NCBI GenBank assembly: GCA_943328785.2
Contig: CALQBJ020000009.1
Location: 1 to 36,548, forward strand
Direction of reading: 5' to 3'
Length of the DNA: 36,548 bases
Source of the DNA: Bifidobacterium breve
GTDB lineage: Bacteria; Acidobacteriota; Vicinamibacteria; Vicinamibacterales; CAVVIG01
Shown: piece after piece, positions 1 through 36,548 of the stretch
Layout of the letters: each line of letters starts with the position of its first letter
Numbering within the stretch: position 1 is the stretch's first letter
The notes under the pieces: model-generated
Database searches by the model: none
Told to the model about the DNA's origin: nothing
The model's input: only the letters and a program-made list of their open reading frames with translations
Translations under genes and position numbers: made by a program

Positions 1-1699
1 GCTCGAAGATGCGCTCACCTACCTCCCGTGTCATGCCCGCGCCGGTGTCGGCCACGCGCAGCGCCACGAAGGGACCGGGCGTCACTTCGTGAAGCGCGGC
101 GAACTCCGGCGTAACCGTCACCGCGGCCACGCCGATGGTGAGTGTGCCGCCGACCGGCATCGCGTCACGTGCGTTCACCGCCAGGGAGAGCATCACCTGT
201 TCGAGCTGGTTGGGGTCGGCGAACACATGCAGCTGCCCATCCTCGGGGGCGTCGAGCACCAGCGTGATGTCTTTGCCGATAAGGCGCCGCAGCATCGTGG
301 CCGACTGTGTGACGTGCGCGCCGACGTTCACCACGGCCGGTACCAGGATCTGCTTGCGGCTGAAGGCGAGCAGCTGCTTGGTGAGGCGTGCCGCCCGATC
401 GCCCGCACTCTGGATCTCCTCGAACTCCGAGCGCAGCGGGTGGTCGATGGGCAGCTCGATCAACGCGAGTTCGCAGGTGCCGTTGATGATCGTCAGCAGG
501 TTGTTGAAGTCGTGCGCAACGCCGCCTGCCAGCCGACCGATCCCTTCCATCTTCTGCGCCTGCAGGAACCGCTGCTCGAGGCGCTTCTGCTCGGTGAGCT
601 CGCGCTTCACGCCGACGAAGTGCGTGATGGCGCCGTCGGCGTTGCGCACCGGAGTAATCGTCTGCTCCTCGAGGTGAAGCGAGCCGTTCTTCTTCCGGTT
701 CGTCATCTCGCCGGTCCAGACGCGGCCCTGCAGGATGGTGCTCCACATCTGGCGGTAGGACGTCTCGTCCTGGACACCCGATTTCAGCAGGTCGCGCGGG
801 TTCCTGCCGACCGCCTCCTCGAGCGTGTAGCCAGAGACCGCCGTGAACGCAGGGTTGACCCATTCGATCGTGCCGTTGCGGTCGGTGAGGACCACGCCGT
901 CGGCCGACGAGTTCAGCGCGGCACCCTGCAGCCGGAGCAGTTCCTCCGCGCGGTGCTGCTCGGTGACGTCCTGCAGCGTGCCCGACACGCGCACCGGCGT
1001 GCCCTGCTCGTCGAAGTAGGCCTTGCAGCGTCCGCGGACGAACCTTGTCGAGCCGTCCGGCCGCAGGACACGGAACTCGACCTCGACGGTCATCCGCTCC
1101 GTGATCGACTGCTGGAACATCATGTCGATCAGGTGCCGGTCCTCGGCGTGCACGGCCGCGATGAACAGCTCGAACGTGATCGGCGTGCCGACGGGCATCG
1201 TGCCCATGACCGCGTAGGACTCGTCGGACCAGTGCGCCTGGCCCGTCGCGATGTCGAGCTCCCAGCCGCCGATGTGCGCGATGCGCTGCGCCTCGGCCAG
1301 GACGGCCTCGCTGCGGCGCAGCTGCCGGTCCAGCCTGTCCTTGTTGAGCGCGATCTCGATCGTCGTGCGCAGGACCTGCGCATCGAACGGCTTGATGATG
1401 TAGCCGGACGGGTCGGCCTGCTTCGCTCGCTCAACCACGTCGTTGGTGGCGTACGCCGTGAGGAACACGCACGGGACCTGCAGTTCGTGCCGGATGGTCG
1501 TGGCCGCCTCGATGCCGTCCATCTCCCCCGCGAGATGGATGTCCATCAGCACCAGTTCGGGCCGCAGCTGTCTCGCGGTGTCCACCGCTGCTTCACCGTC
1601 GATGGCCATATCGACCGGGCCGTACCCAAGGTCCATCAGCTGGCGCTGGATGTCCCTGGCGATGATGCCTTCGTCTTCGACGATTAGGATGCGCGTCAT
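1..1699 (-). CDS. Hybrid sensor protein: N-terminal response-regulator receiver, PAS domains, HisKA/HATPase kinase; C-terminus cut by window edge
   Basis: My own reverse-strand translation from ATG at 1699: MTRILIVEDEGIIARDIQRQLMDLGYGP...LVLMDIHLAGEMDGIEAA...VFLTAYA...YIIKPFDAQVL (receiver), then PAS/PAC text, then KMEGIGRLAGGVAHDFNNLLTIINGTCELAL (H-box). Missing from the ORF track because it runs off the edge. Confidence 0.9.
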   Translation of the reverse strand, partial: MTRILIVEDEGIIARDIQRQLMDLGYGPVDMAIDGEAAVDTARQLRPELVLMDIHLAGEMDGIEAATTIRHELQVPCVFLTAYATNDVVERAKQADPSGYIIKPFDAQVLRTTIEIALNKDRLDRQLRRSEAVLAEAQRIAHIGGWELDIATGQAHWSDESYAVMGTMPVGTPITFELFIAAVHAEDRHLIDMMFQQSITERMTVEVEFRVLRPDGSTRFVRGRCKAYFDEQGTPVRVSGTLQDVTEQHRAEELLRLQGAALNSSADGVVLTDRNGTIEWVNPAFTAVSGYTLEEAVGRNPRDLLKSGVQDETSYRQMWSTILQGRVWTGEMTNRKKNGSLHLEEQTITPVRNADGAITHFVGVKRELTEQKRLEQRFLQAQKMEGIGRLAGGVAHDFNNLLTIINGTCELALIELPIDHPLRSEFEEIQSAGDRAARLTKQLLAFSRKQILVPAVVNVGAHVTQSATMLRRLIGKDITLVLDAPEDGQLHVFADPNQLEQVMLSLAVNARDAMPVGGTLTIGVAAVTVTPEFAALHEVTPGPFVALRVADTGAGMTREVGERIFE

Positions 1700-1708
1700 G
1701 GTGGGGCC

Positions 1709-4396
1709 CTATAGGTGCGGTGCGGACGGATGCTGAGGGACGAATGTCAGCGTGAACGACGCACCCGGGCCGGTCGTGCCGATCCCAAGCGTGGCGCGAA
1801 GCTGACGTGCCAGGTCCGACACCAGTTGCAGGCCGAGCGACGGCGTTCGCTCGAGCTCGAAGTGCGCCGGCAGGCCGATGCCCGTGTCGCGCACCGCCAG
1901 CCGCAGCGTCCCGCCCTCCAGGGCGGCCAGTTCCACCGCCACCGTGCCCGATGCCTGCTCCGGGAATGCGTGCTTGAGGCTGTTCGAGATCAGTTCGTTC
2001 ACGAGCAGGCCGCACGGCACTGCGAGGTCGATCTCTACCCTGGTCGGGGCGAGCGTCAGCGACAGTTCGATGCGACGACCGGGCGGCGCCAGCGATCCGA
2101 AGATGCGATGCGCCAGAGCGTCGAGGTAGGCCGCCAGATCGACCTCGACGACGTTGCCAGATCGATAGAGCAGTTCGTGCAGCACCGCCATCGAGAGGAT
2201 GCGGTGCTGCATGTCGCCCAGCACGGCCTTCACCTCGGCGGAGTCGCGCCGGCTCGCCTTGAGCCGGAGCAGGCTGCTCATGACCTGCAGGTTGTTCTTC
2301 ACCCGGTGGTGCACTTCGAGCAGCAGGGCTTCCTTTTCCCGCAGGGATGCGCGCAGGGCGATCTCGGCCTTCCGCTGGTCGCCGGTGATGTCTTCGAAGG
2401 CGCCGAGCAGGCACACCACTGCGCCGTGCTCGTCGGTGACGAGCACGGCTGACACGAGGAGGCGAAGCTGCGCGCCGCTGGTGGACCTGGCCAACATCTC
2501 GCCCGTCCACGTTCGGCGCTCGCGCAGGGCCGCCGCAATCTCCGTCACTTCGGCCGGTTCGGCCCAGAACTCCGAGGCGTGGCGCCCGATCACCTCGGCC
2601 GGGGTGTCGAAACCCCAGAGCCGCAGGAACGCGCGGTTCACGTAGGTGACGCGTCCCTCGAGCGTCGTGAGGGCCATCGAGGCCGGGGCCGCCTCGATGG
2701 CGAGCTCCTTGAGCCGGGTCCTCTCGGCCAGCTCGTGCAGGTCGGCCAGTTCGCGCGCCGTGCGCTGCAGTGCGCGTTCCGACTGCTGGCGCCTGCGGTC
2801 GATGTCGAACGTATCGAGCGCGACGCTGATGTCGGCGGCAAGGTCGGCCAGGAGGGCACGCCCGGTCTCGTCGAACAGCTCGCGCTCGCGCGCATACATC
2901 GTCAGCACACCGACCGCGCGCCCGGCACGAACCAGCGGTAGGCACCCCGACGTCGCCCAGCCGAACGGTGTCCCGCGGTCGTGCCACGGCGCGGTCGCCG
3001 CATCGGACGAGAAGTCGTCCACCCAGTAGGGGCGGTTCTCGCGAATCGCCGAACCGGCTGGTCCCTGACCGAGCGGGTCGTCGGCGTGTATCGAGAGGAC
3101 GAGGCCGTCGAGGTATCCACGGCCGTCACCGTACGACGCGACCGTCTTCACCAGGCCGGTGTCCTCGTCGGCCACGCCGATCCAGGCCATGGCCACTCCG
3201 CCGTCCCGCACCACGATCTCGCACAACTGCGGGAGCAGCTCCTTCTCGCTGCGGCTGCGGAGGATGGCCTCGTTGCAGCGGGCGAACGCCGCGGTCAGGC
3301 GCAACAACCGCTCGGCGCGCAGCTCGGCATGCTTGCGGTCGGTGATGTTCGCGTGAATGCCAAGGACGCGCGCCGGCCGTTCGAAGGCGTCGCGTTCGAC
3401 GACGGTGCCGGACGAGTGAATCCAGGCCCAGTCGCCGCTGTCGGTACGCTGGCGGAACTCCACCGCGTAGGTGTCGCGCCGGCCCGCCAGGTAGTCGGCC
3501 CATGCCGTCGTCACCCGCTCCACATCGTCGGGATGCGTGCGCTCGCCCAAGGGGGACGTCGATTCACGCAGGTCGAGCTCCCAGAACGCCTGGTGGGCGG
3601 CCTCCATCGCGAGGCTCAGGCGCACGTCCCGATCGCGAAGGGCATGCTCGGCTTCGTGGCTGGCCGTGATGTCGGTCCACGAACCGACAATCTCGATCGG
3701 ACCCTGGGCGTCGCGACGGACGACGCGCGCGGTGTCCTGCACCAGGACGGTCACGCCGTCCTTGCGCACGAACCGGTACTCGTGGACGACCGAGTCCTGC
3801 GTGCTGACGGTCGAGAACGCCGTGAGCGCCTGCTCGCGGTCGTCGGGGTGCACGTGCTCCAGCCACCAGTCGGGGACCAGCGCCTCGGCTTCGGTGAAGC
3901 CGAGCAGCCGTTCGACGTTGCCGCTGACCGTGACGGGCGCGATCTGGCCGTGGCGCCGTTCGAGCGCGTAGAGAATCGCCTGGCTGCTCGACTGCAACGC
4001 ATGCACGGCATCGAGCCGCGCGCGAAGCCTGGCGTCGTCATCGTCGGCGGATACGGCTGGCGGCGCGTCGGGCAGGTTGGCGGCGTCGCCGGCCAGGCGC
4101 CGCACGCGCCCCGTATCGTCGGTCTCGACGGCGACGGCGGTGAGGCGTATCGTCCGCCATGCGCCGTTGTTCGCGCGCTGCCTGACCACGAGCTGCAGCG
4201 ACCCCGTCTCGCCGGAGGCACACTGCTCAATGGCATGCCGTAGTTGATCCAGATTCGTGGGGTGGCACCGATCGAACCAGCGGTCGAGCCCCTCGCGGAC
4301 CGGAACGGACCCATGTCCGAGCAGGGCCGCGTAGTCCGCACCGAGTGCGGCACTGTGGGTGGAGAGGTCGAGCTCGAACGCGCCGTAGGTCGTCAC
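1709..4396 (-). CDS. Multi-PAS/GAF sensor histidine kinase, HisKA_2-type
   Basis: ORF 1709..4813; contains PAS/PAC repeats, a GAF-like segment and EVHHRVKNNLQVMSSLLRLKAS plus LLVNELISNSLKHAFPE and DTGIGLP. True start proposed at GTG 4396 (VTTYGAFELDLS), because upstream residues belong to a decayed kinase in another frame. Confidence 0.85.
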   Translation of the reverse strand: MTTYGAFELDLSTHSAALGADYAALLGHGSVPVREGLDRWFDRCHPTNLDQLRHAIEQCASGETGSLQLVVRQRANNGAWRTIRLTAVAVETDDTGRVRRLAGDAANLPDAPPAVSADDDDARLRARLDAVHALQSSSQAILYALERRHGQIAPVTVSGNVERLLGFTEAEALVPDWWLEHVHPDDREQALTAFSTVSTQDSVVHEYRFVRKDGVTVLVQDTARVVRRDAQGPIEIVGSWTDITASHEAEHALRDRDVRLSLAMEAAHQAFWELDLRESTSPLGERTHPDDVERVTTAWADYLAGRRDTYAVEFRQRTDSGDWAWIHSSGTVVERDAFERPARVLGIHANITDRKHAELRAERLLRLTAAFARCNEAILRSRSEKELLPQLCEIVVRDGGVAMAWIGVADEDTGLVKTVASYGDGRGYLDGLVLSIHADDPLGQGPAGSAIRENRPYWVDDFSSDAATAPWHDRGTPFGWATSGCLPLVRAGRAVGVLTMYARERELFDETGRALLADLAADISVALDTFDIDRRRQQSERALQRTARELADLHELAERTRLKELAIEAAPASMALTTLEGRVTYVNRAFLRLWGFDTPAEVIGRHASEFWAEPAEVTEIAAALRERRTWTGEMLARSTSGAQLRLLVSAVLVTDEHGAVVCLLGAFEDITGDQRKAEIALRASLREKEALLLEVHHRVKNNLQVMSSLLRLKASRRDSAEVKAVLGDMQHRILSMAVLHELLYRSGNVVEVDLAAYLDALAHRIFGSLAPPGRRIELSLTLAPTRVEIDLAVPCGLLVNELISNSLKHAFPEQASGTVAVELAALEGGTLRLAVRDTGIGLPAHFELERTPSLGLQLVSDLARQLRATLGIGTTGPGASFTLTFVPQHPSAPHL

Positions 4397-4910
4397 AGTG
4401 CGGGCCCTCCCGCGTGGGCGGCCAGGCGCGGCGTGAGGCGGTTCGACACCAGCGCGTTCACGAGGATCCCGCACCGCCCGCTCGAGATCGGCCGCGCCCG
4501 GTTCGAGAGAGACGCGCAGTGCGACGCGGCCCGACACGGGTGCCATCGAGCGGACGATCTGGTTGACCAGCCGGTGGACGTAGGTCGCGAGGTCGACGTG
4601 GCCGAGATTATCGGCCAGCTGGAGCGTCTCGTGCAACCGCGCCATCGAGACGATACAGCCCTGCATCTCGGTGGGTAGAGCCAGCACCCCCACGTCGTTC
4701 GTGCGACCGAGTTCGAGCCGCAGCAGGCAGACCGGTTCGCCGGAGTCGCCGGTCACCATGACCGCCGAGGCGAGCAGGTCGAGTGTCCGCCCGTCCTGCG
4801 TCACCGCGCGCATCTCGTCGCGGTAGAAGTCCAGTTGGGCGGTTAGGGATTCTACAAGTGGAGCGGCCTGCGGACCAACTCCGTCATACTGTCGCTGGAG
4901 CGATGCTCAG
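4393..4910 (-). pseudogene. Decayed C-terminal half of a PAS-HisKA_2 histidine kinase
   Basis: Frame reads LTAQLDFYRDEMRAVTQDGRTLDLLASAVMVTG (PAS-like), then CIVSMARLHETLQLADNLGHVDLATYVHRLVNQIVRSMAPVSGRVALRVSLEPGAADLERAV, similar to the intact kinase (HRILSMAVLHELLYRSGNVVEVDLAAYLDALAHRIFGSLAPPGRRIELSLTL). A shift near 4474 then restores CGILVNALVSNRL and stops at 4393. Upstream frame is closed by a stop near 4910. Confidence 0.7.
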
Positions 4911-4915
4911 ACGTG

Positions 4916-4973
4916 CGTAGCTGCCGGCCTTCAGGCCGGCCCGGTTCAGCGAACCTGAAGGTTCGCGGCTACG
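4916..4973. repeat. Cloverleaf-like palindromic intergenic repeat
   Basis: CGTAGC (4916-4921) and GCTACG (4968-4973) are inverted termini enclosing two 18-bp hairpins: GCCGGCCTTCAGGCCGGC (4923-4940) and GCGAACCTGAAGGTTCGC (4949-4966). Confidence 0.85.
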
Positions 4974-4982
4974 CGGAGAGCG

Positions 4983-5444
4983 CTCCGGGAGCCGGTGACG
5001 GTCGTCGTGACGTGACACGTGCGGCCGGGGCATGAAGCCGATTACGAGCAGTGGCCGCGACGCATCAACCACGAGGCCACCGCGTGTGCCGGCTATCTGG
5101 GCACCGAGGTGCATCCGCCGGCGCCCGAGGCGCCGGTGCGGGAGGCCGCCTCCACCTGGCACGAGACGGCCGGCTTCGAGTTCTGGTTCCTGCCGCCCAA
5201 GGGGACGGTCGTGGCGAAGCCGTCGAGGCTCCGCATGGCAGGCGTCACCACCGTCGTGCTCTCCGTGATGATCATGACCGTTGGCCGGCTGCTTGGCTTC
5301 TACCTCGACTTCCTGCCGCTGGCCCTCCGCACGCTGGTGATCCTGCCGCTGGAGGTGTTACTGATGACCTACGTGCTGATGCCGCGCGTCACCCGAGCCC
5401 TCGCGCCCTGGATCTATCCGAGAACGGCACCGACGCACACCTAG
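4983..5444 (+). pseudogene. Antibiotic biosynthesis monooxygenase (ABM)-like membrane protein, decayed
   Basis: Frame reads ALREPVTVVVT*HVRPGHEADYEQWPRRINHEATACAGYLGTEVHPP...TAGFEFWFLPPKGTVVAKPSRLRM...LEVLLMTYVLMPRVTRALAPWIYP. In-frame TGA at 5013-5015, and the segment between GYLGTEV and GFEFWF looks too short for the usual ABM core. Confidence 0.65.
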
Positions 5445-5470
5445 CGATTTCGGGCTAGAATCCCGGCCTC

Positions 5471-6283
5471 ATGATCACATTCAGCGCGTTCCGCCGGTTC
5501 ACCTACGCCACGCTGCTTGCCGCGGCGCCGATTGTGGCCCTGTCGGCCCAGAGTCCGACCGGGGCGATCACCCGTACGGCCGACGGCAAACCGAACCTCA
5601 CCGGGATCTGGCAGGCGATGAATACCGCCAACTGGGACCTGCAGGCGCACGACGCGAAGATGGGCCCGGTGGTCTCGCTGGCCGCGGCGTTCGCTGTGCA
5701 GCCCGGCCCCGGCGTGGTCGAGGGGAACGAGATCCCCTACCTGCCGGACGCGCTGAAGCAGAAGCGGGCGAATGCCGCCAACTGGATGGCGCTCGACCCC
5801 GAGGTGAAGTGCTACATGCCGGGGATTCCGCGGGCCACCTACCAGCCGTTCCCCTTCCAGATCGTCCAGTCGCCGAACACGGTCGTCATGTCCTACGAAT
5901 TCAGCAGCACCAGCCGCATTGTCCGCATGGGCACGAAGGAAGAGAGCCCGGCGCCGGCGTGGATGGGATGGAACGTCGGCAAGTGGGACGGCGACACGCT
6001 GGTGATTGACGTCACCGATCAGATGGAAGAGACCTGGTTCGACCGGGCCGGCAACTTCCACAGCGACGCGCTGCATGTGGTGGAGCGCATCACGCCGATC
6101 GACGGCAACACGCTGAAGTACGAAGCCACCATCGAAGACCCGAAGGTCTTCAGCCGCCCCTGGACGATCAGCATGCCGCTCTACCGGCGTCGCGAAGCGA
6201 ACGCACAGTTGATGGAATACAAGTGCGTGCCGTTCGCGGAAGAGCTGATGTACGGACACCTGCGGAAGAAGCCGACGCGGTAG
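5471..6283 (+). CDS. Secreted protein of unknown function (GKPNLTGIWQ family)
   Basis: ORF with signal peptide (LLAAAPIVALSAQ) and ADGKPNLTGIWQAMNTANWDLQ motif; similar to the 7273..8349 product. Confidence 0.85.
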   Translation: MITFSAFRRFTYATLLAAAPIVALSAQSPTGAITRTADGKPNLTGIWQAMNTANWDLQAHDAKMGPVVSLAAAFAVQPGPGVVEGNEIPYLPDALKQKRANAANWMALDPEVKCYMPGIPRATYQPFPFQIVQSPNTVVMSYEFSSTSRIVRMGTKEESPAPAWMGWNVGKWDGDTLVIDVTDQMEETWFDRAGNFHSDALHVVERITPIDGNTLKYEATIEDPKVFSRPWTISMPLYRRREANAQLMEYKCVPFAEELMYGHLRKKPTR

Positions 6284-6344
6284 TCGTTGGTCGTTGGTCG
6301 GCTGCCAGGCCGAGAGCCTGAAGCCCAGAGCCCGAAGCCGGCGT

Positions 6345-6704
6345 CTACGGCCGGACGCCGCTGCGCACGGTGGACGTGCTGCAGCTCGAGGCGACCCAGG
6401 CGAGCGAGCTGGCCTTCAGGACGTACTGACCGGCGGGTGTGGCCGGTGCAGTCAGCGTGCCCGCCACTTCCACGGTGTGCCGGACGTGCGGTGCCAACTG
6501 CGCGGCGTCGCCCTGAATGCGGTAGACCGTCGGCTTCTCACCCCGCGGATCCGTCAGTACGAACCTCGGCGCGGCCGCCGTGCCCTGACGGGTGAGGCAG
6601 CCGATCGCGACGTAGCGGGTGAGCGGCGCGGCCGCGGTCTGTCCCAGGACGATGGGGGACAGACCGAGGACCAGGCCAAGGGTGAGAGCGGTGGTGAGGC
6701 GCAT
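6345..6704 (-). CDS. Small secreted protein of unknown function
   Basis: MRLTTALTLGLVLGLSPIVLGQTAAAPLTRYVAIGCLTRQGTAAAPRFVLTDPRG...; signal peptide starts at Met 6704. Confidence 0.7.
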   Translation of the reverse strand: MRLTTALTLGLVLGLSPIVLGQTAAAPLTRYVAIGCLTRQGTAAAPRFVLTDPRGEKPTVYRIQGDAAQLAPHVRHTVEVAGTLTAPATPAGQYVLKASSLAWVASSCSTSTVRSGVRP

Positions 6705-6723
6705 GCGGCTCGAGTGGCTGCTG

Positions 6724-7152
6724 TTACCGCGGCGGTTCGGTGGTGTCGGCGCCGTCCTTCGGCGCACCGGTACCGGACGACCCCATGAACAGCGTACGGC
6801 CGTCCGGGAACGTGATGTTGCGGCCGTTGGCGCGCAGTGTTCCGTCCTTCGCCTGGTAGCCGGCGACGACGATGACCGTGCCGATGGCGACCGTGTTGCG
6901 CGTGATGCCGCGACGCTGAAGGGTGTTGGGCGTGCCGCCTTCGACGGCCCACTCCTCGACCTTGCCGTCGGGCTTGGTCACCTTCATGTGAATCCACGCG
7001 TGCGGATTGATCAGCTCGACCTTCGTGATCGGACCCTGCAGCTTCACGGGCGCGTTCGGGTTGAACTCGGCCGAGAACGCATGATGGGCTACGAGCGGGG
7101 TACCTGCGAGGAGCAGCAGCGCGGCTGCGGCACCGAAACTTCGCTTACGCAT
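6724..7152 (-). CDS. DUF6152-like secreted protein
   Basis: MRKRSFGAAAALLLLAGTPLVAHHAFSAEFNPNAPVKLQGPITKVELINPHAWIHMKV...; HHAF(S)AEFD-type motif followed by INPHAW. Confidence 0.8.
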   Translation of the reverse strand: MRKRSFGAAAALLLLAGTPLVAHHAFSAEFNPNAPVKLQGPITKVELINPHAWIHMKVTKPDGKVEEWAVEGGTPNTLQRRGITRNTVAIGTVIVVAGYQAKDGTLRANGRNITFPDGRTLFMGSSGTGAPKDGADTTEPPR

Positions 7153-7272
7153 GAATCGCCTTCCTTCCCTCCGCCGGGAGTCTACGCCATTGACGGCCGA
7201 ATTTGAACTTTGGCCTTCCACTTTCGTCGCTTTCCTCTTACCTTATGCCTTCTGACGATCAGGAGGATTGAC

Positions 7273-8349
7273 GTGAGGCAGGTATTCGCGGTTATTGCGG
7301 CGCTCGGACTCGCGGCGGTGACGGTGGCCGCGCAGCAGGGGAGTTCCACCTGGACCCCGCCGCGCACGCCGGACGGTCATCCCGATCTACAGGGCGTGTG
7401 GGCGAATAACGGCATTACGCCGATGACGCGCCCGACGCAGTGGAAGGACAAGGGGCCGTACCTCTCGTCCGCCGACGTCGAGGACATGAAGCAGACCTTG
7501 GCGAAGTTTGTCGATCAGGGCGGCGATGCCATCTTCGGCAACGTCATCCAGCTCGCGCTGAACGCGAAGGACACTGGCAAGTTCAACCAGACGTCCTACG
7601 ACCCCACCACGGGGAACTACAACCAGTTCTGGATGGCCGATCGCGACATCGACAATCGCACGTCGCTCATCATCGATCCGCCCGATGGCCAGTTCCCGCC
7701 GCTCACTGCCGAAGGGAGCGCGCGCCGTGCGCTCGGCCGCCAGCAGGTGGTGGTGGAAGGGTCGGAAGGTGGCGAGCGTGGACCGGCCGATGGCCCCGAG
7801 GATCGGCCCTTGTCGGAACGCTGCATCTCGTACGGTGTGCCGCGTCTGCAGGCCAACTACAACAGCTACTTCCAGATCATCCAGTCGCCGGAGACGGTCA
7901 CCGTCTACCAGGAGATGATCCACGACGCGCGCATGGTGAACATGCGCGGCGCGCCGCACCTGCCGTCGAGCGTCCGCCAGCTGCACGGCGACCCGCGCGG
8001 CCGCTGGGAGGGCGACACGCTGGTGGTGGAGTCCACCAACTTCGTGAACGGTTTCCAGGGCTCGACGCCTGACGTGAAGGTCACCGAGCGCTTCTCGCGC
8101 ACGGAAGCCGATCACCTGAACTGGCAGATCACCGTCGACGACCCGAAGACCTGGACGACGCCGTGGACCTTCATGATTCGCCTGAAGCTCACGGAAGACC
8201 AGATCTACGAGTACGCCTGCCACGAGGGGAACCACTCGATGATCGGCATCCTCGCCGGCGCCCGCGCCGACGAAGCGCGCGACGCCGCCGCCGCGAAGCG
8301 TACGCCGGCCGCGAAGGCGGCGTCGAAGCCGGCTACCGCCAAGAAGTAG
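7273..8349 (+). CDS. Secreted protein of unknown function, paralogue of 5471..6283, with Lys/Ala-rich C-terminal tail
   Basis: GTG start at 7273 preceded by AGGAGG (7261); PDGHPDLQGVWANNG, YFQIIQSPETVTVYQEM, GDTLVVESTNF; tail AAAAKRTPAAKAASKPATAKK. Confidence 0.85.
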   Translation: MRQVFAVIAALGLAAVTVAAQQGSSTWTPPRTPDGHPDLQGVWANNGITPMTRPTQWKDKGPYLSSADVEDMKQTLAKFVDQGGDAIFGNVIQLALNAKDTGKFNQTSYDPTTGNYNQFWMADRDIDNRTSLIIDPPDGQFPPLTAEGSARRALGRQQVVVEGSEGGERGPADGPEDRPLSERCISYGVPRLQANYNSYFQIIQSPETVTVYQEMIHDARMVNMRGAPHLPSSVRQLHGDPRGRWEGDTLVVESTNFVNGFQGSTPDVKVTERFSRTEADHLNWQITVDDPKTWTTPWTFMIRLKLTEDQIYEYACHEGNHSMIGILAGARADEARDAAAAKRTPAAKAASKPATAKK

Positions 8350-8354
8350 GACGA

Positions 8355-8432
8355 CGTCACGAAGGGCACGAAGGGGTACGAAGCTTTTCCAGGAAAGCCT
8401 TCGCGTTCTTCGTGCCTTCGTGAAGGTCTTCC
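8355..8432. repeat. CACGAAGG-type inverted intergenic repeat, copy 1
   Basis: gtcacgaagggcacgaaggggtacgaag ... ccttcgcgttcttcgtgccttcgtgaag forms a long imperfect hairpin; related copy at 11519-11592. Confidence 0.75.
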
Positions 8433-8446
8433 GATCCGCCTGTCCG

Positions 8447-8471
8447 GGTCCGGCTAAAGCCGGACACTACG
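8447..8471. repeat. GGTCCGGCTAAAGCCGGACACTACG palindromic repeat
   Basis: GTCCGGCTAAAGCCGGAC at 8448-8465; same core at 21265-21282, variant inverted at about 21308-21328, and GTCCGGCTTTAGCCGGAC (its reverse complement) at 36228-36245 and 36294-36311. Confidence 0.85.
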
Positions 8472-8608
8472 CGCCCCACCCGCCCTCCAGGCCTACCTGC
8501 CCACTTCTCACTCTTCTGACCCCGCCTGTTGCGTGCGGGTGTATTCTCCACGCCTGCTATTGATCAGGGAGCCAGCCGGAAACATGTAGCGACGTCGGAA
8601 TCAGGAGA

Positions 8609-11485
8609 GTGAGCATGAACGCCAGAGTCCTCGCGGGTGCGTGTACGGCGATGCTGTTGTGGGCCTGTTCGGTGATGCCGGCCAGCGCGCAAGGTGTCGG
8701 CGCTATCGGCGGCACGATTGCGGACGCGTCGGGGGCAGTGCTCCCTGGTGTGACTCTGACCCTGTCCAGTCCGGCCGGCACCATTGGCGCCAACCAGACA
8801 GCCACGACCGACGAGCGTGGCACCTTCCAGTTTGTTCGTCTCGTGCCAGGGACGTACCGCGTGCGCGCCGAAATCCAGGGCTTCCGTCCCGTCACGCAGG
8901 AACGCATCGCGGTCACCGCCGACGCAACCGCGCGCGTGGACCTGAAACTCGAGATCGGCGGCCTCGAGGAAGGCATCACGGTCAGCGGTGAAGCGCCGCT
9001 GCTCGATACCACCTCCGCGATGCGCCAGACGGTGCTCACGCGCGAGGTCCTCGACACCTTGCCAAACCGCGTCGACGTCTGGGCGGCCGCGCGCGTCATT
9101 CCGAGCGTCGTGCTCGGCAAGGTGGACGTCGGCGGCTCCGAGTCGTTTCTGCAGTCTACGGCCACGGTGCACGGCACCAGCAGCGAGAACGCCTACCTCA
9201 TCGAAGGCATGGACGTCTCAAACCTCGACGGCAACGGCTCGCAGGCCATCATGTACCTGGACCCGTACGTGTTCGAGGAGACGAACTACCAGATGGGGAG
9301 CGCCGGCACCGCCGTGTCGTCCAAGGGCGGACTGATCTTCAACATGATCACGCGCACGGGGACCAACCGCTTCCACGGCGGCATGATGTTCAACGGCGCC
9401 AACCGGTCGATGGGTTCTGCGAACTACTCGCCTGCGCTGCGCACCCAACTGCTCGCGGCGGTGCCGGCGGCGGCACTTGCCGCGAACCCGAATCTGGTGC
9501 CCGGTGCCGACATCCTGCACATCTACGATGCCGGCGCGTGGCTGTCCGGACCGGTCATACGCGACAAGCTGTGGTTCTCGGCGGCGTGGCATCGCCAGGG
9601 ACTCGACCAGTACCTCCTCGGCAACTACGACCCGAACGGCAGCCAGGTGCTCGACGACAACCTGATGTGGACGACGTCAGCCAAAGCGTCGTGGCAGGCG
9701 ACGAAGAACATTCAGCTTTCGTACTTCAACAACCTGCAATACAAGCTCATTGGCCACCGGAACGGTGGCGGCACGTTTGCCGAGAGCCGCGCGCGCAACC
9801 TGAATGACAAGTACCCCGACATTCACCAGGTCAAGTACACCCAGACCATCGGCAACCGCATCGTCGTCGATGCATCCGTGAACCGCTTCCGGGCGGACGA
9901 CAAGTTCGGCCAGGAGCCGGAGGTGAAGGCCGGCGACATTTCGCGCTTCGACGCGGTGACCAACACCTACACCGTGGCGCTGCCGACCTACCGCGACCTG
10001 GCGACCTTCCGCGATCAGGCGATCAGTAGCGTGAGCTTCTTTACCGGTCGTCATGATGTCCGCTTCGGCTACCAGTTCATGACCGCGGTGCAGAAGTCGT
10101 CCACCTGGTCGACCTCCGGCATGCGCGCCGTGTACCGCAATGGGCGACCCGATTCCGTGAACACCTACAACGTGCCGATTACCTCGACCTCCACCAGGAT
10201 TCCTGTCGCCTACGAGCCGTCGTATCGCGATCAGGGGCTCTACATCCAGGACAAGTGGACGCCCGCCAGGAAGCTGACCGTGAACCTGGGGCTTCGCTGG
10301 GAGAGCAACTACGGGTGGCAGCCGGCCGCCTGCCAGGCAGAGACGGTGTTCGTGCGGCAGCAGTGCTTCGGCGAGATCACCGGGGCACCGGACTTCAAGG
10401 CGTTTGCGCCGCGCGTGTCGGTGGTCTACGACGTCTTCGGTGATGGACGTACGGCGTTGAAGTTCGCGGCCAGCCGCTACAACCAGCCGGTCACGCTGCA
10501 GAACGTGCTGCGGCTCAACCCGCTCGGCGCGACGAGCGACACGCGCGTGTGGACCGTGTGCGCGGCCGGGCAGACGTCAGGCTGCGATTTCAATGGCGAC
10601 CTCGTCCCGCAGATCAACGAGCTGGGCGTCTCGAGCGGCTTCGCCTTCGGCGTGAACAACCGGTACACCGACGACCTGCAGTGGCCGGTGTCGAACGAGT
10701 ACAGCCTCGAGTTGCAGCGGCAGATCCCGGGCAACATGGTCGTGTCCGTCGGTTACACACATCGGCAGACGCGCCGCAACATCGGTTCGAAGAACATGGC
10801 CGTCCCGACAGACAGCTACATTCCGGTGCAGGTGACCGAGGCGAACTCCGGACGAGCCGTGACGGTCTACAACCAGGCGCCGGCGCTGCGGGGGCGCAAC
10901 GACATCCTGTGGGGCAACTACGGAGAGCTCGACTCGGACTTCAACGGCGCGGACATCAGTGTGAACAAGCGCATGAGCCAGCACTGGTCGGTGACCGGCG
11001 GCGCGAGCTTCGGCAGGACCGAGGGTGACATCGCCGGCGTGGCCAGCGACCTCAACAACCCCAACTTCGCGTTCCGTCGCGGGCTGGTCGGCAACGACGT
11101 CCCGTGGTCCTACCGCGCATCTGGCGTCTATGACTTCCCCTACCAGCTGTCGCTGAGCGTCACGGCGCAGTACTATCAGGGCTTCCCGGAACTGACGACG
11201 GTATCGGTGGGCAACAACACCGTGGCGCTGACGCAGGGCGCGACAACGTTGACGGTGGAGCCGCGAGGCACGACGCGCTTGCCGGCTGTCACCTCGGTCG
11301 ACATGAGCGTCCGGAAGTTCTGGCGGATCGGCACCCTCAAGCTCGAGCCGCGCGTCGACCTCTACAACCTCACCAACGCGGCTTCGATCCTCGGCCGTGT
11401 GACGCAGCTCGGACCGACCTACGGCCGCGTCAGCAGCATCCAGCGCGGACGACTGATCAAGGCGGGGTTCAGCATCGAGTTCTGA
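8609..11485 (+). CDS. TonB-dependent receptor, Oar-like with N-terminal carboxypeptidase-regulatory-like domain
   Basis: Signal peptide; GTIADASGAVLPGVTLTLSSPAGT...TDERGTFQFVRLVPGTYRVRAE; plug-like DTTSAMRQTVLTREVLDTLPNR; C-terminal beta-barrel ending in F. Confidence 0.9.
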   Translation: MSMNARVLAGACTAMLLWACSVMPASAQGVGAIGGTIADASGAVLPGVTLTLSSPAGTIGANQTATTDERGTFQFVRLVPGTYRVRAEIQGFRPVTQERIAVTADATARVDLKLEIGGLEEGITVSGEAPLLDTTSAMRQTVLTREVLDTLPNRVDVWAAARVIPSVVLGKVDVGGSESFLQSTATVHGTSSENAYLIEGMDVSNLDGNGSQAIMYLDPYVFEETNYQMGSAGTAVSSKGGLIFNMITRTGTNRFHGGMMFNGANRSMGSANYSPALRTQLLAAVPAAALAANPNLVPGADILHIYDAGAWLSGPVIRDKLWFSAAWHRQGLDQYLLGNYDPNGSQVLDDNLMWTTSAKASWQATKNIQLSYFNNLQYKLIGHRNGGGTFAESRARNLNDKYPDIHQVKYTQTIGNRIVVDASVNRFRADDKFGQEPEVKAGDISRFDAVTNTYTVALPTYRDLATFRDQAISSVSFFTGRHDVRFGYQFMTAVQKSSTWSTSGMRAVYRNGRPDSVNTYNVPITSTSTRIPVAYEPSYRDQGLYIQDKWTPARKLTVNLGLRWESNYGWQPAACQAETVFVRQQCFGEITGAPDFKAFAPRVSVVYDVFGDGRTALKFAASRYNQPVTLQNVLRLNPLGATSDTRVWTVCAAGQTSGCDFNGDLVPQINELGVSSGFAFGVNNRYTDDLQWPVSNEYSLELQRQIPGNMVVSVGYTHRQTRRNIGSKNMAVPTDSYIPVQVTEANSGRAVTVYNQAPALRGRNDILWGNYGELDSDFNGADISVNKRMSQHWSVTGGASFGRTEGDIAGVASDLNNPNFAFRRGLVGNDVPWSYRASGVYDFPYQLSLSVTAQYYQGFPELTTVSVGNNTVALTQGATTLTVEPRGTTRLPAVTSVDMSVRKFWRIGTLKLEPRVDLYNLTNAASILGRVTQLGPTYGRVSSIQRGRLIKAGFSIEF

Positions 11486-11518
11486 CCCCGACCCGACCAT
11501 CCGGCCAGGGACCCACCT

Positions 11519-11592
11519 CACCAAGACCACGAAGGGTCACGACGCGTTTCAAGTGAAGCCTTCGTGTCCTTCGTGCCCTTCGTGAGGTCTCC
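11519..11592. repeat. CACGAAGG-type inverted intergenic repeat, copy 2
   Basis: caccaagaccacgaagggtcacgacg ... gccttcgtgtccttcgtgcccttcgtgagg; same architecture as 8355-8432. Confidence 0.75.
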
Positions 11593-11622
11593 CTTCGCTG
11601 CCCTGAAGTATCCTGAACGACC

Positions 11623-12915
11623 ATGACACCGCCCTTCGCCGTGCCCGTGCGTCCGCTCAACAGCCCGGCGCAGGTGCTCTTCGCCAGCCTGATCGGCACC
11701 ACCATCGAGTTCTTCGACTTCTACATCTACGCGACGGCGGCGGTGCTGGTCTTCCCGAAGCTGTTCTTCCCGTCGACCGACCCGGCCTCGGCCACGCTCG
11801 CGTCGCTCGCCACGTTCGCGGTGGCGTTCTTCGCGCGGCCGATCGGCTCGGCCTTCTTCGGTCACTTCGGCGACCGTGTCGGCCGCAAGGCCACGCTGGT
11901 GGCGGCGCTGCTGACGATGGGCGTGTCGACGGTGGGGATTGGTTTGCTGCCGACGTATGCGTCGATCGGGATTGCCGCGCCGATCCTGCTGGCGCTGTGC
12001 CGCTTCGGTCAGGGGTTGGGGCTTGGCGGCGAGTGGGGCGGGGCGGTGCTGCTGGCGATCGAGAATGCGCCGCCAGGGAAGCGCGCCTGGTACGGCATGT
12101 TCCCGCAGTTGGGTGCGCCGATCGGCTTCTTCTTTTCCGGCGGTATCTTCCTTTTGCTGTCGTCACTGTTCACCGACGAGCAGTTCTTCGCCTTCGGCTG
12201 GCGCCTGCCGTTTCTGGCCAGCGCCGCGCTCGTGATCGTCGGGCTCTATGTGCGGCTCACCATCACCGAGACGCCGGTGTTCCAGAAGGTGCAGGAGAGC
12301 GAACGGGTAAAGGTGCCGGTCGTCACCGTCTTCACGTCGCACCGGGGCGCGCTCATCGCCGGCACGCTCACCTCGCTCGCCACCTTCGTGCTGTTCTACC
12401 TGATGACCGTGTTCACGCTGTCGTGGGGCACGAGCGCGCTCGGCTACACGCGCAACCGCTTCCTCATCTTCCAGCTGTTCGGTATCCTCTGCTTCGGCAT
12501 CGCCATTCCCATCTCGGCAAAGATCGCGGAGCACGGACGCCGCCGCACGATGATCTGGGTGACCGTGGCGATCGGCCTCTTCGGGTTCGTCATGGGACCG
12601 CTGTTCCAGGCCGGGACCGTGGGCACGATTCTCACCCTCACCATTGGCCTCGCGTTGATGGGCATGACCTACGGCCCGCTCGGGACGGTGCTGTCCGAAC
12701 TCTTCCCGACCTCGGTGCGCTACACCGGCAGTTCGCTCACCTTCAACCTCGCCGGCATTTTCGGCGCGTCGCTGGCACCGTACATCGCCACCTGGCTGGC
12801 GACGCACTGGGGGCTGCCGTGGGTCGGCTACTACCTCACCGTGGCGGCGGCGCTGACGCTGGTGGGCCTGCTCGCCACGAAGGAAACGAAAGACACCGAC
12901 CTGCACGCCCTCTGA
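11623..12915 (+). CDS. MFS transporter, metabolite:H+ symporter (MHS) type
   Basis: LFASLIGTTIEFFDFYIYATAAVLVFPKLFFP, FFARPIGSAFFGHFGDRVGRKATL, GLGLGGEWGGAVLLAIENAPPGKRAWYGMFPQLGAPIGF: typical MHS motifs, multiple TM segments. Confidence 0.93.
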   Translation: MTPPFAVPVRPLNSPAQVLFASLIGTTIEFFDFYIYATAAVLVFPKLFFPSTDPASATLASLATFAVAFFARPIGSAFFGHFGDRVGRKATLVAALLTMGVSTVGIGLLPTYASIGIAAPILLALCRFGQGLGLGGEWGGAVLLAIENAPPGKRAWYGMFPQLGAPIGFFFSGGIFLLLSSLFTDEQFFAFGWRLPFLASAALVIVGLYVRLTITETPVFQKVQESERVKVPVVTVFTSHRGALIAGTLTSLATFVLFYLMTVFTLSWGTSALGYTRNRFLIFQLFGILCFGIAIPISAKIAEHGRRRTMIWVTVAIGLFGFVMGPLFQAGTVGTILTLTIGLALMGMTYGPLGTVLSELFPTSVRYTGSSLTFNLAGIFGASLAPYIATWLATHWGLPWVGYYLTVAAALTLVGLLATKETKDTDLHAL

Positions 12916-12964
12916 GGCGCGATCGCGCTTACGACTTCCTGTTGAAGGTAGTACTCTGCGGCCC

Positions 12965-15271
12965 GTGATGTTGGTGCTTCCTGCCCCTCGGTGTTCGCGC
13001 TCCCGTGCTGCATGGCCGCTTGCGGCTGCGCTGCTCGCAGCCACCGTGCTCTGGCCGTCGACGGTTCGCGCCCAGGCGCCGCCCGCGTCCGGCCCGCCGG
13101 CGCCGGTCCTGCCGCAGACGCTGTCGCGCGACGATGAGGGGCGGGCAACAATTCGTGCCGTGCGGGTGACGGCAGCGATGCACGTCGACGGCAAGCTCGA
13201 CGAAGCGGTCTACGCCAGCGTGCAGCCGGCCTCGAACTTCATCCAGATGGAGCCGAACGGCGGCGAGACCGCGACCGAGAAGACCGAGGTCTGGATCTTC
13301 TACGACAAGGACAACGTCTACGTCAGCGTCAAGGCCTGGGAGAGTGCGCCCGAGCGGACCATCGCCAACGAGATGCGCCGCGACAGCGGCAACATCCGGC
13401 AGGGCGACTCGGTCGGCTTCGGGTTCGACACCTACCGCGACCGTCGTAGCTCGTTCCAGTTCGAGGCCAACTCGCTCGGCGCCCGCACCGACGGCCAGAG
13501 CACGAACGAGCGGCAGTACAGCGCCGACTGGAATCCGGTCTGGAACCTCGTGGCGGGGACGTTCGACGGCGGCTGGACGATCGAGGCGGCCATCCCGTTC
13601 AAGTCGATCCGCTATGCGCCTGGCACCGTGCAGGACTGGGGCTTCCAGGCGCGCCGCACGAACAAGTGGAAGAACGAGATCGCGTACCTCACCAAGGTGC
13701 CGCCGGCCTTCGGCATGGGCCGCGCCGACTTCTCGGCTTCGCTCTACGCGAGCGTGGTGGGGCTCGAAGCGCCGCCGCTGACGCGCAACATCGAGCTGAA
13801 GCCGTACGCCATCGGCAGCCTGACGACCGACAACGTCGCAGCGCCGGCACGGTCGAATGTGCTCGATGGTGACGTCGGCGTCGATGCGAAGTACGGCATC
13901 ACGCAGAACATCACCGCCGACCTCACCTACAACACCGACTTCGCGCAGGTGGAGGCCGACGAGCAGCAGGTGAACCTCACCCGCTTCAGCCTCTTCTTTC
14001 CGGAGAAGCGCGACTTCTTCCTCGAGAACCAGGGCATCTTCACGTTCGGTAACAACTCGGGCGGCACCGGTAACAGCGCCACCTCTGATGTGCCACTGCT
14101 GTTCTACAGCCGTCGAATCGGGCTCTCAGGTGGACGCGAAGTGCCGATCTGGGGCGGCGGCCGTGTCACCGGCCGCGTCGGCCGCTATCAGCTCGGCGTC
14201 GTGAACATGCAGACGAAGGAGGACGAGGCGCTGGCTGCGCCCTCCACCAACTTCTCGGTCGTGCGCGTGAAGCGCGACCTGCTGCGGCGCAGCAGCGTCG
14301 GCCTGCTGGCCACATCCCGATCGCGGTCACAAACCGGCACCGGTTCGAACCAGACCTACGGGGTGGACGGCACGTTCGCGTTCTTCACCAACCTGACCGT
14401 CGCCACCTACGTCGCGCAGACCCGCACCGAGGGAGTGTCGGACCAGACCTCGAGCTACCGCGCGCAGATGGAGTACGCGGGCGATCGCTATGGTCTGCAA
14501 CTCGAGCGCCTGGCCGTCGATCCGAACTTCAACCCCGAGGTCGGGTTCCTGCGCCGGACCGACATGCGGAAGAACTACGGGCAGGTGCGCTTCAGCCCCC
14601 GTCCGACGTCGATCGCGGCGGTGCGGAAGTTCTCGACCATCGGCCAGTTCACCTCCATCGAGGATGCCGCCGGGCGTCTCACGACGCGGCTGACCGACGC
14701 CGAGTTCGGCGTCGAGTTCCAGAACAGCGACCGCTTCCAGGTGGGACTCCTCGCGGACTACGAGCTGATTACCCGTGCTTTCTCGGTGGTGCCAGGCGCC
14801 CGCATTCCGGTGGGCGGCTACGACTTCACGGTCGGGCGCATCGGCTACAACCTGGGGCAGCAGCGTCGGTTCTCGGGCAACGTGCTGCTCGAGAGGGGCC
14901 AGTTCTACAACGGCACCCGCACGGGCCTCACCTTCAACCGCTCGCGCATCTTCTTCTCGCCGCGGCTGTCGATGGAGCCGACGGTCACCCTCAACTGGAT
15001 CGACCTGCCGGCCGGGTCGTTCTCGTCCCGGCTCATCGGGTCGCGGGTGACGTTCACGGCCACACCGCTGCTGTTCGCCAGTGCGCTGGTCCAGTACAAC
15101 TCCAGCACCCACATCGTCAGCACCAACGCGCGCCTGCGCTGGGAGTATCGCCCAGGCAGCGAAATCTTCGTCGTCTACAACGACGAGCGGAACAGCGACG
15201 GCCCCACGGGCGCCCCCGGCCTGCAGAACCGGGCGTTCATCGTGAAGGTGAACCGTTTCTTCCGCTTCTAA
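12965..15271 (+). CDS. DUF5916-type outer-membrane protein with N-terminal CBM9-like domain
   Basis: VTAAMHVDGKLDEAVYASVQPASNFIQMEPNGGETATEKTEVWIFYDKDNVYVSVKAWE (CBM9-like), FFPEKRDFFLENQGIFTFGN...LLFYSRRIGL (DUF5916), barrel-like C-terminus ending RFFRF. Confidence 0.88.
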   Translation: MMLVLPAPRCSRSRAAWPLAAALLAATVLWPSTVRAQAPPASGPPAPVLPQTLSRDDEGRATIRAVRVTAAMHVDGKLDEAVYASVQPASNFIQMEPNGGETATEKTEVWIFYDKDNVYVSVKAWESAPERTIANEMRRDSGNIRQGDSVGFGFDTYRDRRSSFQFEANSLGARTDGQSTNERQYSADWNPVWNLVAGTFDGGWTIEAAIPFKSIRYAPGTVQDWGFQARRTNKWKNEIAYLTKVPPAFGMGRADFSASLYASVVGLEAPPLTRNIELKPYAIGSLTTDNVAAPARSNVLDGDVGVDAKYGITQNITADLTYNTDFAQVEADEQQVNLTRFSLFFPEKRDFFLENQGIFTFGNNSGGTGNSATSDVPLLFYSRRIGLSGGREVPIWGGGRVTGRVGRYQLGVVNMQTKEDEALAAPSTNFSVVRVKRDLLRRSSVGLLATSRSRSQTGTGSNQTYGVDGTFAFFTNLTVATYVAQTRTEGVSDQTSSYRAQMEYAGDRYGLQLERLAVDPNFNPEVGFLRRTDMRKNYGQVRFSPRPTSIAAVRKFSTIGQFTSIEDAAGRLTTRLTDAEFGVEFQNSDRFQVGLLADYELITRAFSVVPGARIPVGGYDFTVGRIGYNLGQQRRFSGNVLLERGQFYNGTRTGLTFNRSRIFFSPRLSMEPTVTLNWIDLPAGSFSSRLIGSRVTFTATPLLFASALVQYNSSTHIVSTNARLRWEYRPGSEIFVVYNDERNSDGPTGAPGLQNRAFIVKVNRFFRF

Positions 15272-15341
15272 TCGGTGGCGCGGCGGGTACGAAGCACTGC
15301 CTGTCGGGCGTAGAATGCCAGTTCGACGTCCGAGAGGTGTC

Positions 15342-18017
15342 ATGAGGGCAGTTCGCATTTCGCTGTTGCTGCTGGTGGTGGTGATGCTGCGCCAGCCCGT
15401 CTGGGCCCAGCCCGTCACAGGATCCGTCGCCGGCAGTGTGTCCGCGTCCACCGGCATCGGGCTTCCTGGCGCGACGGTCACGGTGGTCAGCGCAGACGCC
15501 GGGATCCAGCGGTCGACCGTCACCGGCGCCGACGGCGAGTACCTTGTCGAGGGGCTTCCGCTTGGCGTTCCGTACGAACTGCGCGCGGAACTCGAAGGGT
15601 TCGCCACGGTCAGCCGCACCAGCGTCACGCTGACGCCGAACGGCCGCGACACCATCCGCTTCCTCCTCATTCCGGCGACCAGCGAGACGCTGTCGGTCAC
15701 GGCCCGGACGACGATTCGCGAACAGCAGCGATCGTCGATCCAGGAAACCATCCCGGATCGGCTGGTGCACAGTGTGCCGCTGATCGGCCGCGACTTCATC
15801 GCGCTGGCTTCGCTCACCCCAGGATTCACCGGCAACCCGGTTGCGCCAAGCCCGAACGGCCAGATCTACTGGGCGAACAACGTGCTGGTCGACGGTGCGA
15901 GCCACTTCTCCAAGTGGCGCAGCGCCGCGCGCACGTTCTACAGCGGCTACTCGCTCGAAGCCATCCAGGAAGTGCAGGTGCAGAACAGCCGCTTCACGCC
16001 GGAGTTCGGCGAGTCGATGGCGTCGGTGACGAGCGCGGTGACGAAGTCGGGCAGCAACGAGCGTCACGGGTCGGTGCTGTTCTTCGGACAGGCGGGAGTG
16101 CTGAACGACCAACCGGAGTTCGCGCCCGACAAGCTGGGCGGGACCACGGCCCGGTTCGGCGCGACGATGGGAGGTCCGGTGACGCGCGACCGGACGTTCT
16201 TCTTCGCCAACTACGAAGGCCGCCGCGCCCGCTCCAGCAACGTCGTGGTGTCGCCGGCGGCGCCGCAGACGACGGTGCCGAACAACGAGGACGAACACCT
16301 CGCGTTCTTCAAGATCGATCACCGACTCAGCTCGAACGATCTGGTGTCGGTTCGCTACAACGGGCAGCGCTTCGCGTGGCTGAACGAGAGCGGCGGGCTC
16401 TCGCTGCCTGGCACCGGGATGCAGTACCGCAACGACGTGCACACCGTGCTCGTCACGGCCACGCAGCTCGTCTCGACCCACATCCTGAACCAGGCGCGCT
16501 TCCAGTTGGCGCGCTACACCGACCGGCGCACCGACCTGCAGCCGTCGGTCTACGTGTCGCGGGCCGGCTACTCCACCGAGGGGTCCACGCTCGGGCCGTA
16601 CGGATTTGGCGCGACGCCGGAGGACACCTACGAGGGGGCCGACACGCTCACGCACACGGCCGGCCCGCATGCCGTGAAGATGGGCATCGGCTTCAAGTTC
16701 GTGCGGGCGCACAACGAGTCGCTGCCGTTCGGTCGCGGCGCGTACTACTTCGCCGGTCCCCCCTCGCTCTATCCGCAGCCCTACGCCTTTGTGCAAGGGC
16801 TGACGCAGACGCCAGGCGCGCCCGATGCGGACCCGCGCAGCATCTCGTCGTTCTTCTTCGTCCAGGATGAATGGCGCGCGTTACCGCGGCTGGCCATCAA
16901 CGTCGGGGCGCGCTACGACATCGAGCGCATCCGGAACGTCAGCGGCTACAACGCCGCGGCCGATCGCAACAACCTGCAGCCGCGCCTCAGTGCGCTGTGG
17001 ACGCCGTTCGGCGGGGCGTTCGGTGTGCGCGGCGGCGCGGGGCTCTACACCCAGCAGCACCTGCTCTATTACGCCAACCGGGCCGAGCTGGAAGGGCCGG
17101 GCGGCGCCGCCCTGATCACCCTCAATCAGGGGTCGCCGTTGATGCCGGTCTATCCGGCCGTACTCACCTCCGCCGTGCTCTCGCAGGTGCCGCGCGACGT
17201 CTACGTCATCGACCCGGGCTTCCGCAATCCGTACGCGGTGCAGGCGGCTGTCGGCGTCCAGCACCAGCTGCTCGGCTTCGACGTCGCCGCCGACTTCGTC
17301 TTGCTCGAGGGCCACGACCTCATGAGCCTCGTCGACGTGAACGCGCCGGCCTCGGCGGACAAGCCGGTCTTCCGCAGCCTGGCGCTCGCCGATGCGACGC
17401 GCCCCGCAGTTCCCGGTGCCGGCGGCTACCGCAAGATCCTCTCGCTCGGGAACGAAGGGCGCAGCTGGTACCGCGGCCTGCAGGTGAAGGTCGATCGGTC
17501 GGTTGGCGCGCTGATGCTCGTGTCGTCGTACACGCTGGCCCGCGCGCGCGACATGGCGAACAACCAGCTGCCAGAGGACAGCCACGACATCGCGGCGGAG
17601 AAGGCGCGCGCCGACAACGACGTCCGCCACAGCGTCACTGCCGGTCTCACCTGGCAGCTGCCGTCGCGCGGCGCCGGCTTCGGCGGCTGGACGCTATCGG
17701 CCGCCGGACAGTTCCGCAGCAACCGCCCCTACAACATCACCTGGGGCGACGACCGCAACGGGACGACGCAGAACGACGCGCGGCCGGGCGGCCGCAACAC
17801 CGGCAAGACCGACGGCTACCGCAACATCGACCTCGCGCTGGCGCGCCGCGTGCCGTTCGGCACCCGCACGCTGGAGCTCCGGGCCGAGGGCTTCAACGTC
17901 CTCAGCACCACGAACGACGATGAGTACGTGGGCGCCCTGTCGTCGCCCTTATTCGGCCAGCCGGTGAGCGCATTCCCGAAGCGCCGCCTGCAGTTTGCGG
18001 CCGTGGTCCGGTACTGA
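15342..18017 (+). CDS. TonB-dependent receptor with N-terminal carboxypeptidase-regulatory-like domain
   Basis: ATG 15342 MRAVRISLLLLVVVMLRQPVWAQPVTGSVAGSVSASTGIGLPGATVTVVSAD; plug and barrel text; stop shares a base with the next ATG (TGATG). Confidence 0.9.
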   Translation: MRAVRISLLLLVVVMLRQPVWAQPVTGSVAGSVSASTGIGLPGATVTVVSADAGIQRSTVTGADGEYLVEGLPLGVPYELRAELEGFATVSRTSVTLTPNGRDTIRFLLIPATSETLSVTARTTIREQQRSSIQETIPDRLVHSVPLIGRDFIALASLTPGFTGNPVAPSPNGQIYWANNVLVDGASHFSKWRSAARTFYSGYSLEAIQEVQVQNSRFTPEFGESMASVTSAVTKSGSNERHGSVLFFGQAGVLNDQPEFAPDKLGGTTARFGATMGGPVTRDRTFFFANYEGRRARSSNVVVSPAAPQTTVPNNEDEHLAFFKIDHRLSSNDLVSVRYNGQRFAWLNESGGLSLPGTGMQYRNDVHTVLVTATQLVSTHILNQARFQLARYTDRRTDLQPSVYVSRAGYSTEGSTLGPYGFGATPEDTYEGADTLTHTAGPHAVKMGIGFKFVRAHNESLPFGRGAYYFAGPPSLYPQPYAFVQGLTQTPGAPDADPRSISSFFFVQDEWRALPRLAINVGARYDIERIRNVSGYNAAADRNNLQPRLSALWTPFGGAFGVRGGAGLYTQQHLLYYANRAELEGPGGAALITLNQGSPLMPVYPAVLTSAVLSQVPRDVYVIDPGFRNPYAVQAAVGVQHQLLGFDVAADFVLLEGHDLMSLVDVNAPASADKPVFRSLALADATRPAVPGAGGYRKILSLGNEGRSWYRGLQVKVDRSVGALMLVSSYTLARARDMANNQLPEDSHDIAAEKARADNDVRHSVTAGLTWQLPSRGAGFGGWTLSAAGQFRSNRPYNITWGDDRNGTTQNDARPGGRNTGKTDGYRNIDLALARRVPFGTRTLELRAEGFNVLSTTNDDEYVGALSSPLFGQPVSAFPKRRLQFAAVVRY

Positions 18018-18982
18018 TGGCGCGCACCACTGCTCGCGTCACGCTCGATCCGCGCTGGCCTGCGGCGGCGCTCGCGCTCGTCGCCTGCCTCGTCACCGTC
18101 CAGTGCAGCGGCGGCGGCAAGTCGGGCGGCACGCCGACGAGTCCGACCGTGCCAGGTCCGTCGAATCCGAACCCGACACCGGTGCCGGTGGGTCCGGAGG
18201 TGTTTGTCGGCGCTGGGGACATCGCCATCTGCGGCGGCAACGCCGAGGCGACCGCCCGCCAGATCGACGGCATCGGCGGCACGGTGTTCACGCTCGGCGA
18301 CAACGCCTATCCAACTGGAGCCAGGGTCGACTTCCAGAACTGCTACGAGCCGTCGTGGGGCCGCCACAAGTCGCGCACGCGCCCGGCGCCCGGCAACCAC
18401 GACTACGGCACCGCCGGCGCCGCGCCGTACTACGACTACTTCGGCGCGAATGCCGGAGCGGCCGGTCAGGGCTACTACTCCTTCGACCTCGGGGCGTGGC
18501 ACATCATCTCCCTGAACAGCAACACGCCGGAGTCGGGCGCGGCGCAACTCGCCTGGCTGCGCGGCGACCTGGCGGCCACCACGGCCCGGTGCACGCTCGC
18601 CTACTGGCACCATCCGCTCTTCTCGTCGGGACCGAACGCCGTGAATGCCGGCGAAGCGTCGATCCGCACCTACGCCAAGCAGCTCTACCAGGTGCTGTAT
18701 GACGCCAACGCCGAACTCGTCATGGTGGGACACGAACACCTGTACGAGCGCTTCGCACCGCAGAACCCGGAAGGGGCGCTCGACACGGCGCGTGGCATCC
18801 GGCAGTTCATCGTCGGCACTGGCGGCGTTCCCCTGTACGACTTCCAGAGCGTGCGGGCGAACAGTGAGACGCGCCTGAAGGCGCATGGAGTCATGAAGCT
18901 GACGCTCTCGAGCGATCGCTACCAGTGGGAGTTCCTGCCGGTCAGCGGCGCCGGCGACAGCGGCACGCAGGTCTGCCACTAG
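18017..18982 (+). CDS. Secreted/lipoprotein metallophosphoesterase (purple-acid-phosphatase-like)
   Basis: Lipobox-like LVACLVTVQCSGGG; AGDIAICGG, TLGDNAYPTG, PAPGNHDYGT, YWHHPLFSSG, MVGHEHLYER: metallophosphatase motifs. Confidence 0.9.
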   Translation: MARTTARVTLDPRWPAAALALVACLVTVQCSGGGKSGGTPTSPTVPGPSNPNPTPVPVGPEVFVGAGDIAICGGNAEATARQIDGIGGTVFTLGDNAYPTGARVDFQNCYEPSWGRHKSRTRPAPGNHDYGTAGAAPYYDYFGANAGAAGQGYYSFDLGAWHIISLNSNTPESGAAQLAWLRGDLAATTARCTLAYWHHPLFSSGPNAVNAGEASIRTYAKQLYQVLYDANAELVMVGHEHLYERFAPQNPEGALDTARGIRQFIVGTGGVPLYDFQSVRANSETRLKAHGVMKLTLSSDRYQWEFLPVSGAGDSGTQVCH

Positions 18983-19006
18983 CTGCTATAGTCTCGATTC
19001 GCCCTG

Positions 19007-19873
19007 ATGTTGCCCCCAGACCGAGTCGTCCTGAACGCTCCGGAGCGCCGAGCGGCGGTGATTGACGTGATCCGTCACGCCCGGTCCCGGCTCTCGCTGT
19101 CGCTGTTCCGCTGCAACGACAAGGAGATCTTCCGCGAGCTGCGCGCGGCCGTGGGACGCGGTGTGGACGTCGAGGTGGTGGTCACGTCGCGCGCCAAGGG
19201 GGGCAAGAAGCCGCTGCGCAAGTTGTGGCAGCGTCTCGAAGACACCGGCGCCACGGTGCACGCCTACGACGACCCGGTGGTGAAGTACCACGCGAAGTAC
19301 GTGGTGGCAGACGAGGGTCCCGCGCTGGTGGCGTCGTTGAACTTCACGAAGAAGTGCTTCGCCCGCACCTCCGACGCCATCGTCATCACCTGGGACCCGG
19401 ACGTGATCGGCGGCTTGCGCCAGTTGCTGGCCACCGACCGTGACGGCATTGCCGCGCCAGACTCGCTGCCGTCACGGCTCATCCTCGGACCGGAACGGGC
19501 GCGCCGGCAGTTCACCGACCTCATTCAGCAGGCCACGTCGAGCATCCTGCTGATCGACCCGAAGCTGTCCGACCCTGGCATCCTCGGGCTGCTCGACGAG
19601 CGGCGTGCGGCCGGCGTCACCGTGCACGTGCACGGCGCGGAGCGCGTCGGCGACCTCAAGTCGCACGGCAAGATCATGCTGATCGATGGATGCCGCGTCG
19701 TCATTGGCAGCCTGGCGCTGACTGCGCTGAGTCTCGACTTTCGGCGGGAGGTGGCGATTGAAACCACCGACCCGGTCGTCGTATCCGACATCCAGTCTCT
19801 TTTCCGAACCCTCGGTGTGACCGCGGGTCTGCCCGGCGCTGTGCCGGCCGCCGCAGGAGGCGCCTCGTGCTGA
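19007..19873 (+). CDS. Phospholipase D-like protein with two HKD motifs
   Basis: KYHAKYVVADEGPALVASLNFT and SHGKIMLIDGCRVVIGSLALT both fit HxKxxxxD. No evident signal peptide. Confidence 0.88.
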   Translation: MLPPDRVVLNAPERRAAVIDVIRHARSRLSLSLFRCNDKEIFRELRAAVGRGVDVEVVVTSRAKGGKKPLRKLWQRLEDTGATVHAYDDPVVKYHAKYVVADEGPALVASLNFTKKCFARTSDAIVITWDPDVIGGLRQLLATDRDGIAAPDSLPSRLILGPERARRQFTDLIQQATSSILLIDPKLSDPGILGLLDERRAAGVTVHVHGAERVGDLKSHGKIMLIDGCRVVIGSLALTALSLDFRREVAIETTDPVVVSDIQSLFRTLGVTAGLPGAVPAAAGGASC

Positions 19874-21255
19874 TTGCTCCGTTTGCCCTGCTCTTCGCCC
19901 TCGCTGAATCACCGGCGCCCGCACCGGCTCCGGCCGCATCGCCCGTCGCCACGACGGCGGCGGCGCCCACCACGCCCCCCGTGTCCATATCGACCGCGGC
20001 AGCCACAGCCTCAGCCGCCGCGGCCCAGGCCGACAACGGGGAGTCGAAGGGGCTGCGCCTTGTCTGGAAGGACCACCCGTCGCTGCGGGCGGGCAAGTGG
20101 CTGCGCCTCGATTTCGGCGTGAAGCTCCAGGGCGACAAGATGTTTCCGGGCGACGACCCGAACAACTTCGACGACCTGCAGCTCACGCGCGCGCGCATCG
20201 GCGTCGACGGCGAGCTGTTCAAGGTGCTCCAGTTCAGCATCGAGCGCGAGATGACCGACGCGGGCGACCTGAAGGTGAACGCCAAGGCCCAGAAGAACGC
20301 GTGGCGCGACGTCTACGGTGAAGTGAAGTTCGCCGACGCCCTTCAGGTGCGCGGTGGCCGCTTCAAGGTGCCGTTCAGCCTCGACCAGCTCACCGGCGTG
20401 TCGAACAACGACTTCGTCTACCGCTCGCTCGGTGGCAGCTACCTGGCGCCGGCGCGCGACACCGGCGGCATGGTGCGCGGCCGGATGTTCGATCGCGCCT
20501 TCACCTATGCGGTCGGCTACTTCGAGCACGACGGCGACAACGCACGGTCGAACAAAGTGGCAGGTGGCGACCGCACGATTGCGGCCCGCGTCACCGCGAC
20601 GCCGCTGGCCGCCATCACGCTGCTGAATCTCGACAAGGCCGAGCTTGGCGCGAACTACGCCACGACCGAGGTCACCGACGACTCGGAGCTGCCGAACGGC
20701 CTGCGTGGCCGCACGGTGATGTCCGAATACACGTTCTTCGAACCGGTCTTCGTGCGCGGCAACCGCAACCGCTACGGCGTCGATCTGGACTGGACCGACC
20801 ATCAGTTCGGTGCGCGCGCCGAGTACATGGCCGTCACCGACGCGCGCGACGCGCAGGGGCTGCGCGGCAACAACCTGAACGCGGTGCGCGCGCGCGCCTG
20901 GTACGTCCAGGGCACGTGGGTGCTGACCGGCGACAAGAAGGAACGGCCGGTCGAGCCGAAGCATCCGCTGCTGATGGGCGGCGTTGGCGCCATCGAAGTT
21001 GCCGCGCGCTTCGAGCGCATGTGGTTCGACAGCAAGGAGACCGGCGAACCGGCGTTCAGCAACTCGCGCGCCGAAGTCGTCCTGCCCAACGGCGACAAGG
21101 CGTTCACGGTTGGCGTGAACTGGTACCTGAACCGCTGGATGAAGCTGCAGATGAACGCGATTCACGAAGAGCTGCAGGATAACGGCCGCACGCCACTGCT
21201 CGATGGCGGCACGAAGTTCTGGAGCACCGTGTTCCGCGCGCAGATCGCGCTGTAG
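19867..21255 (+). CDS. Porin, phosphate-selective O/P-like
   Basis: GTG start overlaps the PLD stop; FGVKLQGDKMFPGDDPNNFDDLQLTRARIGVDGELFKVLQFSIEREM...RGGRFKVPFSLDQLTG...VGVNWYLNRWMKLQMNAIHEE...FRAQIAL. Confidence 0.85.
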   Translation: MLIAPFALLFALAESPAPAPAPAASPVATTAAAPTTPPVSISTAAATASAAAAQADNGESKGLRLVWKDHPSLRAGKWLRLDFGVKLQGDKMFPGDDPNNFDDLQLTRARIGVDGELFKVLQFSIEREMTDAGDLKVNAKAQKNAWRDVYGEVKFADALQVRGGRFKVPFSLDQLTGVSNNDFVYRSLGGSYLAPARDTGGMVRGRMFDRAFTYAVGYFEHDGDNARSNKVAGGDRTIAARVTATPLAAITLLNLDKAELGANYATTEVTDDSELPNGLRGRTVMSEYTFFEPVFVRGNRNRYGVDLDWTDHQFGARAEYMAVTDARDAQGLRGNNLNAVRARAWYVQGTWVLTGDKKERPVEPKHPLLMGGVGAIEVAARFERMWFDSKETGEPAFSNSRAEVVLPNGDKAFTVGVNWYLNRWMKLQMNAIHEELQDNGRTPLLDGGTKFWSTVFRAQIAL

Positions 21256-21259
21256 GGAT

Positions 21260-21330
21260 CGAGGGTCCGGCTAAAGCCGGACACTACGTACGGCGGGTCA
21301 GGATGTCGTGCCCGGCTTCAGCCGGACCCT
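21260..21330. repeat. Inverted pair of GTCCGGC palindromic repeats between convergent genes
   Basis: GAGGGTCCGGCTAAAGCCGGACACTACG then, after a short spacer, GTCGTGCCCGGCTTCAGCCGGACCCTC; two units in opposite orientation. Confidence 0.85.
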
Positions 21331-21332
21331 CT

Positions 21333-21878
21333 CTAGCCGCGCTTCTTGAGGACCGAAATCGTCTTGAGGGTGCGTGCCGCGCGGATCACGAGTTCGCGCC
21401 GCACCGCCTTCGACTTCGCGCCGAGCAGTTGGTCGCTGGCAAACTCGACGAAGCCGGTGCGGTCAGACAGGCTGCGCGACGCGGCGGTCTCGACGATGCG
21501 CGACTGGTCCGGCAGCGGGGCAAACGAGAACATCTCGCGGAGCGACTTCGCATCCAGCCCTGCGGCCCGGCCGAAGGCGATGGCGGTGTTCACGTAGGGC
21601 GCAACCACGACCAGGCGCCCCTGGTCGAGCGCCGGCTTCACTTCCCACCGCAGGCGGAAGGCCAGGTCGGCCGCGTAGAGCAGGATAAGCGTGCGGGCCG
21701 ACGGCAGCCCGGCGTCTTCCTCCGCCACCATCAACTCGCCGAAGATACCGGACGCGTCCCACGCGGACACGGCCGCGCGCTCCTTGCGGTGTTCGCGGGC
21801 GAGCGTACGCGCCGTGGTGTCCACTGCGGCACCGTTCACACCATCGATGGCGACCAGCGTGCCGGGCATCGTCGTCAT
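21333..21878 (-). CDS. Thymidylate-kinase-like protein with degenerate P-loop (probable pseudokinase)
   Basis: MTTMPGTLVAIDGVNGAAVDTTARTLAREH...LLYAADLAFRLRWEVKPALDQGRLVVVAPYVNTAIAFGRAAGL aligns with tmk family; GxxGxGK[ST]T is GVNGAAVDT and the DR motif is AP. ATG overlaps preceding TGA (ATGA). Confidence 0.8.
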   Translation of the reverse strand: MTTMPGTLVAIDGVNGAAVDTTARTLAREHRKERAAVSAWDASGIFGELMVAEEDAGLPSARTLILLYAADLAFRLRWEVKPALDQGRLVVVAPYVNTAIAFGRAAGLDAKSLREMFSFAPLPDQSRIVETAASRSLSDRTGFVEFASDQLLGAKSKAVRRELVIRAARTLKTISVLKKRG

Positions 21879-22642
21879 CGCTCCCGGTTCCTGCCTGCCA
21901 GCCATTCGCCAAACGCGTCAGCATTCCAGTCCGACCAGGGGCGCGCTTCGCACTCGCGGAACATCCGGCGAATCGCGTGGTGCTGCTCGCCGATGCTCTG
22001 CTCCGCGTCGACGGTGATGAAGTTGAAGATCAGCGCCAGCGACTCGTACTCGCGGATGACGCGGGTGATGAAGCGCTGGTAGCTCTCGGTCGGGTCCTCA
22101 ACCTGCGTCACGTCCTGACCCGCCTCGTAATAGTTCGGCGTGCGCACAGCGGACACGCGCTTGCTCGACGTACCCGGTGACACCGAGAAGTAGAAGACGA
22201 TGTCGGGCCACAGCAGCGGCTGGTAGAGGCGCAGCACCCAGTCGAGGTCGAGACCGCGCGCCACGTCGCGCGCCAGCCCGGTGAACAGGAAGCGGTCGGC
22301 AATCACGAGCTTGCCGTCCCAGAGTGCCGGCAGCACTTCGTGATCGACGCGGTGCCGGAAGTCGGCGGCGTGGAGCAGCGAAAACTCCTCGGGGCTCAGC
22401 GAGCGAACCGCCTTGCGCGTGCGGATGATCGGCTTGATCAGGTCCGACGAGTTCCACTTCGTCGTGACGACGTCGTAGCCCTCGGACTTCAGCCAGGTCT
22501 TGAACAGCTTGCGCTGGGTCGTCTTGCCCGAGCCGTCGGGACCTTCGAAGGCGACGAGGAGCCCGCGTCTGCGCGAGGGATCGTTGAAGCGGGCCCGCGC
22601 CTTCTGGGTCCAGGTACGAATCGATACTGGCGACTTGATCAT
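21875..22642 (-). CDS. Thymidylate kinase-like P-loop nucleoside-phosphate kinase
   Basis: LLVAFEGPDGSGKTTQRKLFKTWLKSEGYDVV (P-loop), LLHAADFRHRVDHEVLPALWDGKLVIADRFLFTGLARDVARGLD (DR motif). Start overlaps upstream ORF stop by ATGA. Confidence 0.85.
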   Translation of the reverse strand: MIKSPVSIRTWTQKARARFNDPSRRRGLLVAFEGPDGSGKTTQRKLFKTWLKSEGYDVVTTKWNSSDLIKPIIRTRKAVRSLSPEEFSLLHAADFRHRVDHEVLPALWDGKLVIADRFLFTGLARDVARGLDLDWVLRLYQPLLWPDIVFYFSVSPGTSSKRVSAVRTPNYYEAGQDVTQVEDPTESYQRFITRVIREYESLALIFNFITVDAEQSIGEQHHAIRRMFRECEARPWSDWNADAFGEWLAGRNRER

Positions 22643-23278
22643 GCGCCTGCCGTGAGGGTGAGGCCGACGCGCGAGCCGCGCGGGGTCAGGATTGCGGAAC
22701 TGTCGCCCCCGCCGGGCCGGTCGTGCCACTCAGGGTCGAACGCGCGCTCGGACCATGGTGTCGCAGAAGGCACGTGGTCGTGCGAGGCGATCAGGTCGAC
22801 ATAGTGCCGATCTGCCCGCATCCGATACGAAGGAGGCAGCCCTTTACGAGTGGGACGACTGTCGTCCGCCGCCGAGTCGATGTCAGCCACATGGCGCCCG
22901 AATTCAGGTGAGTGGAGCAACGGTCGAGTCGTTATACCAGAAGCCACCGGGGCGTACAACGCGACTGGCCGACGATTGCAGCTGTCGTGTCCGACGACGG
23001 CGTACGGCGCAGCATCCAGAACTCGGTCGGCATCGACGCCGATCGCCACGGCGTAGTGATAGCGTTGAGGGCGCGCTTCGATGAGTCGCATCGGTGGGCA
23101 CTTCGCGTCGAGTGCGATGCGCAGCGCGGCCGCGGAGCCGACCAGGCTGGTCGTCGAGATCACCACCGTCGACGCGCCGCCACCGCGCGCCCGTCGGGAC
23201 GATTCAGCGCCCCGCGGTTGGCGTGGGCGCGAGCGTGAAGGTGAGCGGGGCAACGAGCACCGTACGGAACGTACGCAT
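22639..23278 (-). CDS. Unknown ORF, first gene of the kinase-like operon; start uncertain (possible frameshift near the 5' end)
   Basis: ORF 22639..23253 opens at TTG and ends in ATGA overlap with the kinase. A well-spaced AGGAGG (23284-23289) precedes ATG 23278 in another frame, giving only MRTFRTVLVAPLTFTLAPTPTAGR*. Body: TVVISTTSLVGSAAALRIALDAKCPPMRLIEARPQRYHYAVAIGVDADRVLDAAPYAVVGHDSCN... Confidence 0.5.
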
Positions 23279-23386
23279 CAATACCTCCTGTTGTCGAGAC
23301 AGCACGACGATGCGAGCCAGAGCAATCGCGATTCCGGCGGGCGCCACCCGGTCGGTGGCACCGCGAATCGCCGAGAGAGGGACAGC

Positions 23387-24193
23387 GTGAACGAGCGAGT
23401 GGAAACCTGGATGGCAGCGCTCGAAGCGCGGCAGTTGGCCGATCTGACATTCCCGGAAGTGTCGCGTTCTCTAAGGGCTCTGTCGTCCACCTATGTAGAG
23501 CGGCGCGCCAAATTGAAGGAGGGCGCGGCACTCGCCGGCGCCGGCAAGCGGGCGGCGTTCGCTCTCTTCTACGGCCCGTTGCACTTCCTGCTCGTGCAGC
23601 ACATCGTCGCGAGACTCGGGCGTCCGTTCACCACAATCGAGTCAGTGGTCGACCTCGGGTGTGGCACCGGCGCCTCTGGCGCGGGCTGGGCCACCGCGTG
23701 CGCAACGCCGCCGCGCGTGATGGGCATCGACCGTCATCCCTGGGCGATCGACGAGGCGCGCCGCACCTGCGCCGACCTGAGTGTGCGTGCGACGTTCCGC
23801 GTCGACGACCTGACGCACGTCACGATGGCGGGACAGCCGAGCGAGCGCGGCAAAGCGCGCGGGGCGACGCGCGGGGCGCCGCCGCCGAACGAGCGCGGGC
23901 ACGGTGTGCTGCTGGCGTTTGCGGTGAACGAGATCGTCGACGACGCGGAGCGCAACGCGCTGCGGACGCGCCTGCTCGCGCATGCCGGCGCCGGCGGCCG
24001 CGTGCTCATCGTCGAGCCGCTGGCAGGATTCGTCGCGCCGTGGTGGCAGGAATGGCAGGACGCATTCGCCGCGGCCGGCGGGCGCGCCGATGAATGGCGC
24101 GTGCAAGTGGAGCTGCCGCCGATCGTCGCGAAACTCGATCGCGCCGCGGGACTCAATCACCGCGAGCTGAAGGGGCGCTCGCTGTCGATCTGA
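23387..24193 (+). CDS. SAM-dependent methyltransferase
   Basis: GTG 23387 after GAGAGAGG; ESVVDLGCGTGASGAGWA (motif I), VMGIDRHPWAIDEARRT, VLLAFAVNEIVDD, GGRVLIVEPLAG. Confidence 0.85.
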   Translation: MNERVETWMAALEARQLADLTFPEVSRSLRALSSTYVERRAKLKEGAALAGAGKRAAFALFYGPLHFLLVQHIVARLGRPFTTIESVVDLGCGTGASGAGWATACATPPRVMGIDRHPWAIDEARRTCADLSVRATFRVDDLTHVTMAGQPSERGKARGATRGAPPPNERGHGVLLAFAVNEIVDDAERNALRTRLLAHAGAGGRVLIVEPLAGFVAPWWQEWQDAFAAAGGRADEWRVQVELPPIVAKLDRAAGLNHRELKGRSLSI

Positions 24194-24317
24194 GCGTCGA
24201 GCGGTTGGTGGGACGAGAGATCTTCCTCGCGAAGGTCGCGGTCGCCTGCGTGATCGCAACTCCGTGAGGCCAGTTGAATGCAACAGGCGCGATCGAGTAG
24301 GCGCGCATACGCGTCGC

Positions 24318-24333
24318 GATCGTGATCACGATC
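24318..24333. promoter_or_regulatory. Perfect 16-bp palindrome, candidate operator
   Basis: GATCGTGATCACGATC, located about 100 bp upstream of the NmrA-like gene start. Confidence 0.4.
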
Positions 24334-24356
24334 CGCGCGCGGACGCAAGATATTCG

Positions 24357-24385
24357 TTGTACTCAGCAGAAGAAATCTGTACAGT
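24357..24385 (+). promoter_or_regulatory. Possible sigma70-like promoter
   Basis: TTGTAC, 17-bp spacer, TACAGT. Only a partial match to TTGACA/TATAAT. Confidence 0.25.
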
Positions 24386-24429
24386 CGTGCACGTCGCGTT
24401 CAGGAAGACGCGACGCGGAGGTGTTTGGC

Positions 24430-25305
24430 ATGGTTCTGGTGGTCGGCGGCACGGGACAACTGGGCGGACGGATCGTTCGCGAGTTGTTGTCGAAGGGCGT
24501 GAAGGTTCGCGCCCTCTGCCGCCGTGGATCGGGGTACGGCGCGTTGGCCCGCATGGGCGCCGAGATCGCGATTGGCGACCTGAAGGATGCGTCCTCGCTG
24601 GAGGCCGCGTGCGCTGGCGCCGATACGGTAGTGACCACGGCCAACGCGGCTCGCCGCGGCGGCGAGGACACCGTGGACGCGGTCGACCTGCAGGGCACGC
24701 GTGCCCTGATCGACGCGGCCGCCAAGGCGGGCACCGGACATTTCGTCTTCACCTCGGTCTACGGCGCGTCGGTGGACTCGCCGATCCCGTTCGTCAAGGT
24801 GAAGGCCGAGAACGAAGAATACCTGAAGGCCAGCGGGATGGCGTGGACGGTGCTCGCGCCGAACGCCTTCATGGAGTCGTGGCCAGGCAAGGTGGTGGGC
24901 CTGCCGGCGATGGCCAACCGCGACGTGGTGCTGGTAGGCGAAGGCACACGGCGCCACGCCTACATCGCCGAGCATGATGCGGCGCAGTTCGCGGTTGCCG
25001 CCATCATGAACCCGGTCGCCAGGAACCGCCGGCTCGAAGTCGGCGGACCGAAGGCCGTGACGTGGGCCGAGGTGGTGCAGACCTACGAGGCTGCACTTGG
25101 ACGTTCGATCCCCGTGCGGTACGTCGCGCCGGGTGAACACGTCGACGGCATCCTCGATGTGCTGCTGTCGCTGCTGGCGGGCTACGACCGGTTCGACTCG
25201 GACTTCGACAGCAGTGCGCTGGCTGCGGAGTTCGGCGTGACGCAGACCCCGCTCGCCGCGTGGGTGCGCGCGTGGATCGCGGCAAACCAGCCGCGGATTT
25301 CGTAG
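24430..25305 (+). CDS. NAD(P)-binding NmrA-like/atypical SDR protein
   Basis: MVLVVGGTGQLGGRIVRELLSKGVKVRALCRRGS; GAEIAIGDLKDASSLEAACAGADTVVTTANA; FVFTSVYGA. Confidence 0.9.
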   Translation: MVLVVGGTGQLGGRIVRELLSKGVKVRALCRRGSGYGALARMGAEIAIGDLKDASSLEAACAGADTVVTTANAARRGGEDTVDAVDLQGTRALIDAAAKAGTGHFVFTSVYGASVDSPIPFVKVKAENEEYLKASGMAWTVLAPNAFMESWPGKVVGLPAMANRDVVLVGEGTRRHAYIAEHDAAQFAVAAIMNPVARNRRLEVGGPKAVTWAEVVQTYEAALGRSIPVRYVAPGEHVDGILDVLLSLLAGYDRFDSDFDSSALAAEFGVTQTPLAAWVRAWIAANQPRIS

Positions 25306-25336
25306 ACGTACGACGCAGGTGTGACGAGGCGTAACC

Positions 25337-25867
25337 ATGACGGATTTTGATGACGGCGGAATCGATCTTCCGGATGACGATCTCACCGGAGGACCGGACC
25401 TGAGCAATCCTGACGCGTCCGACGAGGCACTGGATCTCGATCTCGACGTGGCAGACTCCGGCGATGCGGGCGATGAGCCCGCGGCGCCTGCGAAGCCAGC
25501 CAAAGCCAAGGCCAAGAAGAAAGCCAAGGCGAAGACCAAGGCGGCTCCGCGCAAAGCGGCAGCGAGGCGCAGCAAAGCGCCCGCGCGGTCGGGTGGGAAG
25601 AAAGCAGTGAAGAAGAAGGCTGCTCCCGCCAGGAAAACCGCACCGGCAACCAAGAAGACGGTCGGTGCAAAAAAGAAACAAAAGAGCGTCTCGAAGGGCG
25701 CCGGGAAGCGAGGATCAGTGGCGAAGAAGGCTGCAAAGAAGGCTGTGAAGAAGGTTGTCAAGACGGCCGCGAAGACGGCCGCCAAGAAGACCGTGAAGAA
25801 GGCCGTGAAGAAGGTTGTCAAGAAGGTTGTCAAGAAGGCCGCCAAGAAGGCCGCCAAGAAGCGCTAG
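25337..25867 (+). CDS. Histone H1-like Lys/Ala-rich protein with acidic N-terminus
   Basis: N-terminus MTDFDDGGIDLPDDDLTGGPDLSNPDASDEALDLDLDVADSGD; C-terminus KKAAKKAVKKVVKTAAKTAAKKTVKKAVKKVVKKVVKKAAKKAAKKR. Confidence 0.85.
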   Translation: MTDFDDGGIDLPDDDLTGGPDLSNPDASDEALDLDLDVADSGDAGDEPAAPAKPAKAKAKKKAKAKTKAAPRKAAARRSKAPARSGGKKAVKKKAAPARKTAPATKKTVGAKKKQKSVSKGAGKRGSVAKKAAKKAVKKVVKTAAKTAAKKTVKKAVKKVVKKVVKKAAKKAAKKR

Positions 25868-25875
25868 GCGCTTTT

Positions 25876-25899
25876 GCGGGGCGCGTTCGCGCGCCCCGC
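25876..25899 (+). terminator. UUCG-tetraloop hairpin downstream of the H1-like gene
   Basis: GCGGGGCGCG-TTCG-CGCGCCCCGC: perfect 10-bp stem, no strong T tract. Confidence 0.6.
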
Positions 25900-25926
25900 T
25901 CTCCATTGCAACACCGTCTCTTGACG

Positions 25927-25966
25927 CGGCCATGTGACCATCGGGTCACTTGGCCGTTTCTGTTTC
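25927..25966 (+). terminator. Rho-independent-like terminator
   Basis: CGGCCATGTGACC-ATCG-GGTCACTTGGCCG (12 of 13 pairs) followed by TTTCTGTTTC. Confidence 0.65.
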
Positions 25967-26167
25967 CGGGCTCAGGCCGATCCGCGCCCCGCGGAATTTC
26001 CCTCAGCCGCCCCGGACAATTCCCCGCGACGTCCTGCGACATTTCTGAATTCCCGCGAAATCTGTCGTGCTCTGCCCGGGCATGAGGCTTGCCCATCGGC
26101 TCCGCATTCCCAGTGTTCGACCGAACACGCCACAAGGGAGCCTGGTCTCGTGAACAAGGAGAGAGTG

Positions 26168-27622
26168 ATGACACTGAACTGGAGATGGACGCTGGGTCTC
26201 GGGCTGACGGCGGCTGCCGTGGCCTTCGGAGCCCCGTCCGGGCTGACCGCGCAGCAGACGGCCGCGCCCGCCGTGACGTATACGAAGGACATCGCCCCCA
26301 TCCTGCAGCGCAGCTGCGAGAACTGCCACCGCGGCGGCGGCGGCGGCCCGATGCCGATGACGACCTACGAGGAAGTCCGTCCATGGGCGCGCGCCATCAA
26401 GACGCGCACGGGCATCGGCCCGCACGCCGGCGTGATGCCGCCGTGGTACATGGAGAAGAACATCGGCATCCAGAAGTACAAGGACGATCCGTCACTGAGC
26501 GCCGCCGAAGTGGCGAAGGTCGCCAAGTGGGCCGACAGCGGTGCACCGCGCGGTAACCCGGCGGACATGCCGCCGCCGCGTCAGTGGGCCGACGCCAACA
26601 CCTGGCACATCGGTACGCCCGACCTGATCGTCAAGTCGAAGAACATCATCGTGAAGGCCAACTCGCCAGACTGGTGGGGTGAGATCGAGCCGGTCGCGAT
26701 TCCGCTCGAGGACGATCGCTACGTGCTGGCGGTCGAAATCAAGGAAGTCAACGACGCCACCCTGCATAACGGCGGTCGCGACACGGTCGGTGGCCTCTTC
26801 GTGTGGCACCACCTGATCTATCGCACCCAGCCTGGCGCCAACTACGAACCGACCGATCTCGAGACGGTGGTCGGCAGCGACAACGTGGTGAACTGGCCGG
26901 TGCACGAAGTGGGTCGCAACCCCGACTACTTCGATCCGAAGTCGGCGGTGCTCCTGAAGAAGGGCTCCTACATCTTCTCGGACTCGCTGCACACCCACTC
27001 GAGCGGCAAGGACGTCACCTCGCACCTCGAGTTCGGCTACAAGCTGGCCCCGAAGGACTACAAGCCGACCTACAAGCGCGCGGTCTTCGGCCTCGGCAAC
27101 GGCGTCGACATCGACGTCAAGGCGATGGAGAAGGACCAGCAGTTGCACGCGTACACCGTGCTGAACGAACCGACGAAGATCATCTCGTTCGAACCGCACC
27201 TGCACGCGCCTGGCAACCGCATGTGCCTGGAAGCGATCTGGGGCTACAACATCCAGACGCTGTCGTGCGTCGGCTACGACCACAACTGGGTGCGTGGCTA
27301 CAGCTACTCTGACGACACGGCGCCGCTGCTGCCCAAGGGCACGATCCTGCACATCATCGGCTACTTCGACAACACGCCCGGCAACAAGAACGTGCCGGAC
27401 CCGCGCAACTGGTCGGGCTCGGGCAATCGCTCGATCACGAACATGTTCATCGACCTCGGCAACCGCGTGGCGCTGACCGACGAGCAGTTCCAGGAAGAGA
27501 TGAAGGCGCGTGTGGCGCAGAACCCGGGCAAGGACATCATGCTCGGCTGCCCGCTCTGCGGCGTCGTCGCGCAGCAGCAGGCCGCCCCGCGACCGACCCA
27601 GAACCAGGGTCAGCAGCAGTAA
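26168..27622 (+). CDS. Secreted c-type cytochrome fused to copper type II monooxygenase-like domain
   Basis: Signal peptide; TKDIAPILQRSCENCHRGGGGGPMPM (CxxCH); histidine-rich motifs FVWHHLIYR, SLHTHSSGKDVTSH, EPHLHAPGNRM. Confidence 0.8.
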   Translation: MTLNWRWTLGLGLTAAAVAFGAPSGLTAQQTAAPAVTYTKDIAPILQRSCENCHRGGGGGPMPMTTYEEVRPWARAIKTRTGIGPHAGVMPPWYMEKNIGIQKYKDDPSLSAAEVAKVAKWADSGAPRGNPADMPPPRQWADANTWHIGTPDLIVKSKNIIVKANSPDWWGEIEPVAIPLEDDRYVLAVEIKEVNDATLHNGGRDTVGGLFVWHHLIYRTQPGANYEPTDLETVVGSDNVVNWPVHEVGRNPDYFDPKSAVLLKKGSYIFSDSLHTHSSGKDVTSHLEFGYKLAPKDYKPTYKRAVFGLGNGVDIDVKAMEKDQQLHAYTVLNEPTKIISFEPHLHAPGNRMCLEAIWGYNIQTLSCVGYDHNWVRGYSYSDDTAPLLPKGTILHIIGYFDNTPGNKNVPDPRNWSGSGNRSITNMFIDLGNRVALTDEQFQEEMKARVAQNPGKDIMLGCPLCGVVAQQQAAPRPTQNQGQQQ

Positions 27623-27635
27623 GACCCGCCGGACT

Positions 27636-27707
27636 CGCCGCCACGAGAACGCGGACGACACAGAGATGTTAGGCTTCTCTGAGTCGTCCGCGTTCTCGGC
27701 GGTGGCG
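27636..27707. repeat. Long inverted repeat/hairpin between genes
   Basis: CGCCGCCACGAGAACGCGGACGACACAGAGA - tgttaggct - TCTCTGAGTCGTCCGCGTTCTCGGCGGTGGCG; core GAGAACGCGGACGAC pairs perfectly. Confidence 0.8.
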
Positions 27708-27745
27708 ATGTTGCCTCTCAGTCAGGAAGGATCGGAAACCATTCC

Positions 27746-28747
27746 ATGAAGAACCAGGTTCGCGCCCTGCTTGGTGCGCTCGTACTCCTCGTGTGGCCGG
27801 CGGTTGCCGGTGCCCAGTCGCTCAGCTACAACAGCGGACAGAACGTCGCTCCCGGCTACGAAGGCTGGGAAGAAGAGCCGGACGGCAGCAAGTATTTCCT
27901 CTTCGGGTACATGAACCGCAACTGGGAGGAACAACTGAACGTCCCGGTTGGTCCGGACAACGGTTTCAGCGGCCCTGGCAACCTCGGCGCCGACCTCGGC
28001 CAGCCCACGCGCTTCCTGCCGCGCCGGAACCGTTTCGTGTTCCGCGTGAAGGTGCCGGCGACGTTCGCGACCAAGGACGAACTCATCTGGACGCTCACCA
28101 CCAACGGTGTCACCGAGAAGGCCTACGCGTCGCTGCGTGAGGACTACAAGGTGGACGACGTGGTGAAGGCGTCTGAAACCGGCGCTCTCGGTGCCGGTTC
28201 GAGCAGCCCCGAAGTCCGTGCGAACAAGGTGCCGATCGTGAAGATCGACGGCGAGAAGACCCGCACGGCCAAGGTGGGCCAGTCGATCGACCTCTCCGCA
28301 GTCGTCACCGACGACGGCATCCCGAAGCGTCGTGGTGGTGGCGGTGGCGCCGCGGTGTCGAACTCCGGTTCGGCAGCAGCAGCCCGCCCGGCCGGCGATC
28401 CCGCCGCCGCCGCGGCTATCGCGCAGGCACGCATCCAGCGCGCCATGATGTCGCCGCCCACCCGCATCACGGTTGGCAAGAACGTCGGTCTGCACCTGTC
28501 GTGGTTCGTCTACCGCGGCCCGGGCAATGTGACCTTCTCGCCCGACCAGATCAAGCCGTGGGAAGATACCCGTGCTGGTGCAAACTCGCCGTGGGCGCCG
28601 ATCTGGGTGCCGCCGACGCTGCCCGCCGACGGCCGCATTCCCGTGAAGGTGACCTTCGACGAACCCGGCACCTACGTCATCCGCGCCCTCGCGGACGACG
28701 GTGCGCTGACCGGCGGCGAAAGCCTCACCATCAACGTCACCAAGTAA
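27746..28747 (+). CDS. Secreted protein of unknown function, partner of the upstream cytochrome/monooxygenase-like gene
   Basis: Signal peptide LLGALVLLVWPAVAGAQ; codirectional ORF, C-terminal Ig-like text PVKVTFDEPGTYVIRALADDGALTGGESLTINVTK. Confidence 0.8.
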   Translation: MKNQVRALLGALVLLVWPAVAGAQSLSYNSGQNVAPGYEGWEEEPDGSKYFLFGYMNRNWEEQLNVPVGPDNGFSGPGNLGADLGQPTRFLPRRNRFVFRVKVPATFATKDELIWTLTTNGVTEKAYASLREDYKVDDVVKASETGALGAGSSSPEVRANKVPIVKIDGEKTRTAKVGQSIDLSAVVTDDGIPKRRGGGGGAAVSNSGSAAAARPAGDPAAAAAIAQARIQRAMMSPPTRITVGKNVGLHLSWFVYRGPGNVTFSPDQIKPWEDTRAGANSPWAPIWVPPTLPADGRIPVKVTFDEPGTYVIRALADDGALTGGESLTINVTK

Positions 28748-28767
28748 GACGCACCTCGACTCGACCA

Positions 28768-28795
28768 TGCGGGAGTGGCTCCGGCCGCTCCCGCA
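28768..28795 (+). terminator. Terminator-like hairpin
   Basis: TGCGGGAGTGGC-TCCG-GCCGCTCCCGCA, 12-bp stem with one G-U-type pair, after stop at 28747. Confidence 0.5.
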
Positions 28796-28848
28796 CCCTT
28801 CCAGAGACGGCCCTTGCAGGACCGCCGCATTCATCGCAGACTAGCGCG

Positions 28849-29688
28849 ATGCTCGCATTCTTCCCCGCTGCCATGCACCCTCAGGTGGTGCACTTCACAA
28901 TCGTCCTCGCCATCATCGGTGTCGCCTTCCGCCTGGTGTCACTGCTCGGTAAGCCGGCGTTCGCCAGTCCAGCGGCGACCACCCTGCTGGTGCTGGCCGC
29001 GTTGTCCGCCGTGGTGTCGGTGCAGACCGGCACGGCCGCGCACGGCCCCGTCGAGCGCGTGCCAGGATCGAGGCCGGCCGTCGTCGCGCACGAAGAGGCG
29101 GGCGAACTCGCGCAGACAGTCCTGCTCGTGCTCGGCGTGGTTGAACTGGCCGCGCTGGCGCTGCGGCGTTCGCCGAAGGTGAAGCTGGTGCACGGGCTCG
29201 CCGCGGTGGTCGGCCTTGCGGCGGTGTTCGCTGTGTATGAAGCCGGCGAGCACGGCGGGGCCCTGGTCTACTCGTACGCCGGCGGCATCGGCATACGCAC
29301 CGGCGACCCGAAGGATGTCGAGCGGCTGTTCATTGCCGGCGCCTACCAGCAGGCCCTTGCCGATCGCAAGGCGGGCAAGGCGGAACAGGCGGCGACGCTG
29401 ATTGTCGACACCGTGAACCGCTTCCCGGCCGATCCGGAACTGCGCCTGCTGGCGGCGGAGTCGTCGCTCCTCGATCGTAAGGATGCACAGGCGGCGCTCG
29501 CCGCGCTTGGCCAGATTCAGCTGCCGGACCAGAACCGGGTGCTGGCGTTCCGCAAGGCGACGCTGCTCGCCGATGCTTACGTGGCGGCTGGACAGAAGGA
29601 GGCCGCGGTGGCGGCGCTCGAGGGCGTGCTGAAGACCTTCCCGAACCCGAGACTCCAGAAGCGGATCGACGAACTGAAAGGGAAGTAG
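28849..29688 (+). CDS. DUF2231-like membrane protein with C-terminal TPR-like repeats
   Basis: MLAFFPAAMHPQVVHFTIVLAIIGVAFRLVSLLG; four TM-like stretches; C-terminal AYQQALADRKAGKAEQAATLIVDTVNRFPADPELRLLAAES. Confidence 0.8.
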   Translation: MLAFFPAAMHPQVVHFTIVLAIIGVAFRLVSLLGKPAFASPAATTLLVLAALSAVVSVQTGTAAHGPVERVPGSRPAVVAHEEAGELAQTVLLVLGVVELAALALRRSPKVKLVHGLAAVVGLAAVFAVYEAGEHGGALVYSYAGGIGIRTGDPKDVERLFIAGAYQQALADRKAGKAEQAATLIVDTVNRFPADPELRLLAAESSLLDRKDAQAALAALGQIQLPDQNRVLAFRKATLLADAYVAAGQKEAAVAALEGVLKTFPNPRLQKRIDELKGK

Positions 29689-29721
29689 GGACGGCGTCAC
29701 TCACGAAGGCACGCGCGGCCT

Positions 29722-29970
29722 GACCTGATCGACCGCGCCACCAACACGCCGTCCGTGTGGGGCACCACGAACGAGCAGGCGGACAACGCGTTCCAGAAGG
29801 TTGCGGCCGGACTGAAGGAGCAGGGGCTTGGCATGAACGCCGCGTACAACCAGTAGTTCGGCACCGCCGATCAGCCGAACAAGCCGGCGCGCACGACCGT
29901 CCAGGTGGCCGCGCTCGTCACGGCTGGCGCGCTGCTCGAAGTCGAAGTCCAGGCCGCCCGCAACAAGTAG
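29722..29970 (+). pseudogene. RidA/YjgF-family remnant
   Basis: Frame reads DLIDRATNTPSVWGTTNEQADNAFQKVAAGLKEQGLGMNAAYNQ*FGTADQPNKPARTTVQVAALVTAGALLEVEVQAARNK*; PARTTVQVAAL..GALLEVEV is the RidA C-terminal signature. Internal TAG at 29854-29856; N-terminus absent. Confidence 0.75.
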
Positions 29971-30115
29971 TATCCGACCGGCCAGCCTGCCACATTCCCG
30001 CGCTCCTGGCGTGCCTCCCGGCTGAACTGAAGACGTGCAGCGCAGCGCGAGTTGAGGCAGAATCGCCCCACGCCGTTCGCGGGTCCAACTCCCGCACGGC
30101 ACTGAGGAGTCCGAA

Positions 30116-30676
30116 ATGAAGAACCTGCTGACCGTCGGCGCCGCGACGCTCTTGCTGCTCTCGCTCGTCTCCCCGAGCCCGATGAGCGCGGCCGATCCCA
30201 CGTCCACCCTGCTCGTCCCCGGCTACGAGCCGGCGCGTGACGTGCCCGGCGCGGCCGAACTGCCCGACCCGAAGATCGACTACAAGATCCTCTTCTCCGT
30301 CTCGAACGGCGCGAAGGATCGCGACGCCGAAGTGAACCCGATGCTGCCGACGATCGCGCGGTACCTGAATACGCTCGGTAAGTACAACGTCCCGGCCAAC
30401 CATCGTCATCTCGTCGTGATGTTCCACCAGCGGAATCCCGACTTCGACATCGTGATGACGAACGAGGCGTACAAGGCGCGCTACGGCAAGGACAACCCGA
30501 ATATCGCGCTGATTCACGCGCTGAAGCAGGCGGGTGTCCAGTTCCGCGCCTGTGGCCAGGCGCTGGGCGGCCGCAAGGTCGACGCGAAAGACGTCAACCC
30601 GGATATCCAGATCGATCTGTGGGCGATGACGTCGATGCTGAACCTGCAGATGAAGGGCTTCGCCCGCGTCGGGTAG
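30116..30676 (+). CDS. Secreted DsrE/DsrF-like protein
   Basis: Signal peptide; YKILFSVSNGAKDRD...HLVVMFHQRNPDFDIVMTNEAYKARYGKDNPNIALIHALKQAGVQFRACGQAL. Confidence 0.8.
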   Translation: MKNLLTVGAATLLLLSLVSPSPMSAADPTSTLLVPGYEPARDVPGAAELPDPKIDYKILFSVSNGAKDRDAEVNPMLPTIARYLNTLGKYNVPANHRHLVVMFHQRNPDFDIVMTNEAYKARYGKDNPNIALIHALKQAGVQFRACGQALGGRKVDAKDVNPDIQIDLWAMTSMLNLQMKGFARVG

Positions 30677-30784
30677 ACTCCCGGTGAGCGGACCGCTCCT
30701 CAGGAGCCTCGCGCGCCCGCTCGCTCATCGCGCGCCCATCTTGCGGACCTGAAGGTCGGCCGCTTCGTACTGATGGCCGTGAAC

Positions 30785-31576
30785 TCAGCGCGTTGCTGGC
30801 GGCGACCACTCGAGGACGACGAGCAGCGGGCGATGGTCGGAGGCGAGCCGGTCGTCGATCACCTGCGTCTCGCTCGCGTGCCAGTCCTCGGCTGGCCTGG
30901 CCAGCACGTGGTCGACCAGGCCGCGCGGCCGATCGGGTGCGACCGGCGGCAGGTCCGGAAAGGACGCCAGCCAGCGGCCCGCCAGCAACTGCATCACGTC
31001 CGTGTCCGGCCGGCTGTTCATGTCGCCCGCCAGGATGCCGGGCATGTCGCCGTTCGTCGCCAGCACGTCGTTCAGGAAGCCAGCCTGCGCGAGCCGGTGT
31101 TCCTGATCGCGTCCCTGGTCCAGATGCGTACTCGTGAAGTGCAGGAGCGGTCCGTCCGGTCGTGTGCGCACGTCCACCGTCAGCTCGGTGCGCGGCTCGC
31201 GATCGGGCCGCGCCGGCAGCGCACGATTCACCGCGCGCGCCGCCGGCTGGCGCGTCAGCACTGCCACGCCGTAGGCGCCACCCTGGAAATCCATCGCCTC
31301 GCCGAAGAGGCCGTGCATCCCGGTCAGCCGTTCCAGTTCGGCGAGCTGATCGACGCCGCCCGCGCGTGCCGTGCGCTGATCGACCTCCTGCAGCGCGACG
31401 AGGTCGGGAGCAGCCGCGGAGATGAGCGCCGCCACGCGTGGCAGATCGAAGAGTCCGTCGGTGCCTTCACCGTGATGGATGTTGTAGGTGAGCACACGGA
31501 CCGCGATCGGCGCAGCCGAGCGCGCCGCAGCTGAGAAACAGACGAGCAGGAGCAGCGCACACGCGGTTCGTTTCAT
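30785..31576 (-). CDS. Endonuclease/exonuclease/phosphatase-family protein, secreted
   Basis: VRVLTYNIHHGEGTDG, PDLVALQEVDQRT, HLDQGRDQEHRL, GILAGDMNSRPD, LASDHRPLLVVLE. ATGA overlap with upstream kinase gene. Confidence 0.9.
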   Translation of the reverse strand: MKRTACALLLLVCFSAAARSAAPIAVRVLTYNIHHGEGTDGLFDLPRVAALISAAAPDLVALQEVDQRTARAGGVDQLAELERLTGMHGLFGEAMDFQGGAYGVAVLTRQPAARAVNRALPARPDREPRTELTVDVRTRPDGPLLHFTSTHLDQGRDQEHRLAQAGFLNDVLATNGDMPGILAGDMNSRPDTDVMQLLAGRWLASFPDLPPVAPDRPRGLVDHVLARPAEDWHASETQVIDDRLASDHRPLLVVLEWSPPATR

Positions 31577-33312
31577 CGGGCTCTCACGGGCTGCGAGGGG
31601 AAGTGTAGCCGGAACGTCGTTCCGCCGGGACCGGTCTGTTCAACCACCGCGTCGCCGCCGTGCTGCTGCATCACGTTGTTCACGACGGTCAGGCCGAGCC
31701 CGGTGCCCTTCTGCTTGCCGTGACTGATGAACGGTTCGAAGAGCGTGTTGACGATGGCGTCCGGGATGCCTGGGCCGTTGTCGGTGATCCGCAGGTGCAC
31801 GCCGTCAGCGACGCATTCGCCGCTGACGACGATACGGCCGTCCTCGGGTGAGACCGCTTCAGCCGCATTGAAGAGCAGGTTCAGCAGTACACGCTCCACC
31901 TTGCCTGGGTCGAAGAACGCCAGGCACTCCGGACCCACCTGCCCGGTGATGACAATCCGCTCGAACTCGGGGAGCGCCTTCACCGTCTTGATGGCCCGGT
32001 CCACCACCTCGTCGAGTCGTCCCTGCAGCATCTGCAACGCCTGCCGCTCGTGCGAGAAGCCGAGCAGCTGGTTGATCTCGTCGAGCATCCGGTTCACGGC
32101 GATTCGGATCTCCTGGACGAAGTCCTTCCGCTTGTCGTCGGACAGCTCGCGTTCTTCGAGGAACTCGGCATACGCCTGGATGGCAGTGAGCGGATGCCGC
32201 AGGTCGTGCGAAATGGTGTTGGCCATGCGGCCGATGGTCGCCATGCGCTCGGTCTCGAGCAACTGCCGCTGCGTGGCCTGCAGCTGGTGACGCATGCGGT
32301 TGAAGGCGGCGGTGAGCGTGGCCACCTCGTCGCCGCCGCGCTCGTCGAGCGGGAAGTCGTAGTCGCCCTGCTCGAGTGCTTTGACGCCCGAGACGAGTCG
32401 TCCAAGCGGCCGCGTGAACGTGGTGGACACCAGGAACACGAGCAGGCTGCCGGCGAGCACGCCGGCCGCGCCGATGGCAACGATCCAGCGGTTCAGGCTG
32501 CGCAGGAACGCGGTGGCATCGTCGAACGACTTGAGCACCGTCAGGGTGACGGCGTGAGCCGAGTCCCGCGAGATGCGCACGCTGTTCACGAGGAACGCTT
32601 CGTCGCCGAGCTGCACTTCGTGCGGGGCACTCGCGCGCCCCTCGCCGCCGCTGACGAGCGTCGCCAACGCGGCGCGGTAGCGCGCGTCGACGGTGCTGAT
32701 GACCAGCGTGTTGTCGTAGGCGAAGCCCACTTCGCTGGCGGCGACGCGGCTGACATCTTCCGCCACCGCATCGTTCACCTCGTAGCCAACGGCCAGCAGC
32801 CCGAGCGCATTGCCCGCCGCGGGGTCGCCGAACGCGATCGGTTGGAGGAACACCTGGAACAGCCGTCCGCCGCCGAACCACCAGTCGCGCGTATCGCCGC
32901 TCGTCACGTAGCGGTCGATGGCCTGCTGCGCCGCGGCCCGCGGGAACGGCGTGGTGGCCGAATGGAACGCCACGATGGCGCCGTCGCGGTTCGCAAGGAC
33001 GAACAGCTGGCTGCCGGACAGTTGCCAGAACGTGGCCGACGCGTCCTGGATGGTCGCTGAATCTTCCGACGTCATCAGCGCCTTCAGCGGCGGCAATGCC
33101 GCCAGCAGCGACGCCGATCGCTCGAGCGTCTCCTCGCGCTGCTGCCGCAGCCGGTCGAACGTGACGATGGAGGTGTCGAGCGCCTGGGTGAGGTCGGCGC
33201 GCACGCGCAGCTGCACCCGATAGCGCACGACGAGCAGCACGGCGGTCGTGATCAGGGTCGAGATCAGGACCAGCGACAGCAGGAACTTCGTGCGGAGCGA
33301 CAGGGTGAGCAC
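31573..33312 (-). CDS. Membrane sensor histidine kinase (cache-like sensor, HAMP, HisKA, HATPase)
   Basis: N-terminal TM, periplasmic region, TRPLGRLVSGVKALEQGDYDFPL (HAMP), MATIGRMANTISHDLRHPLTAIQAYAEFLEE (H-box), LRITDNGPGIPD, GLGLTVVNNVMQQHGG. Confidence 0.93.
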   Translation of the reverse strand: MLTLSLRTKFLLSLVLISTLITTAVLLVVRYRVQLRVRADLTQALDTSIVTFDRLRQQREETLERSASLLAALPPLKALMTSEDSATIQDASATFWQLSGSQLFVLANRDGAIVAFHSATTPFPRAAAQQAIDRYVTSGDTRDWWFGGGRLFQVFLQPIAFGDPAAGNALGLLAVGYEVNDAVAEDVSRVAASEVGFAYDNTLVISTVDARYRAALATLVSGGEGRASAPHEVQLGDEAFLVNSVRISRDSAHAVTLTVLKSFDDATAFLRSLNRWIVAIGAAGVLAGSLLVFLVSTTFTRPLGRLVSGVKALEQGDYDFPLDERGGDEVATLTAAFNRMRHQLQATQRQLLETERMATIGRMANTISHDLRHPLTAIQAYAEFLEERELSDDKRKDFVQEIRIAVNRMLDEINQLLGFSHERQALQMLQGRLDEVVDRAIKTVKALPEFERIVITGQVGPECLAFFDPGKVERVLLNLLFNAAEAVSPEDGRIVVSGECVADGVHLRITDNGPGIPDAIVNTLFEPFISHGKQKGTGLGLTVVNNVMQQHGGDAVVEQTGPGGTTFRLHFPSQPVRAR

Positions 33313-33327
33313 AGGTTGGTGCGTCGG

Positions 33328-34008
33328 CTACGGAATGAACTTGTAGCCGGCGTTATGGACGGTGATGAAGTGCACCGGCGCCTTGGGTTCTGGCTCGAGT
33401 TTCTGGCGGAGCGTCAGGATGTGCGAGTCGACGGTGCGAGTCGACGGGTACGAGTCGTATCCCCACACGTCGCTCAGCAGTTGGTCGCGCGACACCACAC
33501 GCTGCGGGTTCTGCGCGAAGTACTTCAGCAGCTTGAATTCCTGCGGTGTCAGGGCCACCTGGCGCGTGCCGCGGGTCACCTCCATCCGCGCGAAGTCGAC
33601 CGACACGTCGCTGAAGTAGAGCTGTTCCACCGCCGGGTGGTTGCGGCGCGACCGGCGCAGCACGGCGCGGACGCGCGCCAGCAGTTCCTTCGGGCTGAAC
33701 GGCTTGGTGACGTAGTCGTCAGCGCCGAGTTCCAGCAGCAGCACCCGGTTCACTTCGTCCACCGAACCGGTGAGGACGATGATCGGGATCTCTTCCGACT
33801 GCTTGCGGATCTCGCGGCAGACATCGCGTCCGCCCACCTGCGGCATCTGCAGGTCGAGGATCACAAAGCTCGGACGACCGCTGCGAAACGCCGCTAGCCC
33901 CTCGGCGCCGTGCTGGGCGACTTCGACCGCGAACCCCTCGACTTCGAACAGTTGCTGCAGGGCCTTGCGAGTGGCGCGATCGTCTTCGATGATGAGAATC
34001 TTTTCCAT
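33328..34008 (-). CDS. OmpR-family response regulator
   Basis: MEKILIIEDDRATRKALQQLF, VILDLQMPQVGG, GADDYVTKPFSPKELLARVRAVLRR, winged-helix LTPQEFKLLKYFAQNPQRVVSRDQLLSDVWGYDSYPSTRTVDSHILTLRQKL. Confidence 0.95.
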   Translation of the reverse strand: MEKILIIEDDRATRKALQQLFEVEGFAVEVAQHGAEGLAAFRSGRPSFVILDLQMPQVGGRDVCREIRKQSEEIPIIVLTGSVDEVNRVLLLELGADDYVTKPFSPKELLARVRAVLRRSRRNHPAVEQLYFSDVSVDFARMEVTRGTRQVALTPQEFKLLKYFAQNPQRVVSRDQLLSDVWGYDSYPSTRTVDSHILTLRQKLEPEPKAPVHFITVHNAGYKFIP

Positions 34009-34065
34009 CGGTGTGTTTGGGGCAGCGGCTAGTATTAGTGTCACATGTCAGCGTGGTGTCGGCGC

Positions 34066-35505
34066 ATGTCGCGCGCACTTCTTGTGGCCGCCTTCACGGC
34101 AACCGTCTCCTCGCCGCTCGGGGCGCAGCCGGCTGCGCCACTGGCCGCGTTGCCGCAGCCTGAGTCCGCGTCCGCCGCGCTCGCCGCCGAGCTCCGCCGC
34201 CTCCAGCAGGCGATCGACGCGCTGCAAGTCCAGCTCGCGGAATCGAAGCGAGAAACGGCCGACGTGCAGCAGGCGCTCCAGGCGCTGCGCGAACAGCTCG
34301 AGGAAGAGCGTGCACTCCTCGCCGCGCAGGTCAGCTCCCTCGAGCAGACGAAGGTCGAGAGCGGCTCGAAGTATCGAGCCCGGCTGTTCGGCATGGCGCT
34401 GATGCAGCTTGTGAGCACGCGCGGCGCCGTCGACAACATCGACCTGCCGACGCTGGCCGTCGAGTCGACGCCGGGCGATTCCGGCGGCAATATCTCGGCG
34501 GCGGTGCGCCAGTCGTACATCGGCATTGCCGTCTTCGGCCCGCGCGTACGCGGCGTTGAAACCTCCGGCGACCTGCGGCTCGACTTCTTCGGCGGTTTCC
34601 CCGCGGCCAACGACGGCCTCAGTGCACCGGGCGTTCGTCTGCGCACGATGCAGATTGCCGCCGAGGGCACGCGCCTCTCGCTGCGTGCCGGGCAGGAGAC
34701 GCCGTTCTTCTCGCCGCTGTCGCCCTCGTCTATTGCCTCGAGTGCCTACCCGGCCATGTCGTCGTCGGGCAACATCTGGGCATGGACACCGCAGGTGTAT
34801 CTCGAGCGACGCTTCGAACGCTCGGGCAACACCACGCTGTCCGTGCGTGCCGGCGTGCTCGACGCGCTCACCGGTGAATTGCCGGCTGGCGAATACAGCC
34901 GCCTGGCCACCGCCGGCGAACGGGCCCGCATGCCCGCGTCTGCTGTGCGGGTCGGGGCGCGACGCGGCACGGCCGAACGCGCCCTGTCGGCCGGAGCCAG
35001 CGGCTACTACTCGCGCCAGAACTGGGGCTTCGACCGCGTCGTCAATGCCTGGGCGCTCACCACCGACTGGGAGCTGCCGCTCTCGAACGCCTTCCGTCTC
35101 TCCGGCGAGGCCTACGCCGGCCGCGCGATTGGCGGCCTTGGCGGCGGCGCGCACTCGTCGGTCCTCTTCGACGGCGCTCCAGGTGAGGCCGCGTCGACCG
35201 TGCACCCGCTCGACAGCCTCGGCGGCTGGGCGCAGGTGAAGGTGAAGCATTCGCCGCGCGTGGAGACGAACATGGCGTTCGGCATCGACCGCTCGAAGCC
35301 GAAGGCGTTCGACGGATTCCTGCAGCCCCCGAGCGACGAAGCGCCGTCGGCCACGCGCAATGGCAGCGGCCTGCTGAACGTCATCTACCAACTGCGTTCG
35401 AACCTGTTCCTCACCGCCGAGTATCGCCGTCTGTGGACGCGCCGTTTCGACGGACGGAACTGGCTGGCTGATCACCTGAACTTCGGAGGCGCCATTGTGT
35501 TCTAG
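34066..35505 (+). CDS. Outer-membrane porin-like protein with N-terminal coiled coil
   Basis: MSRALLVAAFTATVSSPLGAQ signal peptide; AAELRRLQQAIDALQVQLAESKRETADVQQALQALREQLEEE coiled coil; beta-barrel text ending GGAIVF. ORF extends to 34045. Confidence 0.75.
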   Translation: MSRALLVAAFTATVSSPLGAQPAAPLAALPQPESASAALAAELRRLQQAIDALQVQLAESKRETADVQQALQALREQLEEERALLAAQVSSLEQTKVESGSKYRARLFGMALMQLVSTRGAVDNIDLPTLAVESTPGDSGGNISAAVRQSYIGIAVFGPRVRGVETSGDLRLDFFGGFPAANDGLSAPGVRLRTMQIAAEGTRLSLRAGQETPFFSPLSPSSIASSAYPAMSSSGNIWAWTPQVYLERRFERSGNTTLSVRAGVLDALTGELPAGEYSRLATAGERARMPASAVRVGARRGTAERALSAGASGYYSRQNWGFDRVVNAWALTTDWELPLSNAFRLSGEAYAGRAIGGLGGGAHSSVLFDGAPGEAASTVHPLDSLGGWAQVKVKHSPRVETNMAFGIDRSKPKAFDGFLQPPSDEAPSATRNGSGLLNVIYQLRSNLFLTAEYRRLWTRRFDGRNWLADHLNFGGAIVF

Positions 35506-36220
35506 GCGACTCGCCGGTGCCGCCATCGTCGTCTGCGCCGTGCTGGGCGCCTGGCAGCTCGCCGGCATTGCGCAGGGTGCGTTGGTCGTGTCTGGCCTGA
35601 TTGTGGTGACGGGCCAGGGCGCCGGCTTCACCGACCGCAGTGACGTCGTCATCTGGCTGAGCCCGGCGAGCGACACGCCGCGTCCGCGGATGCCGCAGGG
35701 GCGCCGCTTCAAGATCGTCCAGCAGGGCAAGCGGTTCCAGCCGCACGTGCTGGTGGTGCCGGTCGGATCGGCTGTCGACTTCCCCAACCTCGATCCCGTC
35801 TTCCACAACGTATTCTCGCTATTTGACGGGAAGCGATTCGACCTCGGGTTGTACGAAGCCGGCACCACGCGCGGCGTGAACTTCACGAGGGCCGGCGTCT
35901 GCTACGTCTTCTGCAACATCCACCCGGAGATGAGCGCGGTGGTGGTGGCGGTCGATTCGCCCTACTACGCGACGTCCGCGGCGAATGGCTCGTTCGCGAT
36001 TGCCGATGTGCCGCCCGGCCGCTACCGGCTCTCGGTGTGGGATGAGCGATTCAAGCCCGAGGACGCCACCGAGTTCCCGAAAGAGGTGGCGCTGTCGGCA
36101 GGTGCGGCGACGCTCGCGCCGATCCGCTTGGTGTCGGCCGGCCGCGTGCCGGTGCCGCACACCAACAAGTTCGGTCACGAGTACACGCCGCCGAGCCCTG
36201 CCAGCCCCGCGTATCCGTAA
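35495..36220 (+). CDS. Cupredoxin-like protein with C-terminal carboxypeptidase-regulatory-like domain
   Basis: TTG start overlapping upstream stop; VDFPNLDPVFHNVFSLF, GVCYVFCNIHPEMSAVVVAVDSPYYA (His...Cys-x2-His-x2-Met), ANGSFAIADVPPGRYRLSVWDERF. Confidence 0.85.
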   Translation: MCSRRLAGAAIVVCAVLGAWQLAGIAQGALVVSGLIVVTGQGAGFTDRSDVVIWLSPASDTPRPRMPQGRRFKIVQQGKRFQPHVLVVPVGSAVDFPNLDPVFHNVFSLFDGKRFDLGLYEAGTTRGVNFTRAGVCYVFCNIHPEMSAVVVAVDSPYYATSAANGSFAIADVPPGRYRLSVWDERFKPEDATEFPKEVALSAGAATLAPIRLVSAGRVPVPHTNKFGHEYTPPSPASPAYP

Positions 36221-36227
36221 GTGAAAC

Positions 36228-36311
36228 GTCCGGCTTTAGCCGGACCCTACTGACACACTCGTGACCCGCATGACCCGCGTGATCCGTCGTAGTGTCCGGC
36301 TTTAGCCGGAC
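36228..36311. repeat. Two directly oriented GTCCGGCTTTAGCCGGAC palindromic repeats
   Basis: Identical 18-mers at 36228-36245 and 36294-36311, both followed by CCCT, between convergent genes. Confidence 0.9.
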
Positions 36312-36323
36312 CCTCCCCGAACG

Positions 36324-36548
36324 TTAGCCGCGCGCGCTCAGCGAACGCGCGCTCGAACTCGATGAGCCGCTCGACGACCCGCCGCCGTTACCCCCGCCGT
36401 TGCCGCCGCCCCCCGACGAACTGCTGCTGCTCGACGAGGCACTCGATCCGCCGCCCGAGCTGGAGCTGCTGCTCGACGAGGCGGAGCTCGACGAGGAGCC
36501 GGACGACGAGCTCGAGGAGGACGAACCGCTTGACGAACTGCTCGACGA
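36324..36548 (-). CDS. C-terminal polyserine/glycine/asparagine tail of a protein running off the window
   Basis: Reverse frame: SSSSSSSGSSSSSSSSGSSSSSASSSSSSSSGGGSSASSSSSSSSGGGGNGGGNGGGSSSGSSSSSARSLSARG*, 74 codons plus TAA. Confidence 0.7.
   Translation of the reverse strand, partial: SSSSSSSGSSSSSSSSGSSSSSASSSSSSSSGGGSSASSSSSSSSGGGGNGGGNGGGSSSGSSSSSARSLSARG

Follow-up and report, generated by a model that had tools for sequence, protein, structure and literature searches.

The window analysed here, a stretch of 36,548 nucleotides, is contig C9 of a host genome of 3.8 Mb in 312 contigs. It carries two overlapping minus-strand genes of the thymidylate kinase type, P0002 and P0001, which are referred to below as the live and the dead gene, and a block of plus-strand genes that runs towards them (Table 1). 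In the preliminary description of this DNA, the region had been read as a three-gene operon joined by two ATGA overlaps, with an ORF of no recognisable family in first place (P0003), a kinase-like gene with intact P-loop and DR motif in the middle, and a kinase-like gene that had lost its catalytic Lys and DR at the end.

Table 1. Features of the live/dead kinase locus, with positions in the window
Feature	Coordinates	Strand	Characteristics or evidence
ORF P0003, non-coding remnant	22639..23253	-	tblastn pieces, codon-position GC, gene caller
P0002, live kinase subunit (putative)	21875..22642	-	255 aa; thymidylate-kinase family; intact Walker A, DR, LID arginines
ATGA start/stop overlap of P0002 and P0001	21875..21878	-	sequence; 10/24 orthologous pairs alike
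P0001, pseudo-kinase partner (putative)	21333..21878	-	181 aa; Walker A Lys, DR, LID lost
Porin_O_P (phosphate-selective porin type), convergent neighbour	19867..21255	+	PF07396 2.5e-30; 21/32 loci
PLD-like protein, two HxKx4D motifs, convergent neighbour	19007..19873	+	PF13091 1.7e-28; 28/32 loci
Calcineurin-like metallophosphatase, same block	18017..18982	+	PF00149 1.3e-07
Outer-membrane beta-barrel (TonB-receptor-like)	15315..18017	+	PF25183 2.2e-82

Both ATGA overlaps are present in the minus-strand sequence (22642-22639 and 21878-21875), and the one at 21875 recurs in relatives, whereas the one at 22639 arose by chance. P0003 starts with TTG and, in line with the preliminary description, found no family match in Pfam or NCBIfam profile searches. 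Its codon-position GC of 0.71/0.61/0.72 differs from that of the kinase genes (0.64-0.69/0.48-0.52/0.87-0.88), and it was not called by a codon-usage gene caller, whose model, trained on 11 long ORFs of the window, is a local test only. In tblastn, two upstream genes of related loci aligned to P0003: a C39-peptidase/TPR-like gene of L033 and L034 (42-67 aa at 49-50% identity) and, in L034, the directly upstream gene through its C-terminus (55 aa at 31% identity). This indicates that P0003 consists of scraps of two upstream genes of relatives, so that the ATGA at 22639 overlaps by chance with the frame of a remnant and the unit has two genes; the three-gene operon was rejected on the combined grounds of codon-position GC, gene calling and tblastn. 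The second gene degraded within 22639-23253 of the window is still intact in L034 (9271-12563).

By sequence, P0002 belongs in the thymidylate kinase family. It scored 90.1 bits (1.8e-25) against PF02223 (Thymidylate_kin), above the curated cut-off of 27, and 103.6 bits against the NCBIfam dTMP kinase equivalog TIGR00041, whose cut-off is 83.25. The P-loop and DR ascribed to the middle gene were confirmed as a Walker A EGPDGSGKTTQ with K40 and a DR at 116-117 (ADR); the LID arginines are also present, and K40, D116, R117, R162 and R167 are invariant in an alignment of all 28 live copies. The nearest solved relative in a PDB search was 2plr, Sulfolobus tokodaii ST1543 (2.1e-43), and an AlphaFold2 model from a 24-row alignment (pLDDT 87.2, pTM 0.85) retrieved ST1543 as the top Foldseek match (TMt 0.85-0.90), followed by further thymidylate kinases. 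From its motifs and modelled fold, P0002 is predicted to phosphorylate nucleoside monophosphates with ATP, as a kinase of the type of Sulfolobus ST1543. A canonical housekeeping tmk lies separately in the host genome (G000:C204), and nearly all genomes searched likewise have a further canonical tmk.

P0001 is 30% identical to P0002 over 122 aa. It reached 27.4 bits (3.2e-06) against PF02223, with the cut-off at 27, and 32.5 bits against TIGR00041, below the cut-off of 83.25; 16 of 25 P0001 orthologues matched PF02223 at E<=0.01. Its nearest solved relative is again 2plr, and its AlphaFold2 model (25-row alignment; pLDDT 91.3, pTM 0.88) found ST1543 as the best Foldseek match among top matches that were all thymidylate kinases (TMq 0.55-0.76). 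The kinase fold, which the preliminary description had held to be retained in the last gene, is borne out by the thymidylate kinase fold of both models. At the aligned positions, DGVNGAAVDTT stands for the Walker A motif and APY for the DR, as had also been noted, and the LID stretch is missing, with a gap opposite residues 164-166 of the live protein. The column of the Walker A Lys holds K in 28/28 live copies and 9/9 housekeeping tmk copies but in 0/29 dead copies, and DR is found in 28/28 live versus 0/29 dead copies. Since both K and DR are absent from every dead copy, P0001 does not count among the active kinases of this family and is a pseudoenzyme relative; its sequence predicts that it can neither bind nor transfer an ATP phosphate.

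To find how far the two genes occur together, we searched genomes of the host class, the phylum and public collections. P0001 orthologues were found in 24 of 193 class genomes with 36-61% identity, well separated from the next-best matches, the nearest relative being a genome of the same genus as the host (G050). Searching the same 193 genomes with P0002 identified 23 genomes, each of which also had a neighbouring P0001. At all 24 class loci with both genes on the contig, the live gene lies directly upstream of the dead gene, on the same strand and at most 65 bases away, with an exact 4-base overlap in 10. A single-sequence P0001 search of public genomes gave no match; an alignment-based search yielded 32 Acidobacteriota loci, many of them from class genomes already counted and one cut by a contig end, and the live partner is adjacent at 31/31 uncut loci. 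The genomes added in this way include Bryobacteraceae and Candidatus Solibacter bins. In the phylum search, the dead gene appeared in two genomes outside the class (G250 and G526), in both cases adjacent to the live gene (L074 and L075). The genetic pairing of live and dead genes is obligate across classes. Of the three-gene order for which a synteny search had been proposed, the live/dead pair stood and the first ORF proved not to be a member. GK[ST] is absent from the dead homologues, and the pair is conserved far outside the host genome. These were the two points on which the preliminary description could have been refuted, and with both in its favour the active/inactive paired arrangement is supported.

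Two further observations concern the distribution of the pair. One genome, G058, carries two live/dead pairs (G058:C162 and G058:C303; L035 and L062), whose dead members share 56% and 46% identity with the P0001 of the window. Three loci of the Acidobacteriota type (L120, L097 and L117) come from records titled Cyanobacteria or Acidimicrobiia MAG; the matching genomes group with the host class, and the record titles look mislabelled.

The dead copies have conserved motifs of their own, SxWDASG, YAADLxFRxRW and APYxxTA, which are absent from the live copy, and W40, D41, A42, S43, D71, R75 and Y95 are invariant in all of them. The live counterparts of dead W40, S43, D71 and R75 are W63, S66, D94 and R98, which in this family are on the side of the monophosphate, whereas the ATP side is lost in the dead copies. 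Such a pattern would also suit a stand-alone regulator or sensor that binds a nucleotide or a small phosphate compound through a monophosphate-side pocket (SxWDASG, AAD..R) and forms no complex with P0002. We consider this unlikely, as P0001 was never seen without the live gene, as would be expected of an obligate partner.

The genes around the pair are of phosphate/polyphosphate type. The block facing it comprises an outer-membrane barrel, a metallophosphatase, STAS-DUF4956, a PLD-like protein, Porin_O_P and CotH, and among the 32 loci the PLD-like protein is the most constant companion (28), followed by CotH (21), the porin (21) and STAS-DUF4956 (18); the window locus is without CotH and without STAS-DUF4956. 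The beta-barrel gene precedes the phosphatase in several relatives. The gene order of the block differs between classes, and in Bryobacteraceae the block is found on the opposite flank of the pair, which indicates that the linkage survives rearrangement. STAS-DUF4956 and the pair occur together in 18 of 193 genomes (24 with the pair, 35 with DUF4956; Fisher p=4e-11, relatedness ignored), two of the 18 co-occurrences, including that in the host genome, being weak paralogues on other contigs. Conversely, 17 of the 35 genomes with a STAS-DUF4956 protein are without the pair, and in G113 and G056 the block occurs with no kinase pair, which argues that the pair is an accessory add-on.

CotH, a polyphosphate polymerase and DUF4956 have been described as one gene group (PMC7112168). 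In G124, a genome of the host class, the module known from the pair loci is built round a VTC polyphosphate polymerase instead (L190:2610-7481), in the order Metallophos-CotH-Porin_O_P-DUF4956-VTC with a true VTC domain at 3.2e-25, and DUF4956 adjoins VTC in four of the five other VTC loci examined. No VTC gene was found at the pair-bearing loci, and any VTC in only 1/24 pair genomes; with 2.6 expected (p=0.48), this is not significant, and an exclusion of VTC by the pair was rejected. Elsewhere in the class, it is the PLD-like protein, not the kinase pair, that stands where VTC would. The PLD-like protein has a weak PP_kinase_C_1 match below the cut-off, and its relative in L056 matches the PPK1 C-terminal domain at 1.6e-4, also below the cut-off; the latter match may reflect only the shared PLD fold. 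From these sequence features, the PLD-like protein is a possible phosphotransferase of the block. A defence system was also considered and rejected: P0002 gave only weak P-loop matches and P0001 none, and the DrmC-type matches of the PLD-like protein (best 7e-18) were taken as shared PLD fold.

A second tandem pair of the thymidylate kinase type was also observed. Its first gene has GSGK[ST]TQ, with K in 26/26 copies, and its downstream gene mostly has GVGR[ST]TQ, with R in 25/25 and C in one further copy (L128), the DR being kept; a Walker A Lys-to-Arg change conserved at such depth is unusual. These K/R pairs (L056-L063, L076-L093, L127 and L128) are spread across Acidobacteriota and two contigs labelled Bacillota (L127 and L128), and none was found on plasmids. 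Their neighbours include Ppx/GppA, a PstB-like ABC protein, PhoU, a PBP-type solute-binding protein, CHAD and a PHO4 transporter with DUF47, as well as PPK2 in L128.

P0002 could be a second dTMP kinase, serving DNA synthesis or salvage, with P0001 as a folding or stability partner and no link to phosphate metabolism; P0002 does exceed the equivalog cut-off for dTMP kinase, and the closest protein of known structure bears that name. What makes this doubtful is that nearly all genomes searched, the host included, already possess the canonical tmk, and that the neighbours in both pair types are of phosphate/polyphosphate type rather than of nucleotide synthesis. From these sequence data, a substrate other than dTMP appears the better candidate for the pair.

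The state of P0001 itself was evaluated from its conservation. Twenty residues are invariant among the 25 aligned orthologues, and the frame is open at every locus, with a variable C-terminus. The dN/dS ratios (NG86) of eight dead pairs were 0.34, 0.33, 0.19, 0.30, 0.36, 0.27, 0.38 and 0.35, and those of live pairs 0.09-0.21, with partial saturation of synonymous sites in the most distant pairs. The sequences thus place P0001 under purifying selection, in a conserved state and not in decay. That it is a decaying, functionless duplicate, as its faster evolution than the live gene and its variable C-terminus might suggest, is largely refuted by the invariant residues, the open frames, dN/dS well below 1 and the fact that it was never lost from the pair, and pseudogene decay was rejected as highly improbable. 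In the tree, live copies and dead copies each form one clade, which indicates that the loss of the catalytic residues is old and inherited, and single or nearly so. An origin of the dead copies from the K-to-R members and one from the live copies were both compatible with the data as constrained trees (AU p 0.29 and 0.083), the branches being long.

Taken together, we favour, at a probability of roughly 0.55, the reading that the two genes encode the catalytic and the pseudo-subunit of one nucleotide-kinase complex tied to phosphate/polyphosphate metabolism. P0002 would be the catalytic subunit and P0001 a pseudo-subunit of the same fold kept by selection, and both would be made from one message, given the observed overlap and a presumed co-transcription. 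In thymidylate kinases a long helix forms the dimer interface, and through this helix P0001 would most likely pair with P0002. Within it, live copies invariably have D or E at position 100, and the dead residue aligned to it, at position 77, is R in 97% of copies, a suggestive difference that would suit a heterodimer. P0001 may still present part of a nucleotide site. A heterodimer acting on a non-housekeeping substrate, as the preliminary description had envisaged, is plausible from the sequences; the complex is probably not for housekeeping dTTP synthesis, which the separate tmk covers. It probably works in a module with the phosphate-selective porin, the CotH kinase, the STAS-DUF4956 membrane protein, the PLD-like enzyme and the phosphatase; the association with this module is observed, and a role in phosphate/polyphosphate handling is probable.

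A wider reading, which we put forward as speculative and rather improbable, would join the tandem live/dead and live/K-to-R pairs into an undescribed class of polyphosphate-linked nucleotide kinases. This would be a heterodimer evolved inside the thymidylate kinase family and analogous to two-domain PPK2, moving phosphate between nucleotides and either a phosphate polymer or a CotH/PLD/DUF4956 membrane machine. Two or more versions of it would be spread over Acidobacteriota and some Bacillota. In the literature, we found no description of a paired or inactive thymidylate kinase or of its link to polyphosphate genes. Under family models such proteins carry the name 'dTMP kinase', which hides a strictly conserved catalytic/pseudo-enzyme pair. 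The pair is a tangible example of a nucleotide kinase that has gained a dead partner of its own, and its genomic context links nucleotide kinases to the handling of phosphate and polyphosphate in a major phylum of soil bacteria.

Among known systems, the closest in sequence is ST1543 (PDB 2plr, 4nzy, 4rzx and 5h70; PF02223), with which P0002 shares about 38-41% identity in the structural alignment. P0002 shares with it the WNSS, DF..R, DRY-type and LID features and the predicted fold, and P0001 shares the fold. However, ST1543 was deposited as a single dTMP kinase, whereas P0002 is always paired with a copy without Walker A Lys, DR and LID. The K/R pair resembles the live/dead pair in consisting of two tandem genes of the thymidylate kinase type, the first intact and the second with an altered Walker A Lys, and in its phosphate/polyphosphate neighbourhood. 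It differs in that its second member, unlike P0001, has changed only the Lys, to R or in L128 to C, with DR and most motifs retained, and that its neighbours are Ppx/GppA, PstB/PhoU, a PBP-type phosphate-binding-like protein, PHO4, CHAD and PPK2 instead of the CotH, porin and DUF4956 of the live/dead pair. The CotH-VTC-DUF4956 set, found beside pel loci in streptococci and clostridia (PMC7112168), likewise combines CotH with DUF4956; pair-bearing loci, by contrast, lack VTC and have the kinase pair and a PLD-like protein.

In class II PPK2 of Pseudomonas aeruginosa (PA3455, PPK2C), an inactive domain resembling thymidylate kinase is fused to an active one (PMC8776046). The likeness to the live/dead pair lies in the fold, in the combination of one inactive and one active unit, and in phosphate metabolism. 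In PPK2C, however, a single chain holds both domains, the inactive one leading, whereas P0002 and P0001 are two genes with the active one first and with thymidylate-kinase motifs, and neither is a PPK2 by profile, with no match to PF03976 at E<=10. PPK2C uses polyphosphate; for P0002, ATP is the predicted donor. By analogy, class II PPK2 would be the nearest functional counterpart of the live/dead pair.
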